NCBI GenBank assembly: GCA_027627685.1
Contig: CP091241.1
Span: 1,985,191-2,049,190, forward strand
DNA from: Hyphomonadaceae bacterium ML37
Lineage (GTDB): Bacteria > Pseudomonadota > Alphaproteobacteria > Caulobacterales > Maricaulaceae
DNA: 64,000 nt
Reading direction: 5' to 3'
Part shown: positions 1 through 64,000 of the stretch, piece after piece
Numbering within the stretch: the stretch's first letter is position 1
Layout of the letters: every line of letters starts with the position of its first letter
Program-made: the position numbers and the translations under genes
The notes under the pieces: model-generated
What the model saw: the letters and a program-made list of their open reading frames with translations, nothing else
Told to the model about the DNA's origin: nothing
The model's database searches: none

Positions 1-1602
<1,602 letters not shown>

Positions 1603-1955
1603 ACGGGGGCCGGTGCGAGCCCGCCGCTCCAAGTTATATTATCATTAATGATACGCCTCGGCCTGGCCCGTTCGGCTCTGGACCCGCCGCCACGCGCCCT
1701 CAGCCGGCCTGCGGGCAGGTGTTCCAGTGCAGGGATCGACGTGGAGCGCCGACGCTAAAAACTCCATGTCGCCCCCTTATCTGAACGCAGGATGAAGGAC
1801 GCAGACACGCCGCTGGCGTTACAGTCGACAATATCTTAACGTCCGGCCCACACATTGCATGCGGTGTGTTGAAAACGGTCACATGAATGTGCTTCATGCG
1901 GCTGGCCTGTGGGAGGGCGCCGACTGAGAATGCTAAGGCGAGGCGAGGCGAGCAG
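1603..1955. other. Intergenic region, about 350 bp, no gene seen
   Basis: Lies between the mutase stop and the M23 peptidase start. No convincing coding sequence is visible; the minus-strand reading frames here extend as shadows of the peptidase gene. It holds a perfect 14-bp palindrome (TATCATTAATGATA, 1640-1653) in a locally AT-rich patch. It probably also contains the promoter for the peptidase-bactofilin pair, but no clean -35/-10 pair could be assigned. Confidence 0.5.
1640..1653. promoter_or_regulatory. Perfect 14-bp palindrome, candidate operator
   Basis: TATCATTAATGATA reads identically on both strands and sits about 35 bp after the mutase stop codon in an AT-rich patch. It could bind a dimeric repressor, but no regulator gene is adjacent and it has no second copy that I noticed. 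AT-rich 14-mers can be palindromic by chance. Confidence 0.25.
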
Positions 1956-3197
1956 ATGGTGAAACGTCTTCTGGCCGGGCCGTGGGAGCATATCAAGCAA
2001 CGCTTCCCCGACCGGCAGATCTATCACCGCACCGAAGGTCAGGTGCGGTATTTTGCTGTCACCACCGAGATGCAAGTGGCCGCCATCACCGGCGTCTGCC
2101 TGCTGGCCGTATGGCTGGCCATCACCTCGGTCAACATGGTGCTGAGCGCGCGGGCCGAAGGCCGCGCCGATCATGAAATACGCCTCCTGGCCGAACGCCA
2201 TCAGCAACAGCTCGATGAGGCCCGCGCCGCCGAGGCCGCCGCCATCGCCTATGTGGAATCGCGCACCAGCGCGTTCGACCGCACCGCCGGCGAACTGCAA
2301 AACCGCTCCAACACGCTGCGCCGCCTGCTCGATTTCGCCGAGGACCTGTCCGTCACGCGCGAACGCGAAAGCCCGAGCCTGGACGATGGCCGCATCCTGA
2401 TGGCCGCCACCGAGGGCGACGAAGTCCCGCGCGAGCCGCTGGTGGCGCCCACGGCGCTGGCTCTCGATCCCGACGCCGATCCGGCTGAACAGCGCGTCGC
2501 CGCGCTTCTGGCCGATCAGGAGGCCGCTCTGGCCCTGGTCGAGGAAAGCGCCGAACAGCGGCTGGAAAAACTGCGCGCGGTGCTGCGCCTGACCGGCATG
2601 CGGGTGGATCAGGCGGTGAGCGCCGGTCCGCTGGACGGTGAAGGCGGCACGGGCGGTCCCTTCATCCCGATTGACCAGGCGCCGGTGTTTTCCGGCGGTC
2701 TGGACCTGAACGACCCCTTCAACGCCCGCATCGCGCGCATCACGGCGCGCCTGGTCGAGGCCGAACAGGTGGAGCAATTGCTCACCTCGACCCCGCTGGC
2801 TCTGCCCATCGAGGGGCCGCACCGGCGCACCTCGCCCTACGGCACGCGCATCGACCCGTTCACGCGCCGCCCGGCGTTCCACGCGGGGTCCGATTTCGCC
2901 GCCTATCGCGGGGCGCCGATCGTGTCGCCCGCGCCGGGACGGGTCGTTTACGCGGGCTGGCGGGCAGGCTATGGTCGCACGGTGGAGGTCGATCACGGGT
3001 TCGGGTTCCGGACCCGTTTTGCGCATCTGCACTCCATTGATGTGCGCCGCGGTGACGACGTCGAGGCCAGGCAACGCCTGGGGGGCATGGGCTCGACGGG
3101 CCGTTCGACAGCGACCCATCTTCACTACGAGATTTGGTTCCGTGGCGCGCACGTGGACCCCGAAGATTTCATCAGAGCGGGACGCTATGTTCACTAA
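1956..3197 (+). CDS. M23 family metallopeptidase, membrane-anchored, with coiled coil
   Basis: Probable peptidoglycan endopeptidase of the LytM/M23 type. The start at 1956 (MVKRLLAGPWEHI) is chosen over upstream codons because the conserved cytoplasmic stretch begins there. Order: short cytoplasmic N-terminus, one membrane segment (around VAAITGVCLLAVWLAITS), a long Ala/Glu-rich coiled coil, then a C-terminal M23 domain. Zinc and catalytic motifs are HAGSDFAAYRGAPI, the HxH-like RFAHLHS and THLHYEIWF. Its last 11 bases overlap the start of the bactofilin gene, so the two are translationally coupled. In other bacteria M23 enzymes and bactofilins act together in cell shape or stalk formation. 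By analogy this is likely a bactofilin-positioned wall hydrolase acting in the periplasm (inference). Confidence 0.88.
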   Translation: MVKRLLAGPWEHIKQRFPDRQIYHRTEGQVRYFAVTTEMQVAAITGVCLLAVWLAITSVNMVLSARAEGRADHEIRLLAERHQQQLDEARAAEAAAIAYVESRTSAFDRTAGELQNRSNTLRRLLDFAEDLSVTRERESPSLDDGRILMAATEGDEVPREPLVAPTALALDPDADPAEQRVAALLADQEAALALVEESAEQRLEKLRAVLRLTGMRVDQAVSAGPLDGEGGTGGPFIPIDQAPVFSGGLDLNDPFNARIARITARLVEAEQVEQLLTSTPLALPIEGPHRRTSPYGTRIDPFTRRPAFHAGSDFAAYRGAPIVSPAPGRVVYAGWRAGYGRTVEVDHGFGFRTRFAHLHSIDVRRGDDVEARQRLGGMGSTGRSTATHLHYEIWFRGAHVDPEDFIRAGRYVH

Positions 3198-3765
3198 AAA
3201 AGACTCCTCCCCCACCGCCCCAGACGCCGGTTTCCAGACGCCGGCCCCGTCCAAGAGGTCGTCCTCCATGAAAAGCAAAGCCCCCTCCATTCTCAGCGCC
3301 GACCTGGTCGTGCACGGCTCGATCATGTCCGAAGGCGAGGTTCAGCTGGACGGCACGGTCGAGGGCGATGTGCGCGCCGGATCGCTGACCATTGGCGAGG
3401 AAGCCAATGTGAAGGGCGAAGTGGTCGCCGAAACCGTTGTGATCCGCGGCCGCGTCCAGGGCTCTGTGCGCGCGCGTCAGGTGCAGCTCACCTCCACCGC
3501 CCGTGTGGAAGGCGATGTGATCCACGCCACGCTGTCCATTGAAAGCGGCGCCTTCTTCGACGGCCATTGCCGCCGCTCCACCGATCCGATGACCGACAAG
3601 GCCACCGCCCGCCCGGCGCCTGCGCGCAGCGACGCGTCCGCGCCGGCCAGCACCCCCGCCGCGCCGAAGACCGAGGCTCAGCCTCAGGCGCAAACGTCCG
3701 CGTTCGGCAAGCCCGCAACGCCCGCCGCACCGCCGCCCTCGGCGGCCAATGCGCCGAAAGTCTGA
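3187..3765 (+). CDS. Bactofilin family cytoskeletal protein
   Basis: Polymer-forming bactofilin of 192 residues. The ATG at 3187 lies inside the end of the M23 gene (11-bp overlap). The N-terminal tail is short and polar. The central DUF583 beta-helix domain runs from about residue 38 (ILSADLVVHGSIMSEGEVQL) to about 130, with repeated G-x-V/I turns typical of the family. The tail is about 55 residues, low-complexity and rich in Ala/Pro. Bactofilins assemble without nucleotide and scaffold wall enzymes at the inner membrane; the coupled M23 peptidase upstream is the obvious client. A strong hairpin terminator follows. Confidence 0.92.
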   Translation: MFTKKDSSPTAPDAGFQTPAPSKRSSSMKSKAPSILSADLVVHGSIMSEGEVQLDGTVEGDVRAGSLTIGEEANVKGEVVAETVVIRGRVQGSVRARQVQLTSTARVEGDVIHATLSIESGAFFDGHCRRSTDPMTDKATARPAPARSDASAPASTPAAPKTEAQPQAQTSAFGKPATPAAPPPSAANAPKV

Positions 3766-3796
3766 AACACCGATTTGATAGATTGCTGAAACACGA

Positions 3797-3827
3797 CCGG
3801 GCGCGTCCCTGACGCGCCCGGTTTTTT
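3797..3827 (+). terminator. Rho-independent terminator after the bactofilin gene
   Basis: Perfect 11-bp stem (CCGGGCGCGTC at 3797-3807 with GACGCGCCCGG at 3811-3821), a 3-base loop and six T residues (3822-3827). It ends five bases before the stop of the convergent prfB gene, so it separates the two units. Confidence 0.9.
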
Positions 3828-3831
3828 CGCG

Positions 3832-4951
3832 TTAGGCGTCCGGCGCGTCTTCCACACCGACACGCGCGGCCAGCGCCGCCGCCATGAACGGGTCGAGATC
3901 GCCATCCAGCACGCCCTGGGTATCGGACGTCTCCACCTGGGTGCGCAAATCCTTGACCATCTGATAGGGCTGCAGGACGTAGGAGCGGATCTGGTGGCCC
4001 CAGCCGATATCGCTTTTGGAATCGGCCTCGGCCTGCGCGGCCGCCTCGCGCTTCTGCAATTCCTGCTCATACAGGCGCGCGCGCAGCATGTCCCAGGCCT
4101 TGGCCCGGTTCTTGTGCTGGGAGCGTTCAGACTGGCACGCCACGGCGATGCCGGTGGGGATATGGGTCAGGCGTACGGCCGAGTCGGTCTTGTTGATGTG
4201 CTGGCCGCCCGAGCCGGAGGCCCGGTAGGTGTCCGTGCGCACATCCTTGTCGAGGATCTCGATATTGATGGTGTCATCCACCAGCGGATAGGACCAGACA
4301 CTGGCGAAGCTGGTATGGCGCCGGCCCGAGCTGTCATAGGGCGAAATGCGCACCAGCCGGTGCACGCCCGCCTCGGTCTTCAGCCAGCCATAGGCGTTCT
4401 CGCCCTTGACCAGCAGCGTGACCGATTTGATCCCCGCCTCCTCGCCGGCCTGATAGTCGATCACCTCGACCTTGTAGCCCGATTTCTCCGCCCAGCGCGT
4501 ATACATGCGCGACATCATCTCGGCCCAGTCCTGGGCCTCGGTGCCGCCTGCGCCCGGGTGTATCTCCACATAGCAGTCATTGGCGTCGGCCTCGCCCGAC
4601 AACAGCGCCTGCAGCTCGGCCTTGCCCGCCCGCCTGGAAAGCTGACGCAGCGCAATGAGCGCTTCTTCGTACAGCTCTTCCTCGCCTTCGGCCTCGGCCA
4701 TCTCGGCCACTTCGATATTGTCGGACAGCTCGGCCTCGATCTCGCTCACCTCGCGGATCGAAGCGTCCAGCCGGTTGCGCTCGCGCATCAGGGTCTGGGC
4801 CTGTTCAGGCTTGTCCCACAGCGAGGGGTCTTCGGCGCGGGCGTTCAGTTCATCAAGGCGTTTACTGGCGGTATCCCAGTCAAAGACGCCTCCGCAGAAG
4901 GAGGGTGGACTGTTCAACGGCCTGTTTCAGCTCGGCGATTTCAGCGCGCAT
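3832..4951 (-). CDS. prfB: Peptide chain release factor 2, made by programmed +1 frameshift
   Basis: Class I release factor for UGA and UAA codons. The intact gene needs two frames. A 23-codon first frame begins at ATG 4951 ([19 protein letters not shown]...RRL) and ends at TGA 4882-4880. The main frame resumes at GAC 4881 and runs 349 codons, giving 372 residues, close to E. coli RF2. The peptidyl-hydrolysis GGQ motif is in [15 protein letters not shown]. The stop-recognition loop reads [13 protein letters not shown], with Tyr where E. coli RF2 has SPF. The frame from 4917 alone would give an unnatural N-terminus ([12 protein letters not shown]), so an annotation starting there misses the true start. 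It lies 61 bp downstream of the PBP1A gene on the same strand and may be co-transcribed. Confidence 0.93.
4879..4893 (-). promoter_or_regulatory. prfB programmed frameshift site
   Basis: Minus-strand sequence GGAGG-CGT-CTT-TGA-C. An internal Shine-Dalgarno (4893-4889) sits three bases before the CTT slip codon (4885-4883) and the in-frame UGA (4882-4880), which is followed by C. This is the same arrangement as the E. coli site (AGGGGG-TAT-CTT-TGA-C). When RF2 is scarce the ribosome slips +1 at CTT and makes full-length RF2, so the gene is autoregulated. Confidence 0.95.
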
Positions 4952-5012
4952 GGCGAGGGATCTTTCATCAGCGGTGGACGCATCGGACGGGCGGGATACC
5001 GGCTGGGCGCGG

Positions 5013-7529
5013 TCAATACAACCCGCCCAGCTCATCCTCCTCATCGTCCTCGTCATCGGAGTCACGCCGCTCGCCGGCCCGGCCGCCAAGGGCTCCGAAC
5101 CCGAAGCTCAGGGCTTCTTCCGCCGCGGACGCGCCGCGGCGCGGCTCGGTGCCGGGGCGGAACGCCTCCAGAATGACGCCCGGACGGCCCAGCGCGGACG
5201 GTTCGCCCGTGTCCCGATTGACCGGCGCCAGGCTGACGCCGTCGGGCAGGCGGAAGTTGGACACGGCATAGCCCTCCAGCGCCGGGCGCAGGAAGTCGCG
5301 CGCGATCGGCGCGGCCAGCACGCCGCCCGCCTCGCCCTGACCCAGCGGCATGGGGGTATCGAAGCCGACATAGACGCCCACGATCAGGTCCGGGCTGAAG
5401 CCCACGAACCAGGCGTCGCGAAACTCGTTGGTGGTGCCGGTCTTGCCCGCCAGGGGACGGCCGAGCGCGCCCAGCGCGGTGCCGGTGCCGCGCGCCACGG
5501 CGCCTTCCAGCATGCTCACCACCTGATAGGCGACGACCGGATCAACCGCGTCCTCGCCCAGCGGCGCCAGCTGCGGCTCGCCCAAGGAGCGGTCCCACTC
5601 ATCGGCTTCGCAGCCGGGGCATTCGCGTTCGTCCGCCACCCAGATGGTGCGCCCGGTGCGGTCCTGCACCCGGTCCAGAATGGACGGCTCGACAAGCCGC
5701 CCGCCATTGACCAGCGCCCCGTAGGCGCCCACCAGGTCCATCAGCGTCGTCTCGCCAGCGCCCAGCGACATGGCCAGCGTGGGCTGCAGATCATCGTAGA
5801 TCCCGAACCGGCGCGACAGGTCAGTCACCGGGCGCATGCCCATGTCCTGGGCCAGACGCACGGTCATCACGTTGCGCGACAGCTCCAGTCCGCGCCGCAG
5901 CGTGGAGGGGCCGTAGAAGACGTTGGAATAGTTTGTCGGGCGGTAGAAGCGCATTTCCGCATCGCCCGACGCCACAAACGGCGCATCCAGAATGATCGAG
6001 ACCGGGGTGTAGCCATTCTCCAGCGCAGCGGCGTAGACGAAGGGCTTGAACGCCGAACCGGGCTGGCGGCGCGCCTGAACGGCGCGGTTGAACTGGCTCT
6101 GGGCGAAGGAATACCCGCCCACCATGGCCAGCACCCGGCCCGTGAACGGATCCATGGCCACAATGCCGCCGTTCACCTCGGGGATCTGGCGCAGGCCGTA
6201 ATGATCCTCGGCCACGGTCTCGCCGGGCGCATCCTCGGCCGTCAGGCGTTCGACCAGCACCACATCGCCCATGGTCAGAGCAGCGTCAGCGCGCGAAATG
6301 GCTGGTCCGAGTATCGGCATGCTGGTTTCGGCGTCGCGCGACGGCGCGCGCGCCCAGCTCAGCGCATACAGCGGAATGCGCCCGCGCGTGCGGTCCGCGA
6401 ACCCGATCAGCGCCTCGCGCTCATTGACTTCCAGCACCAGAGCGACAGCCCAGGTGTCATCAATATCGGCGGGAGGATCGATTTCGGCCAGCCGCGCCGG
6501 CCAGTCGTCAAACTCTTCAAACCGTGTCAGCGGCCCGCGGTACCCGTAGCGCCGGTCATAGGTTTCCAGCCCGTCGCGCAGCGCGCGGCGTGCGGCCAGC
6601 TGCATGCGTGTGTCCAGCGTGGTGCGGATCGACAACCCGCCTTCATAAATCTGCTCATCGCCATAGCGGTTGAACACTTCGCGGCGCACTTGCTCGACGA
6701 AGTATTCCGCCGCCAGATAGGTCTCGCCGGCCAGGCGCGTGGTCGCCTCCAGCGGCTGGCGGGCCGCCTCTTCCGCGCTCGCTTCGGTGATATAGCCGTT
6801 GGCGACCATGCGCGTGAGCACCCAGTTGCGCCGGCCCACGGCGGCTTCGGTGCGCCGTTCGGGGTGATAATTGTTCGGGCCCTTGGGCAGGGTCGCCAGA
6901 TAGGCGATCTCGTGCAGCTCCAGCTCGTCCAGCGACTTGTCGAAATAGTTCAGCGCCGCCGCCGCCACGCCATAGGCGCGATTTCCCAGATAGATTTCAT
7001 TGAGATAGAGCTCGAGGATCTGGTCCTTGGTGAAGGCGCGCTCGATGCGCCGGGCCAGCACCATCTCGCGCACCTTACGGTCCAGCGCCTGTTCGGACGT
7101 GAGCAGGAAATTCTTGGCCACCTGCTGGGTGATGGTCGACGCGCCTTCAAGCCGGCGCCCGCCCAGATAATTGCCGATATTGGCGATCGCGGCGCGCAGA
7201 ATGCCGACGAAATCCAGCCCGCCATGGTGGTAGAAATTGCGATCCTCGGCCGAGAGGAAGGCGCTGATCACTTCGGGGGGAATGTTCTCGATCGGCACGA
7301 AGACGCGGTGCTCGCGCGCGTATTCCGCGATCAGCAGGCCGTCGCCGGCATGGACACGGCTCATGATGGCCGGCTCGTATTCGGCCAGCTGCTGATAGTC
7401 GGGAAGGTCGGCGGTGACGCGCACCACATAGACCGCCGAGGCGATCAGGCCGATGACGCCCACCACGCAAACCGTGATGCCGCCCCAGACAAGGGCCCGA
7501 AGCGCGTTCGACCAGCTCAACAGTCTCAT
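5013..7529 (-). CDS. Penicillin-binding protein 1A (bifunctional glycosyltransferase/transpeptidase)
   Basis: 838-residue class A PBP that polymerises and cross-links peptidoglycan. One N-terminal membrane segment (residues about 12-37) anchors it. The GT51 domain has catalytic Glu95 in SAEDRNFYHHGG, then STITQQVAKN and the LNEIYLGNRAYG motif. An OB-like insert follows (about 310-450). The transpeptidase domain has GSAFKP with nucleophile Ser492, SRN at 551-553 and KTGTT at 696-700. A cysteine pair (ECPGCEADE, around 637-641) sits in the periplasmic domain between SRN and KTG and could form a disulfide. The tail is acidic. It follows the amidase gene and precedes prfB on the same strand. The start ATG is preceded by GAGGG. 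Confidence 0.95.
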   Translation of the reverse strand: MRLLSWSNALRALVWGGITVCVVGVIGLIASAVYVVRVTADLPDYQQLAEYEPAIMSRVHAGDGLLIAEYAREHRVFVPIENIPPEVISAFLSAEDRNFYHHGGLDFVGILRAAIANIGNYLGGRRLEGASTITQQVAKNFLLTSEQALDRKVREMVLARRIERAFTKDQILELYLNEIYLGNRAYGVAAAALNYFDKSLDELELHEIAYLATLPKGPNNYHPERRTEAAVGRRNWVLTRMVANGYITEASAEEAARQPLEATTRLAGETYLAAEYFVEQVRREVFNRYGDEQIYEGGLSIRTTLDTRMQLAARRALRDGLETYDRRYGYRGPLTRFEEFDDWPARLAEIDPPADIDDTWAVALVLEVNEREALIGFADRTRGRIPLYALSWARAPSRDAETSMPILGPAISRADAALTMGDVVLVERLTAEDAPGETVAEDHYGLRQIPEVNGGIVAMDPFTGRVLAMVGGYSFAQSQFNRAVQARRQPGSAFKPFVYAAALENGYTPVSIILDAPFVASGDAEMRFYRPTNYSNVFYGPSTLRRGLELSRNVMTVRLAQDMGMRPVTDLSRRFGIYDDLQPTLAMSLGAGETTLMDLVGAYGALVNGGRLVEPSILDRVQDRTGRTIWVADERECPGCEADEWDRSLGEPQLAPLGEDAVDPVVAYQVVSMLEGAVARGTGTALGALGRPLAGKTGTTNEFRDAWFVGFSPDLIVGVYVGFDTPMPLGQGEAGGVLAAPIARDFLRPALEGYAVSNFRLPDGVSLAPVNRDTGEPSALGRPGVILEAFRPGTEPRRGASAAEEALSFGFGALGGRAGERRDSDDEDDEEDELGGLY

Positions 7530-7632
7530 ATGACCCTCACCCGCCGGACTGCCCGCAGACGGCCCGCTCTGTGCCCCCCGAAACAGGCGCCATTATGGCG
7601 CATGCCGCGCACAAGCCAACAGGGTGCAGCGG

Positions 7633-8865
7633 TCAGCGCGCGCTGGCGCTCGGGGCGGGCGCGGCGGTATTGGCGGCCCAGAAGGTCCGGCCCGTGCCGC
7701 TGCAGCCGGCAAAATGGGTGTCGATGGCCGCAGCCGCCGCCTGCATCAGGCGCCGCCGCTCGCGCGCATCATTCATCCGGCGCGAATCTTCGCGATTGGT
7801 CAGGAAGCCCATTTCGAACAGCACCGCCGGGGTCTCGGCGTCGGTGAGCACCGCGTAATTGGCTTCCATGGGGGTGGAGCGCCACAGCGGCGCGGCGCGG
7901 CCAACCTCGGTGCGTAGCGCCGCAGCGAAAGTCTCAGACTGGCTGCGCTTGTTGGCGATCGACATTTCCACCAGGATCCGCGACACCTCTTCAGGCCGGC
8001 TGATATCCACCCAATTGCCGTCGGTGATGGCGCGGTTGCGCGCCCGGCTCTCGGCCCGCGCATTCATGGAGTAAACCGTGGCGCCTTGAGGCCCGTTATT
8101 GTCGCCCGCCGAATCGGCGTGGATCGAAATAAACAGGTCGGCGCGCGCCTCGCGCGCAATCCGCACCCGGTCTTCCAGCGTCACGAACACGTCGGTGTCG
8201 CGGGTCATGATGACCTCGTAGCGTCCGGCCTCGTTGAGAATCTCGCGCAGCGACAGGCCCGCGGCGAGCACCACGCCGGACTCATGCATGCCGCCAAAGC
8301 GCGCCAGCGCGCCGGGATCGCGCCCGCCATGGCCGGGATCGATCACCACCCGGATCCGCTCGCAGGATTCCGGCGTGAAACCCACGCCCGCCTCACGCGC
8401 CACCAGCTCAGTGATGGTGGCCGCCGCCTGGGGGAAACCCGAAACGCTGGCGAAGGCCGCCGGGCTGACCGGCTCCAGATCGATGACCGTGCGATAGCCG
8501 CCGCCGGCCGGATCCAGCGTTATCTGCTGGCGGATATTGGCCGGGCCGGACAAGGAGAACACCAGCCTGGGATGGCTGGCCGCCCCGTCAAAACGGAACA
8601 TGCCCACCAGCCCCGCGCCCAGACCGGCGCCATCGGGCAGGTTCGCGACGGCCCAGGATGCATTTTCAAAGGACAGGACCAGGCGTGCGCCATGTTCGGA
8701 CAACGTGTGGGCGCGCACGCGCACCGGGGTCAGGGTCTCCACCACGACACGCGTATGGGTGCCGTGATCGCCAAAACGCACGGCTGTGATTTCGCCGGCC
8801 TGCGCGCCTTCAGGCGCCAGCAGAGCGGCGGCGAACGCCAGGATCGCTGCGAGAATTCGCGTCAC
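7633..8865 (-). CDS. amiC: N-acetylmuramoyl-L-alanine amidase with AMIN domain
   Basis: Periplasmic zinc amidase that removes stem peptides from peptidoglycan during cell separation. The start is placed at GTG 8865 (VTRILAAILAFAAALLAPEG), which gives a clean signal peptide ending ...GAQAG and has GAGG eight bases upstream; an upstream in-frame start would add about 43 residues with no signal character. The AMIN domain (about residues 23-130) targets septal peptidoglycan. Amidase_3 follows, with zinc ligands in VVIDPGHGGRDPGA, the downstream Glu and SIHADSAG, and the catalytic Glu in VLFEMGFLTNRED. 410 residues, usual for AmiC. It lies 103 bp upstream of PBP1A, grouping synthesis and hydrolysis of the wall. 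Confidence 0.93.
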   Translation of the reverse strand: MTRILAAILAFAAALLAPEGAQAGEITAVRFGDHGTHTRVVVETLTPVRVRAHTLSEHGARLVLSFENASWAVANLPDGAGLGAGLVGMFRFDGAASHPRLVFSLSGPANIRQQITLDPAGGGYRTVIDLEPVSPAAFASVSGFPQAAATITELVAREAGVGFTPESCERIRVVIDPGHGGRDPGALARFGGMHESGVVLAAGLSLREILNEAGRYEVIMTRDTDVFVTLEDRVRIAREARADLFISIHADSAGDNNGPQGATVYSMNARAESRARNRAITDGNWVDISRPEEVSRILVEMSIANKRSQSETFAAALRTEVGRAAPLWRSTPMEANYAVLTDAETPAVLFEMGFLTNREDSRRMNDARERRRLMQAAAAAIDTHFAGCSGTGRTFWAANTAAPAPSASAR

Positions 8866-9374
8866 CCTTACACCCTCGTCATCCCGTGCGTCTGACTTGC
8901 CGCGTTTTGCGGGCAGACGTCTTGAGCCCCATCCTAAGGGCGCCCGCCTTGCGATTCGGTTAGCGGACTGTTGAGCATCTCCTAACATGGACAAGCTTGC
9001 TTTTCATCGCCTGAAGAATGGTGCAATGTGCCGCGCGTCGGCGTGTGCCGGTTCCGGTGACTCGGTCCGCACGCCCGCCGATGACGCGCTTCAGGCCAGC
9101 CTGGCCCGGCGCAGATGAAACATGTTCAGGACGACGCGCGCACGGGCCCATTCCCGACGCGCCGGCGCCGGAAACACCAGAGAACGGGCGCGCCGCCCAG
9201 GCCGAGGCCATGGCGGATGCGCTCTGAGGACCAACCCCATGCGCGCTGCGTTCGCGACCAACTTGATGCTTTCAAGCCCTCGCCGCGCTGCGCGCTCCAA
9301 CGAACGCCGCCACACCCCGCCGCCCGGATCGCTCCGGGCCGGCGACGCTGTCGTGCGGCCTGGAGACCGCTTTA
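8866..9374. other. Divergent intergenic region and long leader of RNase E gene, about 500 bp
   Basis: Separates the amidase (minus) from rne (plus). Several overlapping short frames exist but none has a convincing start, composition or recognisable protein. A GATTC (GANTC) site lies at 8953-8957. In enterobacteria the rne leader is a long structured RNA cleaved by its own product. A leader of this length allows the same here, but I see no conserved hairpin that would prove it. Confidence 0.5.
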
Positions 9375-12044
9375 ATGTCCCGCAAGATGCTGATCGACGC
9401 GGCCCACCCGGAAGAAACCCGGGTCGTGGTCGTGGAAAACAACCGCGTTGAAGAATTCGACTTCGAGTCCGCCTCCCGAAAACCCATCCGGGGCAATATC
9501 TATCTCGCCAAGGTGACCCGTGTGGAGCCCTCGCTCCAGGCGGCCTTCGTCGAGTATGGCGGCAACAAGCACGGCTTCCTCGCCTTCAACGAAATCCACC
9601 CGGACTACTACCAGATCCCGCACGCGGATCGCGAAGCCCTTCGCGCCCAGGAAGCTGAATTCAGCGCCCAGATGGCTGATGACGCCGCCGCAGCCGCCCA
9701 GAGCGACGAGGACGGCGAAACCGTCCAGGATGAGGATGATCTGCTGGACGAGGCCTCGCGCCGGCGCCGCAATCTCCTGCGCAAATACAAGATCCAGGAA
9801 GTCATCAAGCGCCGCCAGGTGCTGCTGGTCCAGGTCGCCAAGGAAGAGCGCGGCAACAAAGGCGCGGCGCTGACCACCTATCTCAGCCTGGCCGGCCGTT
9901 ATTGCGTGCTGATGCCCAACACCGCGCGCGGCGGCGGCATTTCGCGCAAGATCACCAATGCGCCTGACCGCAAGCGCCTGAAATCGGCGGTGTCGGAACT
10001 GTCCGTGCCGCTGGGCATGGGGCTGATCATCCGCACGGCGGGCGCCTCGCGCACCAAGACCGAGATCAAGCGCGACTATGAGTACCTGATCCGCCTGTGG
10101 GAAAATATTCGCGAGACCACGCTGAAATCCATGGCGCCGTCCCTGATTTACGAGGAAGGCAATCTGGTCAAGCGCACCATTCGCGACATGTATGACAAGG
10201 ATATCGACGAGGTCCTGGTCGAGGGCGAGGAAGCGTACAAGGAGGCCAAGGCCTTCATGCGCATGCTCATGCCCAGCCACGCCAAGAAGGTGCAGCACTA
10301 TAACGACGACGCGCCGCTCTTCCTGCGCCATCAGGTCGAAAGCCAGCTCGAAGCGATTCACTCGCCCACCGCCCAGCTCAAATCGGGCGGCTATATCGTC
10401 ATCAACCCGACAGAAGCGCTGGTCGCCATCGACGTGAACTCGGGCAAGTCGACCAAGGAGCGCGGGATCGAGCAGACCGCTCACCGCACCAATCTGGAAG
10501 CCGCCGAAGAGGCCGCGCGCCAGATGCGCCTGCGCGATCTGGCCGGCCTGATCGTCATCGACTTCATCGACATGGACGAGAACAAGAACGTTCGCGCCGT
10601 GGAGAAGAAGATGAAGGATGCGCTGGCCCGCGACCGGGCCCGCCTTCAGATCGGACGCATCTCCCAGTTCGGCCTGATGGAGATGTCGCGCCAGCGCCGG
10701 CGCACCTCTCTGGTGGAAGGCTCCACCGATGTGTGCCCGCACTGCTCGGGCACCGGCTATATCCGCTCGGTGGAATCCAGCGCCCTGGTCGTCATGCGCA
10801 CCCTGGAAGAAGAAGGCGTGCGCGGCCGGTCGGCCCATGTCAGCCTGAGCTGCCCCACCGAAGTGGCGCTCTACCTGCTCAATGAAAAACGCGACCATTT
10901 GCACTCCATCGAACAGCGCTACGCCATGCGCGTGACGATCAAGGCCGATGACACGCTGATGCGTCCGGCCTGCTCGCTCGAGCGTCTGGAAGCGGCCAGC
11001 GAAGGTCCCCGCCCTGTCTCCGCGCGCCCGGCGCCGGTCAGTCAGGTGGACGCCGCTGCTGAAGCGGCCCTGGACGCAGCGGCCGAAGCCGCCGCCGCCG
11101 AGGCTGAAGAGGCCGAAACCGATGACCGCGCGGATGCCGACGACGCGCCGCAAGAGCGTCCCGCCAGAAAAGCGGCTGCCGCAGCCCCGGCTGCGCCGCG
11201 ACCGGCAGTGGCGGACGCCGCGTCCGACGGCGACGACAATTCGAAAAAGCGCCGCCGCCGCGGCCGCCGCGGCGGACGCAATCGCAAGCGGCGCGAAGAC
11301 GGCGCAGTGGACGGTGATCAGGGCGCGCAGACGCGTGCGGATGATCGCGATGGATCCACGGACGGCGCCGATGTGCTGGCGGTGGTGGAGCCCACGGGCG
11401 GTGATGATTTCGGCTCCGGCGAAGCGCCCCCGCGGCGCGAGCGTCCGGCCCGCCGGCGCCGCCGGCCCGGGTCTGACCGCGAGGATCGCGGCGCCCCCGC
11501 GTCTGACGAGGCCGGGGTTGAAACCGGCGCGCCTGCACCGGCCGGTGACGATGACACGGCTGAGGCCGCCAAGCCCAAGCGCCGCCGCCGCAAGGCGCCG
11601 GCCGCCGCTGAGGCCAAAACGGATGCTGACGCAGTGAGCGCGCCAGCCGCCCCGACAGAGCCCGAAGCAGCCGACGCCGAGGCCGCGCCGGCCAAGGCGC
11701 CGCGCAAGCGCACCCGCCGCAAGGCCGCCGATGCGCCTGCGGCTGAAGCGGCCCCGGCAGAGGCTGAAGCACCTGCCGAGGCGGACGCCCCGGCGTCCGA
11801 AGCCAAGCCGGCCCGCACGCGGCGCAAGGCCCCGGCCAAGCCGAAGGCGGCGGACGCCAAACCGGCGCCTAAGGCCAAGGCTGAACCCAAAGCCAAAGCG
11901 GAACCCAAGCCCAAGGCTGAGCTCAAACCTGAACCGGAAGCCAAGGCTGAGCCCAAGGCCGAACCGGCGCCGGAGCCCAAGTCCGACGGGCCGCGCAAGA
12001 CCGGCTGGTGGTCGCGCTCCAGCAAGCTGCTGGGTCTGAAGTAA
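9375..12044 (+). CDS. rne: Ribonuclease E
   Basis: 889-residue endoribonuclease that starts mRNA decay and processes rRNA and tRNA. The N-terminal catalytic half has an S1 domain (IRGNIYLAKVTRVEPSLQAA), with an acidic insert around residues 95-130, then the RNase H-like and DNase I-like domains (VAIDVNSGKS, LIVIDFIDM) and the zinc-link CPHCSGTG (Cys454 and Cys457). After about residue 545 it becomes disordered, with RNA-binding arginine-rich clusters (KKRRRRGRRGGRNRKRR) and a long Ala/Lys/Glu/Pro-rich tail. The protein ends in RKTGWWSRSS. In Caulobacter a C-terminal GWW peptide docks polynucleotide phosphorylase, so this is probably the degradosome anchor. Start ATG 9375 has GGAG ten bases upstream. 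Confidence 0.96.
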   Translation: MSRKMLIDAAHPEETRVVVVENNRVEEFDFESASRKPIRGNIYLAKVTRVEPSLQAAFVEYGGNKHGFLAFNEIHPDYYQIPHADREALRAQEAEFSAQMADDAAAAAQSDEDGETVQDEDDLLDEASRRRRNLLRKYKIQEVIKRRQVLLVQVAKEERGNKGAALTTYLSLAGRYCVLMPNTARGGGISRKITNAPDRKRLKSAVSELSVPLGMGLIIRTAGASRTKTEIKRDYEYLIRLWENIRETTLKSMAPSLIYEEGNLVKRTIRDMYDKDIDEVLVEGEEAYKEAKAFMRMLMPSHAKKVQHYNDDAPLFLRHQVESQLEAIHSPTAQLKSGGYIVINPTEALVAIDVNSGKSTKERGIEQTAHRTNLEAAEEAARQMRLRDLAGLIVIDFIDMDENKNVRAVEKKMKDALARDRARLQIGRISQFGLMEMSRQRRRTSLVEGSTDVCPHCSGTGYIRSVESSALVVMRTLEEEGVRGRSAHVSLSCPTEVALYLLNEKRDHLHSIEQRYAMRVTIKADDTLMRPACSLERLEAASEGPRPVSARPAPVSQVDAAAEAALDAAAEAAAAEAEEAETDDRADADDAPQERPARKAAAAAPAAPRPAVADAASDGDDNSKKRRRRGRRGGRNRKRREDGAVDGDQGAQTRADDRDGSTDGADVLAVVEPTGGDDFGSGEAPPRRERPARRRRRPGSDREDRGAPASDEAGVETGAPAPAGDDDTAEAAKPKRRRRKAPAAAEAKTDADAVSAPAAPTEPEAADAEAAPAKAPRKRTRRKAADAPAAEAAPAEAEAPAEADAPASEAKPARTRRKAPAKPKAADAKPAPKAKAEPKAKAEPKPKAELKPEPEAKAEPKAEPAPEPKSDGPRKTGWWSRSSKLLGLK

Positions 12045-12055
12045 CGTTTGTGAGA

Positions 12056-12082
12056 GCGGCGCGCCCGGACTAGGCGCGCCGC
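12056..12082 (+). terminator. Hairpin after rne, possible terminator
   Basis: Perfect 10-bp stem (GCGGCGCGCC at 12056-12065 with GGCGCGCCGC at 12073-12082) and a 7-base loop, 12 bases after the rne stop. There is no T run after it, so it may be a 3'-end stabilising structure or a Rho-assisted terminator rather than an intrinsic one. Confidence 0.45.
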
Positions 12083-12148
12083 CTCATATCCGTCTAGATT
12101 GACTTGAAGATCGCTGAGGGGTCAGCCACAGGGGGAGGGAGTAACGCC

Positions 12149-13549
12149 TTGCCCGTATTGTCATTCCTGCGCCGCACCGCTGCAGCCCTCGCCGCACTTG
12201 TGCTGGCCTCGGCGCCCGCCATCGCCCAAGGCCTCGTGCGTGACGCCGAAATCGAGGCGGTGATGCGCGCCTATTCCGACCCGCTGATCGAGGCGGCCGG
12301 GCTCAATGTCAATTCCGTCGATATCTATCTGGTCGGCGATATGGAATTCAACGCGTTCGTCACGCGCGGACAGAATGTGTTTCTCAACACCGGGCTGATC
12401 GTCGTCGCCCAGACCCCTAACGAAATCAAGGGCGTGATCGCCCATGAGCTGGGTCATATCGAAGGCGCCCATCTGGTGCGCATGCAGCAGGCCGAGCGCA
12501 GCGCCATGGCCGCCATGGCCGCCGCCATCGGGGTCGGCATCATCGCCGCCCTGGCCGGCGCGGGCGATGCGGGCGCGGCGATCATCGCCTCCTCGCCCCA
12601 GTTTGCGACCCTGGACTTCATGACCTATACGCGCTCCCAGGAGGCGGCCGCCGACCAGGCCGCCGTGCGCTTCCTGACCGCCACCGGCCAGTCCGCGCGC
12701 GGACTGGTGAACACGTTCGAGCGTCTCGCCCACCAGGAGCGCCTGTCCTATCAGCGCCGCTGGCAGTATTTCCGCTCGCACCCGCTGTCGTCTGACCGGA
12801 TCGCCGCGCTGCGGCGCAATGTGGAAGCTTCGCTTTACGCCGACGTGCCCGACACCGAGGAAGAGGTGGAGACCCTGCGGCGCATCCAGGCCAAGATCAT
12901 CGGCTTCATGGCGCCGCCGGCCCAGACCTTCGAGCGCTATCCTGAAAGCGACACCTCCATCCCCGCGCGCTACGCCCGGGCCGTGGCGTTCTACAAGCAG
13001 GGTCTGATGAACCGCGCCGAGGAAGTGGTGCTCACCCTGATCGATGATGAGCCGGACAATCCCTATTTCCACGAGCTGCACGGCCAGATGCTGTTTGAAA
13101 GCGGGGCGATCGCCCGCGCGATTCCGCCCTATCGCCGCTCGCTGGAGCTGGCCGATCGCCAGCCGCTCTTGCAGATCGGCCTCGCCACGGCGCTGATCGC
13201 CACCGGCGACGAGGCTGCGGTGAACGAGGCAGTGACGCTGCTGACCCAGGCTCTGGTGTCCGAGCCGGACAATGCCTTTGGCTGGTTCCAGAAATCTCTC
13301 GCCTACACGGCGCTCGGCGATCTCGCCATGGCCGAGCTGGCCACTGCAGAGCGGTATTTCGCCATCGACGATTCCATGCACGCTCATTTGTTTGCCCGGC
13401 GCGCCCATGAGCGGCTGGAACGCGGCACGGAAGCCTGGATACGCTCGGCCGAACTGCTATACGCTACCGAACCGACCGCGCGCGAAATCCGCGAATGGAA
13501 CCGCCGCGAGCAGACCCGGCCGAACTTCGCCGGGCTGCGATTCAACTGA
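12149..13549 (+). CDS. M48 family metalloprotease with TPR repeats (BepA-like), secreted
   Basis: Probable periplasmic zinc protease for outer-membrane protein quality control. I place the start at TTG 12149 because GGGGGAGGGAG (12131-12141) is correctly spaced; another in-frame TTG at 12104 would add 15 residues. The signal peptide is LPVLSFLRRTAAALAALVLA, then SAPAIAQ. The M48 catalytic motif HELGH is at residues 99-103 (VIAHELGHIEGAH), with a downstream glutamate region (YTRSQEAAADQAAV). The C-terminal half is a TPR solenoid from about residue 280. Length (466) and architecture match the BepA/YfgC family. The DsbA-like lipoprotein gene follows after 16 bp, suggesting joint roles in envelope folding. 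Confidence 0.9.
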   Translation: MPVLSFLRRTAAALAALVLASAPAIAQGLVRDAEIEAVMRAYSDPLIEAAGLNVNSVDIYLVGDMEFNAFVTRGQNVFLNTGLIVVAQTPNEIKGVIAHELGHIEGAHLVRMQQAERSAMAAMAAAIGVGIIAALAGAGDAGAAIIASSPQFATLDFMTYTRSQEAAADQAAVRFLTATGQSARGLVNTFERLAHQERLSYQRRWQYFRSHPLSSDRIAALRRNVEASLYADVPDTEEEVETLRRIQAKIIGFMAPPAQTFERYPESDTSIPARYARAVAFYKQGLMNRAEEVVLTLIDDEPDNPYFHELHGQMLFESGAIARAIPPYRRSLELADRQPLLQIGLATALIATGDEAAVNEAVTLLTQALVSEPDNAFGWFQKSLAYTALGDLAMAELATAERYFAIDDSMHAHLFARRAHERLERGTEAWIRSAELLYATEPTAREIREWNRREQTRPNFAGLRFN

Positions 13550-13565
13550 TTCGACTGGAGACTTC

Positions 13566-14324
13566 ATGATCCGCTCCCTTGCCGCCTGCGCCCTGGCCGT
13601 CTTGATCAGCGGGTGCAGCGAAGCCGCCGATCCCGCGCAGGACCGCGCCGAGATCGAGACGATTGTGCGCGAATACATCATCGCCAATCCCGAGCTGATC
13701 GAGGATGCGCTGGTGGAGCTGCGCCGCCGCGCCGAAGCACGCGAAACTCAGCAATTGCGCGACGCCGCTGTGGCCCTGACCGGCGCCCTGTTTGACGACG
13801 CGCGCGACCCGTTCATCGGCGCTGCCGGCGCGGTCGTGACGGTGGTGGAGTTCACCGACTACGCCTGCGCCTTCTGCAAGCGCGCCCATGAGTGGAAAGA
13901 GCTGATGCTCACCCTCTATCCCGGCCAGGTGCGCTTTGTGCACAAGACCCTGCCCCTGCGCGGCGAGGCGTCGGAAATCTCGGCGCTGGCGGCTCTGTCG
14001 GTGTGGGAAGGCCAGCGCGACGTCTATGAGGCCTTCCACGATGGTCTGATGCTGCATCGCGGTGCGCTGGATCAGGCCGCGCTGGACGAGGTGGCCGAGG
14101 CCGCCGGCGTCGACGTGGCGGCCATGCGCGCGGGCATGCTGAGCCCGGAGGTGGAAGCCCATCTCGACCGCACATTCGAGCTGGCCAACCGGCTGAGCCT
14201 GCGCGGCACGCCCATGTTCCTGTTTCCCGGCGACGTCATCATCCCGGGCTACGCCGCGCCGGAAATGACCGCCGCGCTGGAAGCGGCGCTGGCGGCCGCG
14301 GGCGATGAACCGGCGGACGGCTAG
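13566..14324 (+). CDS. DsbA-family thiol oxidoreductase lipoprotein
   Basis: 252-residue envelope protein. The signal peptide ends in the lipobox LISGC, so it is probably a lipoprotein. After a helical linker (about residues 25-75) comes a thioredoxin/DsbA domain with the redox motif CAFC in FTDYACAFCKRAHEW and the cis-proline region LRGTPMFLFPG. It resembles the Com1/ScsC-like thioredoxin_4 family that oxidises or isomerises disulfides. GGAG precedes the ATG by seven bases. It lies 16 bp after the M48 protease gene in the same direction. The stop codon (TAG, 14322-14324) overlaps the stop of a small convergent ORF. Confidence 0.88.
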   Translation: MIRSLAACALAVLISGCSEAADPAQDRAEIETIVREYIIANPELIEDALVELRRRAEARETQQLRDAAVALTGALFDDARDPFIGAAGAVVTVVEFTDYACAFCKRAHEWKELMLTLYPGQVRFVHKTLPLRGEASEISALAALSVWEGQRDVYEAFHDGLMLHRGALDQAALDEVAEAAGVDVAAMRAGMLSPEVEAHLDRTFELANRLSLRGTPMFLFPGDVIIPGYAAPEMTAALEAALAAAGDEPADG

Positions 14325-14500
14325 GTCTGCGCCGGACGGCGCAGCCATGCACCGCACACGATGAACCAGGTCAAGAATGCGGCCTCTGCGATGCGCTGCA
14401 GGGCGCCGCGCCAGTCCAGCGCCGCGTCGATGGACAGCAACGCGGCCAGCGCCAGCCATAACGGCGCCGATGCGCGCGGCGCTATACCCGGACCTGACAT
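14321..14500 (-). CDS. Small putative membrane protein (59 aa)
   Basis: Unrecognised ORF, read directly from the minus strand: ATG at 14500, TAG at 14323-14321. It has two hydrophobic stretches (APLWLALAALLSI and FLTWFIVCGAWL) separated by a short polar segment. A purine-rich Shine-Dalgarno (GGGGGGAG) lies just upstream. The stop overlaps the stop of the convergent DsbA-like gene through a shared CTAG. The hydrophobic pattern, ribosome site and position in an otherwise empty 250-bp gap favour a real gene, but no family is recognised and a chance ORF remains possible. Confidence 0.45.
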   Translation of the reverse strand: MSGPGIAPRASAPLWLALAALLSIDAALDWRGALQRIAEAAFLTWFIVCGAWLRRPAQT

Positions 14501-14574
14501 GCTCCCCCCTACGGCCGCCCGAAGTCTAACTGCCTTTCAACAGGTTACCGCATTCACTGGCGCTGCATCACTGC

Positions 14575-15033
14575 TTACAGGTCCAGGTGCAGGAACTGGT
14601 TGAATGTGGTTGAGGCATAACTGCCAAAGGCCTCGCAACTCACAAAACCCCGCTTGCGGTACAGCGCCAGCGACGCTTCGAAGGCTGGCCCGCTGCCCGT
14701 CTCCAGGCTGAGGCGGCGCCAGCCGCGCGCGCCGGCTTCTGCGATGATGTGATCAAGCAGCGCCGCCGCAACGCCCTGACGCAGATGATCGGGATGGGTG
14801 CGCATTGACTTGATCTCGCCGTGTGCTCCGCCAAGGCTTTTCAGCGCGCCCATGCCCGCAATCGTCCCGCCCCGCCACGCGGTCCACACCGTGACGTCCG
14901 GCGTCTTGAGCCCTGACAGGTCCAGCGCATGCACTGTCCCCGGCGGTGAGCTCGCGTGCATGCCCGCCAGATGCAGGGCCAACAGCGCCCGGGTCTGCGC
15001 GCCGGACAAATCATCTTCGCGAATGTCGATCAT
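14575..15033 (-). CDS. GNAT family N-acetyltransferase
   Basis: 152-residue single-domain acetyltransferase of the GCN5 fold. The acetyl-CoA binding loop is visible as MRTHPDHLRQGVAAALLDHI, followed by the C-terminal YRKRGF motif common in the fold. The N-terminal part (IREDDLSGAQTRALLALHLAGMHASSPPG) resembles small GNAT proteins of the YsnE/PhnO type, which acetylate small amines or amino acids. The substrate cannot be told from sequence. It is on the same strand as thiG, whose stop lies 59 bp upstream of its start, so it may be the last gene of that unit. Confidence 0.85.
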   Translation of the reverse strand: MIDIREDDLSGAQTRALLALHLAGMHASSPPGTVHALDLSGLKTPDVTVWTAWRGGTIAGMGALKSLGGAHGEIKSMRTHPDHLRQGVAAALLDHIIAEAGARGWRRLSLETGSGPAFEASLALYRKRGFVSCEAFGSYASTTFNQFLHLDL

Positions 15034-15092
15034 GGGGTGGACCTAGCGGTGAGCGCGATCATCTCCAGAGTGCGCGCAAAGGCGCAATCCCC

Positions 15093-15896
15093 CTAAATCA
15101 ATCCACCCAGTGGGCTGGACGGATCGGCATAGAGCTTTTTGCGCATGCGCCCGGCCAGATACGCCTCGCGCCCCGCAATGACCGCATGCTTCATGGCGCG
15201 CGCCATGCGGATCGGGTCTCTGGCTTCGGCGATGGCGGTGTTCATCAGCACGCCATCGCAGCCCAGCTCCATGGCGATGGCCGCATCCGACGCTGTCCCC
15301 ACGCCCGCATCGACGATCACCGGCACCTTGGCCGCCTCGATGATCAAACGAATATTGACCGGGTTCTGAATGCCAAGCCCCGAGCCGATGGGCGCGCCCA
15401 GAGGCATGATGGCGCACGCCCCGGCCTCTTCCAGCTTGCGCGCATAGACCGGGTCATCGGAACAATAGACCATCACGTCGAACCCCTCCTTGATCAGGAG
15501 CTCCGTGGCGCGCAGCGTCTCGGCCATGTCGGGATAGAGGTGTTTGGGGTCGGACAGCACTTCCAGCTTCACCAGCGACCAGCCGCCCGCTTCGCGCGCC
15601 AGGCGCAGCGTGCGCACCGCGTCCTCGCCGGTGAAGCATCCGGCCGTGTTGGGCAGGAAGATGTAGCGCTCGGGATCGATGAAATCGACCAGGCGCGGCT
15701 GGGACGGGTCGGACAGATTCACCCGGCGCACCGCGACGGTGATCATCTCCGCCCCCGACGCCTCGAGCGCGCGGGCGTTCTGTTCATAGCTTTCATACTT
15801 GCCCGTCCCGATGATCAGGCGCGAAGCAAGCGTGCGCCCGGCCACCACCAGAGGGGCGTCAACAGGTGCGGCGGGAGGGGCGGATGTTTCGGTCAT
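15093..15896 (-). CDS. thiG: Thiazole synthase
   Basis: 267-residue TIM-barrel enzyme that joins 1-deoxy-D-xylulose 5-phosphate, dehydroglycine and ThiS-carried sulfur into the thiazole of thiamine. The Schiff-base lysine lies in LVKLEVL. Phosphate and core motifs are [46 protein letters not shown] and [12 protein letters not shown]. The partner sulfur carrier thiS lies about 1 kb upstream on the same strand, separated by an unknown small gene and two opposite-strand membrane ORFs. An 18-bp perfect palindrome lies in its upstream region, and no TPP riboswitch was seen there. Confidence 0.96.
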
Positions 15897-15970
15897 CAGG
15901 ATGTCCTAGCGCGCAGCACCGTCCGCGTCAGCCTGTTTGCGCGCCGGGACGCAGAGGACCACATCAGTCA

Positions 15971-15988
15971 TGTTGTACATGTACAACA
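15971..15988. promoter_or_regulatory. Perfect 18-bp palindrome in the thiG upstream region
   Basis: TGTTGTACATGTACAACA is identical on both strands. It lies in the 186-bp divergent region between thiG (start 15896, minus) and a small membrane ORF (start 16083, plus), next to AT-rich sequence. The TGTACA arms and perfect symmetry are typical of a dimeric transcription factor site. The factor is unknown and no regulator gene is nearby. Confidence 0.55.
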
Positions 15989-16082
15989 ATTTATTTGACC
16001 CCTGCGATCATCACGGCGATTGTGCCTCATCCCGCCCGTCCGGATCTGACCGGACTGAGCCGCACCTTGAAAGAAGCCTCTC

Positions 16083-16292
16083 ATGCGCTCGCGCAAAAAC
16101 GCCCTCGCCTACGTCCTGTTGGGCATCGCCGCAGCCAACGCCGCGCTGGCCGGCTTTTTCGTCGCTCAGGGCGCGGCCGGCGCCGCGATACTGTTTGCCA
16201 TCATGACCGGCGCCGTGATTATCTTCATGTTGACCGGAGCCGCCAGCCAGGGCGTCGCCTGCACGGATCAGACGCCGCGAACCGATGGCTGA
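16083..16292 (+). CDS. Small two-helix membrane protein (69 aa)
   Basis: Unrecognised. After a basic N-terminus (MRSRKNALAY) there are two hydrophobic helices (VLLGIAAANAALAGFFVA and GAAILFAIMTGAVIIFML) and a short polar tail. The ribosome site is weak (GAAAGAAG upstream). The hydrophobic organisation is coherent over the whole ORF, and it lies beside another small membrane ORF on the same strand, which favours a real gene. It is divergent from thiG with the palindrome between them. Function unknown. Confidence 0.5.
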   Translation: MRSRKNALAYVLLGIAAANAALAGFFVAQGAAGAAILFAIMTGAVIIFMLTGAASQGVACTDQTPRTDG

Positions 16293-16343
16293 TCCGGCGG
16301 GCCCGCCTCATGCCGGCGGCAAGACAACAGGGGATGTCACGCC

Positions 16344-16529
16344 ATGCATTCAGCCATGAAAGGCGCGAGCTTCGTGCTCGCCATTGTCGGGATGCTGAAC
16401 TGGCTCTATGCGCTGTACCGCACCCTCACCGGCACGCCGTTTGAGGACAGCCTGCCGCTCATGATCGGCGGTCTGGTTTGCTTCACCCTGATCGTGGTGC
16501 TGGGCGCCCAGAGCCGCAAGAAGCCCTGA
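16344..16529 (+). CDS. Small two-helix membrane protein (61 aa)
   Basis: Unrecognised. Two hydrophobic segments (ASFVLAIVGMLNWLYALYR and MIGGLVCFTLIVVLGAQ) flank a short loop (TLTGTPFEDSLP), and the C-terminus is basic (SRKKP), so both ends are probably cytoplasmic. AGGGGATG upstream can serve as ribosome site. It lies 51 bp after the other small membrane ORF and ends 23 bp before the end of the convergent 101-residue gene. Its length and topology resemble many uncharacterised alphaproteobacterial small membrane proteins. Confidence 0.5.
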   Translation: MHSAMKGASFVLAIVGMLNWLYALYRTLTGTPFEDSLPLMIGGLVCFTLIVVLGAQSRKKP

Positions 16530-16552
16530 AGGCGCGGGGCGCCAGGGTCGGT

Positions 16553-16858
16553 CTACGCGCCCAGTGCCTCGGCCCAGAGTTCAAAGATCCGGCGGGCGGC
16601 GGCGGCCTTGAAAAAATACCCGGCGTCGCTTCGGCGAAGCACGCCCTTGAGATCGGACGGGCTGGCCCGGTCCAGCAGGGTGCGAAGCACCGGCCTGAGG
16701 CGCTCCTGGTCTTCGGCATCAAGCCATTCAGCCGGCATGCGCGCGATGGCGGCTTCAAAACTTGCCGCGTGCTCTACGTCGTACATGAAGTCCTGATGAA
16801 AGCCCGCCATCAGCGTTCGCAAGGCGGCTGGCGGATCGCGCAGGATATTCAACGCCAT
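16553..16858 (-). CDS. Hypothetical protein (101 aa), weak resemblance to CdiI-type immunity proteins
   Basis: ATG at 16858 is four bases after the thiS stop and has TGAGG at the right distance, so it is coupled to thiS. The protein is soluble and helical. The pattern LMAGFHQDFMYDVEHAASFE, then a run of helices (ERLRPVLRTLLDRASPSDLK) and DAGYFF, recalls the small CdiI_2-like immunity family from contact-dependent inhibition systems. I hold that resemblance loosely. No CdiA/CdiB toxin or secretion gene is present in the window. The alternative is an uncharacterised protein that travels with thiS. Confidence 0.7.
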   Translation of the reverse strand: MALNILRDPPAALRTLMAGFHQDFMYDVEHAASFEAAIARMPAEWLDAEDQERLRPVLRTLLDRASPSDLKGVLRRSDAGYFFKAAAARRIFELWAEALGA

Positions 16859-16862
16859 TGCC

Positions 16863-17072
16863 TCACCCGCCTCCGACAAAGTGCACGATCTCCAGCCGGT
16901 CGCCCTCTTCAATGCCGATGGCGGCGTACTGACCACGCGGCGCGATTTCCAGATTGCGCTCCACCGCGACCTTGCGCGGATCAAGCTCCAGCGTCGCCAG
17001 CAGGCCGGTCAGGGTCAGCCCGGCGTCCACCTGGCGCGTTTCGCCATTGAGCTCGATCGTGATCTTTGGCAT
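16863..17072 (-). CDS. thiS: Sulfur carrier protein ThiS
   Basis: 69-residue ubiquitin-like protein that carries sulfur as a C-terminal thiocarboxylate to ThiG. The start at ATG 17072 (MPKITIELNGETRQVDAG) fits the family length; an ATG at 17093 would add seven residues. Core features are the TLTGLLATLELDPRKVAVERN helix-turn and the C-terminus ...IVHFVGGG, which ends in the Gly-Gly needed for adenylation. It is divergent from aroQ across about 100 bp, and the 101-residue hypothetical gene starts four bases after its stop. Confidence 0.93.
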   Translation of the reverse strand: MPKITIELNGETRQVDAGLTLTGLLATLELDPRKVAVERNLEIAPRGQYAAIGIEEGDRLEIVHFVGGG

Positions 17073-17176
17073 TTGTGCTGCGCTCTGGGGCAAGGGTTTG
17101 CTTGTTCTTCCGCCCCTTCACGTCGTAAAACTGAAGCCAGTCGTCAAGGCGCCCCGGCGCCCGGAGCCGGATCATC

Positions 17177-17641
17177 TTGCCAGACATCAAGCCCGTCCAC
17201 GTGCTCAACGGTCCCAATTTGAACCTGCTCGGCGCCCGCGAGCCGGAGGTTTACGGCCATGCCACGCTGGACGATATCGAGACGCTGTGCCGCGAGACGG
17301 CGGCCCGCCACGGCGTGGAGATCGTGTTCGAACAGACCAATCATGAAGGCGTTCTGGTCGATCTCATCCAGCGGGCCGGGCGCGAAGCCAGCGCCATCGT
17401 GATCAATCCGGCCGCCTATACCCACACCTCGGTCGCGCTTCTCGATGCGCTCAAAGGGGTGGACGTTCCGGCTGTGGAAGTGCATCTGTCGCAACCGGCT
17501 GCGCGCGAGCCGTTTCGAGCTGTGTCCTACGCTGCGCGCGCTGCGGCTGGCAGTATTTCCGGCTTTGGCCCTATGGGTTATGCCTTGGGTATCGAAGCGG
17601 CGGTGCAGCTGGCGCGCGCGCGGATCAAAACAAGCCAGTAA
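17177..17641 (+). CDS. aroQ: 3-dehydroquinate dehydratase, type II
   Basis: 154-residue dodecameric enzyme of the shikimate pathway (3-dehydroquinate to 3-dehydroshikimate). Motifs: [20 protein letters not shown] (N-terminal loop with the catalytic Tyr region), [34 protein letters not shown] (catalytic Asn and His area) and [15 protein letters not shown]. The start is TTG 17177 with GGAG about ten bases upstream; no ATG fits the conserved N-terminus. It is followed after 15 bp by accB, an aroQ-accB-accC order common in alphaproteobacteria. Confidence 0.94.
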
Positions 17642-17656
17642 AGGGGATTTGAATTC

Positions 17657-18154
17657 ATGGCGTCCAACCCGTCCGGCCCGCAGGGCGATGCGAAGTTCGT
17701 GCGCGAACTGGCCAAAATCCTCAAAGACACCGATCTCACCGAGATCGAGGTGGAGCGCGGCGATCTGAAAATCCGCGTGGCGCGCGAGTTCCCGGCGGCC
17801 CCGGCCGTCCACTACGCCGCCGCCCCGGCTCAGGCGGCGCCCTCCCCTGCGCCGATGAGCGCGCCGGTCCCCGCCGCCGCCAGCGCGCCCGAAGCGGCCG
17901 CCGCTGATCCCAAAACCCATCCTGGCGCGGTCAATTCTCCCATGGTCGGCACCTGCTATCTGCGCCCCAGCCCGGACGCGGACCTGTTCAAGAAGGCGGG
18001 CGACGCGGTGAAAGAAGGCGAGACCATCTTGCTGATCGAAGCGATGAAGACCTTCAACCCGATCACCGCGCCCAAATCCGGCAAGCTGATTGAGATCCTC
18101 GTCGCCGAGGCCCAGCCTGTCGAATACGGCGAGCCTCTTTTCATCATCGGCTGA
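17657..18154 (+). CDS. accB: Biotin carboxyl carrier protein of acetyl-CoA carboxylase
   Basis: 165-residue carrier subunit of acetyl-CoA carboxylase, the first step of fatty acid synthesis. The N-terminal helical part contacts AccC. A flexible Ala/Pro linker spans about residues 46-88. The biotinyl domain has [12 protein letters not shown] and the biotin-attachment motif EAMKTF, with the modified lysine at residue 131. AAGGGG precedes the ATG. Thirteen bases separate it from accC, so equal expression is likely. Confidence 0.96.
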
Positions 18155-18167
18155 GGCGGATCTGCGC

Positions 18168-19517
18168 ATGTTCGACAAGATCCTGATCGCCAACCGGGGC
18201 GAGATCGCCCTGCGCATCCACAGGGCCTGCCGCGAAATGGGCATCGCCACCGTGGCGGTGCATTCGGAAGCCGACGCCAACGCCATGCACGTGAAGCTCG
18301 CCGACGAGAGCGTGTGCATCGGCCCGCCGCCTGCCGGGCGCAGCTATCTGCACGTGCCGTCGATCATTGCGGCCGCCGAAGTGACCGGCGCCCAGGCGAT
18401 CCACCCCGGTTATGGCTTTCTGTCGGAAAACGCGCGCTTTGCCGAGATCGTGGAGGCCCATGGCCTCACCTTTATCGGCCCCAAGCCCGAAACCATCCGC
18501 CTGATGGGCGACAAGATTACCGCCAAACAGGCCGCTGTGGACGCCGGCATCCCCGTGGTGCCCGGCTCTGACGGCGCTATCACCGACATGGCCGAAGCGC
18601 GCAAAGTCGCCAAATCCATCGGCTTTCCGGTTCTGATCAAGGCCGCTTCCGGCGGCGGCGGTCGCGGCATGAAGGTGGCCGAGAACGAAGCCAGCCTGGA
18701 ATCGGCGCTCCAGACCGCCTCCTCCGAGGCCAAGGCCGCCTTCGGCGACGGCTCGGTCTATATCGAGAAATATCTCGGCAAGCCGCGCCATATCGAGATC
18801 CAGGTCATGGCTGACGAGCATGGCAACGTCATCCATCTGGGCGAGCGCGACTGCTCGCTGCAGCGCCGCCACCAGAAAGTGCTCGAGGAGGCGCCGTCGG
18901 TGGCGCTGGACGCCGCCGCACGCGCCAAGATCGGCAAGACCGTCACCGACGCAGTCAAGGCGATCGGCTATCGCGGCGCCGGCACCGTGGAATTCCTCTA
19001 CGAGAACGGCGAGTTCTTCTTCATCGAAATGAACACCCGCCTGCAGGTGGAGCATCCGGTCACCGAGGCCATCACCGGCGTCGATCTGGTGCGCGAACAG
19101 ATCCGCGTCGCCGCCGGGCTGGAGCTGGGCCTCACCCAGGACGATGTGAAGATCAATGGCTGGTCCATCGAGTGCCGGATCAATGCCGAAAACCCCAACA
19201 CCTTCACGCCCTCGCCGGGCAAGGTGACCGAGTTTCATGCGCCCGGCGGGCTGGGCGTACGCCTCGATTCAGCGCTCTATGCCGGCTACACGATCCCGCC
19301 CTATTACGACTCCATGATCGGCAAGCTGATCGTGCACGGGCGCGACCGCCCGGAGGCGCTGATGCGCCTGAAGCGGGCGCTCGGCGAGATGGTCGTGGGC
19401 GGGGTGGAAACCACCATTCCGCTGCATCTGGCGCTCTTGGAAGAGCCGGCTTTCCTGGCGGGCGATTATCACATCCGCTGGCTGGAAAGCTGGCTGGCCG
19501 AACGCAATAAGACGTAA
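18168..19517 (+). CDS. accC: Biotin carboxylase subunit of acetyl-CoA carboxylase
   Basis: 449-residue ATP-dependent enzyme that carboxylates the biotin on AccB. The start ATG 18168 gives the canonical [17 protein letters not shown]. Conserved elements: [15 protein letters not shown], the ATP-grasp glycine loop [52 protein letters not shown] and [13 protein letters not shown]. Length matches E. coli AccC. Part of the aroQ-accB-accC-aat unit. Confidence 0.97.
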
Positions 19518-19532
19518 GGGGAGGTCCGCGCC

Positions 19533-20183
19533 ATGCGCGGCTTCGGGGTCAAGGAATTGCTGGACTGCTATGCGCGCGGCGCGTTTCCCATGGCGGAAAC
19601 GCGCGACGACCCGCGCATATTCCTGCTCGAGCCCGATGTGCGCGGCGTGCTGCCGCTGACTGACTTCCACATTCCGCGCAGCCTGCGCCGGACGGTCCGG
19701 CAGGACGTGTTCCACGTCACCGTGAATCGCTGTTTCGAGGCGGTGCTGCGCGGCTGCGCGGCGCCCGGCCCAGGCCGCGAGGACACCTGGATCAATGAGC
19801 GGATCGCCTCGCTCTATCTGGAACTCCACGCCGCGGGGCACGCCCACTCTGTGGAATGCTGGCGCGACGGCGCGCTGGCAGGCGGGCTCTATGGCGTCAG
19901 CCTGGGCGGAGCCTTCTTCGGCGAGAGCATGTTCTCGCGCCAGACCGACGCCTCCAAGACCGCGCTGGTGCATCTGGTGGCGCGGCTCAAAGCGGGCGGG
20001 TTCGAGCTGCTGGACGCGCAATTCCTCACCGCCCACCTGCAGCGCTTCGGCGCCGTAGCGACGCCGCGGGCGCGCTACAAGCTCATGCTGTCAAAGGCGG
20101 TGGCGCGGGAGGCTGATTTCTTCGCCCTGCCCGAAGGCCTGCCGGGCGCTCAGCTTCTGCAGTCGATGACCCAGACGTCATAG
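19533..20183 (+). CDS. aat: Leucyl/phenylalanyl-tRNA--protein transferase
   Basis: 216-residue cytoplasmic enzyme that adds Leu or Phe to proteins with N-terminal Arg or Lys, marking them for ClpAP (bacterial N-end rule). Family motifs: [10 protein letters not shown], the Trp-containing [37 protein letters not shown] and [18 protein letters not shown] lies eight bases before the ATG. It begins 15 bp after accC. Its last 34 bases overlap the convergent DUF2155 gene, so the two 3' ends share sequence. Confidence 0.95.
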
Positions 20184-20554
20184 ACCGGATGCTCCAGCGC
20201 ATTGAGCCCCGGGCTCGACGCAAACATCCAGCCAGAGAAAATCTGCTCGCCCTCGTCTTCACCGCCGAAGCCGTCAGTGCGCCGGTCATTGACCTGCAGG
20301 AAGGCGAACACTTCAGGCGGCTCTTCGGGCGGGCGCTTGCGGCAATACTGCACGGTGATCGACAGCGCGCCGAACTGCACCGCCTCGCCCACCGGCGCTT
20401 CAAAATCGCGGGTGCGCGCTGTGACCTTGTCCAGTCCGCGCAGCACGGCGACCGTGCCGGGGCGCGAGGACAGCTCGCGCGCGCCATCGCCCTGCTGGGC
20501 GAGCGCGGGGGTGGAAATCAGGAGTGAAGCGGTCAGGACGAGCAATCGGATCAT
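20150..20554 (-). CDS. DUF2155 family secreted protein
   Basis: 134-residue protein with a signal peptide ([20 protein letters not shown]). The start at 20554 is chosen for that. The DUF2155 domain covers the rest: [58 protein letters not shown] and a terminal VYDVWVIDC with conserved cysteines. The family is confined mostly to alphaproteobacteria, usually beside aat and the NDUFA12 gene as here. Function unknown; its location is presumably periplasmic. Confidence 0.88.
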
Positions 20555-20594
20555 GGAAGTTATTTTGTCACGAGATGTGTGGCGGGACCATGGC

Positions 20595-21008
20595 CTATTC
20601 GCCCGGTTTCCACGGTTCATAATCGGAGGAGGTTTCCTGGCGCAGGCGCCGCGACCCGAAGCTTAGCGATCCGGCCGGGCGGTAGGCGCGCAGCGTGCCG
20701 GTATGGTTAGGCTCGTGATCGAGTTCCCATGGACGGCGCGCCATCGTCTCTTCGGTCGGGGCGTCATCAAACGTGTGGTGCAGCCAGCCATGCCAGTCGG
20801 ACGGCACGCGCGACGCGTCGGCATAGCCCTTGTACACGACCCAGCGGCGCGTCTTGCCGTCGGCGCCGGTGCCGGCCTTGCGCTCCTGAAAATAGCGATT
20901 GCCGAACTGGTCTTCGCCCACCAGCTCGCCCGAACGCCAGATGGTCCAGGCCGCGCCAGCCGACGCGCCATTCCACCAGGTGAAAATCTTGGACAGGAAA
21001 CCGAGCAT
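20595..21008 (-). CDS. NADH:ubiquinone oxidoreductase accessory subunit, NDUFA12 family
   Basis: 137-residue homologue of mitochondrial complex I subunit NDUFA12 (B17.2), an accessory subunit kept in alphaproteobacteria. The start at ATG 21008 gives MLGFLSKIFTWWNGASAGAA. Diagnostic segments: GELVGEDQFGNRYFQERKAG, RRWVVYKGYADASRVPSDWH, GWLHHTFDDAPTEE and a terminal YEPWKP. It lies about 40 bp upstream of the DUF2155 gene on the same strand, the standard order in this class. Confidence 0.93.
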   Translation of the reverse strand: MLGFLSKIFTWWNGASAGAAWTIWRSGELVGEDQFGNRYFQERKAGTGADGKTRRWVVYKGYADASRVPSDWHGWLHHTFDDAPTEETMARRPWELDHEPNHTGTLRAYRPAGSLSFGSRRLRQETSSDYEPWKPGE

Positions 21009-21233
21009 GGGCCGTTCCTCATCAATCCGTATGAGCCCCGTATATGCCCCCGCCCGGCCCGCCGGTCCAGTGGCGGGGGGCAGCATAGCTGACGCCCGGT
21101 GGATGCCCTCGCTGGCGAACCGGGAGGCTCAATTCTACGTCGCGAACCACGGTTGCAAGTCAAATCGCTGCTGCTATTTGTAAATGGTAAAATATTCAAG
21201 ATTGCGCTATATTTTTATGTCGATGGAGGTCTC

Positions 21234-23222
21234 ATGCGTAAAATGCGACCGAACGCCACCATTACATTTGGTATATTTTGCTTGTCATGCGTACTTTGCG
21301 GGCTGGTCGCATGGAGTGTGTACAGAGGCTCGGATTTCCAGTTCCATCCGGAGCCCGGCCTGGAGCGCTATGCGGTGATCGCCGTGGCGGCTCACTATCG
21401 CAGACTGCCATCGCGGCCTGACTACATCCCGCACGCCAGAGCCATGGCGCGTTACGCCGAAGAGTCGGGCTACGCTCTGGTAGGCGGCGGGGTCATGATC
21501 GATCAAACCGGCCATGAACTTCGGCAGGCCATTGATGTGCTGGGAAGGCTCACCGAGGACGGCGCCGAGGCGCTGGTGTATTTCGCCGGCCATGCAGTCC
21601 CCGGCAATGACACGATTTTCCTGTTGGGCGCCGACGCCGCGCCCCTGCCCATGGCCCGCTTCGCCGAAGGCGGCATCCGCGTCAAGGATATCTGGAGCCA
21701 TCCTTTGGGCTCGGGCCCGTCCCGGACCACGATCCTGATTGAAACCCGAGGCATGGGCGGCCTGTTCAGCGGCGGCATGACCAGCTACGGCACCGGTCTG
21801 GACACGCTGGAGCCGCCTGTAGGGGTCACCCTTGCAATCAGCGACCGGGACGGGCCGGTCACGGTGGATACACGGGCGCTGCGCCTCACGCGGCCGGACC
21901 GGCGAAGCCTGATCCCGGACATGCTCAGCCCGGCCGCCGGCCACTCAATTGTCTTCACCCCGACCCTCATTGAGCTTGACGCTCTGAACAGTCCTGACCT
22001 GCTAATCAGCCTGGCGGACGTCTGCCTGACGGTACACGAAAGATCATCAAGCCAGATCAACCCGCTAGTGCTTGGCCGGTCGGTCGTGGCCGCGGTCCGT
22101 CCCGGGCTTCAGCTCCCCCTCCCGCCGGCCGCCGTGGACGAGGACGCTGGCGGCACTGCGGTTGATAGCGAGGCGGCTGATCCCGCCCCGGACGTCCCGC
22201 CCCCGGACGTCTTGCCGGAGGACGCCGTGACGCAAGACCTCATCGCCGTTCCCGTCCCACCCGTTCCGGCGCCCATACCGGCGCCAGGACCCAGCCGCGC
22301 GGGGCAGTCGGTCATCGAGCTGATCCAGATGTTCGAGGCGTTCCGGGCCGAAACCTATCTCGACCAGGCCGGCATCAGGACCATCGGATATGGCCATACC
22401 GGGCGCGAGGCCCGCGCCGCCAATGTGATCAGCCATGAGCGCGCAGTGGAATTGCTCATGGAGGATATCGACATCGCCGCGCGGGCGGTCAGCACAGCGG
22501 TCTCGCGCGATCTGACTGACAATCAACGCAACGCCCTGATTTCGCTGACGTTCAATATCGGCGCCGAGGCCTTCGGCAATTCCACTCTGGTGCGCCTGAT
22601 CAATAGCGATATTGAATCGGTGAGCGCCGCCGAATTCCTGCGCTGGGTGCATGCGCGCGTGCCCGGCGTCGGCATGCGCGCGCTCCGGGGTCTGGAAAGC
22701 CGGCGCCAGCTGGAGGCGTTTCTGTTTCTCGTCCAGGATGACGGCGTGGATGCGCTGGGTCTGATCCTGAGCTTTGAGCCTTTCCGGCCCAGCGCCACAC
22801 GGGTCAATGACTGTTCAATGATCGGCTATGGCCGCGCCCTGGCGCCCTGCACACAGACGTTCGACGTCCAGATCAGCCAGATCGAGGCGCTTCAATATCT
22901 GCAGCGCGAAGCCGGCATGATCGAAAGCGAGATCCGCGCGCTGGTGGTCGTGCCCGTCTCGGACGGGCAGATGGCGGCGCTGATTTCCTTCGTCCATCAG
23001 AACGGGCTGGAGGCGCTGGCGCGGTCGCGCGTCCTGTCCCGCCTCAATCAGGGCGACCATACCGGCGCCGCCAATGCCCTGCGCCTGCACAATGCATTCG
23101 TCGGCGGTCCAGCCATGCAGGTCGGCGCCAGCCATATTGAGCGGCGCGCAGCCGAGGCGGCGCTGTTTTTCGCTCATGGCGGCGACTATGTCGTCAGCCG
23201 GCCGGACGGCGGCGCCTCATGA
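21234..23222 (+). CDS. Membrane-anchored pseudo-caspase fused to two lysozyme-like (GH24) modules
   Basis: 662 residues from ATG 21234 (GGAGG upstream). Order: short basic N-terminus; one membrane helix (about 11-29), so the bulk is probably periplasmic; caspase-like domain about 44-270; acidic Pro/Ala linker about 293-355; GH24 module about 358-498; second related module about 506-648. The caspase part has the histidine motif LVYFAGHAV (His120) followed by NDTIFLLGADAA, but the strand that should carry catalytic Cys reads TTILIETRG (around 166-173), with Thr where C56 proteases have DACR. Module 1 keeps the phage-lysozyme triad with exact spacing: Glu368, Asp377, Thr383 (FEAFRAETYLDQAGIRTIGY). 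Module 2 keeps Glu515 but has Met529 in place of Thr. The upstream region is AT-rich (20 of 60 GC at 21181-21240). Next gene overlaps by 4 bp. Function unknown; module 1 should cleave peptidoglycan. Confidence 0.85.
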   Translation: MRKMRPNATITFGIFCLSCVLCGLVAWSVYRGSDFQFHPEPGLERYAVIAVAAHYRRLPSRPDYIPHARAMARYAEESGYALVGGGVMIDQTGHELRQAIDVLGRLTEDGAEALVYFAGHAVPGNDTIFLLGADAAPLPMARFAEGGIRVKDIWSHPLGSGPSRTTILIETRGMGGLFSGGMTSYGTGLDTLEPPVGVTLAISDRDGPVTVDTRALRLTRPDRRSLIPDMLSPAAGHSIVFTPTLIELDALNSPDLLISLADVCLTVHERSSSQINPLVLGRSVVAAVRPGLQLPLPPAAVDEDAGGTAVDSEAADPAPDVPPPDVLPEDAVTQDLIAVPVPPVPAPIPAPGPSRAGQSVIELIQMFEAFRAETYLDQAGIRTIGYGHTGREARAANVISHERAVELLMEDIDIAARAVSTAVSRDLTDNQRNALISLTFNIGAEAFGNSTLVRLINSDIESVSAAEFLRWVHARVPGVGMRALRGLESRRQLEAFLFLVQDDGVDALGLILSFEPFRPSATRVNDCSMIGYGRALAPCTQTFDVQISQIEALQYLQREAGMIESEIRALVVVPVSDGQMAALISFVHQNGLEALARSRVLSRLNQGDHTGAANALRLHNAFVGGPAMQVGASHIERRAAEAALFFAHGGDYVVSRPDGGAS

Positions 23223-23542
23223 TCAAGTTCGCGGCCCCCCTTGCGGCGATCATGCTCGCCGCGGCGATCTTCATCCTTGATGGCTGGACACCTGCAGGGT
23301 TCGCCCACGGGCTTTTGTACGTGTTTCCCGTCATGTTGTTGCGCCACCAGCCGGCCGCCATCCAGGCCGCCATGGCGATGGTGGCCGTTGCCTTGATTGT
23401 GGCGGGTTATTTCACCTCGCCCGCAGGATCTCTCGACGCCTATATCCTGCTCAATCGAAGCCTGCCGGTTGTTGTGGTGGCGGTGATCGCGATCCTGCAG
23501 TTGCGGGTCCGCGCGGGCGGCCTGCGCTCCGGCGCCCCTTAG
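23219..23542 (+). CDS. Small multi-pass membrane protein, sensor-domain-like
   Basis: 107 residues, starting inside the stop of the pseudo-caspase/lysozyme gene (ATGA overlap), so translation is coupled. Three to four hydrophobic helices: AAPLAAIMLAAAIFILDG, FAHGLLYVFPVMLL, MAMVAVALIVAGYF and LPVVVVAVIAILQL; basic C-terminus. The pattern GLLYVFPVMLL ... SPAGSLDAYILLNRSLPVV resembles the membrane input domain of many alphaproteobacterial histidine kinases, but no kinase follows. A small membrane protein coupled to a lysozyme also resembles the holin-endolysin arrangement of phages, though the lysozyme here is itself membrane-anchored. Exact role unknown. Confidence 0.75.
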   Translation: MIKFAAPLAAIMLAAAIFILDGWTPAGFAHGLLYVFPVMLLRHQPAAIQAAMAMVAVALIVAGYFTSPAGSLDAYILLNRSLPVVVVAVIAILQLRVRAGGLRSGAP

Positions 23543-23639
23543 GTCCGCGCAGCGCCGTTCAGGATTCGCGCAAAACCGCCGGGCTCCGGTACGATAGCGG
23601 TGATTCGCGCGCTCGCGCGTTCGCCTGCAAGGAGCCGCC

Positions 23640-26189
23640 ATGACCGTCACTGCGCGCCTGACCCTGGCCGAGGCCGGACACGCGTTTGAGAGCCGCCCGC
23701 TCCTGGCGGCGGATCCGGACGCGCTGGACGCGCCCGCCGACGCCGCGCTGCGCGCCCCCGCCAGCTGGAGCCCGCGCGCCTGCGCCGCCTTCGCCGCGCT
23801 GACCGGCGCCGGGTTTGACGCCAACATGGACGCAGAAAGCCTGATCAATGAGCTGGCCGCCCGGCTCGCCGGCGCGTTCTCCAAGGCTGACGCAAGGCTC
23901 GCCCAGGCCGAGATCACCGCCTCGCTGCTGGCGCGCGAAGCCTGCCCGGCGCCAGCGCTGTGGCGCGGCGAAGGCCTGGAGACGCCCGCGGCGCCACTGG
24001 CCGCCCGCGCGGAAGACCTGTCCTCTGTCCTCCACGATCTCAACGCCGCCGCTATGGGCCAGGCCGCCGCTGATGTGGGCGCGCGGGTGCTGGCCGAGCG
24101 GCTGGAAGCCGTGGCGCTGGCGTGCGTGAACTGCACCGGCGCGGAAGCCGAGTGTTTCGACCCGCGCCACAACCGGGCGCTGGCGCGCGCCGTGCGCGCC
24201 GCCCGGCGCGACGGAGCGCCGGATACGATGATCGAGCGGGCCATCGCCCGCGCCCGCCAGGGCGTCACCACGCCAGAGGCGGGCTTGAACACGGCCGCGC
24301 CGGTTTTCACCCCGTCCCCGGTGCGTCTGGACACGAGCTTCTTTGACCTGGCCGATGCTGACGGCGCGCTTCAGACCGGCGAGCCGGCGCGCAAACTCGC
24401 CGGTCAATTGGCTGAAGCCCTGTGGACACATGGCCTGCCTGTGCTTCATTTCACCGGCGCGGCGCCGGCTCCTGCCCCCGCCATCACGCTGGAGCTGACG
24501 CGTTTCGTCACCGGCGATGGCGTTGACTTTTCAGCCTTGTCCGCCGCCGCCAGCCTGTGGGGCGCCATTGCGGAAGCTGCCGGCGGATCCCTCGCCCTGT
24601 CCGGTCTGGGCGCGGCGCTGTGCGCAAAGGGCCTCGCCTATGACAGCGACGCCGCCCGCGACGCCGCCGCCGGGCTCATCGACGCCGCGTCGGCCAGCCC
24701 GGCGCCTTTGTCGCTTGCCCGCCCGGACGCCCTGTCCCTGACCTTCCTGGGATCGGAATCCATTGGCGTGCACCCGCCCGCCGCGCTGGATTCAGCCGAC
24801 GGGCAAGGCTTTGCCGCCTGTATCGACAGCGCGCTGTCGGACCTGCCCGAAGACATCCGCGCGCAGGTGCTTGCCCATGCCCTGGGCGCCCGCTCTCTCA
24901 CCGGTCACAAGGCCGACTGGCTCGACGCCTTGCGCCGGCAGGGCGTGGACGACGGCGCCTTTGCCCGCATCAATGCGGCGCTGGCCGACGGCATTCCGCT
25001 GCGCTACGCCATCAATCGCTGGAGCCTGGGGCCGGAGATCGCCCAGCGGTGCGGCATCAGCCCGGAACGCTTTGACCGGGCAGGCGGAAAACTGCTGGAG
25101 GCGCTGGGCGTCGACCCGGTCGATATCGCCGCCGCCGAGCGCTATGTGCAGGGCGCGGGGCGTCTCGATGACTGCCCGGCCCTGACGCCGGAGCGCCGCG
25201 CCGTGTTCGCCGACCCGGCGCCGCAGGCGCGCCTGGCCATGGCTGTGGCGGTGGAATCTGTCCTCGGAGCATCCTGCGAACTGGAGATCGCCTTGCCCGG
25301 CGCCGCTGGCATGGACGAGGCCGGCGCCCTGGCCGCCTCGGCGGCGCGCCTCGGCCTGCACGCCATCACCATCCGCCGCGAAGGCGAAGCGCTCTATGAT
25401 CTTCTGAACACGATCGAATTTGACGGCGGCGATTACGGCCCGCGCGATGTGGTCACCGAGGAGCGCATCGTGGAGCGCCTGGTCGAAACCGTCGTCGAGC
25501 GCGCCGCCGCACGGCGCAAACTGCCCGACCGGCGCAAGGGCTATATCCAGAAATCCACCGTGGGCGGCCACAAGGTCTACCTGCACACCGGCGAGTTCGA
25601 TAATGGCGAGCTGGGCGAGATTTTCATCGACATGCACAAGGAAGGCGCCGCCTTCCGCTCGTTGATGAATAATTTCGCCATCGCCATCTCCATCGGCCTG
25701 CAGTACGGCGTGCCGCTGGAGGAGTTTGTGGACGCCTATCTGTTCACCCGCTTCGAGCCGGCGGGACCGGTGGAGGGCAATGATTCCATTACCTTCGCCA
25801 CATCCATCCTGGACTATCTGTTCCGCGAACTGGCGGTGAGCTATCTAGGGCGCGAGGATCTGGCCCAGACCGAAGACCCGCGCGCCGACACGGCCGGGAT
25901 TGGCCGGGGCGTGGCCAGCGAAAAGCTGATCGCCCAGACCGATCCGGCGAGCCTCATCTCGCGCGGCTTCTCACGCGGCCAGCTGCCCGACAATGTGGTG
26001 ATGCTCGCTTCGCGCCCGCGCAAGCCCGCCGGCGAAGCCTCGGCCTCCGGCGCCGCCGCGCCGGCCCGCGCACCCGCGCCGGACTATTACGGGGAGCCCT
26101 GCCCGGAATGCGGTCACTTCACGCTGGTGGAACAGGGCGCCAGCGTCGCCTGCGACGCCTGCGGCTGGTCGGGTCCGCCGCCGGGCTGA
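23640..26189 (+). CDS. Degenerate paralogue of B12-dependent ribonucleotide reductase (TSCPD domain protein)
   Basis: 849 residues. The C-terminal third clearly matches class II reductase NrdJ: AERYVQGAGRLDDCPALTPE, a segment equivalent to the KTINLP region (SCELEIALPGAAGMDEAGAL), then LPDRRKGYIQKSTVGGHKVY, LGEIFIDMHKEGAAFRSLMN and FATSILDYLFRELAVSYLG, and a terminal zinc ribbon (Cys821/824 and Cys838/841). The N-terminal two thirds are Ala-rich and diverged. I find no NxCxE catalytic motif and no other recognisable radical-barrel signature, so reductase activity is unlikely. It may regulate or assemble with true NrdJ (inference). Two GATTC sites lie upstream, and the start has AAGGAG seven bases away. 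It is larger than a simple truncation remnant and stays in frame, which argues for a kept function. Confidence 0.82.
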   Translation: MTVTARLTLAEAGHAFESRPLLAADPDALDAPADAALRAPASWSPRACAAFAALTGAGFDANMDAESLINELAARLAGAFSKADARLAQAEITASLLAREACPAPALWRGEGLETPAAPLAARAEDLSSVLHDLNAAAMGQAAADVGARVLAERLEAVALACVNCTGAEAECFDPRHNRALARAVRAARRDGAPDTMIERAIARARQGVTTPEAGLNTAAPVFTPSPVRLDTSFFDLADADGALQTGEPARKLAGQLAEALWTHGLPVLHFTGAAPAPAPAITLELTRFVTGDGVDFSALSAAASLWGAIAEAAGGSLALSGLGAALCAKGLAYDSDAARDAAAGLIDAASASPAPLSLARPDALSLTFLGSESIGVHPPAALDSADGQGFAACIDSALSDLPEDIRAQVLAHALGARSLTGHKADWLDALRRQGVDDGAFARINAALADGIPLRYAINRWSLGPEIAQRCGISPERFDRAGGKLLEALGVDPVDIAAAERYVQGAGRLDDCPALTPERRAVFADPAPQARLAMAVAVESVLGASCELEIALPGAAGMDEAGALAASAARLGLHAITIRREGEALYDLLNTIEFDGGDYGPRDVVTEERIVERLVETVVERAAARRKLPDRRKGYIQKSTVGGHKVYLHTGEFDNGELGEIFIDMHKEGAAFRSLMNNFAIAISIGLQYGVPLEEFVDAYLFTRFEPAGPVEGNDSITFATSILDYLFRELAVSYLGREDLAQTEDPRADTAGIGRGVASEKLIAQTDPASLISRGFSRGQLPDNVVMLASRPRKPAGEASASGAAAPARAPAPDYYGEPCPECGHFTLVEQGASVACDACGWSGPPPG

Positions 26190-26195
26190 GACCCG

Positions 26196-27044
26196 TCAGA
26201 CCGCATCCAGCCCCAGATCCAGAACGGGCGCGGAATGGGTCAGGGCGCCGACGCTGATCACGTCAACGCCGGTCTCGGCGATAGCGCGAATGGTCTCGAG
26301 CGTCACGCCGCCTGACGCCTCCAGCGTCACCCGGCCCTTGGCAGTCGCGACGGCCAGGCGCAGATCATCCAGCGAAAAATTGTCCAGCAGCACGCTTTCC
26401 GCGCCCGCCTCCAGCACCTCAGCGAGCTGGTCGAGCCGGTCAATCTCCACCGCGATGCGGGTCATGTGACCGCAAAACGCGCGCGCCCGGCGCACCGCCT
26501 CGCCCGCGCCGCCGCACACCGCCACGTGATTGTCCTTGATCAGCACGGCGTCATCCAGCCCGAACCGGTGCGAGGCCCCGCCCCCGGCGCGCACGGCCTG
26601 TAACTCCAGCGCCCTGAGGCCCGGCGTGGTCTTGCGGGTATGGGCGACCACGCAGCCCGTGCCCGCAATGGCCGCCGCATAGCGCCGGGTCAGCGTCGCC
26701 ACGCCCGACAGCCGCCCCAGGAAGTTCAGCGCCGCCCGCTCCGCCGCCAGGATGGACCGGGCCGGTCCGCTGATCCGCGCCACTGTCGCGCCCGCCTGCA
26801 GCTCCCCGCCATCGCGGACGAGCCATTGCACGTCGACGGTTTCATCAACCTGATCGAAGACCTCATCGGCGGCCTGCACGCCCGCCAGCACGCCATCCTT
26901 GCGCGCCGCGATGACGAATTTGGCCCGGGCGCCGTCGGGGATGGTGGCCAGCGATGTCAGATCGCCCCGCCCGCCCAGATCCTCATCCAGCGTCATCGAC
27001 ACGATTTCCGCGACGATGCCGCGCGGGACAGGCGGGATGTTCAT
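26196..27044 (-). CDS. nadC: Nicotinate-nucleotide pyrophosphorylase (quinolinate phosphoribosyltransferase)
   Basis: 282-residue enzyme converting quinolinate and PRPP to nicotinate mononucleotide. Motifs: LDEDLGGRGDLTS, ERAALNFLGRLSGVATLTR, CVVAHTRKTTPGLRALE, GGGASHRFGLDDAVLIKDNH, IAVEIDRLDQLAEVLEAGAE, VLLDNFS and LEASGGVTLE. Last gene of nadA-nadB-nadC; its ATG overlaps the nadB stop by four bases, so they are coupled. Confidence 0.96.
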   Translation of the reverse strand: MNIPPVPRGIVAEIVSMTLDEDLGGRGDLTSLATIPDGARAKFVIAARKDGVLAGVQAADEVFDQVDETVDVQWLVRDGGELQAGATVARISGPARSILAAERAALNFLGRLSGVATLTRRYAAAIAGTGCVVAHTRKTTPGLRALELQAVRAGGGASHRFGLDDAVLIKDNHVAVCGGAGEAVRRARAFCGHMTRIAVEIDRLDQLAEVLEAGAESVLLDNFSLDDLRLAVATAKGRVTLEASGGVTLETIRAIAETGVDVISVGALTHSAPVLDLGLDAV

Positions 27045-28564
27045 TCAGCCACTCCGGCGGCGGGCAGGCGCGGCGCAAGGGCGCGCGCCTCATCAAGGGT
27101 CAGGCGGGTCGAACAGGCCACAGCATCCGTCATCGGGAAGTCCTGACGAAAATGCGCGCCGCGGCTTTCGGTGCGCGCCAGCGCCGCCACAGCGGTCAGG
27201 CGCGCGGCGATCAGGGCATGGGCCGCGCCATAGCGCGCTTCCAGATCATCGATCACGGCGATCAGGCGGGCAAGACCGGCGCCATCACGCTCCACGCCCG
27301 CTTCCGCGCTCATCACCTGACGCAGGCGCTGCAGCGCGGGACCGGGCAGCAGGGGCGGCGCTTCAGCCCGCCCCGCTGCTACCTGTCGGGCCGGCGCCTC
27401 GCGCAGCGCTTCAGCGGCGCGGCGGCCGAACACCAGCCCGTCGAGCAGAGAGTTGGAGGCCAGACGATTGGCGCCATGCACGCCCGGCGCGGCGCATTCG
27501 CCCACGGCGTAAAGGCCCGGCACGCCGGTATAGCCGTTAAGGTCCGTGGCGATGCCGCCCATGTGATAATGCGCCGCCGGCGCCACCGGGATCGGCTTCA
27601 CGCGCGGGTCGATTCCGGCGCTCATGCAGGCGGCAAAGACCGAAGGAAAGCGCTCGGGGAAGGCCTCGCCCACGGCGGCGCGCGCATCGAGGAACGCGCC
27701 CTTGCCGGTGCGGCGCTGGCGGTGGACGGCCCGGGCGACCACATCGCGCGGGGCAAGCTCAGCGTCCGCATGGACGGCGCGCATGAAGCGGCGGCCTGAC
27801 CGGTCGATCAGAATGGCGCCCTCGCCGCGCAGCGCCTCGGTGGCCAGCGGCGCCGGATCGCGCCCGATATCAATGGCGGTGGGGTGGAACTGGACAAATT
27901 CAGGATCGCGGATCACCGCGCCCAGCCCGGCGGCCATGGCCAGCGCCTGACCCTGGCTGGTCCAGGGCGTGGTGGTCACGGCGTAGAGCCCGCACAGAGA
28001 ACCGGTGGCCAGCACCACATCGCCTTCCAGTGGCGCCAGTACATCATCGCTCCTGCGCGCCAGCACGCCCGCACAGCCGCCATCGGATGCAGGCAAAAGC
28101 GCTTCGGCCCGCCAGCCTTCGCGGATGTCGATGTGATCTGCGGCGCGCACGGCCTTGATCAGCGCGGCGAGAATGCCGGCCCCCGCCTGATCGCCCTTGA
28201 CCCGCGCCACCCGCGCGCGGCTGTGGGCGGCCTCGCGCGACAACGCCCATGCGCCATTTCGCGAACGCTCAAACGGCGCGCCGAGCGCGTAGAGAGCTTC
28301 GACTTCGCCGGGTCCGGCTTCGGCCAGAATATGCGCCGCCGCCTCATCCACAAGCCCCGCGCCCGCCGCCACGGTATCGGCCGCATGCAAAGCCGGCGCA
28401 TCGTCACGCCCCAGCGCCGCCGCCACGCCGCCCTGGGCCCAGGCCGTCGACGCCCCCTGCCCCAGCGGCGCGCCGGTCAGCAGGATCACGCGGCGCGGCG
28501 CTGCATGCAGCGCCGTCCACAGCCCCGCGATCCCGGCGCCGGCGATGATGAGGGGACGGGTCAC
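27041..28564 (-). CDS. nadB: L-aspartate oxidase
   Basis: 507-residue flavoenzyme that oxidises aspartate to iminoaspartate, the first step of de novo NAD synthesis. FAD-binding GAGIAGLWTALHAA at the N-terminus, then STAWAQGGVAAALG, EFVQFHPTAID, LRGEGAILIDRSGRRFM, AAHYHMGGIATDLNGYTGVP and GVHGANRLASNSLLDGLVFG. Translation starts at GTG 28564 with GGAGCTGAG upstream; no upstream ATG fits. It follows nadA after 163 bp that contains a REP-like repeat. Confidence 0.95.
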   Translation of the reverse strand: MTRPLIIAGAGIAGLWTALHAAPRRVILLTGAPLGQGASTAWAQGGVAAALGRDDAPALHAADTVAAGAGLVDEAAAHILAEAGPGEVEALYALGAPFERSRNGAWALSREAAHSRARVARVKGDQAGAGILAALIKAVRAADHIDIREGWRAEALLPASDGGCAGVLARRSDDVLAPLEGDVVLATGSLCGLYAVTTTPWTSQGQALAMAAGLGAVIRDPEFVQFHPTAIDIGRDPAPLATEALRGEGAILIDRSGRRFMRAVHADAELAPRDVVARAVHRQRRTGKGAFLDARAAVGEAFPERFPSVFAACMSAGIDPRVKPIPVAPAAHYHMGGIATDLNGYTGVPGLYAVGECAAPGVHGANRLASNSLLDGLVFGRRAAEALREAPARQVAAGRAEAPPLLPGPALQRLRQVMSAEAGVERDGAGLARLIAVIDDLEARYGAAHALIAARLTAVAALARTESRGAHFRQDFPMTDAVACSTRLTLDEARALAPRLPAAGVAE

Positions 28565-28604
28565 AACTCAGCTCCGAAATTCGGGTCCATGAACGGGATC
28601 TTGT

Positions 28605-28708
28605 CCTCCCCCGCTTGCGGGGGAGGTGTCGGCGAAGCCGACGGAGGGGGGAAAGCCGCGTACGCCCCCCTCGGCCCTTCGGGCCACTCCCCCCGCAAGC
28701 GGGGGGAG
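28605..28708. repeat. REP-like palindromic element between nadA and nadB
   Basis: About 104 bp made of nested hairpins: CCTCCCCCGC-TT-GCGGGGGAGG (28605-28626), GTCGGC-GAA-GCCGAC, and CTCCCCCCGC-AA-GCGGGGGGAG (28687-28708), with GAGGGGGG/CCCCCCTC pairing between. The first core is shared with the hairpin at 63937-63964. It sits inside the nadA-nadB transcript, where it could stabilise the upstream RNA or attenuate nadBC. Confidence 0.75.
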
Positions 28709-28727
28709 ACAGGCCGCGCCGCCATGC

Positions 28728-29849
28728 TCACACGCTCACATACGGCACGGCGACGGCCGCCTTGCCGGTATCGAAGTGCGGCGGAGTGGTGAGGCGCGGC
28801 AGGTCCAGCATGGCCTGCAGGCTGGCGCGGGCCATGGCCGCGATCTCGGGTTCCACATGGACCTCGTGCTTCATGTCGCGCAGGGCTTCGTAAATGCCCT
28901 TGAGCGTGATGCGCTTCATGTGCGGGCACAGATTGCAGGGGCGCACGAACTGAACGCCCGGATTCTCCACCGCCACGTTGTCGCTCATGGAGCATTCGGT
29001 GATCAGGATCGCCGTCTTGGGCGCGTTGTCCTTCACATAGGCCGCCATGGCGCCGGTGGAGCCGGCGAAATCGGCCTTCGCCATCACGTCGGGCGGGCAT
29101 TCGGGGTGGGTCAGGATCACCGCGTCGGGGTGGGCGGCGCGTAAGTCGTCAATGTCCTGCGCGGTGAATTGCTCATGCACCTCGCACGAACCCTTCCATG
29201 TGAGGATTTTGATCGAGGTCTGGGCGGCCACGTTTTTCGCAAGATACTCGTCGGGGATCATGATGACGGTGTCCACGCCCCATTGCGCGGCGGCGGCTTC
29301 CACCACCTGCACGGCGTTGGACGAGGTGCAGCAGATGTCGGAATACGCCTTCACCTCGGCCGACGTGTTCACATAGGTCACGATCGGCAGGTGCGGATAA
29401 GCCGCCTTGATGGCGCGCACGTCGGCGCCGGTGATGGAGGCCGCCAGCGAGCAGCCCGCCGCCATGTCCGGGATCAGCACCGTCTTGTCCGGCGAAAGGA
29501 TTTTCGCGGTTTCGGCCATGAAGTGCACGCCGGCCTGAACGATCACGTCTTCCTTCGCCTCGGCGGCCACCTGGGCGAGCTTCAGGGAGTCGCCGGTGAT
29601 ATCGCCCACGCAGTTGAAGATTTCCGGCGTCATGTAGTTGTGCGCCAGGATGCTCGCGCCGCGCTCGACTTTCAGCCGGTTGATGGCGTCGATCAGCGGC
29701 GCAAAGGCAGGCCACTCCATGGGCGTGACGACATCCTTCACCCGGTCGTACAGATGATCGGTGCGCACCTTGACCGCATCGTCATAGACGAGCGCGTCGG
29801 CTTCGGGCCAATCATTGCCGGTCGTGAAATGCATGCCGTCCATGGCCAA
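28728..29849 (-). CDS. nadA: Quinolinate synthase
   Basis: 373-residue 4Fe-4S enzyme that condenses iminoaspartate with dihydroxyacetone phosphate to quinolinate. Motifs: ILAHNYMTPEIFNCVGDITG, VHFMAETAKILSPDKTVLIP, MAAGCSLAASI, CTSSNAVQVVEAA, LTHPECPPDV and CNLCPHMKRITLKG; the cysteines in these include the cluster ligands. AAGGAG lies six bases before the ATG. The upstream 143 bp hold two related dyads, likely operators of the nad operon. Confidence 0.96.
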   Translation of the reverse strand: MAMDGMHFTTGNDWPEADALVYDDAVKVRTDHLYDRVKDVVTPMEWPAFAPLIDAINRLKVERGASILAHNYMTPEIFNCVGDITGDSLKLAQVAAEAKEDVIVQAGVHFMAETAKILSPDKTVLIPDMAAGCSLAASITGADVRAIKAAYPHLPIVTYVNTSAEVKAYSDICCTSSNAVQVVEAAAAQWGVDTVIMIPDEYLAKNVAAQTSIKILTWKGSCEVHEQFTAQDIDDLRAAHPDAVILTHPECPPDVMAKADFAGSTGAMAAYVKDNAPKTAILITECSMSDNVAVENPGVQFVRPCNLCPHMKRITLKGIYEALRDMKHEVHVEPEIAAMARASLQAMLDLPRLTTPPHFDTGKAAVAVPYVSV

Positions 29850-29856
29850 CTCCTTT

Positions 29857-29871
29857 TGCTCGAATTGAGCA
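29857..29871. promoter_or_regulatory. Dyad TGCTC-N5-GAGCA upstream of nadA
   Basis: TGCTCGAATTGAGCA has 5-bp inverted arms and lies only 8 bases before the nadA start codon, overlapping the ribosome-binding region. A similar dyad occurs at 29920-29942, 67 bp away centre to centre. Probable operator pair for an NAD-responsive repressor (inference from position); the regulator is not identifiable here. Confidence 0.5.
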
Positions 29872-29919
29872 TTTCTCGGGCCCTAAGAAACGGCGCGGGA
29901 TGGAGAGGGGCGCGCCGCA

Positions 29920-29942
29920 CTTATGCTCTTAGTGAGCCTAAG
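29920..29942. promoter_or_regulatory. Second dyad upstream of nadA (TGCTC-N5-GAGCC core)
   Basis: The arms CTTATGCTC and GAGCCTAAG form a 9-bp inverted repeat with one mismatch around TTAGT. The core matches the dyad at 29857-29871. It lies about 80 bp upstream of nadA, in the region where a promoter would be expected. Confidence 0.5.
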
Positions 29943-29992
29943 GTGGGGTGGACTATACGCACGGCAAGGGCGCAGGCAAGAAAAATATCTTT

Positions 29993-31033
29993 TCAAGGAC
30001 GGTTTTTGGCGCCGGGTCCCGGTTTGCCGCCGGTCACACGCCCCGCGAGGATGTGCAGCGCAATCAGGATCGCGGTCCATATCCAGAAGGCTATAAACGG
30101 CGCAATATCAGGCCCTTGCGCCGCCGCAAGCCCGGTCAGGACAATCAGCACCGTCAGCCCGCCATAGACCGCCGCCACGCGCCCGTGGCTCCATCCGCCA
30201 TCGATCAGGCGCTGATAGGCATGCTCGCGGTGGGCCTGCAGCGAGAAGCGGCCATGGCGCGCCCGGCGCAGCAGCGTCAGCAGCACATCGGCCAGGAACA
30301 CCAGAACGAAGAGCGGCGCCAGCCAGAGCGATCCGGGAAAGCCGTGTCCGGCCAGCGCGAGCGCTCCCCCGGCATACGCCGCCCCGGCGCCCAGCGCGCC
30401 CACATCACCGGCGAACACGCGCGCGGGATGCCAGTTGAACAGCATGAACCCCGCCAGCGCCGCCGCCAGCGCGGCGCCGGCAATCACGCTGGCGTTGACC
30501 CCGGCTACAAGCCCGGCGACCGCCAGACCGATGCTCGCCGGGATCATCACGGCGGGCAGCATGCCGTCCGACCCGTCCATGAAATTGACCGCATTGACCG
30601 CCACGAACACGAACAGCGCCGAGCCCGCCCAGCCCAGCCAGACCGGCAGGCTGATACCCGTCGCGCCATCCACCGGGATATGGGTCACCGGCCCGGCGAC
30701 GGCGGCGAGCGCAATGCACAGACACACGCTGGCGATCAGCTTGCCGGCTTCGCCCAGCGTGATCAGGTCATCGGCAAAGCCCATCACGGCGAAGGCTGCG
30801 GCGATGATCAGAATCCCCGCCAGCGGCCCGCCCGACAGCGCGAACGCGCTGGCGGCGAGCGCCCCGGCGCCCAGCCCCGCCATCACGCCCAGCCCGCCCG
30901 CGCGCGGGGTCGGATTCACATGGCTGGAGCGCGCATTGGGCATGTCCAGCACGCCCGCACGCCATGCCAGCACCGTCACGATAAGGCTGGCTGCAAAGGC
31001 AGCCGCCATGATGGCGAGAATCGCGAGGCTCAT
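29993..31033 (-). CDS. Glycosyltransferase family 4 (WecA/MraY-like sugar-1-phosphate transferase)
   Basis: 346-residue polytopic inner-membrane enzyme with about ten hydrophobic helices. Polyprenyl-phosphate N-acetylhexosamine-1-phosphate transferase signatures: NARSSHVNPTPRAGGLGVM, MGFADDLITL (the Asp-Asp magnesium site), AVNAVNFMDGSDGML, FAGDVGALGAG and the cytoplasmic His motif LQAHREHAYQRLI. It should start an O-antigen or exopolysaccharide lipid-linked glycan. MraY itself is less likely because it normally sits in the dcw cluster. It overlaps the end of ispE by three to four bases. Confidence 0.88.
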   Translation of the reverse strand: MSLAILAIMAAAFAASLIVTVLAWRAGVLDMPNARSSHVNPTPRAGGLGVMAGLGAGALAASAFALSGGPLAGILIIAAAFAVMGFADDLITLGEAGKLIASVCLCIALAAVAGPVTHIPVDGATGISLPVWLGWAGSALFVFVAVNAVNFMDGSDGMLPAVMIPASIGLAVAGLVAGVNASVIAGAALAAALAGFMLFNWHPARVFAGDVGALGAGAAYAGGALALAGHGFPGSLWLAPLFVLVFLADVLLTLLRRARHGRFSLQAHREHAYQRLIDGGWSHGRVAAVYGGLTVLIVLTGLAAAQGPDIAPFIAFWIWTAILIALHILAGRVTGGKPGPGAKNRP

Positions 31034-31920
31034 ACCGCCCCCGCCAGCGTCACCGGCGCCGCGGTCCAGTCGGGCCGGGCGCGCTGGATGAGCGCCGCGC
31101 TCTCGCGCGCCGCATCCAGCGTCTCGAATATGGCAAAACAGCTGGCGCCGGAGCCGGACATGCGCGACAGGCGCGCGCCGGGCAGATCCGCCAGCAGATC
31201 CAGCGCCTCACCCACCGCCGGGCAGAGCCTGCGGGCGGGCGCTTCGAGATTATTGGCGTCGGCCGAGAGCCGTCGCAGTGCGCCCTCCAGATCACCCGCA
31301 GCCATCACCGCGCCCTCAGTGAGGGGGGCCGGATCACCGTCATCAAAAGCCTTGAACACCGGCCCCGTGGACAGTGCAGCGCCCGGATGCAGGATCAGGG
31401 CGGGCAAGGCCGGCCAGGCGGCGAGCGGCGTCACCACCTCGCCAATCCCGCTCATGCGCGCCGCGCGGGCATGCACGCACACCGGCACGTCGGCCCCGAC
31501 CGCCGAACCGATCTCGGCCAGCTGGCGCAGCGAAAAATCCAGGTCCCACAGCGCGGCCAGCGCGCGCAGCGCAGCCGCCGCATCCGACGACCCGCCCCCC
31601 AGTCCCGCCGCCACGGGCAGGCGCTTGGTCAGGGTCAGGCGCGCGCCCAGCTCACGCCGCCCGGCGGCGGCCCGCAGCGCCCAGGCGGCCTTGAGCACCA
31701 GATTATGCGGCTCGTCTGCAAGCGCCCCGGCGCGATCGCCCTCGATGGCGAGCGTCAGCTCATCGGCAGGCTCGGCGATGAGCGTGTCGCCCCAGTCGGC
31801 GAAGACCACAAGGGAGTCCAGAGCGTGATAGCCATCAGCGCGGGCGCGCCCGACGCGGAGTGTAAGATTGACCTTGGCGGGGGCGAACTGCTCCACGCCT
31901 GCGCGCAGAGACAGGCTCAT
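31030..31920 (-). CDS. ispE: 4-(cytidine 5'-diphospho)-2-C-methyl-D-erythritol kinase
   Basis: 296-residue GHMP kinase of the MEP isoprenoid pathway. The start at ATG 31920 gives MSLSLRAGVEQFAPAKVNLT, with the substrate motif APAKVNLTLRV followed by RADGYHALDSLVV. The ATP-binding GHMP loop is LPVAAGLGGGSSDAAAALR; the C-terminal motif is LSRMSGSGASCFAIF. It overlaps the upstream TPR gene by four bases and the downstream transferase gene, so all three are coupled. Confidence 0.95.
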   Translation of the reverse strand: MSLSLRAGVEQFAPAKVNLTLRVGRARADGYHALDSLVVFADWGDTLIAEPADELTLAIEGDRAGALADEPHNLVLKAAWALRAAAGRRELGARLTLTKRLPVAAGLGGGSSDAAAALRALAALWDLDFSLRQLAEIGSAVGADVPVCVHARAARMSGIGEVVTPLAAWPALPALILHPGAALSTGPVFKAFDDGDPAPLTEGAVMAAGDLEGALRRLSADANNLEAPARRLCPAVGEALDLLADLPGARLSRMSGSGASCFAIFETLDAARESAALIQRARPDWTAAPVTLAGAV

Positions 31921-33593
31921 GACGCCTCCACCGGCCCGGCTTCGAGGCCGAGCGACAGGCGCCGTTCGATCAGCGCCGTGAGTTCCGGGTCCGGGTCCAG
32001 CTCCAGCGCCCGGCGCCAGTGGAAGCCCGCTTCCAGCTCGCGGCCCGTCGCCGCATAGACATCGCCCAGATGCCAGGTGATCACCGGATTGCCGGGCTGC
32101 CGCTCGATGGCGCGCTCCAGCCAGTCCACGGCTTCGCCCGGATAGCCGGCGCGGTAGAACCCCCACCCGACCGAGTCGAGATAGGCCGGGTTGTCCGGCT
32201 CCAGCGCTGCGGCGCGCTGGACCATGTCCAGCCCGCGCTCCACCTCGCCGCCCTCCACGATCAGGGAATAGCCCACATCATTGAGCACGGCCGGCTGATC
32301 CGGCGCCAGCTCCAGCGCGCGCAGCATCAGGGGCGCAGCTTCGTCCCAGCCGGCGCGCGACAGCCTGCAGCTGCCGGCGAAATAGGCATGGCGCCAGTCC
32401 ACGGCTTCACCCGCGGCCTCGGCCTCATCGATCAGCGAGATGTACAGGGCTTCCGCCGCCTCGCAATCGCCTGTCGCCTGCAACAGATTGGCCAGCAGCA
32501 TGCGCAGGCCGGGCGACGCCGCCGACCCGCCCAGCGCCCGCGCACGAGCCAGCGCCGCGTCTGTGCGGCCCGCTTCGAAATCGAGCCAGGCGCCTGAAAT
32601 TGCGGCGCGCTCGGCGAAGGGACCTGCATCTACGCCGCCATAGGCGCGCCGGGCCGCCGTGGACAGGCCCAGCGATTCCAGCGCATCCGCCACGGCCAGC
32701 GTATTGCGGTCGAAACCGGGGTCGAGGCGTTGGCCGAGGCGCAGATAGAGGACGGGAAACTCCACCGGCGCGCGCGACATCAGCAGCATGGCCGGTCCAT
32801 GGATCGCGCGCGCGGCGGCCTGCGGCGGGTCGGGAAAGCGCGGCGGCCGCCCGCCGGACTGCACCCGCGCCAGCGCCGCCAGCAGCTCCGGGTCGCCCTC
32901 CTGTCCGGAGCGCGCGATCTGGCGCTCATAGAGCGCGGCGGCCTCTTCGCGGCGCCCGCGCCGCTCCAGAAACGCGCCCAGCAGAACAGTGGTGTAGTCG
33001 CGCAGGCCCAGCGAATTGTCTGCGGCCCGATAGGCGCTCTCGGCGCGCTCAAACGCGCCGCCCGCCTCCAGCAGCAGACCCTGATGGATCAGCAGATACC
33101 CCGCCGCGCCCATGGGAATGTCATGATCGGACGCCGCTTCAGCCGCCGCAGAGGCGCGCCCGCGCCGCACCCGCTCCCAGTCGGCCAGCATGATCGCGAT
33201 CAGCTCGCCGAACGGGCCGTAATCTGTGGCGTCCGGCGCCGCTGAGCGCCCGTCCGCGAGCTGCGCGGCCAGACCATAGAGGCTGGCGATACCGCCCACG
33301 CCGCCCTCACGCCCGGCGTCGGCGGCGAGCCGGTCCGCGCGCGGAAAATCGCCCGCCATCAGCGCCGTGGAGAACGCGCGGTCGGCCACCATCGGCAGGT
33401 CGGGCTCATGCCCGTAGGCGGCGTCGTAATACGCGGCGGAGGCTGCGATATCGCGCATCTGCGCCGCGTACCGCGCCGACAGGAAGGCGCCATAGGCCGT
33501 CTGCGGCGCGTCGTCGGGCGTCAGGAATCGCGGCCCGCTCGCGCAGGACGCGGCCGGCAGGGCCAGGGCCAGGATGATGATCAGTGTGCGCAT
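31917..33593 (-). CDS. Tetratricopeptide-repeat lipoprotein
   Basis: 558 residues. The start at ATG 33593 gives MRTLIIILALALPAASCASG, a lipoprotein signal with the lipobox AASC. The mature protein is almost wholly helical TPR-type repeats. The clearest lie near the C-terminus: PDQPAVLNDVGYSLIVEGGE, EPDNPAYLDSVGWGFYRAGY and QPGNPVITWHLGDVYAATGR. No enzymatic motif is visible. It is likely a periplasmic or outer-membrane scaffold. It lies between ETF-QO and ispE, a common alphaproteobacterial gene order whose meaning is unclear. Confidence 0.88.
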   Translation of the reverse strand: MRTLIIILALALPAASCASGPRFLTPDDAPQTAYGAFLSARYAAQMRDIAASAAYYDAAYGHEPDLPMVADRAFSTALMAGDFPRADRLAADAGREGGVGGIASLYGLAAQLADGRSAAPDATDYGPFGELIAIMLADWERVRRGRASAAAEAASDHDIPMGAAGYLLIHQGLLLEAGGAFERAESAYRAADNSLGLRDYTTVLLGAFLERRGRREEAAALYERQIARSGQEGDPELLAALARVQSGGRPPRFPDPPQAAARAIHGPAMLLMSRAPVEFPVLYLRLGQRLDPGFDRNTLAVADALESLGLSTAARRAYGGVDAGPFAERAAISGAWLDFEAGRTDAALARARALGGSAASPGLRMLLANLLQATGDCEAAEALYISLIDEAEAAGEAVDWRHAYFAGSCRLSRAGWDEAAPLMLRALELAPDQPAVLNDVGYSLIVEGGEVERGLDMVQRAAALEPDNPAYLDSVGWGFYRAGYPGEAVDWLERAIERQPGNPVITWHLGDVYAATGRELEAGFHWRRALELDPDPELTALIERRLSLGLEAGPVEAS

Positions 33594-33625
33594 GGCACCC
33601 GCGGAACGCTTGGACGCTCCACGCC

Positions 33626-35302
33626 TCACATGTTGGGGTAATTGGGACCGCCCGCCCCTTCAGGCGTGACCCAGTTGATGTTCTGGTTGGGGTCTTTGAT
33701 GTCGCACGTCTTGCAGTGCACGCAGTTCTGCGCGTTGATTACGAAGCGCTGCTCGCCGGTCTTGTCATCAGGCACCCACTCATAAACCGCCGCAGGGCAA
33801 TAGCGCGCCGACGGGCCGCCATAGACGCCCAGCTCGCTCTGCTTTTGCAGATCCATATCGGCGACCTTGAGGTGGACCGGCTGGTCCTCCTCATGATTGG
33901 TGTTCGACACAAACACCGAGGACAGGCGGTCAAACGTCAGCACGCCATCGGGCCTGGGATAGGTGATGGGCTTGCAGTCGGCCGCAGGCTTGGTGGCGGC
34001 ATAGTCCGGCCCGCCATGCTTCATCGTCCCGAACAGGGAGAAGCCGGGGATCAGGCGGTTGGTCCACATGTCCAGCCCGCCCAGCGCCACGCCCAGCACC
34101 GTGCCGAATTTGGTCCACATCGGTTTGACATTGCGCACGGATTTCAGCTCGGCATGGACCCAGCTGCACTCATAGGCCGCCTGGTAGGCGTCCAGCGTGT
34201 CATGGGCGCGGCCTTCGGCCAGAGCCGCCGCAACCGCCTCGGCGGCCATCATGCCGGTCTTCATGGCGTTATGGCTGCCTTTGATGCGCGGCACGTTCAC
34301 AAAGCCCGCCGAGCAGCCGATCAGCGCCCCGCCGGGGAAGGCCAGCCTGGGCACCGACTGGAAGCCGCCCTCGGTGATGGCGCGCGCGCCATAGGACAGG
34401 CGCTCGGCGCCCTCCAAGATCGGCGCGATCTCGGGATGGGTCTTGAAGCGCTGGAACTCGCCGAACGGGAACAGGTGCGGGTTCTTGTAATTAAGGTGCA
34501 CCACGAAGCCGACGGACACCAGATTGTCGCCGAAATGATAGATGAAGGACCCGCCGCCGGTGGAATTGTCCAGCGGCCAACCCATGGTGTGCTGGACCCG
34601 GCCCTTGTGGAAATTCTCCGGCTTCACGCGCCAGAGTTCCTTCAGGCCCAGCCCGTATTTCTGCGGCTCGCGGCCCTCGTCCAGTCCATAGGCGCGGATC
34701 AGCTGCTTGGACAGATTGCCCCGCGCGCCCTCGGCGATCAGCGTGTATTTGGCGCGCAGCTCCATGCCGGGCTGGTAGGAATCCTTGTGCGAGCCGTCCT
34801 TCGCCACGCCCATATCGCCAGTGATCACGCCCTTGATGGCGCCGTCTTCTTCGATATAGCTGGCAGCCGGGAAGCCGGGATAAATCTCCACGCCCAGCGC
34901 TTCGGCCTTTTCGCTCAGCCAGCGGCACACCGTGCCCAGCGAGCCCACAAAGCAGCCGTCATTGTGCATGAAGTCCGGCATGGCGAAGCCGGGGATGGTG
35001 GCCGACCCCGCCTCGCCCAGCATCACGAACTTGTCTTCAGTCACCTCGGTGTCGAACGGGTGTGACGGGTCATCGCGCCAGCCGGGCAGAAGCTCGTTGA
35101 GCGCCTTGGGATCGAGCACGGCGCCGGACAGGATGTGGGCGCCGACTTCAGAGCCCTTCTCCAGCACCGCCACGGACACATCCTGCCCCGCCGCCTCAGC
35201 TGCCTGTTTCAGGCGGATCGCCGCAGCCAGGCCCGCTGGGCCGGCGCCGACGATGACGACGTCATATTCCATAGCTTCGCGCTCAATCGTCTGATCGGCC
35301 AA
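33626..35302 (-). CDS. Electron transfer flavoprotein-ubiquinone oxidoreductase
   Basis: 558-residue membrane-associated iron-sulfur flavoprotein that passes electrons from acyl-CoA and amino acid dehydrogenases through ETF to ubiquinone. FAD motif [19 protein letters not shown], then [15 protein letters not shown] and the ubiquinone-binding region. The C-terminal ferredoxin-like motif is [20 protein letters not shown], plus an earlier Cys ([10 protein letters not shown]). Translation probably starts at TTG 35302, which has GGAGG five bases upstream and keeps the conserved IEREAMEYD; the ATG at 35272 is an alternative. Confidence 0.96.
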
Positions 35303-35446
35303 ACTCGCCTCCCGCTGACTCTATCCGTCTATCCCATCGCGCAGCGCCGTCACTGGCGCGCGCCTCAAACCCGTCTTAGCCTAGGGCCTTCACATGAGCT
35401 AGGGCGAACGCCGCCCGCAGCCATATCGCTTGCAGAGCCCGGCCCG

Positions 35447-36271
35447 ATGTCCGCCCCCTTAAGCCCAGAAGACATCCGTGTGCTGAAAAGCCTGACCCAG
35501 TGGTGGGATCAGGCCGGCGTGGACGTGCTGGCGCCCCTGCCCGAGGAGCGCACCCGGCAGAGCCAGCCCCGCCGCGCGCCGGCGCCCGCTCAACAGCCGC
35601 CCGCACAATCGGCCCGCGCCACGCCCCAGGCCGCCCGCGCCGCCGGTTATGGCGCCCCGCCGCCGTCCGGCGAGGACGCCCGCGCCGCCGCAGCCAAGGC
35701 CGATAGTCTGGATGCGCTGAAAGCCGCGCTAAACGCTTACGAAGGCTGCCCGCTGAAAGTCACCGCCACACAGCTCGTGTTCGCGCGCGGCAATCCCAAG
35801 GCGCGGGTCATGGTGGTGGGCGAGGCGCCCGGGCGCGAGGAAGATATCGCCGGAGCGCCTTTCGTGGGCCGGTCCGGGCAGTTGCTGGACCGGATGCTGG
35901 CGGCCATCGGGCTCGGCCCCGAGGATGCCTATATCACCAATGTTGTGTTCTGGCGCCCGCCGGGCAATCGCAAGCCCACCGACGGCGAAATCGCCGCCTG
36001 CCGCCCCTTCGCCGAGCGCCATATTGCGTTGGTGAAGCCGGAGTTTCTGGTGTTCGCCGGCGGCATCGCGGCCCAGTCCATGCTGCGCTCAAACGTGGGC
36101 ATCACGGCCCTGCGCGGACGCTGGGGCGCGTTCACGCCCGAGGGTGGCGCGGCGATCCCGGCCCTGCCCCTCTACCACCCGGCCTTCCTACTGCGCCGTC
36201 CGCAGGAGAAGGCGCGCGCGTGGGAGGATTTGCTGAGCCTCAAGACGCGCCTTGACGGTCAGGACGCCTGA
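35447..36271 (+). CDS. Uracil-DNA glycosylase, family 4-like, lacking two iron-sulfur cysteines
   Basis: 274-residue DNA repair glycosylase. A poorly conserved Pro/Ala-rich N-terminal extension (about 1-90) precedes the catalytic domain. Active-site motifs are [20 protein letters not shown] and, near the C-terminus, LYHPAFLLR. Family 4 enzymes bind a 4Fe-4S cluster through four cysteines. Only Cys101 (EGCPL) and Cys185 (AACRPF) remain; Tyr98 and Trp169 ([11 protein letters not shown]) replace the other two. This matches a subgroup found in rhizobia and relatives that works without a normal cluster (from memory). Its 3' end overlaps the convergent DUF2064 gene by 32 bp. Confidence 0.9.
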
Positions 36272-36836
36272 GATCACTCGCCTCGTCCACATCCCGCAAG
36301 GTGCGCAGGCGGGCGATGGACAACCCGCTGGCCGTCAGCCGCGCTTCCAGATCGCTGCACGTCTCACGATGGGACCAGCGCACGCCGTCAAACAGGCCGC
36401 GCGGCGCCGGGCCGTTCAGCGCCAGCAGCCAGTAGCCGCCATCCTCGGCCGGGCCGATCACCGCGTCATGGCGCTTCAGCTGTGCGAACGCCGCAGCGAT
36501 ATCGCCGCGCGACACGTCGGGTGCGTCGGTGCCGATCACGCAGACCGGCCCTCGCCGCGAAAACGCCCGCGCCTGCCGCTCGCCCAGATCGCCGCCGCCC
36601 TGCCCCGCCCGCGCCACGCCCTGCGGCCAGACGCCGGGAAAGCGCCGCGCCACAGCCCGGTCCGGCGCGATGGCCAGCACGAGGCGCCAGCGCGGATCAT
36701 TCAGCCGCCGCACCAGCCGCGCCGTCATGGCGCGATAGATCCGCCAGGCGCTGACCTTGCCGATGCCGCGCGCCAGCCGCGTCTTGGCGCCGCCGATTAC
36801 GGGGGCCTTGGCGAAGATCACCAGGACCGGGCGCAT
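36240..36836 (-). CDS. DUF2064 / TIGR04282-type glycosyltransferase-like protein
   Basis: 198 residues with a nucleotidyl/glycosyltransferase-A fold. N-terminal [20 protein letters not shown] with the basic loop, central [20 protein letters not shown] (DxD-like site), and [17 protein letters not shown]. The family is named after arsenosugar synthesis genes but its general substrate is uncertain. It starts on the last base of the upstream family-2 transferase stop; these two families are regularly paired and probably form one pathway. Confidence 0.88.
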
Positions 36837-37540
36837 CAGGCCCGGTAGACTTGTGCAAGCCGGGCCGGATCAGCGCCAAGGAAATACCGCCCCAGAAGCA
36901 CCAGATTGCGCCGCGAGCGGCGGCCATAGCCTTCAGCGCGGAACTTCGCCGCGCTGGTCACCGCCGCGCTGCGTAAGCGCGCCAATCGCCGCCGGCCGAT
37001 GCGGCGCACGATATCCACGTCCTCAAACAGGGCCATGGGCTTGTAGCCGCCGATCCGGTCATAAAACTCCGCCCCGATCAACAGGCCCTGATCGCCATAG
37101 GGCAGCGCGAACGCGCCGCACCGCGCCGCTACCGCCGCCTCCAGCCGGCGCGCGGCGGGGGAAAAATCATCCAGCGCAAAGCGGAAATACCCCGCCCGGT
37201 CGCGCCCGGCATGGGTTTGGAAAAAACTCGCCGCCTCGCGCGCCCAGCCTGGCTGCAGCACGGTGTCAGCGTGGAGGAAGAGGAGCCAGTCGTTAGCGCC
37301 AGTGATCGCGCGCGCCGCCTGCGCCCCCGCCGCCAGCTGCGCGCCGCGCCCGCGCGCGCCGGTCACGATCCGGCAACCCGCCTTGCGCGCGATCTCCAGC
37401 GTCGCGTCGTCCGACCCGCCATCTGAGATGATCACGGCGCGCAGCAGCCCCGCCCGGCGCGCCGGCGACAGGCTGTCCAGCGTGCGCGCCAGTCCTCCAG
37501 CCGCGTTTAATGTTGGAATGACAATGACCAGCGCGCCCAT
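36836..37540 (-). CDS. Glycosyltransferase family 2 (TIGR04283-type)
   Basis: 234-residue GT-A enzyme. Starts MGALVIVIPTLNAAGGLART. Nucleotide-sugar motifs: VIISDGGSDDATLEIARKAG and the DxD equivalent LLFLHADTVLQPGW, then the acceptor-side motif DQGLLIGAEFYDRIGGYKPM followed by LFEDVDIVRRIGR. No membrane helix. It is coupled to the DUF2064 gene and divergent from a radical SAM gene. The start could also be one of several codons upstream, but the conserved fold begins here. Confidence 0.88.
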   Translation of the reverse strand: MGALVIVIPTLNAAGGLARTLDSLSPARRAGLLRAVIISDGGSDDATLEIARKAGCRIVTGARGRGAQLAAGAQAARAITGANDWLLFLHADTVLQPGWAREAASFFQTHAGRDRAGYFRFALDDFSPAARRLEAAVAARCGAFALPYGDQGLLIGAEFYDRIGGYKPMALFEDVDIVRRIGRRRLARLRSAAVTSAAKFRAEGYGRRSRRNLVLLGRYFLGADPARLAQVYRA

Positions 37541-37585
37541 GGCGATGGTTGAACCGTGCGTCCTGGTGAAAGTCAACCGGATTTT

Positions 37586-37600
37586 GTTCTTGCTACGTTC
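37586..37600 (+). promoter_or_regulatory. LexA-type SOS box (GTTC-N7-GTTC)
   Basis: GTTCTTGCTACGTTC is an exact match to the alphaproteobacterial LexA consensus of direct GTTC repeats spaced by seven bases. It lies 25 bp before the radical SAM start, in the 85-bp divergent region with the glycosyltransferase. About one or two such matches are expected by chance in 64 kb over both strands, so the position is what makes it notable. Confidence 0.55.
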
Positions 37601-37625
37601 CGTTTTTGGAGTCAGCTTCAGCCCC

Positions 37626-38735
37626 ATGAGCCCGCCCCTGACCCCTGCCCGCGCCGCCATGCCTCTGCCTGAGCCCTTGCGGCCGCGCGGGCGGGGCGCG
37701 GCCTCCAATGATGCGGGCCGGTTCGAGCGTCAGACCCGCGAACCCGCTGATGACGGCTGGAGCGGCGCTGACGAGGCCGCGCCCAAATTGCGCACCACGC
37801 TGATCAAGGACAATACCCGCACCATTATCAGCCGCAATGACAGCCCCGACATCAGCTTTGACCGCTCGATCAATCCCTATCGCGGCTGCGAGCATGGCTG
37901 CATCTATTGCTACGCCCGGCCCAGCCACGCCTATTGGGGTTATTCGGCAGGCATTGATTTTGAAAGCCGGCTCTTCTTCAAGCCCGGCGCGGCGGACCTT
38001 CTCGAAGCCGCCTTCCGCAAGCGCGGCTATCAGCCCGAACCCCTCCTCATCGGCGCCAATACCGATGCGTATCAGCCGGTGGAACGCCAGCTGCGCCTGA
38101 CCCGGCGCCTTCTGGAGGTGTGCCTGGAGTTCCGCCATCCCGTCAGCGTGATCACCAAGTCGGCTGGCATCGTGCGCGATCTTGATCTGCTGGGCCAGCT
38201 GGCCGAATTGGGCTTGGCGAAAGCCGCCATCTCGCTGACCACGCTGGACGCGAAACTGGCCCGCGCCATGGAGCCGCGCGCGGCCACGCCCCGGCGCCGG
38301 CTGGACGCGATCCGCGCCCTGACAGACGCCGGCGTGCCGGTCACCGTGATGACCGCGCCCATCATTCCCGGCCTCAATGATCACGAGACCGAGGCGCTGC
38401 TGGAGGCCGCCGCTGGCGCCGGCGCGCGCGATGCCGGCTATGTGCTGCTGCGCCTGCCGCTGGAGGTGCGCGATCTGTTCAAGGACTGGCTCGCCCTCCA
38501 CCGCCCCAACGCCGCGAGCAAGATCATGAGCCTCATCCGCCAGACCCGCGGCGGCAAGGATTACGACGCCCGCTGGCATGTGCGCGGCGTCGGCGAAGGC
38601 CCTGTCGCAGACCTTATCGCCACCCGCTTCCGCGCCGCCGCGCGCCGGTATGAGCTTGACGGGCCAAGGACGGCGCTGCGCACCGACCTGTTCCAGCGCC
38701 CGCTGGCGGAGAACGCACAGATGAGTTTGTTCTAG
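37626..38735 (+). CDS. PA0069-family radical SAM protein (SplB-like)
   Basis: 369 residues. The radical SAM CxxxCxxC cluster is CEHGCIYC (Cys88, Cys92, Cys95) after [12 protein letters not shown]. Further family motifs are [34 protein letters not shown] and [16 protein letters not shown]. This group (PA0069, Rv2578c) is distantly related to spore photoproduct lyase and is often linked to mutagenic-repair genes; the reaction is not established to my knowledge. A LexA-type box lies directly upstream, consistent with a damage-response role. rnhB follows within about 50 bp. Confidence 0.9.
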
Positions 38736-38787
38736 GATGGCCCCGTACGACTCACTCGAATCCGGTGAGCTCAGGGCGGGGGTACGC

Positions 38788-39383
38788 ATGACTCAAACGC
38801 TGATCGCCGGCATCGACGAAGCCGGCCGCGGCCCCCTGGCGGGGCCCGTCGTGGCCGCTGCGGTGATCCTGCCGGCGGGGTTTTCCGCGCTGGATCAGCT
38901 CGACGATTCCAAGAAGCTCACGGCCAGGCGGCGCGAGGCGCTGGCGGCGGTCATCCGCGCCGAGGCGATGGTGAGCATCGCGCTGGCTGAACCCGCCGAG
39001 ATTGACCGGCTCAACATTCTGCACGCCACGCTGGCGGCCATGGCGCGCGCGGCGGCGGGGCTCATGCGCCCGCCGCAGCTTATCCTGATCGACGGCAATC
39101 AGGTCCCGCCGGGCCTGCCTTGCCCCGCCCGCGCCCTTGTCGGCGGAGATTCCAGCGAGCCGGCCATCGCCGCGGCCAGCATCATCGCCAAGACCGTGCG
39201 CGACGCGCTGATGGCGCAGGCCGAGGCGCGCTTTCCCGGCTATGGCTTCGCCGGCCACAAGGGCTATCCCAGCCCCGTTCACCGCGCCGCCCTCGAGGCG
39301 TTAGGTCCCTGCCCCCTCCATCGGCTAAGCTACGCCCCCGTGCGCGCCGCCTGGCGAAAAAGCGGCTTTGCGCGGCGTATGAT

Positions 39384-39396
<13 letters not shown>
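38788..39396 (+). CDS. rnhB: Ribonuclease HII
   Basis: 202-residue enzyme that cuts RNA in RNA-DNA hybrids and starts removal of misincorporated ribonucleotides. Active-site residues lie in [20 protein letters not shown] (first Asp-Glu), [10 protein letters not shown] and [10 protein letters not shown]; substrate motif [15 protein letters not shown] prefer ATG 38788, which has a purine-rich stretch upstream and gives the usual length; ATG 38737, one base after the previous stop, would add 17 unconserved residues. The stop codon is part of the CtrA-like site in front of ccrM. Confidence 0.95.
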
Positions 39397-40560
<1,164 letters not shown>

Positions 40561-40584
40561 CCTGGAGACGGCCTCAATCCGGGG

Positions 40585-41343
40585 TCAGTAGCACTGCGCC
40601 CACGCTACGTCCGACACAAACTCGCGCACAAAGGCGGTCAGCGCCATCAAAGCAAATCCTTGACCCAACTCACGCGCCAGCTCATTTCGCACTTCGTTCA
40701 CCACGAAATCAGTTCCAACGCTGCAGACATTGTCCCGCTGCAAGACAGACATGCCTAAATCCAGGGCCCGGCCGACGTTTCGATTAGCCTCAGACTGATT
40801 CGTATTGCACGAATTCATCACACCACAGACGATCAGCCATTCCACAGCAGCGGAGCCGATCGCCTGCCCGATAGCTTCACCGACATTGAAACTCGTATAC
40901 CTGACGGTCCAAGTTCCAGGACGGTCGTCAACCGACCATGCTTCCAGATAATAGCGGCGTCCCGAAGAACCATCATTGGCAAACATCAGGATATCGCCGA
41001 ACTGGTCGTTCGTCGTGTCAGACGCCACGACCCCGGTGACGGATGCGCGCCAAGCATTGCTCGGCGCAACGCCCGTTCCAACCCTGATATCGTTGTTCCC
41101 GATGCCTGAAGTGCGACGGAACCCAACGATGCCAACACTCCCTGAATTCAGATAAACCGAGTAAACAATATACTTGTATCTGTCAGATGATGAGTGACTA
41201 AATGTATTAGAGCCCCTTTCACTGATAGTGAAGGGGCCATTCAGAGATTGACTAAAGGAATTGCTGGCAATTACAATTATATTAATTACAGCAATCGAAA
41301 AAATGATGCCTGAATTTATTAATAGTTTACGTATAGAATACAT
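40585..41343 (-). CDS. Orphan secreted protein on an AT-rich island
   Basis: 252 residues, not recognised. The N-terminus is a signal peptide (hydrophobic IIFSIAVINIIVIASN, then SFSQS). The first mature half is Ser/Thr/Gly-rich and predicted beta-type (YKYIVYSVYLNSGSVGIVGF, YYLEAWSVDDRPGTWTVRYT). The second half is helical, with GEAIGQAIGSAAVEWLIVCG, several cysteines and a terminal AQCY. The gene start is strikingly AT-rich (14 of 60 GC at 41281-41340; 23 of 60 at 41221-41280) and uses codons unlike its neighbours, which suggests recent transfer. It lies between ccrM and mutY without operon partners. A poly-G stretch upstream may serve as ribosome site. Confidence 0.8.
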   Translation of the reverse strand: MYSIRKLLINSGIIFSIAVINIIVIASNSFSQSLNGPFTISERGSNTFSHSSSDRYKYIVYSVYLNSGSVGIVGFRRTSGIGNNDIRVGTGVAPSNAWRASVTGVVASDTTNDQFGDILMFANDGSSGRRYYLEAWSVDDRPGTWTVRYTSFNVGEAIGQAIGSAAVEWLIVCGVMNSCNTNQSEANRNVGRALDLGMSVLQRDNVCSVGTDFVVNEVRNELARELGQGFALMALTAFVREFVSDVAWAQCY

Positions 41344-41439
41344 TTAAGAGCCCCCCCCTTAGTAATAAATTATCTTAATCTTATTTTTATGGGCTAAATT
41401 AATCAATTAAAGATTTTACGACAAAGGGCAGTCAATAAC

Positions 41440-42555
41440 TTAGAGCGCCGCGCGCACCGCCTTCTTCATGACGCTCGGCAGGCCCGAGGCGGAGAGCGGC
41501 TCGGCGGGCGCCCAGCGCCCCTGCGCGTCCGGCCCGCGCCAGCTCACCGGCGCCTCAGCCGCATAGACATCCAGCTCCAGCGCGAAATGCGTGAATACGT
41601 GGGACACCGCCCCCGCCTTGCGCCAACCCAGCGGCGCCGGCGCCGCCGCCACGACTGACGGCAACGCGCTCACATCTTCCAGCCACCCACTGCCCGGCGC
41701 TTCCAGCATGCCGCCGAGCAAACCCTTGTCAGGGCGGGGGCGGACATAGAGCTCGCGCCGCCCCGCCGGGCCGCGCAAAATCACGAACACCAGCCCGTGG
41801 CGCACCGGCCGGGCTTTCTTCGCCGCCTTGACCGGATAACGCTCCATCTCGCCCGCTGCCCGCGCCGCGCAGGCCCCGGCCCAGGGACAGGCATGGCAGG
41901 CGGGCCCTCGCGGCGTGCACACGGTGGCGCCCAGATCCATGATCGCCTGGGCGTAATCGCCAGGACGATCCGGATCGGCGAGGCGGGCGGCGTGATCGCG
42001 GATCACGCCCTTGGCGCCGGGCAGCGGCGCGTCGATCGCGAACAGGCGCGTGATCACCCGCTCCACATTGCCGTCCACGACGCTGGCGGGCAGATCGAAC
42101 GCGGCGGCGCGGATGGCGTTGGCGGTGTACTCGCCAATTCCCGGCAGGGCGCGAAGCGCCTCAAGATCGCTGGGGAAGACACCGCCCAGCTCGTTTGAAA
42201 CCATTTGCGCGCAGGCGTGCAGATTGCGCGCGCGGGCGTAGTATCCAAGCCCCGCCCACTGCGCCATCACATCCTCGCGCGGCGCGTTGGCCAGATCATG
42301 AACGGTTGGCCACAGCGCGAGGAAGCGCGTCCAGTAGGGCGTGGCGTGGGGCACTGTGGTTTGCTGCAGCATGATCTCCGACAGCCAGACGGCGTAGGGA
42401 TCGGCAGTGACGCCCCGCGCCCGGTCTTCCGGCCGCACTCGCCAGGGCAGGGTCCGGCCCTCGCGGTCATACCAGTCCAGCAGCGCCGCGCGCAGGGCGG
42501 GCGCATCGTCGCGTGACAGGGTGGAAGAGGAGGCGGAAGCGGGCTTGGAGCTCAT
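41440..42555 (-). CDS. mutY: A/G-specific adenine glycosylase
   Basis: 371-residue base-excision repair enzyme that removes adenine opposite 8-oxoguanine. Start at ATG 42555 (MSSKPASASSS). Motifs: YAVWLSEIMLQQTTVPHATP, helix-hairpin-helix LPGIGEYTANAIRAAAF, the catalytic Asp in SVVDGNVERVITRLF and the 4Fe-4S ligands in the exact C-x6-C-x2-C-x5-C spacing (CTPRGPACHACPWAGAC). The C-terminal Nudix-like domain recognises 8-oxoG (LLGGMLEAPGSGW, VSHVFTHFALELDVY). Divergent from dciA across 65 bp. Confidence 0.95.
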   Translation of the reverse strand: MSSKPASASSSTLSRDDAPALRAALLDWYDREGRTLPWRVRPEDRARGVTADPYAVWLSEIMLQQTTVPHATPYWTRFLALWPTVHDLANAPREDVMAQWAGLGYYARARNLHACAQMVSNELGGVFPSDLEALRALPGIGEYTANAIRAAAFDLPASVVDGNVERVITRLFAIDAPLPGAKGVIRDHAARLADPDRPGDYAQAIMDLGATVCTPRGPACHACPWAGACAARAAGEMERYPVKAAKKARPVRHGLVFVILRGPAGRRELYVRPRPDKGLLGGMLEAPGSGWLEDVSALPSVVAAAPAPLGWRKAGAVSHVFTHFALELDVYAAEAPVSWRGPDAQGRWAPAEPLSASGLPSVMKKAVRAAL

Positions 42556-42620
42556 GTCACAGGCGGTTTTGTGGCGGCGCCCGCTTGCCAGAGCGGCCTG
42601 CGGGGGCGATCCTCGCCAGC

Positions 42621-43211
42621 ATGAAACGCCCGACCCATCCGTCAAGCGGCAGACGCCGCCCGGTCGCATCCGATGCGGACGCCAGCGCGCAGGCCTGGGT
42701 ATGGGCCCAGCGCCATCGCGGACGGCCGGCTATCGCCCCGCCCCCGGCGGCGGCGGCGGCGCTGGCGCGGGTGCTGAAACCCCTGGCGGTGCATCACGGG
42801 CCGGGCGTCGCCGAACTGGCCGAGCACTGGGCGGAGATTGTCGGCGCGCCGCTGGCCGCCCATTCCAGACCGGAGAAAATGCAGGGCGGCGCGGGCGGGC
42901 TGACCCTGGTGGTGCGCGCGCGCGGGCCCGCCGCCGCGCTGGTGGAGGCGCAGTCGGCGCGCATTCTCGAACGCGTCGCGCGCTATGCGGGCCGCGCGCC
43001 CAAGCGCCTGCGCATTGTGCAGGGGTCGCTGGGCGGCTCAGTCTCCACCCCGCCGGCGCGAAAAGCCGCGACTGCGGCGCCGCCCGGTCTGGACACGCCG
43101 GGCCAAAGTCTTGATACGATCATGGCCGAGTTTCAGCGCGCGGTGGAGGAACATGAGGGCGTCAAACTTGGCCCCGCCCCGACGCCGCGCCCGCAGAGAG
43201 AGACCGAATGA
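42621..43211 (+). CDS. DciA-like DUF721 protein
   Basis: 196 residues. DUF721 domain in the middle (VAELAEHWAEIVGAPLAAHS, then GGLTLVVRARGPAAALVEAQ), flanked by basic Arg/Pro-rich N-terminal and disordered C-terminal parts. DciA proteins help load the replicative helicase DnaB in bacteria lacking DnaC. The mutY / DUF721 / DsbA-like / smc order is typical of alphaproteobacteria. The stop overlaps the next gene by four bases (ATGA). Confidence 0.85.
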   Translation: MKRPTHPSSGRRRPVASDADASAQAWVWAQRHRGRPAIAPPPAAAAALARVLKPLAVHHGPGVAELAEHWAEIVGAPLAAHSRPEKMQGGAGGLTLVVRARGPAAALVEAQSARILERVARYAGRAPKRLRIVQGSLGGSVSTPPARKAATAAPPGLDTPGQSLDTIMAEFQRAVEEHEGVKLGPAPTPRPQRETE

Positions 43212-44002
43212 TGATGTCCATGTCACGCCTGATCGGCACGGCGGCGCTGGCCGCCGGCCTGGTGCTCACCGGATGCGGGGGCGCGACCCCGGACGGACGC
43301 TCGCAGTATGAGCGCGAGGGCGATTTCGCCAAGGGCAACCCCAACGCCCCACTCACCATCATCGAATACGCCTCTACCGCTTGCCCGGCCTGCGCCTACT
43401 ATCATGCGAATGGCAAGCCCACGATGGACCGGTATGTGGAAAGCGGCCAGGTGCGCTACGTGTTCCGCGAAATGATCACGGGCCTGCCCGCGCTGGCCAC
43501 CCCGGGCTTCATGCTGGCGCGCTGCGCGCCGGAAGAGCGCTATTTCGACGTGCTCGATCTTCTGTTCGCCCAGCAACAGGCGCTGGGCGCCGCGCTGCAA
43601 CAGGGTCAGGGCCGCGCCCAGGCGCAGTTCCGCACCATCGCGCGCACCGCAGGCCTCAGCGACGCCGAGTTCCAGGCCTGCATGACCAATAACGACATCT
43701 ACCAGCAAGTGCTCGACGCCAACGAGCAGGCCGGGCGCGACGGTATTCGCGGCACGCCCAGCTTCATCATCAACGGCGTCACGCTGGAAACGGTGGAGCA
43801 TCCCGATGGAACGCTGGATGCAAGCCGGCGTCCGGCTCTGGCCTTTGGCGTCAATGGCCGCGCCATCAGCGATGATCAGGGCGTGATCACCCATGATTAT
43901 GACGCTGACACGATGGAGCGAATCATCGCGTACTTCTTGGCTCGCGAAGGTGTGACCGCTGAACCGGCTGCGCCCGAAGCGTCGGATGGTGACGCCGGAT
44001 AG
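43208..44002 (+). CDS. DsbA-family thioredoxin-like lipoprotein
   Basis: 264 residues. The lipoprotein signal ends LVLTGC with Cys23. The thioredoxin_4 domain has the redox motif CPAC in IIEYASTACPACAYYHANGK and the cis-proline loop GIRGTPSFIINGV. It should act in envelope disulfide chemistry. It is coupled to the DUF721 gene by a 4-bp overlap and lies 48 bp before smc. Several ATG codons cluster at the start; the first is used here. Confidence 0.9.
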   Translation: MMMSMSRLIGTAALAAGLVLTGCGGATPDGRSQYEREGDFAKGNPNAPLTIIEYASTACPACAYYHANGKPTMDRYVESGQVRYVFREMITGLPALATPGFMLARCAPEERYFDVLDLLFAQQQALGAALQQGQGRAQAQFRTIARTAGLSDAEFQACMTNNDIYQQVLDANEQAGRDGIRGTPSFIINGVTLETVEHPDGTLDASRRPALAFGVNGRAISDDQGVITHDYDADTMERIIAYFLAREGVTAEPAAPEASDGDAG

Positions 44003-44050
44003 ACCTTTGGGCCCTGCACAGGGCGGGCGGCGGCGTGAACGGAGGGTGTG

Positions 44051-47000
44051 GTGAAGTTCACCCAACTGCGCCTTGCCGGCTTCAAGTCGTTTGTCGACGC
44101 GACGGAGCTGCGCATTGATCCCGGCCTGACCGGAATCATCGGGCCCAACGGGTGCGGCAAGTCCAACCTGCTTGAAGCGCTGCGCTGGGTGATGGGCGCG
44201 ACCTCGGCCAAGTCGCTGCGCGGCGGCGGCATGGAGGACGTGATCTTCTCCGGCACCGATAACCGCGCCTCACGCGACCGGGCCGAAGTCACCCTCACCA
44301 TCGACAACTCAGACCGGCGCGCGCCCGCCCGCTTCAACGATGCGGAAATCCTGGAAGTCGTGCGCCGCATCACGCGCGGCAAGGGATCGGATTATGAGGT
44401 CAATGGCGAGGAGGTGCGCGCCAAGGACGTGCAGCTCCTGTTCGCTGATGCGGGCACGGGCGCCAACTCGCCTGCCCTGGTGCGTCAGGGGCAGATCAGC
44501 GAGCTGATCAGCGCCAAGCCGGAAAACCGCCGCCGGGTCCTGGAAGAAGCCGCCGGCGTGGCGGGTCTGCGCGCGCGCCGGCGCGAATCCCAGCTGCGCC
44601 TCACCGCCGCCGAGGCCAATCTCGCCCGGCTGCAGGAAATCGTGGACGATCTGGCGGCCCGCCACGCCAGCCTGCAACGCCAGGCGCGTCAGGCCGGGCG
44701 CTATCGCGAGCTGTCCCAGACCATCCGCCAGTATGAAAGCCTGCTTTGGCTGCGCCGGTGGAGCGAGGCGCGCGACGCCGTAGCTGTGGCCGAAACCGCC
44801 CTTGAGGCCGCCCGCGCCGAGGCCGACACCGCCCTGCGCGCCGCCGCCGCCGCCACATCGAAAGCGGAAGACGCCGCCGCGCGCGTCCAGCCTTTACGCG
44901 AGGGCGAGGCCGAAGCCGCTGCGGCGCTACGCCTGGCCGAACGCACCCGCGATCAGCTGGACCGCGATATCGACGCGGCCAGAGACGCCATCACGCGGCT
45001 CGAAACGCGCCTCACCGAGCTGCAGGCCGCCGAGGCCCGCGAAGCGGAACTCCACGAAGAGGCGCGCGCCGCGCTGGCCCGCCTGAAAGGTCAGATGAAC
45101 GGGCTGCGCGAACAGGCCCGCGCCGACGCCCCTGCCCAGTCGCGCGCCGAAGCCGCGCTCGCCGACGCGGATACGACACGCCAGAAGGCCGAAGCCGATC
45201 TGGACGCCGCCGGCGCCGCCTGCGCCGATTTCCGCGCCCGCCTGCAGGGCGCGCGGCGCGACGCCGAACAGGCCCGCCAGCGCGCTGACCGGCTGGAGCG
45301 CGAAACGGAGGCCGCCCGCACCGCGCTGGAGCGCGCCGGGGCGCAGGACGGCCCTGATCTGAGCGCTTTGGAAGCGGATGTCGGCGAGCGGGCCGCGGCA
45401 TTGGAAGCCGCCCGCGACGCCCTCGCCACAGCTGAATCCGCCCTCACTGATCTGCGCGACCGCGCAGGCGAAGCGAGGGACGCAGCCCGCGATGCGCGCG
45501 GCGACATGATCGCCCTGGAGCGTGAACAGGCGAGCCTGGAGCGCCTGCTGGCGCCCGGCGAAACCGGCGACCGGGCGTTGGACGATGTCACAGCGGACGC
45601 AGGTTATGAGCAGGCGCTGGCCGCCGCCCTGGGCGAAGATCTGGAAGCCGGCCTGAGCCCCGAAGCCGCGCGCCGCTGGACAGAGGGTGGCGTGAAAGCC
45701 GCCGCCCTGCCCGCTGGCGCCAAGCCCTTGAGCGACTATGTGCGCGCGCCCGCCGCTCTCTCCATCAGGCTGGCCGCCATCGGCGTTGTGGACGACGCCG
45801 ATCTCGACCGCCTGACGGCAGACCTGAAACCCGGTCAGCGCCTCGTCACCGCCAGCGGCGCCCTGCGGCGCTGGGATGGTTATGCGGCCGATGCCGGCGC
45901 GCCGGGCGCAGCGGCCGTGCGCCTGGAAACCTTGAACCAGCTGGCTGCGCTCGGGCCTCAGCTCGACGCCGCCCGCGCCCATGCCGAGACTCTGGAAGCC
46001 TCAGCCGAAGGGGCGCGCGAATCTCTCAGCGACTCCGAACGCGCCGCCGCCCGCACCCGCGAAACCGCCATTGAAGCCGAACGCGCGCTTCGTGCTGGTG
46101 AGCAGTCCCTGTCTGCAGCCCGCGCCGACGCCGCCCGCGCCGAGGCGCGCCGGGCCGGACTGGTCGACGCTCTCAAGGCGGCCGAAGACCGCCTCGCGGC
46201 CGCGCGCGCCGATGCCGAAACCGCCGCTGCCGCCGTCACGGCGGCTGAAGCCGAAGATGACGGGATGACGGCGCTCGACAGCGCGCGCACCCGCGCCGAG
46301 CGCGCCCGCGGCGCCGCCGCCGACGCCCGCGCGGCGCTGGAGACGATCAAGCGGGACGCGCAAGGACGCCGCCACCGCCTGGCCTCGCTGGAGCGCGAAA
46401 CCGCCGACTGGGAACGGCGCGAGGCCGATGCCGGCGCCCGGCGCGCGGCGCTGACCGCACAACTGACCGGGACCACCGGCGAACTGGACGCCGCCCGCGC
46501 CCGCCCTGATGCGCTGGAAGCCCAGCGCCCGGCCCTGCTGGACGCGCTGGCAAAGGCTGAACAGGCCGCCCGCACCGCCCGCGACGCGGTGGCCGAAGCC
46601 GAAAGCGCCCAGCGCGAAGCCGATTCGCACCTGCGTCAGGCCGAAGGCGCCGCCGCCACGGCGCGTGAAGCGCGCGCCGGCGCCGAGGCGCGCCTGGCCG
46701 GCGCACGTGAACGGCTGGCGGAGACGGCGGCGCGCCTGACCGACGCCACCGGCGAAACGCCCGAGACCCTGGCGCCCGGCGCCGCCGACAGCGAGTTCAG
46801 CGCCCTGTCCAGTCAGGAGCTGGAGCGCCGCCTGGATGAGGCCCGCCTGACCCGCGAGCGGCTGGGCGCCGTCAATCTTCGCGCTGACACTGAAGCCCAG
46901 GAACTGGAAGCCGAGCGGGCGCGCCTGGCGCACGAGCATGACGAGCTGATGGAAGCGGTGGCCCGCCTGCGCAAGGCCGTCGATACGCTGTCACGCGAAG

Positions 47001-47488
47001 GCCGGGCGCGGCTTCTTGACGCATTCGAGGTGGTCGACCGCCATTTCCAGACCCTGTTCTCCGCCCTGTTCGGCGGCGGGCGCGCCGAGCTCGCCCTGAC
47101 CGAGAATGACGATCCGCTGGAAGCGGGTCTGGAAATCTATGCCTGCCCGCCGGGCAAGAAGATGGAGACCATGAGCCTGATGAGCGGCGGGGAACAGGCG
47201 CTGACCGCTACCGCACTGATTTTCGCGGTGTTTCTGGCCAATCCGGCGCCGGTCTGCGTGCTCGACGAGGTGGATGCGCCCCTCGATGACGCCAATGTGG
47301 ACCGCTTCTGCTCCATGCTGGAGGAGATGCGCTCCATGACCGATACGCGTTTCCTGGTCATCACCCACAACCCCGTGACCATGAGCCGGATGGACCGTCT
47401 GTTCGGCGTCACCATGGGCGAGCGCGGCGTCTCGCAGCTGGTCTCGGTGAACCTGCGGGCGGCCGAAGCGATGCTGGCTGCCGAATAG
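44051..47488 (+). CDS. smc: Chromosome segregation protein SMC
   Basis: 1145-residue condensin ATPase. The N-terminal head has [20 protein letters not shown] and the Walker A [20 protein letters not shown]. Two long Ala/Glu/Arg coiled coils (about 165-500 and 670-985) flank a hinge (about 510-640: [20 protein letters not shown]). The C-terminal head has signature [19 protein letters not shown] and Walker B [19 protein letters not shown]. GTG 44051 is preferred because GGAGG lies five bases before it; GTG 44048 is adjacent. It organises and segregates the chromosome with ScpA and ScpB, not seen in the window. Confidence 0.96.
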   Translation: [1145 protein letters not shown]

Positions 47489-47536
47489 GCGAGAAAACTG
47501 TTTTATTTCAATGATTAAGAGCGCCGTTGACCTTGC

Positions 47537-47563
47537 TTGACAGGGTGGGGGACCGCTTATAGG
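47537..47563 (+). promoter_or_regulatory. Probable housekeeping promoter of the F0 ATP synthase operon
   Basis: TTGACA at 47537-47542 and TATAGG at 47558-47563 with a 15-base spacer, 47 bp before the atpI start. The -35 is a perfect match and GCTTATAG resembles the alphaproteobacterial -10. It lies in the only sizeable gap between smc and atpI. Confidence 0.55.
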
Positions 47564-47609
47564 GTGCGCGCGCCTGACAGGGAGGTCCCTGCCGGGCAAA
47601 CGGTCACTT

Positions 47610-47930
47610 ATGTCCCGCCAAGACGACCCGAATCCGCACCATGCCGATCGCGACGACTTTGAGCGCAGGCTTGACGCCAAGCTTGAGGAACGGCGCGCCC
47701 GGGAGGCGAAACAGCAGGCATCCGGCTGGAGCCAGGGTCTGCGTTACGGATCGGAATTTCTCGGCGGGGTGATCACCGGCACAGTGCTCGGCTTTGCGGT
47801 CGACTGGCTGGCGGGATGGTCGCCCTGGGGATTGATGGCCGGAGTGATACTGGGTTTCGCGGCGGGCACGCTGAATATGGTGCGCGCCGTCAATGAGATG
47901 AACCGCAACAGCAACGCCAGCGGCGACTGA
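47610..47930 (+). CDS. atpI: ATP synthase assembly protein I
   Basis: 106-residue AtpI/AtpQ-type membrane protein with a long charged N-terminus (DDFERRLDAKLEERRAREAK) and two helices (GSEFLGGVITGTVLGFAVDW and WGLMAGVILGFAAGTLNMVR). In other bacteria AtpI helps assemble the c-ring. First gene of the F0 operon; atpB follows after 60 bp. Confidence 0.9.
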   Translation: MSRQDDPNPHHADRDDFERRLDAKLEERRAREAKQQASGWSQGLRYGSEFLGGVITGTVLGFAVDWLAGWSPWGLMAGVILGFAAGTLNMVRAVNEMNRNSNASGD

Positions 47931-47990
47931 CCGGTTTGAATGACAGCCAAGGGGACGCGCCGCGCGCGTTCGTGACACAAGGGGCGGGGC

Positions 47991-48770
47991 GTGGCCGACG
48001 CGACTAACCCGATCAAACAGTTCGAGATCAACCCGATCGCCGATCTGACGATTGGCGGGCTGAATCTGTCCTTCACCAATTCCAGCTATTTCATGGTGGC
48101 GTCGGTGGTGCTGGTGTCGGGGCTGTTGTCGCTGGCCATGTCCAAGCGCGCCCTGGTGCCGGGCCGGTCCCAGTCAGTCGCCGAGATGCTCTATGAGTTC
48201 GTGGCCGGCATGATCCGCTCCACGGCGGGCGATGACGGGCTGAAATTCTTCCCCTTCGTGTTCACCCTGTTCGCCTTCATCCTGATGGGCAACATGCTGG
48301 GCATGATGCCCTACTTCCCGGCGCCGGGCTTTTACGGCTTCACCTTCACCAGCCACATCATCGTCACCTTCGCGCTGGCCATGCTGGTCATGCTGGTCGT
48401 GGTGGGCTATGGCGTGATGAAGAACGGTCTGAAATTCTTCAAGATTTTCTTCCCGTCCGGCGTGCCGCCGGTTCTCTACATCCTGGTGTTCCCCATCGAG
48501 GTCATCTCCTTCCTGTCCCGTCCGGTGACCCTCGGGGTTCGTCTGTTCGCCAACATGCTGGCCGGCCACATCCTTCTGAAGGTGTTCGCCGGCTTCATCG
48601 TCATGCTGGGCTCGGTGGGAGCGCTGGGCGTTCTCGGCGCCGTGGCCCCGCTGGTCATGGTCGTTGCGCTGACCGCGCTGGAATTCCTGGTGGCGTTCCT
48701 CCAGGCCTACGTGTTCGCCGTTCTGACCTGTATCTATCTGTCCGACGCGCTCCACCCTGGTCATCACTAG
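47991..48770 (+). CDS. atpB: F0F1 ATP synthase subunit a
   Basis: 259-residue proton channel subunit with five to six membrane helices. The essential arginine is in [20 protein letters not shown]. Other conserved parts: [11 protein letters not shown]-like N-terminus ([20 protein letters not shown]), [20 protein letters not shown] and the terminal [20 protein letters not shown]. Starts at GTG 47991 with AAGGGGCGGGGC upstream. Confidence 0.97.
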
Positions 48771-48825
48771 GGGCGCCCGGAGCCTTTTCCTTCATCCGCA
48801 CCGAACATCTACGAGGAGTAACATC

Positions 48826-49053
48826 ATGGAAGCGGAAGCAGCTAAATACATTGGCGCTGGCCTGGCCACCTTCGGCATGCTCGGCGCCGCCCTGGGCGTG
48901 GGCAATATCTTCTCCAGCTTCCTTCAGGGCGCCCTGCGCAATCCCGGCGCCGCCGCGAGCCAGTTCGGCACCCTGATCTTCGGTTTCGCCGTGACCGAAG
49001 CGCTGGGCATCTTCTCGCTGCTGATCGCCCTGCTGCTGCTGTTTGTGGTCTAG
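48826..49053 (+). CDS. atpE: F0F1 ATP synthase subunit c
   Basis: 75-residue hairpin protein forming the rotor ring. Two helices, with the polar loop [13 protein letters not shown] between. The proton-carrying carboxylate is Glu58 in [14 protein letters not shown]. Glu rather than Asp is usual outside enterobacteria. The ribosome site ACGAGGAGTAACATC is strong, fitting the high copy number needed. Confidence 0.97.
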
Positions 49054-49155
49054 GCCACAGCGTGACACGACGGTGCATGGCCGGGCGCGCGAACTCCATC
49101 GCGCGTCAGGCCCATCGTCACTACCCTGCTTGCCTCGGTTAGAGGAGAGACGCCC

Positions 49156-49692
49156 GTGACGGCGCCGCAAACCATCGATACCGCGCCGATAGACGCGGAA
49201 GCGGCCTTCCCGCCGTTCGATCCGACTTATTTTGCATCCCAGCTGTTCTGGCTGGCGATCAGCTTCGCCGTTCTCTATTTCCTGCTGTCGCGCTTCGTCC
49301 TGCCGCGCATCGGCGGAGCGATCGAGGAGCGGCGTGATCGTATCGCCGATGATCTGGACGCCGCTGCGTCCATGCGCGATCAGGCCAACGAGACCGTGCG
49401 CGCCTACGAAAAATCACTGGCCGACGCCCGCGCCCGCGCCCAGAGCGTGGCCGCTGGCGCCAAGGCCGAAGCCGACGCGGAGATCGCTGAAGCCGTCCGT
49501 GAGGCGGACGCCCGCCTGGACGCCCAGCAGACTGAGTCCGAAGCGCGCATCCGCGAAGCCCGCGACGCGGCGCTTAAAGAGGTGCGCTCCATCGCCGCCG
49601 GCGCCGCCGCCGCGATCACCGAACGCCTCGCCGGACTGGACGTGACCGACAGCGACGCCGAAAAGGCCGTCGACGCCGTGCGCAAGGGCTAA
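49156..49692 (+). CDS. F0F1 ATP synthase subunit b'
   Basis: 178-residue peripheral-stalk subunit. An N-terminal extension (about 25 residues) leads into FDPTYFASQLFWLAISFAVL, one membrane helix, then a long charged coiled coil of Ala/Glu/Arg heptads (ERRDRIADDLDAAASMRDQA). The b'/b duplication is typical of alphaproteobacteria and cyanobacteria; the two form a heterodimer linking F0 to F1. GTG start with GAGGAGAG upstream. Three bases separate it from the b gene. Confidence 0.94.
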   Translation: MTAPQTIDTAPIDAEAAFPPFDPTYFASQLFWLAISFAVLYFLLSRFVLPRIGGAIEERRDRIADDLDAAASMRDQANETVRAYEKSLADARARAQSVAAGAKAEADAEIAEAVREADARLDAQQTESEARIREARDAALKEVRSIAAGAAAAITERLAGLDVTDSDAEKAVDAVRKG

Positions 49693-49695
49693 GCC

Positions 49696-50190
49696 ATGAC
49701 CTATCTGCTCAACGACACCACGTTCTGGGCCTTTGTCGGCCTCATCGGCTTCTTCGTCATCCTATTCTTCGCAGGCGTCCACAAGACGGTGGGCAAGCTG
49801 CTGGATGACCGCGCGGAGAAGATCCGCGGCGAGCTGGACGAGGCGCGCCGCCTGCGCGAGGAAGCCCAGGAATTGCTGGCCTCCTATGAGCGCAAGCACG
49901 CCGAAGCCGCTGAGGAAGCCGAGCAGATCATCAAAAAGGCGCGCGCCGAGGCCGAATATCTGCGCGAGCAGGCCCAGGCCGAGATCGCCGAGCGCATCGA
50001 ACGCCGCACCGCCATGGCCGAGCAGCGCATCGCCCAGGCTCAGGCCCAGGCCGCCAAGGATGTGCGCGGCCTCGCCGCTGACCTGGCAGTGGACGCGGCC
50101 CGCACCCTGCTCACCGAGGGTCTGACCAAGCCCCAGCGCACCAAGCTGGTGAAAACCGGCATTGCGGATGTGAAAGACCGGCTGAACTAG
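49696..50190 (+). CDS. atpF: F0F1 ATP synthase subunit b
   Basis: 164-residue peripheral-stalk subunit: LLNDTTFWAFVGLIGFFVIL is the single N-terminal membrane helix, followed by the basic AGVHKTVGKLLDDRAEKIRG and a long coiled coil (EARRLREEAQELLASYERKH). Partner of b' just upstream. Last gene of the operon, followed by a strong terminator; F1 genes are elsewhere, as usual in this class. Confidence 0.95.
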   Translation: MTYLLNDTTFWAFVGLIGFFVILFFAGVHKTVGKLLDDRAEKIRGELDEARRLREEAQELLASYERKHAEAAEEAEQIIKKARAEAEYLREQAQAEIAERIERRTAMAEQRIAQAQAQAAKDVRGLAADLAVDAARTLLTEGLTKPQRTKLVKTGIADVKDRLN

Positions 50191-50214
50191 GCCGGTCACC
50201 GCGCCACGAACGCC

Positions 50215-50247
50215 AAAACCCGCCAGGGACATCCTGGCGGGTTTTTT
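50215..50247 (+). terminator. Rho-independent terminator of the F0 operon
   Basis: Perfect stem AACCCGCCAGG (50217-50227) with CCTGGCGGGTT (50233-50243), loop GACAT, then a T run. It lies 27 bp after atpF, and the A-rich left side suggests it can also end the convergent serine hydrolase transcript. Confidence 0.92.
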
Positions 50248-50277
50248 CATGGCGCCACTGCTGCGGCCTTCAGCGTA

Positions 50278-51507
50278 TCAGTTGCGGATTTCGTCGATCC
50301 ATTCGCCCGGCCCGTCGCCGGTGCGCAGATCCATCACCGTCGGCCACAGCCGCCAGGGCGCGCGGCCATCGGAGTTCCACAGACCGATGAAGGCGAAGCC
50401 GGTCTCCGGCTCCATCACGATCTGGGCGCCGTAGCCCGACAGATAGCCCGCATGGGCGATCAGGCGGCGATCACCCCAGTGATAGATGCGCCAGCCCATG
50501 CCGTAATGGGTTTCGCTGACCCGCTCGCGCACGCCGCCGAGGCCCCGTGTCTCGCGCAGGGTTTCGGTATAGGGGGTGAACACGCGGGCCTTGACCGCAT
50601 CGGGCAGTCCGCCCTCGGCCTCAGGCCGCAAATGCGCCTGCACCCAGGCGATCAGGTGATTGAGACTGACTGTCACCGACGCGGCGCTGGGCATGACGTC
50701 ATAGTTCGACTGCGGACTGCCGGGGGCGTCCGCGGTGCGCGCCCAGCCGCGATGGGGGGCCGCCCAGCTCACTGAATTGAGCAGGCTTTCCACGCCCACG
50801 CCCGCGCCATCCATCCCGTAGGGATCGAAAACATAGCGGCGCAGCGCCGCCGCATAAGTCAGCCCCGTCGTCTCCTCGACCAGGTGCTCCAGCGCCGAGA
50901 ACGCAACGTTCTGATAGGTGTAGCAACTGCCCATCTGGCAAACGAGATTCACGTCCGCCAGCTGCGAGCGCGCATAGGCGGCGTCACGCCCGTCATTGAT
51001 CAGTGTGTCATAGGCGTTGCGCGGCAGACCGGTGCGATGGGTCAGGATTTCCAGCCAGGTGGGCTGGCGCGGCGCGCGCAGGCGCAGGGCCCGGGTCGGA
51101 ACGGCGCGGTTGAGATCAAGCTGGCCCTCATGCTCCAGCAATGCCAACAGCACGCCGGTAAAGCCCTTGCTCAGCGATGCGGCGCGAAACTGCGTGTCTG
51201 CGGTGACCATCTCGCCCGACCCGGCCGAGGTCTCGCCCGCTGTGTAGATCAGCACCGGCTCGCCATGCTCCAGCACCGCGATGGCCATGCCCACCGAGCG
51301 CTCGAACCCGGCCGCCTGCTCCAGGCGGGCCATCAGCGGCTCAAAGTAGTCCAGCGCCGGCAGGTCGATTTCCGGGGCAGCAGCCGCCGCCGCTTCAGCA
51401 GCTTCCGCCTCGCCCGGCAAGGCCGCGCCGGCATCGCCCTCAGGCGGCGGCGTCTCGTCGGAGAGGCCGAGCGAGGCGCTCAGCGCCAGAAGCAGGATGG
51501 GGTTCAT
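50278..51507 (-). CDS. Serine hydrolase, beta-lactamase/class C-like family
   Basis: 409 residues from ATG 51507 (the in-frame TTG one codon upstream is an alternative). Short signal-like N-terminus (MNPILLLALSASLGLS), then an acidic Ala/Glu linker. The penicillin-recognising fold has the SxxK motif in AASLSKGFTGVLLALLEHEG, the second motif YTYQNVAF and the third-box equivalent LIAHAGYLSGYG. Probably a periplasmic esterase, D-peptidase or amidase; true beta-lactamase activity is unlikely from the motifs. It lies 15 bp downstream of the agmatine deiminase gene. Confidence 0.87.
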   Translation of the reverse strand: MNPILLLALSASLGLSDETPPPEGDAGAALPGEAEAAEAAAAAAPEIDLPALDYFEPLMARLEQAAGFERSVGMAIAVLEHGEPVLIYTAGETSAGSGEMVTADTQFRAASLSKGFTGVLLALLEHEGQLDLNRAVPTRALRLRAPRQPTWLEILTHRTGLPRNAYDTLINDGRDAAYARSQLADVNLVCQMGSCYTYQNVAFSALEHLVEETTGLTYAAALRRYVFDPYGMDGAGVGVESLLNSVSWAAPHRGWARTADAPGSPQSNYDVMPSAASVTVSLNHLIAWVQAHLRPEAEGGLPDAVKARVFTPYTETLRETRGLGGVRERVSETHYGMGWRIYHWGDRRLIAHAGYLSGYGAQIVMEPETGFAFIGLWNSDGRAPWRLWPTVMDLRTGDGPGEWIDEIRN

Positions 51508-51522
51508 CAAAGGGATTTCCCG

Positions 51523-52530
51523 TTACAGCGGCTCGTTACACGTCACGCAGTGGAAAGATCCTCCCCCCGTCAAGATAGCACTGGACGCACTGGCGACAAC
51601 TATACGATCCGCACACGCGCCCTGGAGCGCCTTCAACGCGGCGTCGGCGTGTTCATTATAGGCCGGCATGACCAGATGCTTCGGGCCGGCGACCCAGTTC
51701 ATGTGCGACGCCGCGGCAGGACCGCCCTCAGCGTGCTCGACAAAGCCGGGCGAGGGAATGCGCACGACCTGCAGCGCCTTGCCCGACGCATCCCGCGCGC
51801 TGGCCAACTGGCGGGCGATGGCGTCCAGGATTGCGGCATTGGGATCGTCCGGGCCTGACGGCGCCTGACAGGCCACCACGCCGGGGCTCAGAAAGCGCGC
51901 GATATTGTCCACATGGCCGTCGGTATGGTCGCCAATGAGACCTTCATCAATCCAGATCACATTGGTCACGCCGAACAGGCGGGCGAACTCGGCCTCCACC
52001 TGCGCCTCGGTCCAGCCGGGATTGCGGTTTGAATTGAGCACGCACTGGCGCGTGGTGATCACACTGCCCGCACCGTCAAACTCCAGCGCCCCGCCTTCGC
52101 AGACCAGCTGGCTCGAACGTTCCGCAGCGCCCGTCTGACGCGCGATGTCCGCGCCGATGGTTGTGTCGCCGGGCAGATCGTACTTGCCGCCCCAGCCGTT
52201 GAAAACCATGCGCACAGCCTGCAGTCCGCCCGTCCATTTTACGAAGACCGGTCCCGTGTCGCGCGCCCAGACATCGCCATAGGTGGCCTCGATGACGCGC
52301 GCGCGCGGCAGGCGGGTCCGTGCGTCAGCGGCGGCGGCGGGCGTGGCGGCGTAGATGATGATGTCTGGCGCGGTCCCGTCAGCGCCGGGCGCAGCGGCCA
52401 GGCCCAGGAAGGCCGCGAACTCGGCGCGCGCCGGATCGAGATCCTCTTCCCACAATTCCTCCGCCGCGGGCCAAAGGGTGTGGATGGCGCGCTGGGGTTC
52501 GAACTCGTGCGGGACGCGCAGGGCGGTCAT
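51523..52530 (-). CDS. Agmatine deiminase / peptidylarginine deiminase family protein
   Basis: 335-residue guanidino-modifying enzyme likely converting agmatine to N-carbamoylputrescine. Start at ATG 52530 (MTALRVPHEFEPQRAIHTLW). Conserved sites: ARDTGPVFVKW, NGWGGKYD, ELEGGxxxxD-like CEGGALEFDGAGSVITT, the catalytic His in IGDHTDGHVDNIARF, and the catalytic Cys in GGGSFHCVTCNEPL at the C-terminus. It is on the same strand as the serine hydrolase, forming a two-gene unit. Confidence 0.9.
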   Translation of the reverse strand: MTALRVPHEFEPQRAIHTLWPAAEELWEEDLDPARAEFAAFLGLAAAPGADGTAPDIIIYAATPAAAADARTRLPRARVIEATYGDVWARDTGPVFVKWTGGLQAVRMVFNGWGGKYDLPGDTTIGADIARQTGAAERSSQLVCEGGALEFDGAGSVITTRQCVLNSNRNPGWTEAQVEAEFARLFGVTNVIWIDEGLIGDHTDGHVDNIARFLSPGVVACQAPSGPDDPNAAILDAIARQLASARDASGKALQVVRIPSPGFVEHAEGGPAAASHMNWVAGPKHLVMPAYNEHADAALKALQGACADRIVVASASSAILTGGGSFHCVTCNEPL

Positions 52531-52580
52531 GGGCGGGACTCCGGGCTGATGGCTCGGATCAACGCCTATCATGGCAAGGG

Positions 52581-52614
52581 TAAAAGAAAAGGGGCGGCTC
52601 TTGCGAGCCGCCCC
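52581..52614 (-). terminator. Rho-independent terminator of the TonB receptor gene
   Basis: On the minus strand: stem GGGGCGGCTC (52614-52605) with GAGCCGCCCC (52600-52591), loop GCAA, then TTTTCTTTTA. It lies about 40 bp after the receptor stop and directly before the agmatine deiminase gene, isolating the two units. Confidence 0.9.
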
Positions 52615-52650
52615 CGATAGTCAGTCGCCAATCGGCGGTTACAGGTTCGA

Positions 52651-55600
52651 TTAGAACTCGTAACGGATGCCGACGCGGGCAAACCAGGCCGAACCCGGGT
52701 TGGACCGGAAGCCGGTCACCGCAGCGTTGTTAAGGAAGGCGTTATAGCGATACACGCAGTCAGTGGCCACGACGCAGGCCGTGCGCGGCTGATCACCCGT
52801 AAGGGCCGGGGCCGCATTGACACCAAGAGCCGTCACGTCGGCGGCGCGGACCAGGTCGCCCCGCACGATCGGACGCTGGCCAAAGCGCGGCGCGTTCACA
52901 CGGGTGCCCCAGCTGTCGTTCAGCAGGTTCAGGAAGTTCTCCACGTCGAGAACCAGCTTGAACCGGTTGTCGCCCAGGAAGCGGTCAACGCCCGGAATGC
53001 CCGGCAGGTCCTGCTGGATACGCAGGTCCCAGCGCTGCTGCCACGGACCATTGTCCGAGTTGACATCGTGGATCTGACCACGGGTCAGGCCACGCGCGTC
53101 AACAAAGTCGTTGAACGCCGACTGGTTGAACCCGGCGCCGTACACGACGCGGGCATCGCCGGCGGTCGGGATGTAGAGCGGCGCGTTGTCAAACTGGCTT
53201 TCGCCATTGCCCGGACGGCCGAACAGCGCGTTGTCGAAGTTCGTGTCGAAGGTATAGGTGAAGGGCGCTCCCGAGTTGACCTGACCGAACAGGTCCACAC
53301 GGGTGGTGAGGTCCTGGATGAAGTCACGCTCGAATGAGACGCCGAGTTTGAACGCATGCTCGATCTGATAGATCGAGGTGCGCGGGCTCGGGAAGTTCAT
53401 GTCGGAGTCAACCTGACCGCGGAAGGACGAGATGCCGCGCGAGGACGAGCCCTCGGTGATCATCTGGATGTCCTGGTTGGCGTAGGAGACGAAGAAGCCG
53501 AGACCGTTCTCGAACTCATTGGCCAGCGAGACCGTGAAGGTCGTGCTTTCATCGCCCGACGCATTGGTCAGGATGGTGCGGTTCGACACGCCAAGGGCGT
53601 TCAGGTCCGCATAGATCGTACGGCCATCCGGAGCCACGCCGGTCTGGGCGAAGGGCTGCTGGTTGGTCTGGGCCGCTTCACGCCACAGGAAGCTCACGTC
53701 ACTGCGGCTGTGGATGACCTGAGCGGTCGCCACATAGTTCCGGCCGAAGTCAAAGCCGCCAAACACCAGGTCGAACTCCTGCTCGACGCGCAGGGAGTAT
53801 TTCCAGTCCGCCGGGATTTCGAAGTTCGGGTCGATGGCGTCGATGGCCAGCGGCGTGCCGTTGGCGACCTGATCCAGCAGGGGCTGCGGGATGTTACGCC
53901 CGGTCACGCCGGTGAAGTTGCCCGCCGCGAACACGGCCGGAACCTGGAAGGCGTTCGAGGTCCACACACCCGGATCGCCGCCGGCGAACAGGCCGAAGCC
54001 GCCCGAGACCGTCGTGCGGTCGGCAGCGTCCCAACGGAAGCTGACGCGCGGCATGATGATGTCGAGGCCGTCCGTGGTGGTGGTGTTGTCGAAGCCCACC
54101 GCCGGCTCGAAGGTCGGATCGAAGGTCGGCTGATCATCGGTGGAGATGCGCTCATAGCGCAGGCCGCCGGTGAATTCGAGCGTCGGCATGGCCTGCCAGC
54201 GCGCCTGGCCGAACAGGGACTGGCGGGTGTAGCCCCACTCCGCGGCGCCTTCACGCGCCACGTTGGACGGCACGTTGCGGTACTCGATGCTGGCGTTCTG
54301 GTCGAGGATGTCCTGACCGGCATTGGCGCCCTGGAAGATGAATCTGCCGCGCGAACGCTCGACAAACAGGTTGTACAGGTCGAGGGTCTCGTACTCGCCG
54401 CCCACCGAGAAGATGAAGTCGTTCCAGGTGTAGTCGGCCTTGCCGAACAGCTGGAGACGCTGGTCTTCATACTCGTTGGCGTGGCGGAAACGGTCGCAGC
54501 CGCCGGTGATCGTCGCGTTGGAGGTCAGCAGGCCCGCGAGCGGGGTGCCGGCCACGTTGGTCGGGGTCAGGCGGAATTCCAGCGTGCCGACATCGGACGG
54601 CGCGCGGCAGTTCTGGCCACGAATATAGTCGATGAAGCTGGCGCGCAGTTCGGTCGACAGGTTCGGGGTCCAGTCAGAGAACAGCTGGGCGGTGTAGTTT
54701 TCCAGCAGGGTCGGCGTGTCATACCAGGCCGACACCATGTTGTTCGCGCCGATATTGCTGACGCCGGCGTCTTCTGTGCGCTGATAGTTCGCCTGGAGAC
54801 GGTGATTGTCGGTGATGTTGACGTCGATGCGCGCAAACCAGCGCTCGGTCTCTTCCGGCACGGCGGTCTGCTGGGGACGGCCCAGCATGTCGATGCCGTA
54901 CGTATCCTGAACCATCTGGTTCAGAGCAGCGTACAGCGCCGGATCGCGGCCGCCGGCGGCGTCCGAGGCCGAGAAGTCAGACTGGCTGGCGGTCTCGAAA
55001 CGGTCATAGGACAGCGAGAAGAACACCCGGTCGCGCAGGATCGGGCCGCGGAACGAAATCCCGTATTCCTTTTCTTCGAACTCGCCAGGGTTGAAGTTGC
55101 CTTCACCACCGAACGTGGTCGAACCCACGAAGTCCTGGTCACGGTAGTAGTAGAAACCGGCGCCATCAAACTCGTTCGTACCACCGCGCGTGGTCACGTT
55201 GACCAGGCCGCCGGTGAAGCCCGACGAAGTGACCGAATAGTCAGAGGCCACCAGTGACACCGACTCGATGATGTCGATGTTGATCGGCGAGCGCGAGGTC
55301 GCGAATGTGTTGTCGCCCAGGCCGAAATTGTCCTGCTGGCGCGCGCCGTCGATGGTCACGCCGTTGAAGCGCGGATTGACGCCCGCGACCGACAGATTGT
55401 TCGGGCCGCCGGAGATGGTGAGCGGGTCACGGTTCAGGGTGGAAATGACGTCACGCGAAAGAGAGGGCTGGTTGGCCACGTCGCGCGCGGTGAAGTTCGA
55501 GCCCACGCCCGCGTTCAGGTCCACGCGGCTGATGGCCTGGCCGGTCACGGTCACGACGTCGGCGGTGGCCGGCGCAAGGGTGATGCGGATCGGCGCCTGG

Positions 55601-55917
55601 GCGCCCGGCGCCAGGGTCAGGCCTTCGACAGCCTCGCCGTCAAAGCCCGGCGCGCTGACCAGCACGTTGTACGGACCGCCGACGCGCAGGCCGGACTGAA
55701 CGAACTGGCCCGAGCCGCCGGTGGTGGCGACGTTCGCCGAACCGGTGGGCGTGTGAACGATGGTGACGCGCGCGCCGACGACCGGCTGGCCGTTCACGTC
55801 CACAACAGAGCCGCGCAGCTCCGAGGAGGTCTGCTGGGCATGCACGGCCGCCATCGGCGCCATCGCCGCAAGCGCGACAGCCGAGGCTCCGAGAGAGAGC
55901 TTCTTCAGAATCGCCAT
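52651..55917 (-). CDS. Oar-like TonB-dependent outer-membrane receptor
   Basis: 1088 residues. Signal peptide MAILKKLSLGASAVALAAMA ending ...AVHAQ. An N-terminal carboxypeptidase-regulatory-like domain follows (ELRGSVVDVNGQPVVGARVT, about 32-120), then a plug domain (SRDVISTLNRDPLTISGGPN, GVTIDGARQQDN) and a long 22-strand-type beta barrel rich in aromatic alternation. It ends in VGIRYEF, the C-terminal aromatic signal for BAM insertion. This layout matches Oar/OmpA-related TonB receptors, which import peptides, siderophores or oligosaccharides; the ligand is unknown. AGGGG lies about eight bases before the ATG. Monocistronic, with its own terminator. Confidence 0.92.
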   Translation of the reverse strand: MAILKKLSLGASAVALAAMAPMAAVHAQQTSSELRGSVVDVNGQPVVGARVTIVHTPTGSANVATTGGSGQFVQSGLRVGGPYNVLVSAPGFDGEAVEGLTLAPGAQAPIRITLAPATADVVTVTGQAISRVDLNAGVGSNFTARDVANQPSLSRDVISTLNRDPLTISGGPNNLSVAGVNPRFNGVTIDGARQQDNFGLGDNTFATSRSPINIDIIESVSLVASDYSVTSSGFTGGLVNVTTRGGTNEFDGAGFYYYRDQDFVGSTTFGGEGNFNPGEFEEKEYGISFRGPILRDRVFFSLSYDRFETASQSDFSASDAAGGRDPALYAALNQMVQDTYGIDMLGRPQQTAVPEETERWFARIDVNITDNHRLQANYQRTEDAGVSNIGANNMVSAWYDTPTLLENYTAQLFSDWTPNLSTELRASFIDYIRGQNCRAPSDVGTLEFRLTPTNVAGTPLAGLLTSNATITGGCDRFRHANEYEDQRLQLFGKADYTWNDFIFSVGGEYETLDLYNLFVERSRGRFIFQGANAGQDILDQNASIEYRNVPSNVAREGAAEWGYTRQSLFGQARWQAMPTLEFTGGLRYERISTDDQPTFDPTFEPAVGFDNTTTTDGLDIIMPRVSFRWDAADRTTVSGGFGLFAGGDPGVWTSNAFQVPAVFAAGNFTGVTGRNIPQPLLDQVANGTPLAIDAIDPNFEIPADWKYSLRVEQEFDLVFGGFDFGRNYVATAQVIHSRSDVSFLWREAAQTNQQPFAQTGVAPDGRTIYADLNALGVSNRTILTNASGDESTTFTVSLANEFENGLGFFVSYANQDIQMITEGSSSRGISSFRGQVDSDMNFPSPRTSIYQIEHAFKLGVSFERDFIQDLTTRVDLFGQVNSGAPFTYTFDTNFDNALFGRPGNGESQFDNAPLYIPTAGDARVVYGAGFNQSAFNDFVDARGLTRGQIHDVNSDNGPWQQRWDLRIQQDLPGIPGVDRFLGDNRFKLVLDVENFLNLLNDSWGTRVNAPRFGQRPIVRGDLVRAADVTALGVNAAPALTGDQPRTACVVATDCVYRYNAFLNNAAVTGFRSNPGSAWFARVGIRYEF

Positions 55918-56284
55918 TTTTTAGTTCCCCTAATCGACCAAGGTGCCGGCGCCGACACTACGCCGACGCTTCACGGGGGGCTCTAAGGGGTGGCGCTGAC
56001 GGATCAACGACAAATATGTGAAGCTTTTGTTGCAAGGCCCGGAGAGCGTTAATAAGTGCACGGAGCAAACCGGGCGGTTGGAGAGGCGCTATCCTGTTTT
56101 GACAAAAGGAGAATCTATTGCTGCGCTGCAGCACGATACCGCCTCGGGGCCTGTTGGTATCGTCTGATTGCGTCCGCAGCCACCGCCTCACAAAGCGTCG
56201 AGGCGTGGCTTTTTGACAACGCCCGTCCCGGCAGTGGAGCCGGAGCGCTTTGACAAGCCGCGCACCGGTCCGCAAAAAGCGCTC
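55918..56284. other. Divergent intergenic region, about 370 bp
   Basis: Holds the promoter and ribosome site of the TonB receptor (minus) and the leader of the GT39 gene (plus). A 32-codon ORF starting at TTG 56118 has an excellent Shine-Dalgarno (AAAGGAG, six bases upstream) and ends at 56216. It could be a leader peptide, but its composition is unremarkable and I do not call it a gene. Confidence 0.45.
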
Positions 56285-57889
56285 ATGAGCATGCCAACAA
56301 CAGAGCGATCCGGCCCGACCTCCGCCCAGCGCCCGTCCGGGCTGACGGCGGATGGCCCCATACTGTGGGCCGCCGGAGCGGTGGCGCTCTTGCTGGCGGT
56401 CCGCACCGCTGCGCTGTTCGTCAATCCCGGCAGCCTCTACGCCGACGAGACGCAATACTGGCTGTGGTCGCGCGAGCTGGACTGGGGCTATTACTCCAAG
56501 CCGCCCATGATCGCCTGGCTGATCGCGCTGAGCACCGCCATGTTCGGCGATTCGGACTGGGCCGTGCGACTGTTCGCCCCGCTCCTGCACACTATCACCG
56601 CCTGCCTGCTCGGCCTGACGGCGGCGCGCCTGTACGGCCCGCGCGCCGGGGCCATGACGGCGGTGATGTGGGCGGTGATGCCGGCCGTCTGGTTATCGTC
56701 GGGGATCATGTCCACTGACGCCGCCCTGATGGCCGGCCTGTCGGGCGCGCTCTATGCCATGATCCGCCTGCGCGAGGGAGGCGGCTGGCCCTTCGCGGTC
56801 ATGCTGGGCCTGTCGCTCGCCTTTGCTTTCCTGGCCAAATACGCCGCGTTTTACTTTTTCGCCGGGACCGCTCTGGCGGTGCTGGTCGACGCGCCTGTGC
56901 GCCGGGCGCTGATGAGCTGGCGCGGCGTACTGGCGCTGGCGGTGTTCGCTGTCCCGGCAGGCGGCAATCTGGCCTGGAATGCGGCGAATGATTTCGCCAC
57001 ATTGAGCCACACCGCCGACAACGCCAACTGGGGCGCGGACATGTTCAACCCCGGCGAGGCGGCGGCCTTCCTGGCCGATCAGCTCGCCGTGTTCGGCCCG
57101 ATCATGGTCATCGCCCTGGTCGCCGCCATCATCGCCCCAATTGTTGCGGCTGTGCGCCCCTGGACCCCGGACTGGACCGCAGCGCGCACCGAGCTGATGC
57201 TGGCCGCCTTCGCCGCACCGCCGCTGCTGATCGTGGCGTTTCAGGCTTTCCTCAGCCGCGCCCACGCCAACTGGGCCGCCGCAGCCTATGCCGCCGGGAC
57301 GATCCTCGCGGTGGCCTTCCTCTTGCGCGGACCGCGCTGGCGGCGCTGGGCGCTGTACGCCTCGATCATCCTGCATGTCGGCGCCGGCGCCGGAATGATG
57401 GTGCTGACCGCATCACCGCGCCTGGCCGATGCGGCGGGCGCCGAAAGCGCTTTCCACCGCGTGCGCGAATGGCCCGCCACCGCCGACGCCCTGACTGGCG
57501 CCGCAGGCGAAACCGGCGCGGCCGCTTTGGTGTTCGACAATCGCAATGATTTCCACCAGATGCAGCGCTATGGCGAGGCGATACCCGCCCCGCTCTTCAT
57601 GTGGCGGCGCTATGACGGCGCGCATAATTACGCCGACACGGTCTGGCCCTTGCCGCCGGGCTTTGAGGGCGAGGTTCTGGTGGTCTCCCAGCGCCCGTTC
57701 GAGGCGCCGCTGATCGCGGAGGATTTCGCGCGCTTCGAGCCGGCGGGCGAAATCGTGATCGCACTCGGCCCCACCCGGACGCGCCGCTATCAGCTCTTTC
57801 TGGCCGAGGGCTACGCCCCCGTGCCGCGCGACGCCGCCTTTGAGGCCCGCGCCCGGGCGCTGGTGGAGGCGTCGCGCGCGCAGCGTTGA
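56285..57889 (+). CDS. Glycosyltransferase family 39 (ArnT/PMT-like), polytopic
   Basis: 534 residues with about ten membrane helices. The GT-C signature is the first-loop acidic motif LYADETQYWLWSRELDWGYY, followed by SKPPMIAWLIALSTAMFGDS; members transfer sugars from polyprenyl phosphate to lipid A, proteins or glycans in the periplasm. The soluble C-terminal part carries no known catalytic motif. The start is placed at ATG 56285; a longer frame upstream has unlikely composition. It ends four bases before the end of the convergent GTA gp15 gene. Confidence 0.88.
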   Translation: MSMPTTERSGPTSAQRPSGLTADGPILWAAGAVALLLAVRTAALFVNPGSLYADETQYWLWSRELDWGYYSKPPMIAWLIALSTAMFGDSDWAVRLFAPLLHTITACLLGLTAARLYGPRAGAMTAVMWAVMPAVWLSSGIMSTDAALMAGLSGALYAMIRLREGGGWPFAVMLGLSLAFAFLAKYAAFYFFAGTALAVLVDAPVRRALMSWRGVLALAVFAVPAGGNLAWNAANDFATLSHTADNANWGADMFNPGEAAAFLADQLAVFGPIMVIALVAAIIAPIVAAVRPWTPDWTAARTELMLAAFAAPPLLIVAFQAFLSRAHANWAAAAYAAGTILAVAFLLRGPRWRRWALYASIILHVGAGAGMMVLTASPRLADAAGAESAFHRVREWPATADALTGAAGETGAAALVFDNRNDFHQMQRYGEAIPAPLFMWRRYDGAHNYADTVWPLPPGFEGEVLVVSQRPFEAPLIAEDFARFEPAGEIVIALGPTRTRRYQLFLAEGYAPVPRDAAFEARARALVEASRAQR

Positions 57890-57893
57890 CGCT

Positions 57894-60800
57894 TTATGCC
57901 AACGCAGCCTCGCGCGCCCGTCCCGGACCGTAAACCGCTGATACCTGTGCGACGCGCAGGCGCGCGCCGTCCGGCCCGCCCGGCAGCGCCGCGTTCAGCG
58001 CGCCTGCGTCCAGCGTAAGCGAAGGCTGCACCGTCTCGCCCTGCCAGACCTCGTCCCCGCCCGCATTGAGCAGCGCCACGGCGTAGCGCTCACTTTCCTC
58101 GCCCAGCGGGATCTCCGCGCTCCAGGCGTCGGCGTCGATGCGCCCGCGCCGCACCCAGCGCGCCTCCAGCGCGCCAGCTCTCACTTGCGCGCGCAGATGC
58201 ACCGGCGACAGCGGCCGCAGATCGGCGCCGCGATACACAATCTCCACCGTCCGCGCCGCCGGATCGGTCAGCGCCGCGCCCGGCGGTAAGGCGACCACCA
58301 GCAAAGGCGCGCCGCGCTCCTCGGCGCTCACCGGGATCACTTCTCCGGCGCCGTCCAGCACCACCACCCGCGCGCCTTCGCCCGCCCCTGTAACCGGCGA
58401 GCCGCCCAGCCCGCGCAGCAAGCCTGTCAGACGCCATGTGTCCGGTCCGGTCAGTTCGGCCTGTTCGAAACTCAACACCTCCCAGCCCTCATCCCCCTCC
58501 ACCGCCAGCCGGTTGGCGCCCGACAGGAGCGCGGCGCGCGTGACGTTGGACAGGGCGCCGTCGTTCAGGCGCAGCCCCACGGCGTTGCCGCGGTCAATCC
58601 GGCCTTCAAACCCGTCGCCCAGCGGCGCGGTGAGAACGCCGGTGAACCCCGGCGCCGTGATGCGCGCCCGCTCGGTGGCGCTTTCGAGATTCGCCCCGGC
58701 ATAGACAATGAGTTCGCCCGGCCAGGGATCGGCCCAGCCGGCCGCCCACAGCCCGCCGCGCGCAGCTTCGCCCGGCGCCAGCGGCAGGTCCAGCACGCGC
58801 AGAAGCGGCCGCGACGCCGGCGCCCCGCCCTCGCCCGCCCGGGGCTGCGGTCCCGCGATCAGCGCCGGTCCCGCACTGGCGCCGGTCAGCTCTGCGCGCC
58901 GGGCGCTGAGCCCGTCCGTCACCGCCACGCGCCAGACACGCCCGTCAGGGCCGGCGTCGAGCACCACATGATCGCCCGGCTCCAGCGCGCACAACGAGGG
59001 CGGCAGCACGACGCGCGCGCTCTCGCCCTCCAGCCGCGCCCGGCTCAGCAAGGCCTGCGCCCAGTCCGCCGCCAGCGCCCGGTCAGCCAGCGCCGGCAGG
59101 CGCACATCAATCAGGCCCTCACGCACGGAATCCAGACCCAGCGCATGCACCGTGGCTGGACGATAGTCGCCATCATCGGAAAACAGGGTCAGGCGCGCGC
59201 CGGCTGGCCGGGCCTCCTCCGGCGCGCGGGTGAAGGTCAGGCGGTCGCCCTGAACCGGGTCAACCAGCCGGGCCGCCTCCAGCGCTAGCGGAGCGCCAGC
59301 GGCACGGACTGGCAAACACGCCGGGCCGTCCGCCCGGTCGGCGATAACAAAGCCGAACACCGCGCCGAGTGAGTCCAGCACATCGCGCGCCCGCGCCGGC
59401 CGATCAATCACAAACCCCGCCAGCACGCCGTCGATGCGGCAGGCGTCAATCTCATCCAGCCCCGCACGCGCGGCCACATCGCGCACGATCTCAGCCAGCG
59501 GCGACTGTCCGGCCCGCCCAGTCAGCCAGTGGCCGGTGCGCCAGTTCGGCCCGTCGCTCCAGACATCCTCGCGGGCGGGAAATTCGGGAAAGGGCCGCGC
59601 ATCCCAGGTCCACACATGGCTCAGGCCCAGGTCCAGCATCGGCCCGCCATAGACCGGCGAGACCGGATTGACGCCCGGCGCCTCCCAGTACCCATAGAGC
59701 GCCTCGATATAGCGCCGCTGGATCAGATCATCGCGCGCGCCGTTGGAGAAGTAGGGCGCGAAGCTCTCCGAGCTTTTGGGGTCGAGGAAGACATTGGGCT
59801 GGTTGGCGCCCTTGTCCACGGCGGGACAGCCGAGCTCCACCAGCCGCACCGGCTTCATCGCCGGGATCCAGTCCGTGGGCGTTTCGCTGCGCACGCCGTC
59901 CAGCCGGTCGTGATGGGCATTGGCCCACCAGCTGCGCACATCCTTGTAGCGCCAGACCCAGGGCTCGCCATGTTCGCCGTCGGTGATGGGGGTGCGCGCC
60001 TGCGCGTCCCGGTCGGCGGCGCTGGCGTAGAACCAGTCATACCCCTCCCCGCCCTCCACGTTGGCGGCGAGGTAATCGCGGTCATAGATCGACGGCGCGC
60101 CCGCCAGCGCATCGGCATGGCCCGCCCCGTCGCGCCAGTCAGCCAGCGGCGCATACCAGTCAATGCCGACATAATCGATATTGGCGTCCACCCAGAGCGG
60201 GTCGAGGTGGAACAGCCGGTCGCCGCCGCCCGGCGCATGGCCGAAATACTCCGACCAGTCAGCGGCGTAGGACAGCTTCACATCCGGCCCGAGCAGGGCG
60301 CGCGCCTGCCCGGCCAGATGCTTGAGATGCGTCACGAACGGATAGGTATTCGCGCCCGAGCGCATCTGACTCAGCGCGCGCATCTCCGACCCGATGATCA
60401 GGCTCTCCACCCCGCCCGCCGCCTTGGCCAGCGCGCCATGGTGCAGGATGAAGCGCGAGAAGGACCATTCGTCCGGCCCGGAATAGCTCACCTGCCCAGC
60501 GCTGACGCTGAAATGGCTCGCCAGCGCAGAGCCGTAAAAGGCGCTCACCTGATCGGCAGCGGAGAAGGTCTGGTCCGGCGAACCCTGCTCACCCGGCGCC
60601 GGGTGGCAGGTGATGCGCCCGCGCCAGGGATAGGCGCCCTGCTCCGCCCCGCCCCAGGGGTCCGGCAGGCCATTGCCGGGCGGCACGTCCATCAGGATGA
60701 AGGGATAGAGCGTGACCTGGTATCCACGGGCTTTGAGCGCCTCAATCGCCATAATCACCGTCTCGTCGCTGGGCGCGCCGCCATAGGCCGGGCCATCGCC

Positions 60801-61715
60801 CGAGCCGCTGATCAGATGCGCCGTGGCCCGGGTCTCCCCCGCCGCCGACCAGACCAGCGGGCGCGTGGTCTTGCCGCGCGTCTCCACGCCGGGGCGGATC
60901 TGGCATGCGCCGCAGCGCAGATCGGTCCCCATCCAGGCCGTCACCAGCGCCACGCTGGCGCAGTTGGGCAAAGCCCGCGCCAGATCATCCAGCGCCGCCT
61001 CCAGATCGCTGCCTGCACGCGCCGTATGCCGGTTCTCAGGTCTGTCTGCGCCCTCGCCGATCTCGCGCACGACGCTGCGGTCCGCATAGGCGAACTCGCC
61101 CGACGCCGGGATCAGGCACACGCCGCGCACCTGATCCTCCAGCGACGGCGCCTCGCCCGCGCCCGGCGCCGCAGCGAACACTTCAAAAGACAGATTGGGG
61201 ATGCGCTCGCCATAAGGCGTCAGGTCGAGATCTTCGAACACCACATAGGCGAGCCCGCGATAGGCCGGCGCCGCGCCCTCAATGGCGGCGATCACCGGAT
61301 CGGGCGCCTGATCCTCGCCGCCCGTATAGACGCGCATCACCGCGCCTGCGCGCTCGAACGGCTCGCCATTGGCCCAGATGCGCCCGACCCCGCCAATGGG
61401 GCCGTCCGCCAGCCCCACCGCGAAGCTTAAAGAGTAGCGGTACTCGGTCGTCCTCGGCCCGCCCTTGCCGCCAACAGACTTGCGGGTCTGGGATGTCTCG
61501 CGGAAGCGCGCCGCCCAGATGATCTGCCCCGTCACGCGCATGCGGCCATAGATGATGGGAAGTCCGGCGCCTTCGGTACTGGTCTGCACCGCCAGCTCGC
61601 TCAGGCGCGGGCCTTCGCGATCACGCGCGAACAGGCCGGTGATGGCGCGCTGCGCCAGCCCGCCCATAAACGCCGTCGCCAGGCGCGCCGCGCCCTGCAC
61701 CACCAGCTCGCCCAT
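57894..61715 (-). CDS. GTA baseplate multidomain protein (gp15-like, megatron)
   Basis: 1273 residues, the largest gene transfer agent tail protein. The N-terminus is hydrophobic (LATAFMGGLAQRAITGLFAR) with the tail-hub part (GLPIIYGRMRVTGQIIWAAR). A GTA TIM-barrel-like domain follows (roughly 300-640: RFILHHGALAKAAGGVESLI, LDPLWVDANIDYVGIDWYAP, VRLVELGCPAVDKGANQPN). Next comes a phage tail-3 / host-specificity domain and C-terminal Ig-like parts. In Rhodobacter GTA this protein forms the baseplate centre that contacts and penetrates the host envelope. It follows gp14 by 25 bp. Confidence 0.93.
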   Translation of the reverse strand: MGELVVQGAARLATAFMGGLAQRAITGLFARDREGPRLSELAVQTSTEGAGLPIIYGRMRVTGQIIWAARFRETSQTRKSVGGKGGPRTTEYRYSLSFAVGLADGPIGGVGRIWANGEPFERAGAVMRVYTGGEDQAPDPVIAAIEGAAPAYRGLAYVVFEDLDLTPYGERIPNLSFEVFAAAPGAGEAPSLEDQVRGVCLIPASGEFAYADRSVVREIGEGADRPENRHTARAGSDLEAALDDLARALPNCASVALVTAWMGTDLRCGACQIRPGVETRGKTTRPLVWSAAGETRATAHLISGSGDGPAYGGAPSDETVIMAIEALKARGYQVTLYPFILMDVPPGNGLPDPWGGAEQGAYPWRGRITCHPAPGEQGSPDQTFSAADQVSAFYGSALASHFSVSAGQVSYSGPDEWSFSRFILHHGALAKAAGGVESLIIGSEMRALSQMRSGANTYPFVTHLKHLAGQARALLGPDVKLSYAADWSEYFGHAPGGGDRLFHLDPLWVDANIDYVGIDWYAPLADWRDGAGHADALAGAPSIYDRDYLAANVEGGEGYDWFYASAADRDAQARTPITDGEHGEPWVWRYKDVRSWWANAHHDRLDGVRSETPTDWIPAMKPVRLVELGCPAVDKGANQPNVFLDPKSSESFAPYFSNGARDDLIQRRYIEALYGYWEAPGVNPVSPVYGGPMLDLGLSHVWTWDARPFPEFPAREDVWSDGPNWRTGHWLTGRAGQSPLAEIVRDVAARAGLDEIDACRIDGVLAGFVIDRPARARDVLDSLGAVFGFVIADRADGPACLPVRAAGAPLALEAARLVDPVQGDRLTFTRAPEEARPAGARLTLFSDDGDYRPATVHALGLDSVREGLIDVRLPALADRALAADWAQALLSRARLEGESARVVLPPSLCALEPGDHVVLDAGPDGRVWRVAVTDGLSARRAELTGASAGPALIAGPQPRAGEGGAPASRPLLRVLDLPLAPGEAARGGLWAAGWADPWPGELIVYAGANLESATERARITAPGFTGVLTAPLGDGFEGRIDRGNAVGLRLNDGALSNVTRAALLSGANRLAVEGDEGWEVLSFEQAELTGPDTWRLTGLLRGLGGSPVTGAGEGARVVVLDGAGEVIPVSAEERGAPLLVVALPPGAALTDPAARTVEIVYRGADLRPLSPVHLRAQVRAGALEARWVRRGRIDADAWSAEIPLGEESERYAVALLNAGGDEVWQGETVQPSLTLDAGALNAALPGGPDGARLRVAQVSAVYGPGRAREAALA

Positions 61716-61740
61716 CAGCGGCTCTCCTTGGATTGGCGTG

Positions 61741-62157
61741 TCAGATTTCAGGAAAAGCGAACGCGCCCGCGATCCGGCGGCGCCACCACGGGACCAGCGC
61801 GCTCTCGCACACCGCCCGGCCCTGCATGGCGTGGATCATGTGAGACGGCCCCGACAGTATCGCGCAATGGCGCACCGGCGCGTCCGGCGCATAGCGGAAC
61901 ACCAGCACATCGCCGGGCGCCGCCGCCTCCACCGGAACCAGCCAGCGCCGGGCCGCGTCGAGCAGCATCTCGCCCCCGCCGCGCGCGGCCCAGTCGAGGC
62001 CATAGGGCGGGGCTTGCTCCGGCTCTGCGCCATACAGCGCGCGCCACACCCCGCGAATGAGGCCCAGGCAGTCACACCCGGCCCCGGGCAGGCTGGCCTG
62101 ATGGCGGTAGGGCGTGCCGATCCAGCGCCGCGCCTCGTCCAGGACGAGCGCCCTCAC
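61741..62157 (-). CDS. GTA tail peptidase, NlpC/P60 family (gp14-like)
   Basis: 138-residue cysteine peptidase. Catalytic Cys is in the motif GAGCDCLGLIRGVWRALYG and His in APVRHCAILSGPSHMIHAMQ. The N-terminus RRWIGTPYRHQAS is the usual lead-in of this domain. In GTA particles it cuts host peptidoglycan during DNA delivery. It starts at GTG 62157, overlapping the gp13 stop by four bases (GTGA). Confidence 0.94.
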   Translation of the reverse strand: MRALVLDEARRWIGTPYRHQASLPGAGCDCLGLIRGVWRALYGAEPEQAPPYGLDWAARGGGEMLLDAARRWLVPVEAAAPGDVLVFRYAPDAPVRHCAILSGPSHMIHAMQGRAVCESALVPWWRRRIAGAFAFPEI

Positions 62158-63032
62158 CTCTTGCCCCCGTCGCGCACCCGCTCAGACCCCGCTGCGCGCA
62201 GGATCAGATCATTGCCCGGCATGTGTGGGCAGCCGCGAAAATTCAGCCCATTGGCGAATTTATCCGTACACGTTGCAAACGCCTTGTCGCACCCGGCGGT
62301 GACCGTGAAAGCATCTCCGGCCGCCACCGGCGCCGCCGGGGCAGGGTCCAGCGTCAGCACCGCCCCGTCCGGCCCGGCGCGATGATCGGTGACCCGCTGG
62401 CGCGCGCCGGCATTGGCGCCGGTGGTCCAGTCGATCACGCCATGGCTGAACCAGGCGCTGGCGAAGACATCGAGACCGCCCGCCGTGATCACGCCCGGCG
62501 CCAGCACGAGGCCCGCCACGCCTGAAGCCCGCCAGCCCGGCGCCTCCAGATCCACGCCGCAGCGCCCGTCGCCAAGCTCCGCGCCACACGCGCGCGCAAA
62601 TACCCGCCCGATTATCCGGTCAAGCCGCGCGCTGAGCCCCGTCAACTCGGCTTCAAACCCGGCAACCCCGCGCTTCACCGCGCCCAGCTCGCCGGTATAG
62701 GCGCGAAACGCGAGCGCCGGATCGCTCCAGTCCACCCGCCACACCTCGACCCGCGCGCTGTCCCACACCCCGTTATCCAGATCGCCGGCGCTGATCACAT
62801 CCGAGGTCAGAACACCAAACACCGCGCCGCGCCCCGGCCCGTCGCCCGCGCGCGTCTCGCCCGCCTCAAACCCGCCGCCGGGCTCGCAGGTGACGCCCGC
62901 CACAGTGAGCGGCCGGTCATGATCGGTGAACCCGGACACAGCGCCATCGCGCCGCGTGACAATCCAGCACCAGGCCAAAGTGGTCACCCCCGCCTCCAGC
63001 GTCTGCCGGAGCGGGTCAGGTATGGGGATCAT
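62154..63032 (-). CDS. GTA hub protein, DUF2163 family (gp13-like)
   Basis: 292 residues. N-terminal DUF2163 part (TLAWCWIVTRRDGAVSGFTD, then DHDRPL) and a C-terminal phage BR0599-type domain with clustered cysteines (CGAELGDGRCGVD; GCDKAFATCTDKFANGLNFR followed by GCPHMPGND). In the Rhodobacter GTA tail, hub proteins of this set bind an iron-sulfur cluster, which the cysteines here would allow. The gene that normally precedes it, gp12 (DUF2460), is absent: upstream are repeats and an SRPBCC gene. Confidence 0.93.
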   Translation of the reverse strand: MIPIPDPLRQTLEAGVTTLAWCWIVTRRDGAVSGFTDHDRPLTVAGVTCEPGGGFEAGETRAGDGPGRGAVFGVLTSDVISAGDLDNGVWDSARVEVWRVDWSDPALAFRAYTGELGAVKRGVAGFEAELTGLSARLDRIIGRVFARACGAELGDGRCGVDLEAPGWRASGVAGLVLAPGVITAGGLDVFASAWFSHGVIDWTTGANAGARQRVTDHRAGPDGAVLTLDPAPAAPVAAGDAFTVTAGCDKAFATCTDKFANGLNFRGCPHMPGNDLILRAAGSERVRDGGKR

Positions 63033-63068
63033 GGTGAGGGTCCTTTTGGGGGCGTAGGATGGGCCACA

Positions 63069-63219
63069 CCCCTCACCCCACCCTCTCCCCTCAATGAGGG
63101 GAGAGGAGGCTTGAACGGGGCGTTTCAGCTGGAAAAGCCATCGCCTGGCCCGTCCGCAAAAATACGTGTCGTCTAAGCCTCCTCTCCCCCATTTATGGGG
63201 GAGAGGGTGGGGTGAGGGG
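63069..63219. repeat. Bipartite inverted-repeat element, about 150 bp
   Basis: The left arm 63069-63112 and right arm 63175-63219 are inverted copies about 44 bp long, identical over the outer 22 bases and the inner AGAGGAGGCTT. Each arm carries its own hairpin (CTCCCCTCAATGAGGGGAG; CTCCCCCATTTATGGGGGAG). The 62-bp spacer shows no ORF. This looks like a REP/BIME-type or MITE-like element rather than an insertion sequence. It sits upstream of GTA gp13. Confidence 0.85.
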
Positions 63220-63272
63220 GTAGCCGAAGGCGGCTACTCAAAAATCACAAAACGCCGCCACGAAGCGAATCC

Positions 63273-63830
63273 CTAATCCCACGCCGCACACCGCTCTTGC
63301 GGCGCCAGATGGCACCCCGCCTCCACATAGGGGGTCAGGCGCGCGCCGATGAAATGGCGCCAGACATCGGAGACAATGCCCGCCACCGCGGGGTCCACCT
63401 CGCCGGACAGGGCGATGTCCACATGGAACACGGTCGCCGCACCGTCATCGGCCTCTTCCAGCCGCCAGCTGACCAGCTTGGTCACGGCCCGTCCTGACAG
63501 GCCGAACGGGCCATCAAGACGCAAGGTTTCAGGCGCGTTCACATAAATCACGGTCGCATGCAGCGCGCCGTCGTCGGCGTCATCGGTGAAGCGCTCATAG
63601 AAGCGCCCGCCGAACACCGGCTCGATCACCAGCTCGGCCGGATCGGGCGTAAACCGGTGATCCCACCAGGGCGACACATCGCCGGTCGCCGCCGCGAACA
63701 CCTCGTCGCGCGGGGCGTTGATCTCAAACGACAGGCTGTGGCGGAAGCCCTGCGGCGTAAACGTTTCCGGGCCTGAGGGCGCCTCAGCCGGTTCGGCGAT
63801 GGAGAGCATGAGGGCGAGCATTATCGACAT
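63273..63830 (-). CDS. Secreted SRPBCC (AHSA1-like) domain protein
   Basis: 185 residues. A short signal-like N-terminus (MSIMLALMLSIAEPAEA) precedes a START/AHSA1-type ligand-binding fold: HSLSFEINAPRDEVFAAATG, VSPWWDHRF, ELVIEPVFGGRFYERFTDDA and a terminal helix VAGIVSDVWRHFIGARLTPY. The family binds hydrophobic ligands or acts as co-chaperone; the role here is unknown. GGGAGG precedes the ATG. It occupies the place where GTA gp12 would be expected. Confidence 0.85.
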   Translation of the reverse strand: MSIMLALMLSIAEPAEAPSGPETFTPQGFRHSLSFEINAPRDEVFAAATGDVSPWWDHRFTPDPAELVIEPVFGGRFYERFTDDADDGALHATVIYVNAPETLRLDGPFGLSGRAVTKLVSWRLEEADDGAATVFHVDIALSGEVDPAVAGIVSDVWRHFIGARLTPYVEAGCHLAPQERCAAWD

Positions 63831-63936
63831 GGGCAGCCTCCCTTTTGGCCGCCAGTCAACGCCGAGGGAGCGGGCCTGTCCAGTGTTGAGTTGGGGGTGG
63901 GCGTGGGAGGCGCGAAACAGCGCACCGCGAATTCCT

Positions 63937-63964
63937 TTTCCTCCCCCGCAGGCGGGGGAGGAAA
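63937..63964. repeat. REP-like perfect hairpin
   Basis: TTTCCTCCCCCGC-AG-GCGGGGGAGGAAA has 13-bp perfect arms. The core CCTCCCCCGC/GCGGGGGAGG is the same as at 28605-28626 in the nad operon, so it is a dispersed repeat. The flanking A and T bases would let it act as a bidirectional terminator; it lies about 105 bp upstream of the SRPBCC start. Confidence 0.8.
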
Positions 63965-64000
63965 GTGGTACAGCACCCTCCCCTCACACCCGCACTTCCA

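Follow-up and report, generated by a model that had tools for sequence, protein, structure and literature searches.

A caspase-like domain without its catalytic cysteine is joined to a GH24 lysozyme module in a predicted membrane-anchored protein of Maricaulaceae

Bacterial caspase homologues with a broken catalytic dyad, termed pseudo-orthocaspases, and fusions of caspase homologues to amidases have both been published already. Within the Alphaproteobacteria, 561 of the 582 pseudo-orthocaspases belong to the Rhizobiales, and their broken dyads include a His-Ala form (PMC6426788, the part available to us). In that part of the survey their partner domains are other than GH24, and the words lysozyme, muramidase and peptidoglycan are absent from its main text. 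Metacaspases fused to an Amidase_2 domain are represented by four sequences and were taken to strengthen a cell-death role (PMC3501461, likewise the part available). They carry a caspase homologue and a peptidoglycan hydrolase in one chain, like the protein described here, but the hydrolase is an amidase there and a GH24 module here. The word lysozyme is absent from the available part of PMC4933709. A preliminary description of the present locus had stated that no system with this architecture was known. For a pseudo-caspase joined to a lysozyme this is what we found in the open-licence PMC literature, where nothing else pertinent was present among the matches listed, but the statement has to be qualified by the metacaspase/amidase fusions already in print.

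Related bacteria have a GH24 protein, SpmX, that is reportedly a non-lytic scaffold derived from a detoxified phage lysin. As our protein is predicted to do, it places a GH24 module in the envelope of Caulobacter-like bacteria; it differs in having no caspase domain and in carrying its GH24 module N-terminally and its hydrophobic segments C-terminally, as read from the SpmX-like gene of the same genome. That gene lies on contig 1 (1.318 Mb) at L032:3658-5190, scores 109 bits against the SpmX model, encodes C-terminal hydrophobic segments and lacks the catalytic Asp and Thr. GH24 endolysins of phages, among them those of Sodalis phage phiSG1 and the APSE phages, have a catalytic module up to 46% identical to the first GH24 module of our protein, whereas the caspase part of our protein has no match in phage records. 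A phage origin of the caspase part was also considered and rejected, since viral contigs, too, yielded 32 pattern-matching stretches of which none encoded a relative.

The protein is encoded within a 64,000-nucleotide stretch of DNA from Hyphomonadaceae bacterium ML37 (here called the window) by an uninterrupted open frame of 662 aa at 21234-23222 (+), with GGAGG four bases 5' of the ATG. The features of the locus are the following.

21234..23222, + strand: pseudo-caspase/GH24 coding sequence, 662 aa (open frame; orthologues; dN/dS < 1)
21255..21323, + strand: predicted N-terminal membrane helix, about residues 8-30 (hydropathy; no lipobox)
21363..22103, + strand: caspase p20-like domain without catalytic Cys, about residues 44-290 (hhalign; PDB profile search; Foldseek on a poor model)
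21591..21593, + strand: His120, position of the caspase catalytic His (invariant in 27 of 27 aligned rows)
21747..21749, + strand: Arg172, equivalent of the lost catalytic Cys (52-residue spacing as in G111; ungapped alignment)
22308..22739, + strand: GH24 module 1 with intact Glu368/Asp377/Thr383 (PF00959; PDB relatives; triad invariant in six of six orthologues and in G695)
22752..23174, + strand: GH24 module 2, degenerate (GH24 profile match; residues read)
23219..23542, + strand: 107-aa protein with three or four hydrophobic segments, likely partner gene (ATGA overlap; adjacency in relatives)

The helix (about residues 8-30) is followed by the caspase-like domain (about 44-290), a Pro-rich linker (about 291-355) and two GH24 modules, GH24-1 (359-502) and GH24-2 (507-647). 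The preliminary description had recognized the first module and missed the second, degenerate one. The membrane-anchored layout that it proposed agrees with hydropathy, the best 19-residue window of the protein being residues 8-26 (score 2.24), and the three basic residues that precede the helix suggest that the protein is oriented with its N terminus inside and its C terminus in the periplasm. The intergenic stretch 5' of the gene (21087-21233) has a GC content of 0.50, compared with 0.676 for the window. A search of 20600-23700 for a sigma-70-like site found none.

The architecture recurs in 13 proteins that we read, seven of one type (A) and six of another (B). Type A comprises the proteins of the window genome, G006, G009, G013, G110 and G231, together with that of G695, a genome of another family; a hydrophobic N-terminal segment was present in six of six type A proteins. 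Orthologues of the 662-aa protein in five genomes are 62-70% identical to it, and the whole chain aligns to the G695 protein at 34% identity. Type B, found in G010, G096, G130, G180, G340 and G345, is a longer lipoprotein type of about 930 aa, with a lipobox in all four proteins tested. The four that were scanned have, after the pseudo-caspase, an incomplete GH24-like stretch, then an intact and a degenerate GH24 module, as well as one further, very weak stretch (iE 0.007-0.35). A third type (C) is represented by the 682-aa protein of G111 (L081:1814-3862, −), which has an intact His101/Cys153 dyad and a degenerate GH24 module followed by an intact one, and which is apparently an active caspase/lysozyme.

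Within the family, the pseudo-caspase/GH24 protein was present in 12 of 137 genomes, in 3 of 19 genera, and all 12 proteins were read and contained both parts. In a sample of the class, 9 of 385 genomes matched the domain at E 1e-20; three of these matches were read. Two of the three, in G000 and G695, have the architecture, and the third, in G418, is a true caspase with Sel1 repeats. In the order to which G695 belongs, 1 of 40 genomes had a match. A search with the G111 protein across 299 genomes of the order recovered the full-length chain in G111 only. The distribution of the pseudo-caspase/GH24 architecture is patchy.

The window protein and three close orthologues had no Pfam caspase match up to E 1, and a search of the window genome with PF00656 gave none either. 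The evidence for caspase homology is therefore a stepwise comparison of profiles. A profile of six type A domains aligned with four true caspases over 211 columns (hhalign, probability 98.9, E 1.9e-17), and against the PDB the only credible family for the type A profile was the MALT1 paracaspase (E 6e-4), which the type B profile also matched (E 5e-7). All six type B proteins exceeded the Pfam cut-off for Peptidase_C14 directly (E 8.4e-15 to 1.4e-10), as did the type A protein of G695 (23.9 bits against a cut-off of 21.4; E 3.8e-5), with G110 (21.2 bits) and G231 (18.8 bits), also of type A, falling below it. A tblastn search of plasmids with the caspase-like domain of the window protein returned four records, all annotated as caspase family protein (E 3e-5 to 6e-3). 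The N-terminal domain is thus, by sequence-profile relation, a homologue of the caspase superfamily (Peptidase_C14), as the preliminary description had held.

Structure prediction was of low confidence both for residues 34-300 (pLDDT 39.1) and for the whole protein from four orthologous rows (pLDDT 36.4). In a Foldseek search with the pLDDT 39 model, the best 50 of 869 matches (E 10) were caspase entries and one MALT1, the best having E 4.2e-3 and none reaching 0.001. Given the low confidence of the model, this comparison with caspase folds, a check that the preliminary description had proposed, is weak support.

The window protein has the motif YFAGH at residues 116-120 and ILIETR at 167-172. 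In a 27-row alignment of the caspase domain, built from the family, 13 further loci, G111, G064 and two loci of another search (L065, which has stops in the chosen stretch, and L071-L075 and later matches were excluded), the catalytic His was invariant in all rows. Every one of the 17 rows that belong to neither type A nor type B has the catalytic Cys, and none of the 10 rows of these two types has it. The proteins of G695, G340 and G345, read beyond the alignment, also lack it, so that loss of the Cys with retention of the His and of the GH24 triad holds for all 13 pseudo-caspase/GH24 proteins (seven type A, six type B). The preliminary description was right about this loss but put it one place early, at Thr171. 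In the true caspase of G111, 52 residues separate His101 from Cys153, and the same distance reaches Arg172 in the window protein; because of this spacing, and because the alignment needs no gap, we place the lost Cys at Arg172. The residue there is R, R, R, Q, E and E in the six orthologues and K in G695. Thr171 falls at the position of Ala in DACR and is, with His120, invariant in seven of seven type A proteins; type B carries Asp-Arg-Thr in this region.

Across the ten proteins listed for types A and B, the caspase-like domain has no conserved Cys elsewhere, and Cys264, the only other Cys in that of the window protein, is not conserved. The supposition that homologues would have no intact Cys at another position therefore stands for these ten, but the distant G111 protein has an intact His/Cys pair. 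The window protein combines a p20 domain with an incomplete His-Cys dyad, the mark of a pseudo-orthocaspase; of the two catalytic residues of a caspase-type peptidase, it has the His and lacks the Cys. It shares its p20-like domain and broken dyad with the published pseudo-orthocaspases, whose His-Ala form likewise keeps the His, and differs from the dyads common in the Rhizobiales (YS, YA, FS, QC and HA) in pairing the His with Arg, Gln, Glu, Lys or Thr (PMC6426788, the part available to us).

The sole Pfam match of the window protein is PF00959 (Phage_lysozyme), in two stretches (E 1.9e-50; 170.8 bits against a cut-off of 22.3). The triad Glu368/Asp377/Thr383, which the preliminary description had listed, is present in GH24-1 with E-x8-D-x5-T spacing and is invariant in six of six orthologues and also in G695. 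The closest PDB relatives of GH24-1 are endolysins and lysozymes, and the BaGTA endolysin BgtA model (NF058676) scored 140.4 bits on the window protein, below its cut-off of 315. GH24-2 was recognized with a GH24 profile built in this analysis (iE 2.7e-26); it retains Glu515 and lacks the catalytic Asp and Thr. Its residues Cys527 and Cys539 (22812-22850), kept in six of six type A orthologues of the family and absent in G695, perhaps form a disulfide. The two cysteines flank the site at which the catalytic hairpin has been lost. All three types carry degenerate GH24 modules next to the intact one.

Across five pairs of orthologues, dN/dS was 0.14-0.32 for the pseudo-caspase domain, 0.03-0.14 for GH24-1, 0.08-0.20 for GH24-2 and 0.24-0.68 for the linker. 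The dS of the folded parts was 0.34-1.14, and the short membrane part was saturated in three of the five pairs. All three folded domains had dN/dS below 1 in every pair, and they are kept by purifying selection. This constraint, with the 34% identity to the G695 protein over the whole chain, makes the architecture more than a chance fusion. GH24-1 had a lower dN/dS than GH24-2 in only three of the five pairs, and low dN/dS is no proof of catalysis, because constraint on the degenerate module is about as strong as on the intact one.

A single origin of the three types was considered with trees of the GH24 and caspase parts. The GH24 tree was built from 26 segments, from 23 of the 30 loci of one search and 3 of the 30 loci of the G111-protein search, with L001-L005 (the family itself), L006 and L027 (internal stops) and module stretches under 40 bits excluded. 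The active modules of types A and B formed one clade (95/98), inside a 20-row set that also contained, without a settled position, the active module of G111. On a very long branch, the degenerate module of G111 joined its type A counterparts (95/87). Only 22% of the bootstrap trees of the caspase domain placed types A and B in one group; long branches come together in this tree, and a clade made up of A, B and G111 was not rejected (p-AU 0.379).

The gene for the 107-aa membrane protein starts within the stop of the pseudo-caspase/GH24 gene (ATGA). Of 61 related genomes, four carry it, exactly those with a type A gene, and it is adjacent each time; in G110 and G231 a gene of this kind again lies directly downstream, and the other neighbours differ. 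A small membrane-protein gene is thus found directly 3' of the type A gene in all six type A genomes of the family and in six of seven type A genomes overall, none being seen beside the G695 gene. The partner gene was not found in the type B genomes G010 and G096 or in G111, and matches in G130 and G180 were weak and elsewhere in the genome (E 0.99 and 0.15). The 107-aa protein has no convincing family match. A resemblance to the membrane domain of a sensor kinase was considered and rejected, having found no support in Pfam, PHROGs or plasmids.

Type B genes are coupled differently, overlapping by four bases a gene for a periplasmic-binding-protein-like protein at all six loci (L078:2902-7807, L031:4178-9080, L079, L080, L134 and L135), where for G010, G340 and G345 the start of the binding-protein gene was taken inside the listed open reading frame. 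SBP_bac_3 was found by Pfam in four of these six neighbours. Within the stretches read, a second binding-protein gene comes next at every locus except that of G130, five of six in all; it is partly cut in G340 and G345. Pfam identifies a cNMP-binding/patatin gene upstream in G096, and upstream genes read in G010, G180 and G130 are similar to it. In the window, the scanned neighbours are NDUFA12, DUF2155 and a TSCPD protein (Pfam), and there is no phage protein among the four neighbours scanned. The TSCPD protein (23640-26189, +; 849 aa) has the C-terminal TSCPD as its only Pfam domain over the cut-off and a sub-threshold TACO1/YebC stretch; at a guess, it may be a strongly diverged relative of ribonucleotide reductase.

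The sequences display the architecture, the cysteine loss, the retained triad, the selection and the gene coupling. Relatives in a few Alphaproteobacteria have kept this design, which suggests that a dead protease controls or aims a wall-cutting enzyme. We give about an even chance to an anchored periplasmic muramidase steered by a noncatalytic caspase-fold module. The 662-aa protein would be exported and held in the inner membrane as a periplasmic peptidoglycan muramidase, with GH24-1, to judge from its intact triad, cutting glycan strands. The caspase-fold domain, its proteolysis lost, would be a regulatory or recruiting module that binds a partner or ligand and so places or gates the muramidase; the preliminary description had seen in the dead fold a possible sensor or latch that would keep the lysozyme inactive in the periplasm until triggered. 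The degenerate GH24-2, perhaps held by a disulfide, may help to hold the glycan or the fold, and the 107-aa coupled membrane protein is a probable envelope partner. The likely task would be local, controlled remodelling of the wall, and not suicide of the cell, in a small number of Maricaulaceae and in scattered relatives.

The alternative that the protein is a nonenzymatic envelope scaffold like SpmX, its caspase-like and GH24 folds serving as binding modules that mark a place on the wall, is possible though not probable. It fits the presence, in all three types, of degenerate GH24 modules that sit beside an intact one and are as constrained. Among NCBIfam models, SpmX is the best match of the only other GH24 gene that the window genome has at E 0.001, a gene with neither the catalytic Asp nor the Thr, and the G009 pseudo-caspase/GH24 gene is about 9 kb from an SpmX-like gene, both in keeping with a scaffold. 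A pure scaffold would not account for a Glu/Asp/Thr triad intact in all 13 type A and B proteins. The SpmX model (NF051871) gave the window protein 84.6 bits against a cut-off of 700, which says little, because the SpmX-like gene of the same genome fails it too. Caspase homologues take part in bacterial defence, and the protein could instead be a suicide or defence effector, in which a trigger, for example phage infection, frees the lysozyme and the cell lyses. We think this unlikely: PADLOC gave no match for the window protein up to E 10, nor any for the G010 protein, the partner or three neighbours in the window, and, with a few neighbours scanned per locus, those of the window (named above) do not speak for defence. 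On its side are the G111 relative, which matches the PADLOC caspase model (E 1.6e-11) and, below cut-off, the NCBIfam EACC1-associated caspase model, and a TIR-domain gene near the pair in G231. The TIR gene (L077:7237-8109, +; TIR_2 E 1.2e-15; ThsB-like in PADLOC, E 2e-6) lies about 1.7 kb beyond the pseudo-caspase/partner pair, with an acyl-CoA synthetase-like gene of the opposite strand in between.

The consistent pairing with a small membrane gene in the type A genomes of the family could also mean that the protein is an antibacterial wall toxin and the small protein its immunity protein. This is very improbable, given that the small gene was neither found in type B G010 and G096 nor seen beside the G695 gene, that its matches in G130 and G180 are weak and lie elsewhere in the genome, and that the 662-aa protein looks anchored and not released. 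Least credible to us is a caspase-like domain that has kept its protease activity by means of another nucleophile, for instance Thr171. The invariance of His120 and Thr171 in type A would be expected of such an enzyme, but Thr171 occupies the position of the Ala in DACR, the type B sequence there is Asp-Arg-Thr, and no clan CD peptidase is known to us that uses an internal Thr as its nucleophile.

Returning to a muramidase steered by its caspase-fold module, a history can be sketched that we regard as doubtful: a caspase fold would govern a wall hydrolase, G111-like ancestors would have switched their own lysozyme by an active caspase, and in the Maricaulaceae the protease would have died and the switch role stayed, driven by the coupled membrane protein in type A or by periplasmic binding proteins in type B.

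Bacterial pseudo-proteases are mostly without a known output. In the protein described here the likely output is peptidoglycan cleavage, an activity that can readily be assayed. Proteins that keep the caspase dyad and proteins in which it is broken both occur naturally, and the coupled genes supply candidate partners. The role of dead bacterial caspases would thereby become directly testable in aquatic bacteria.
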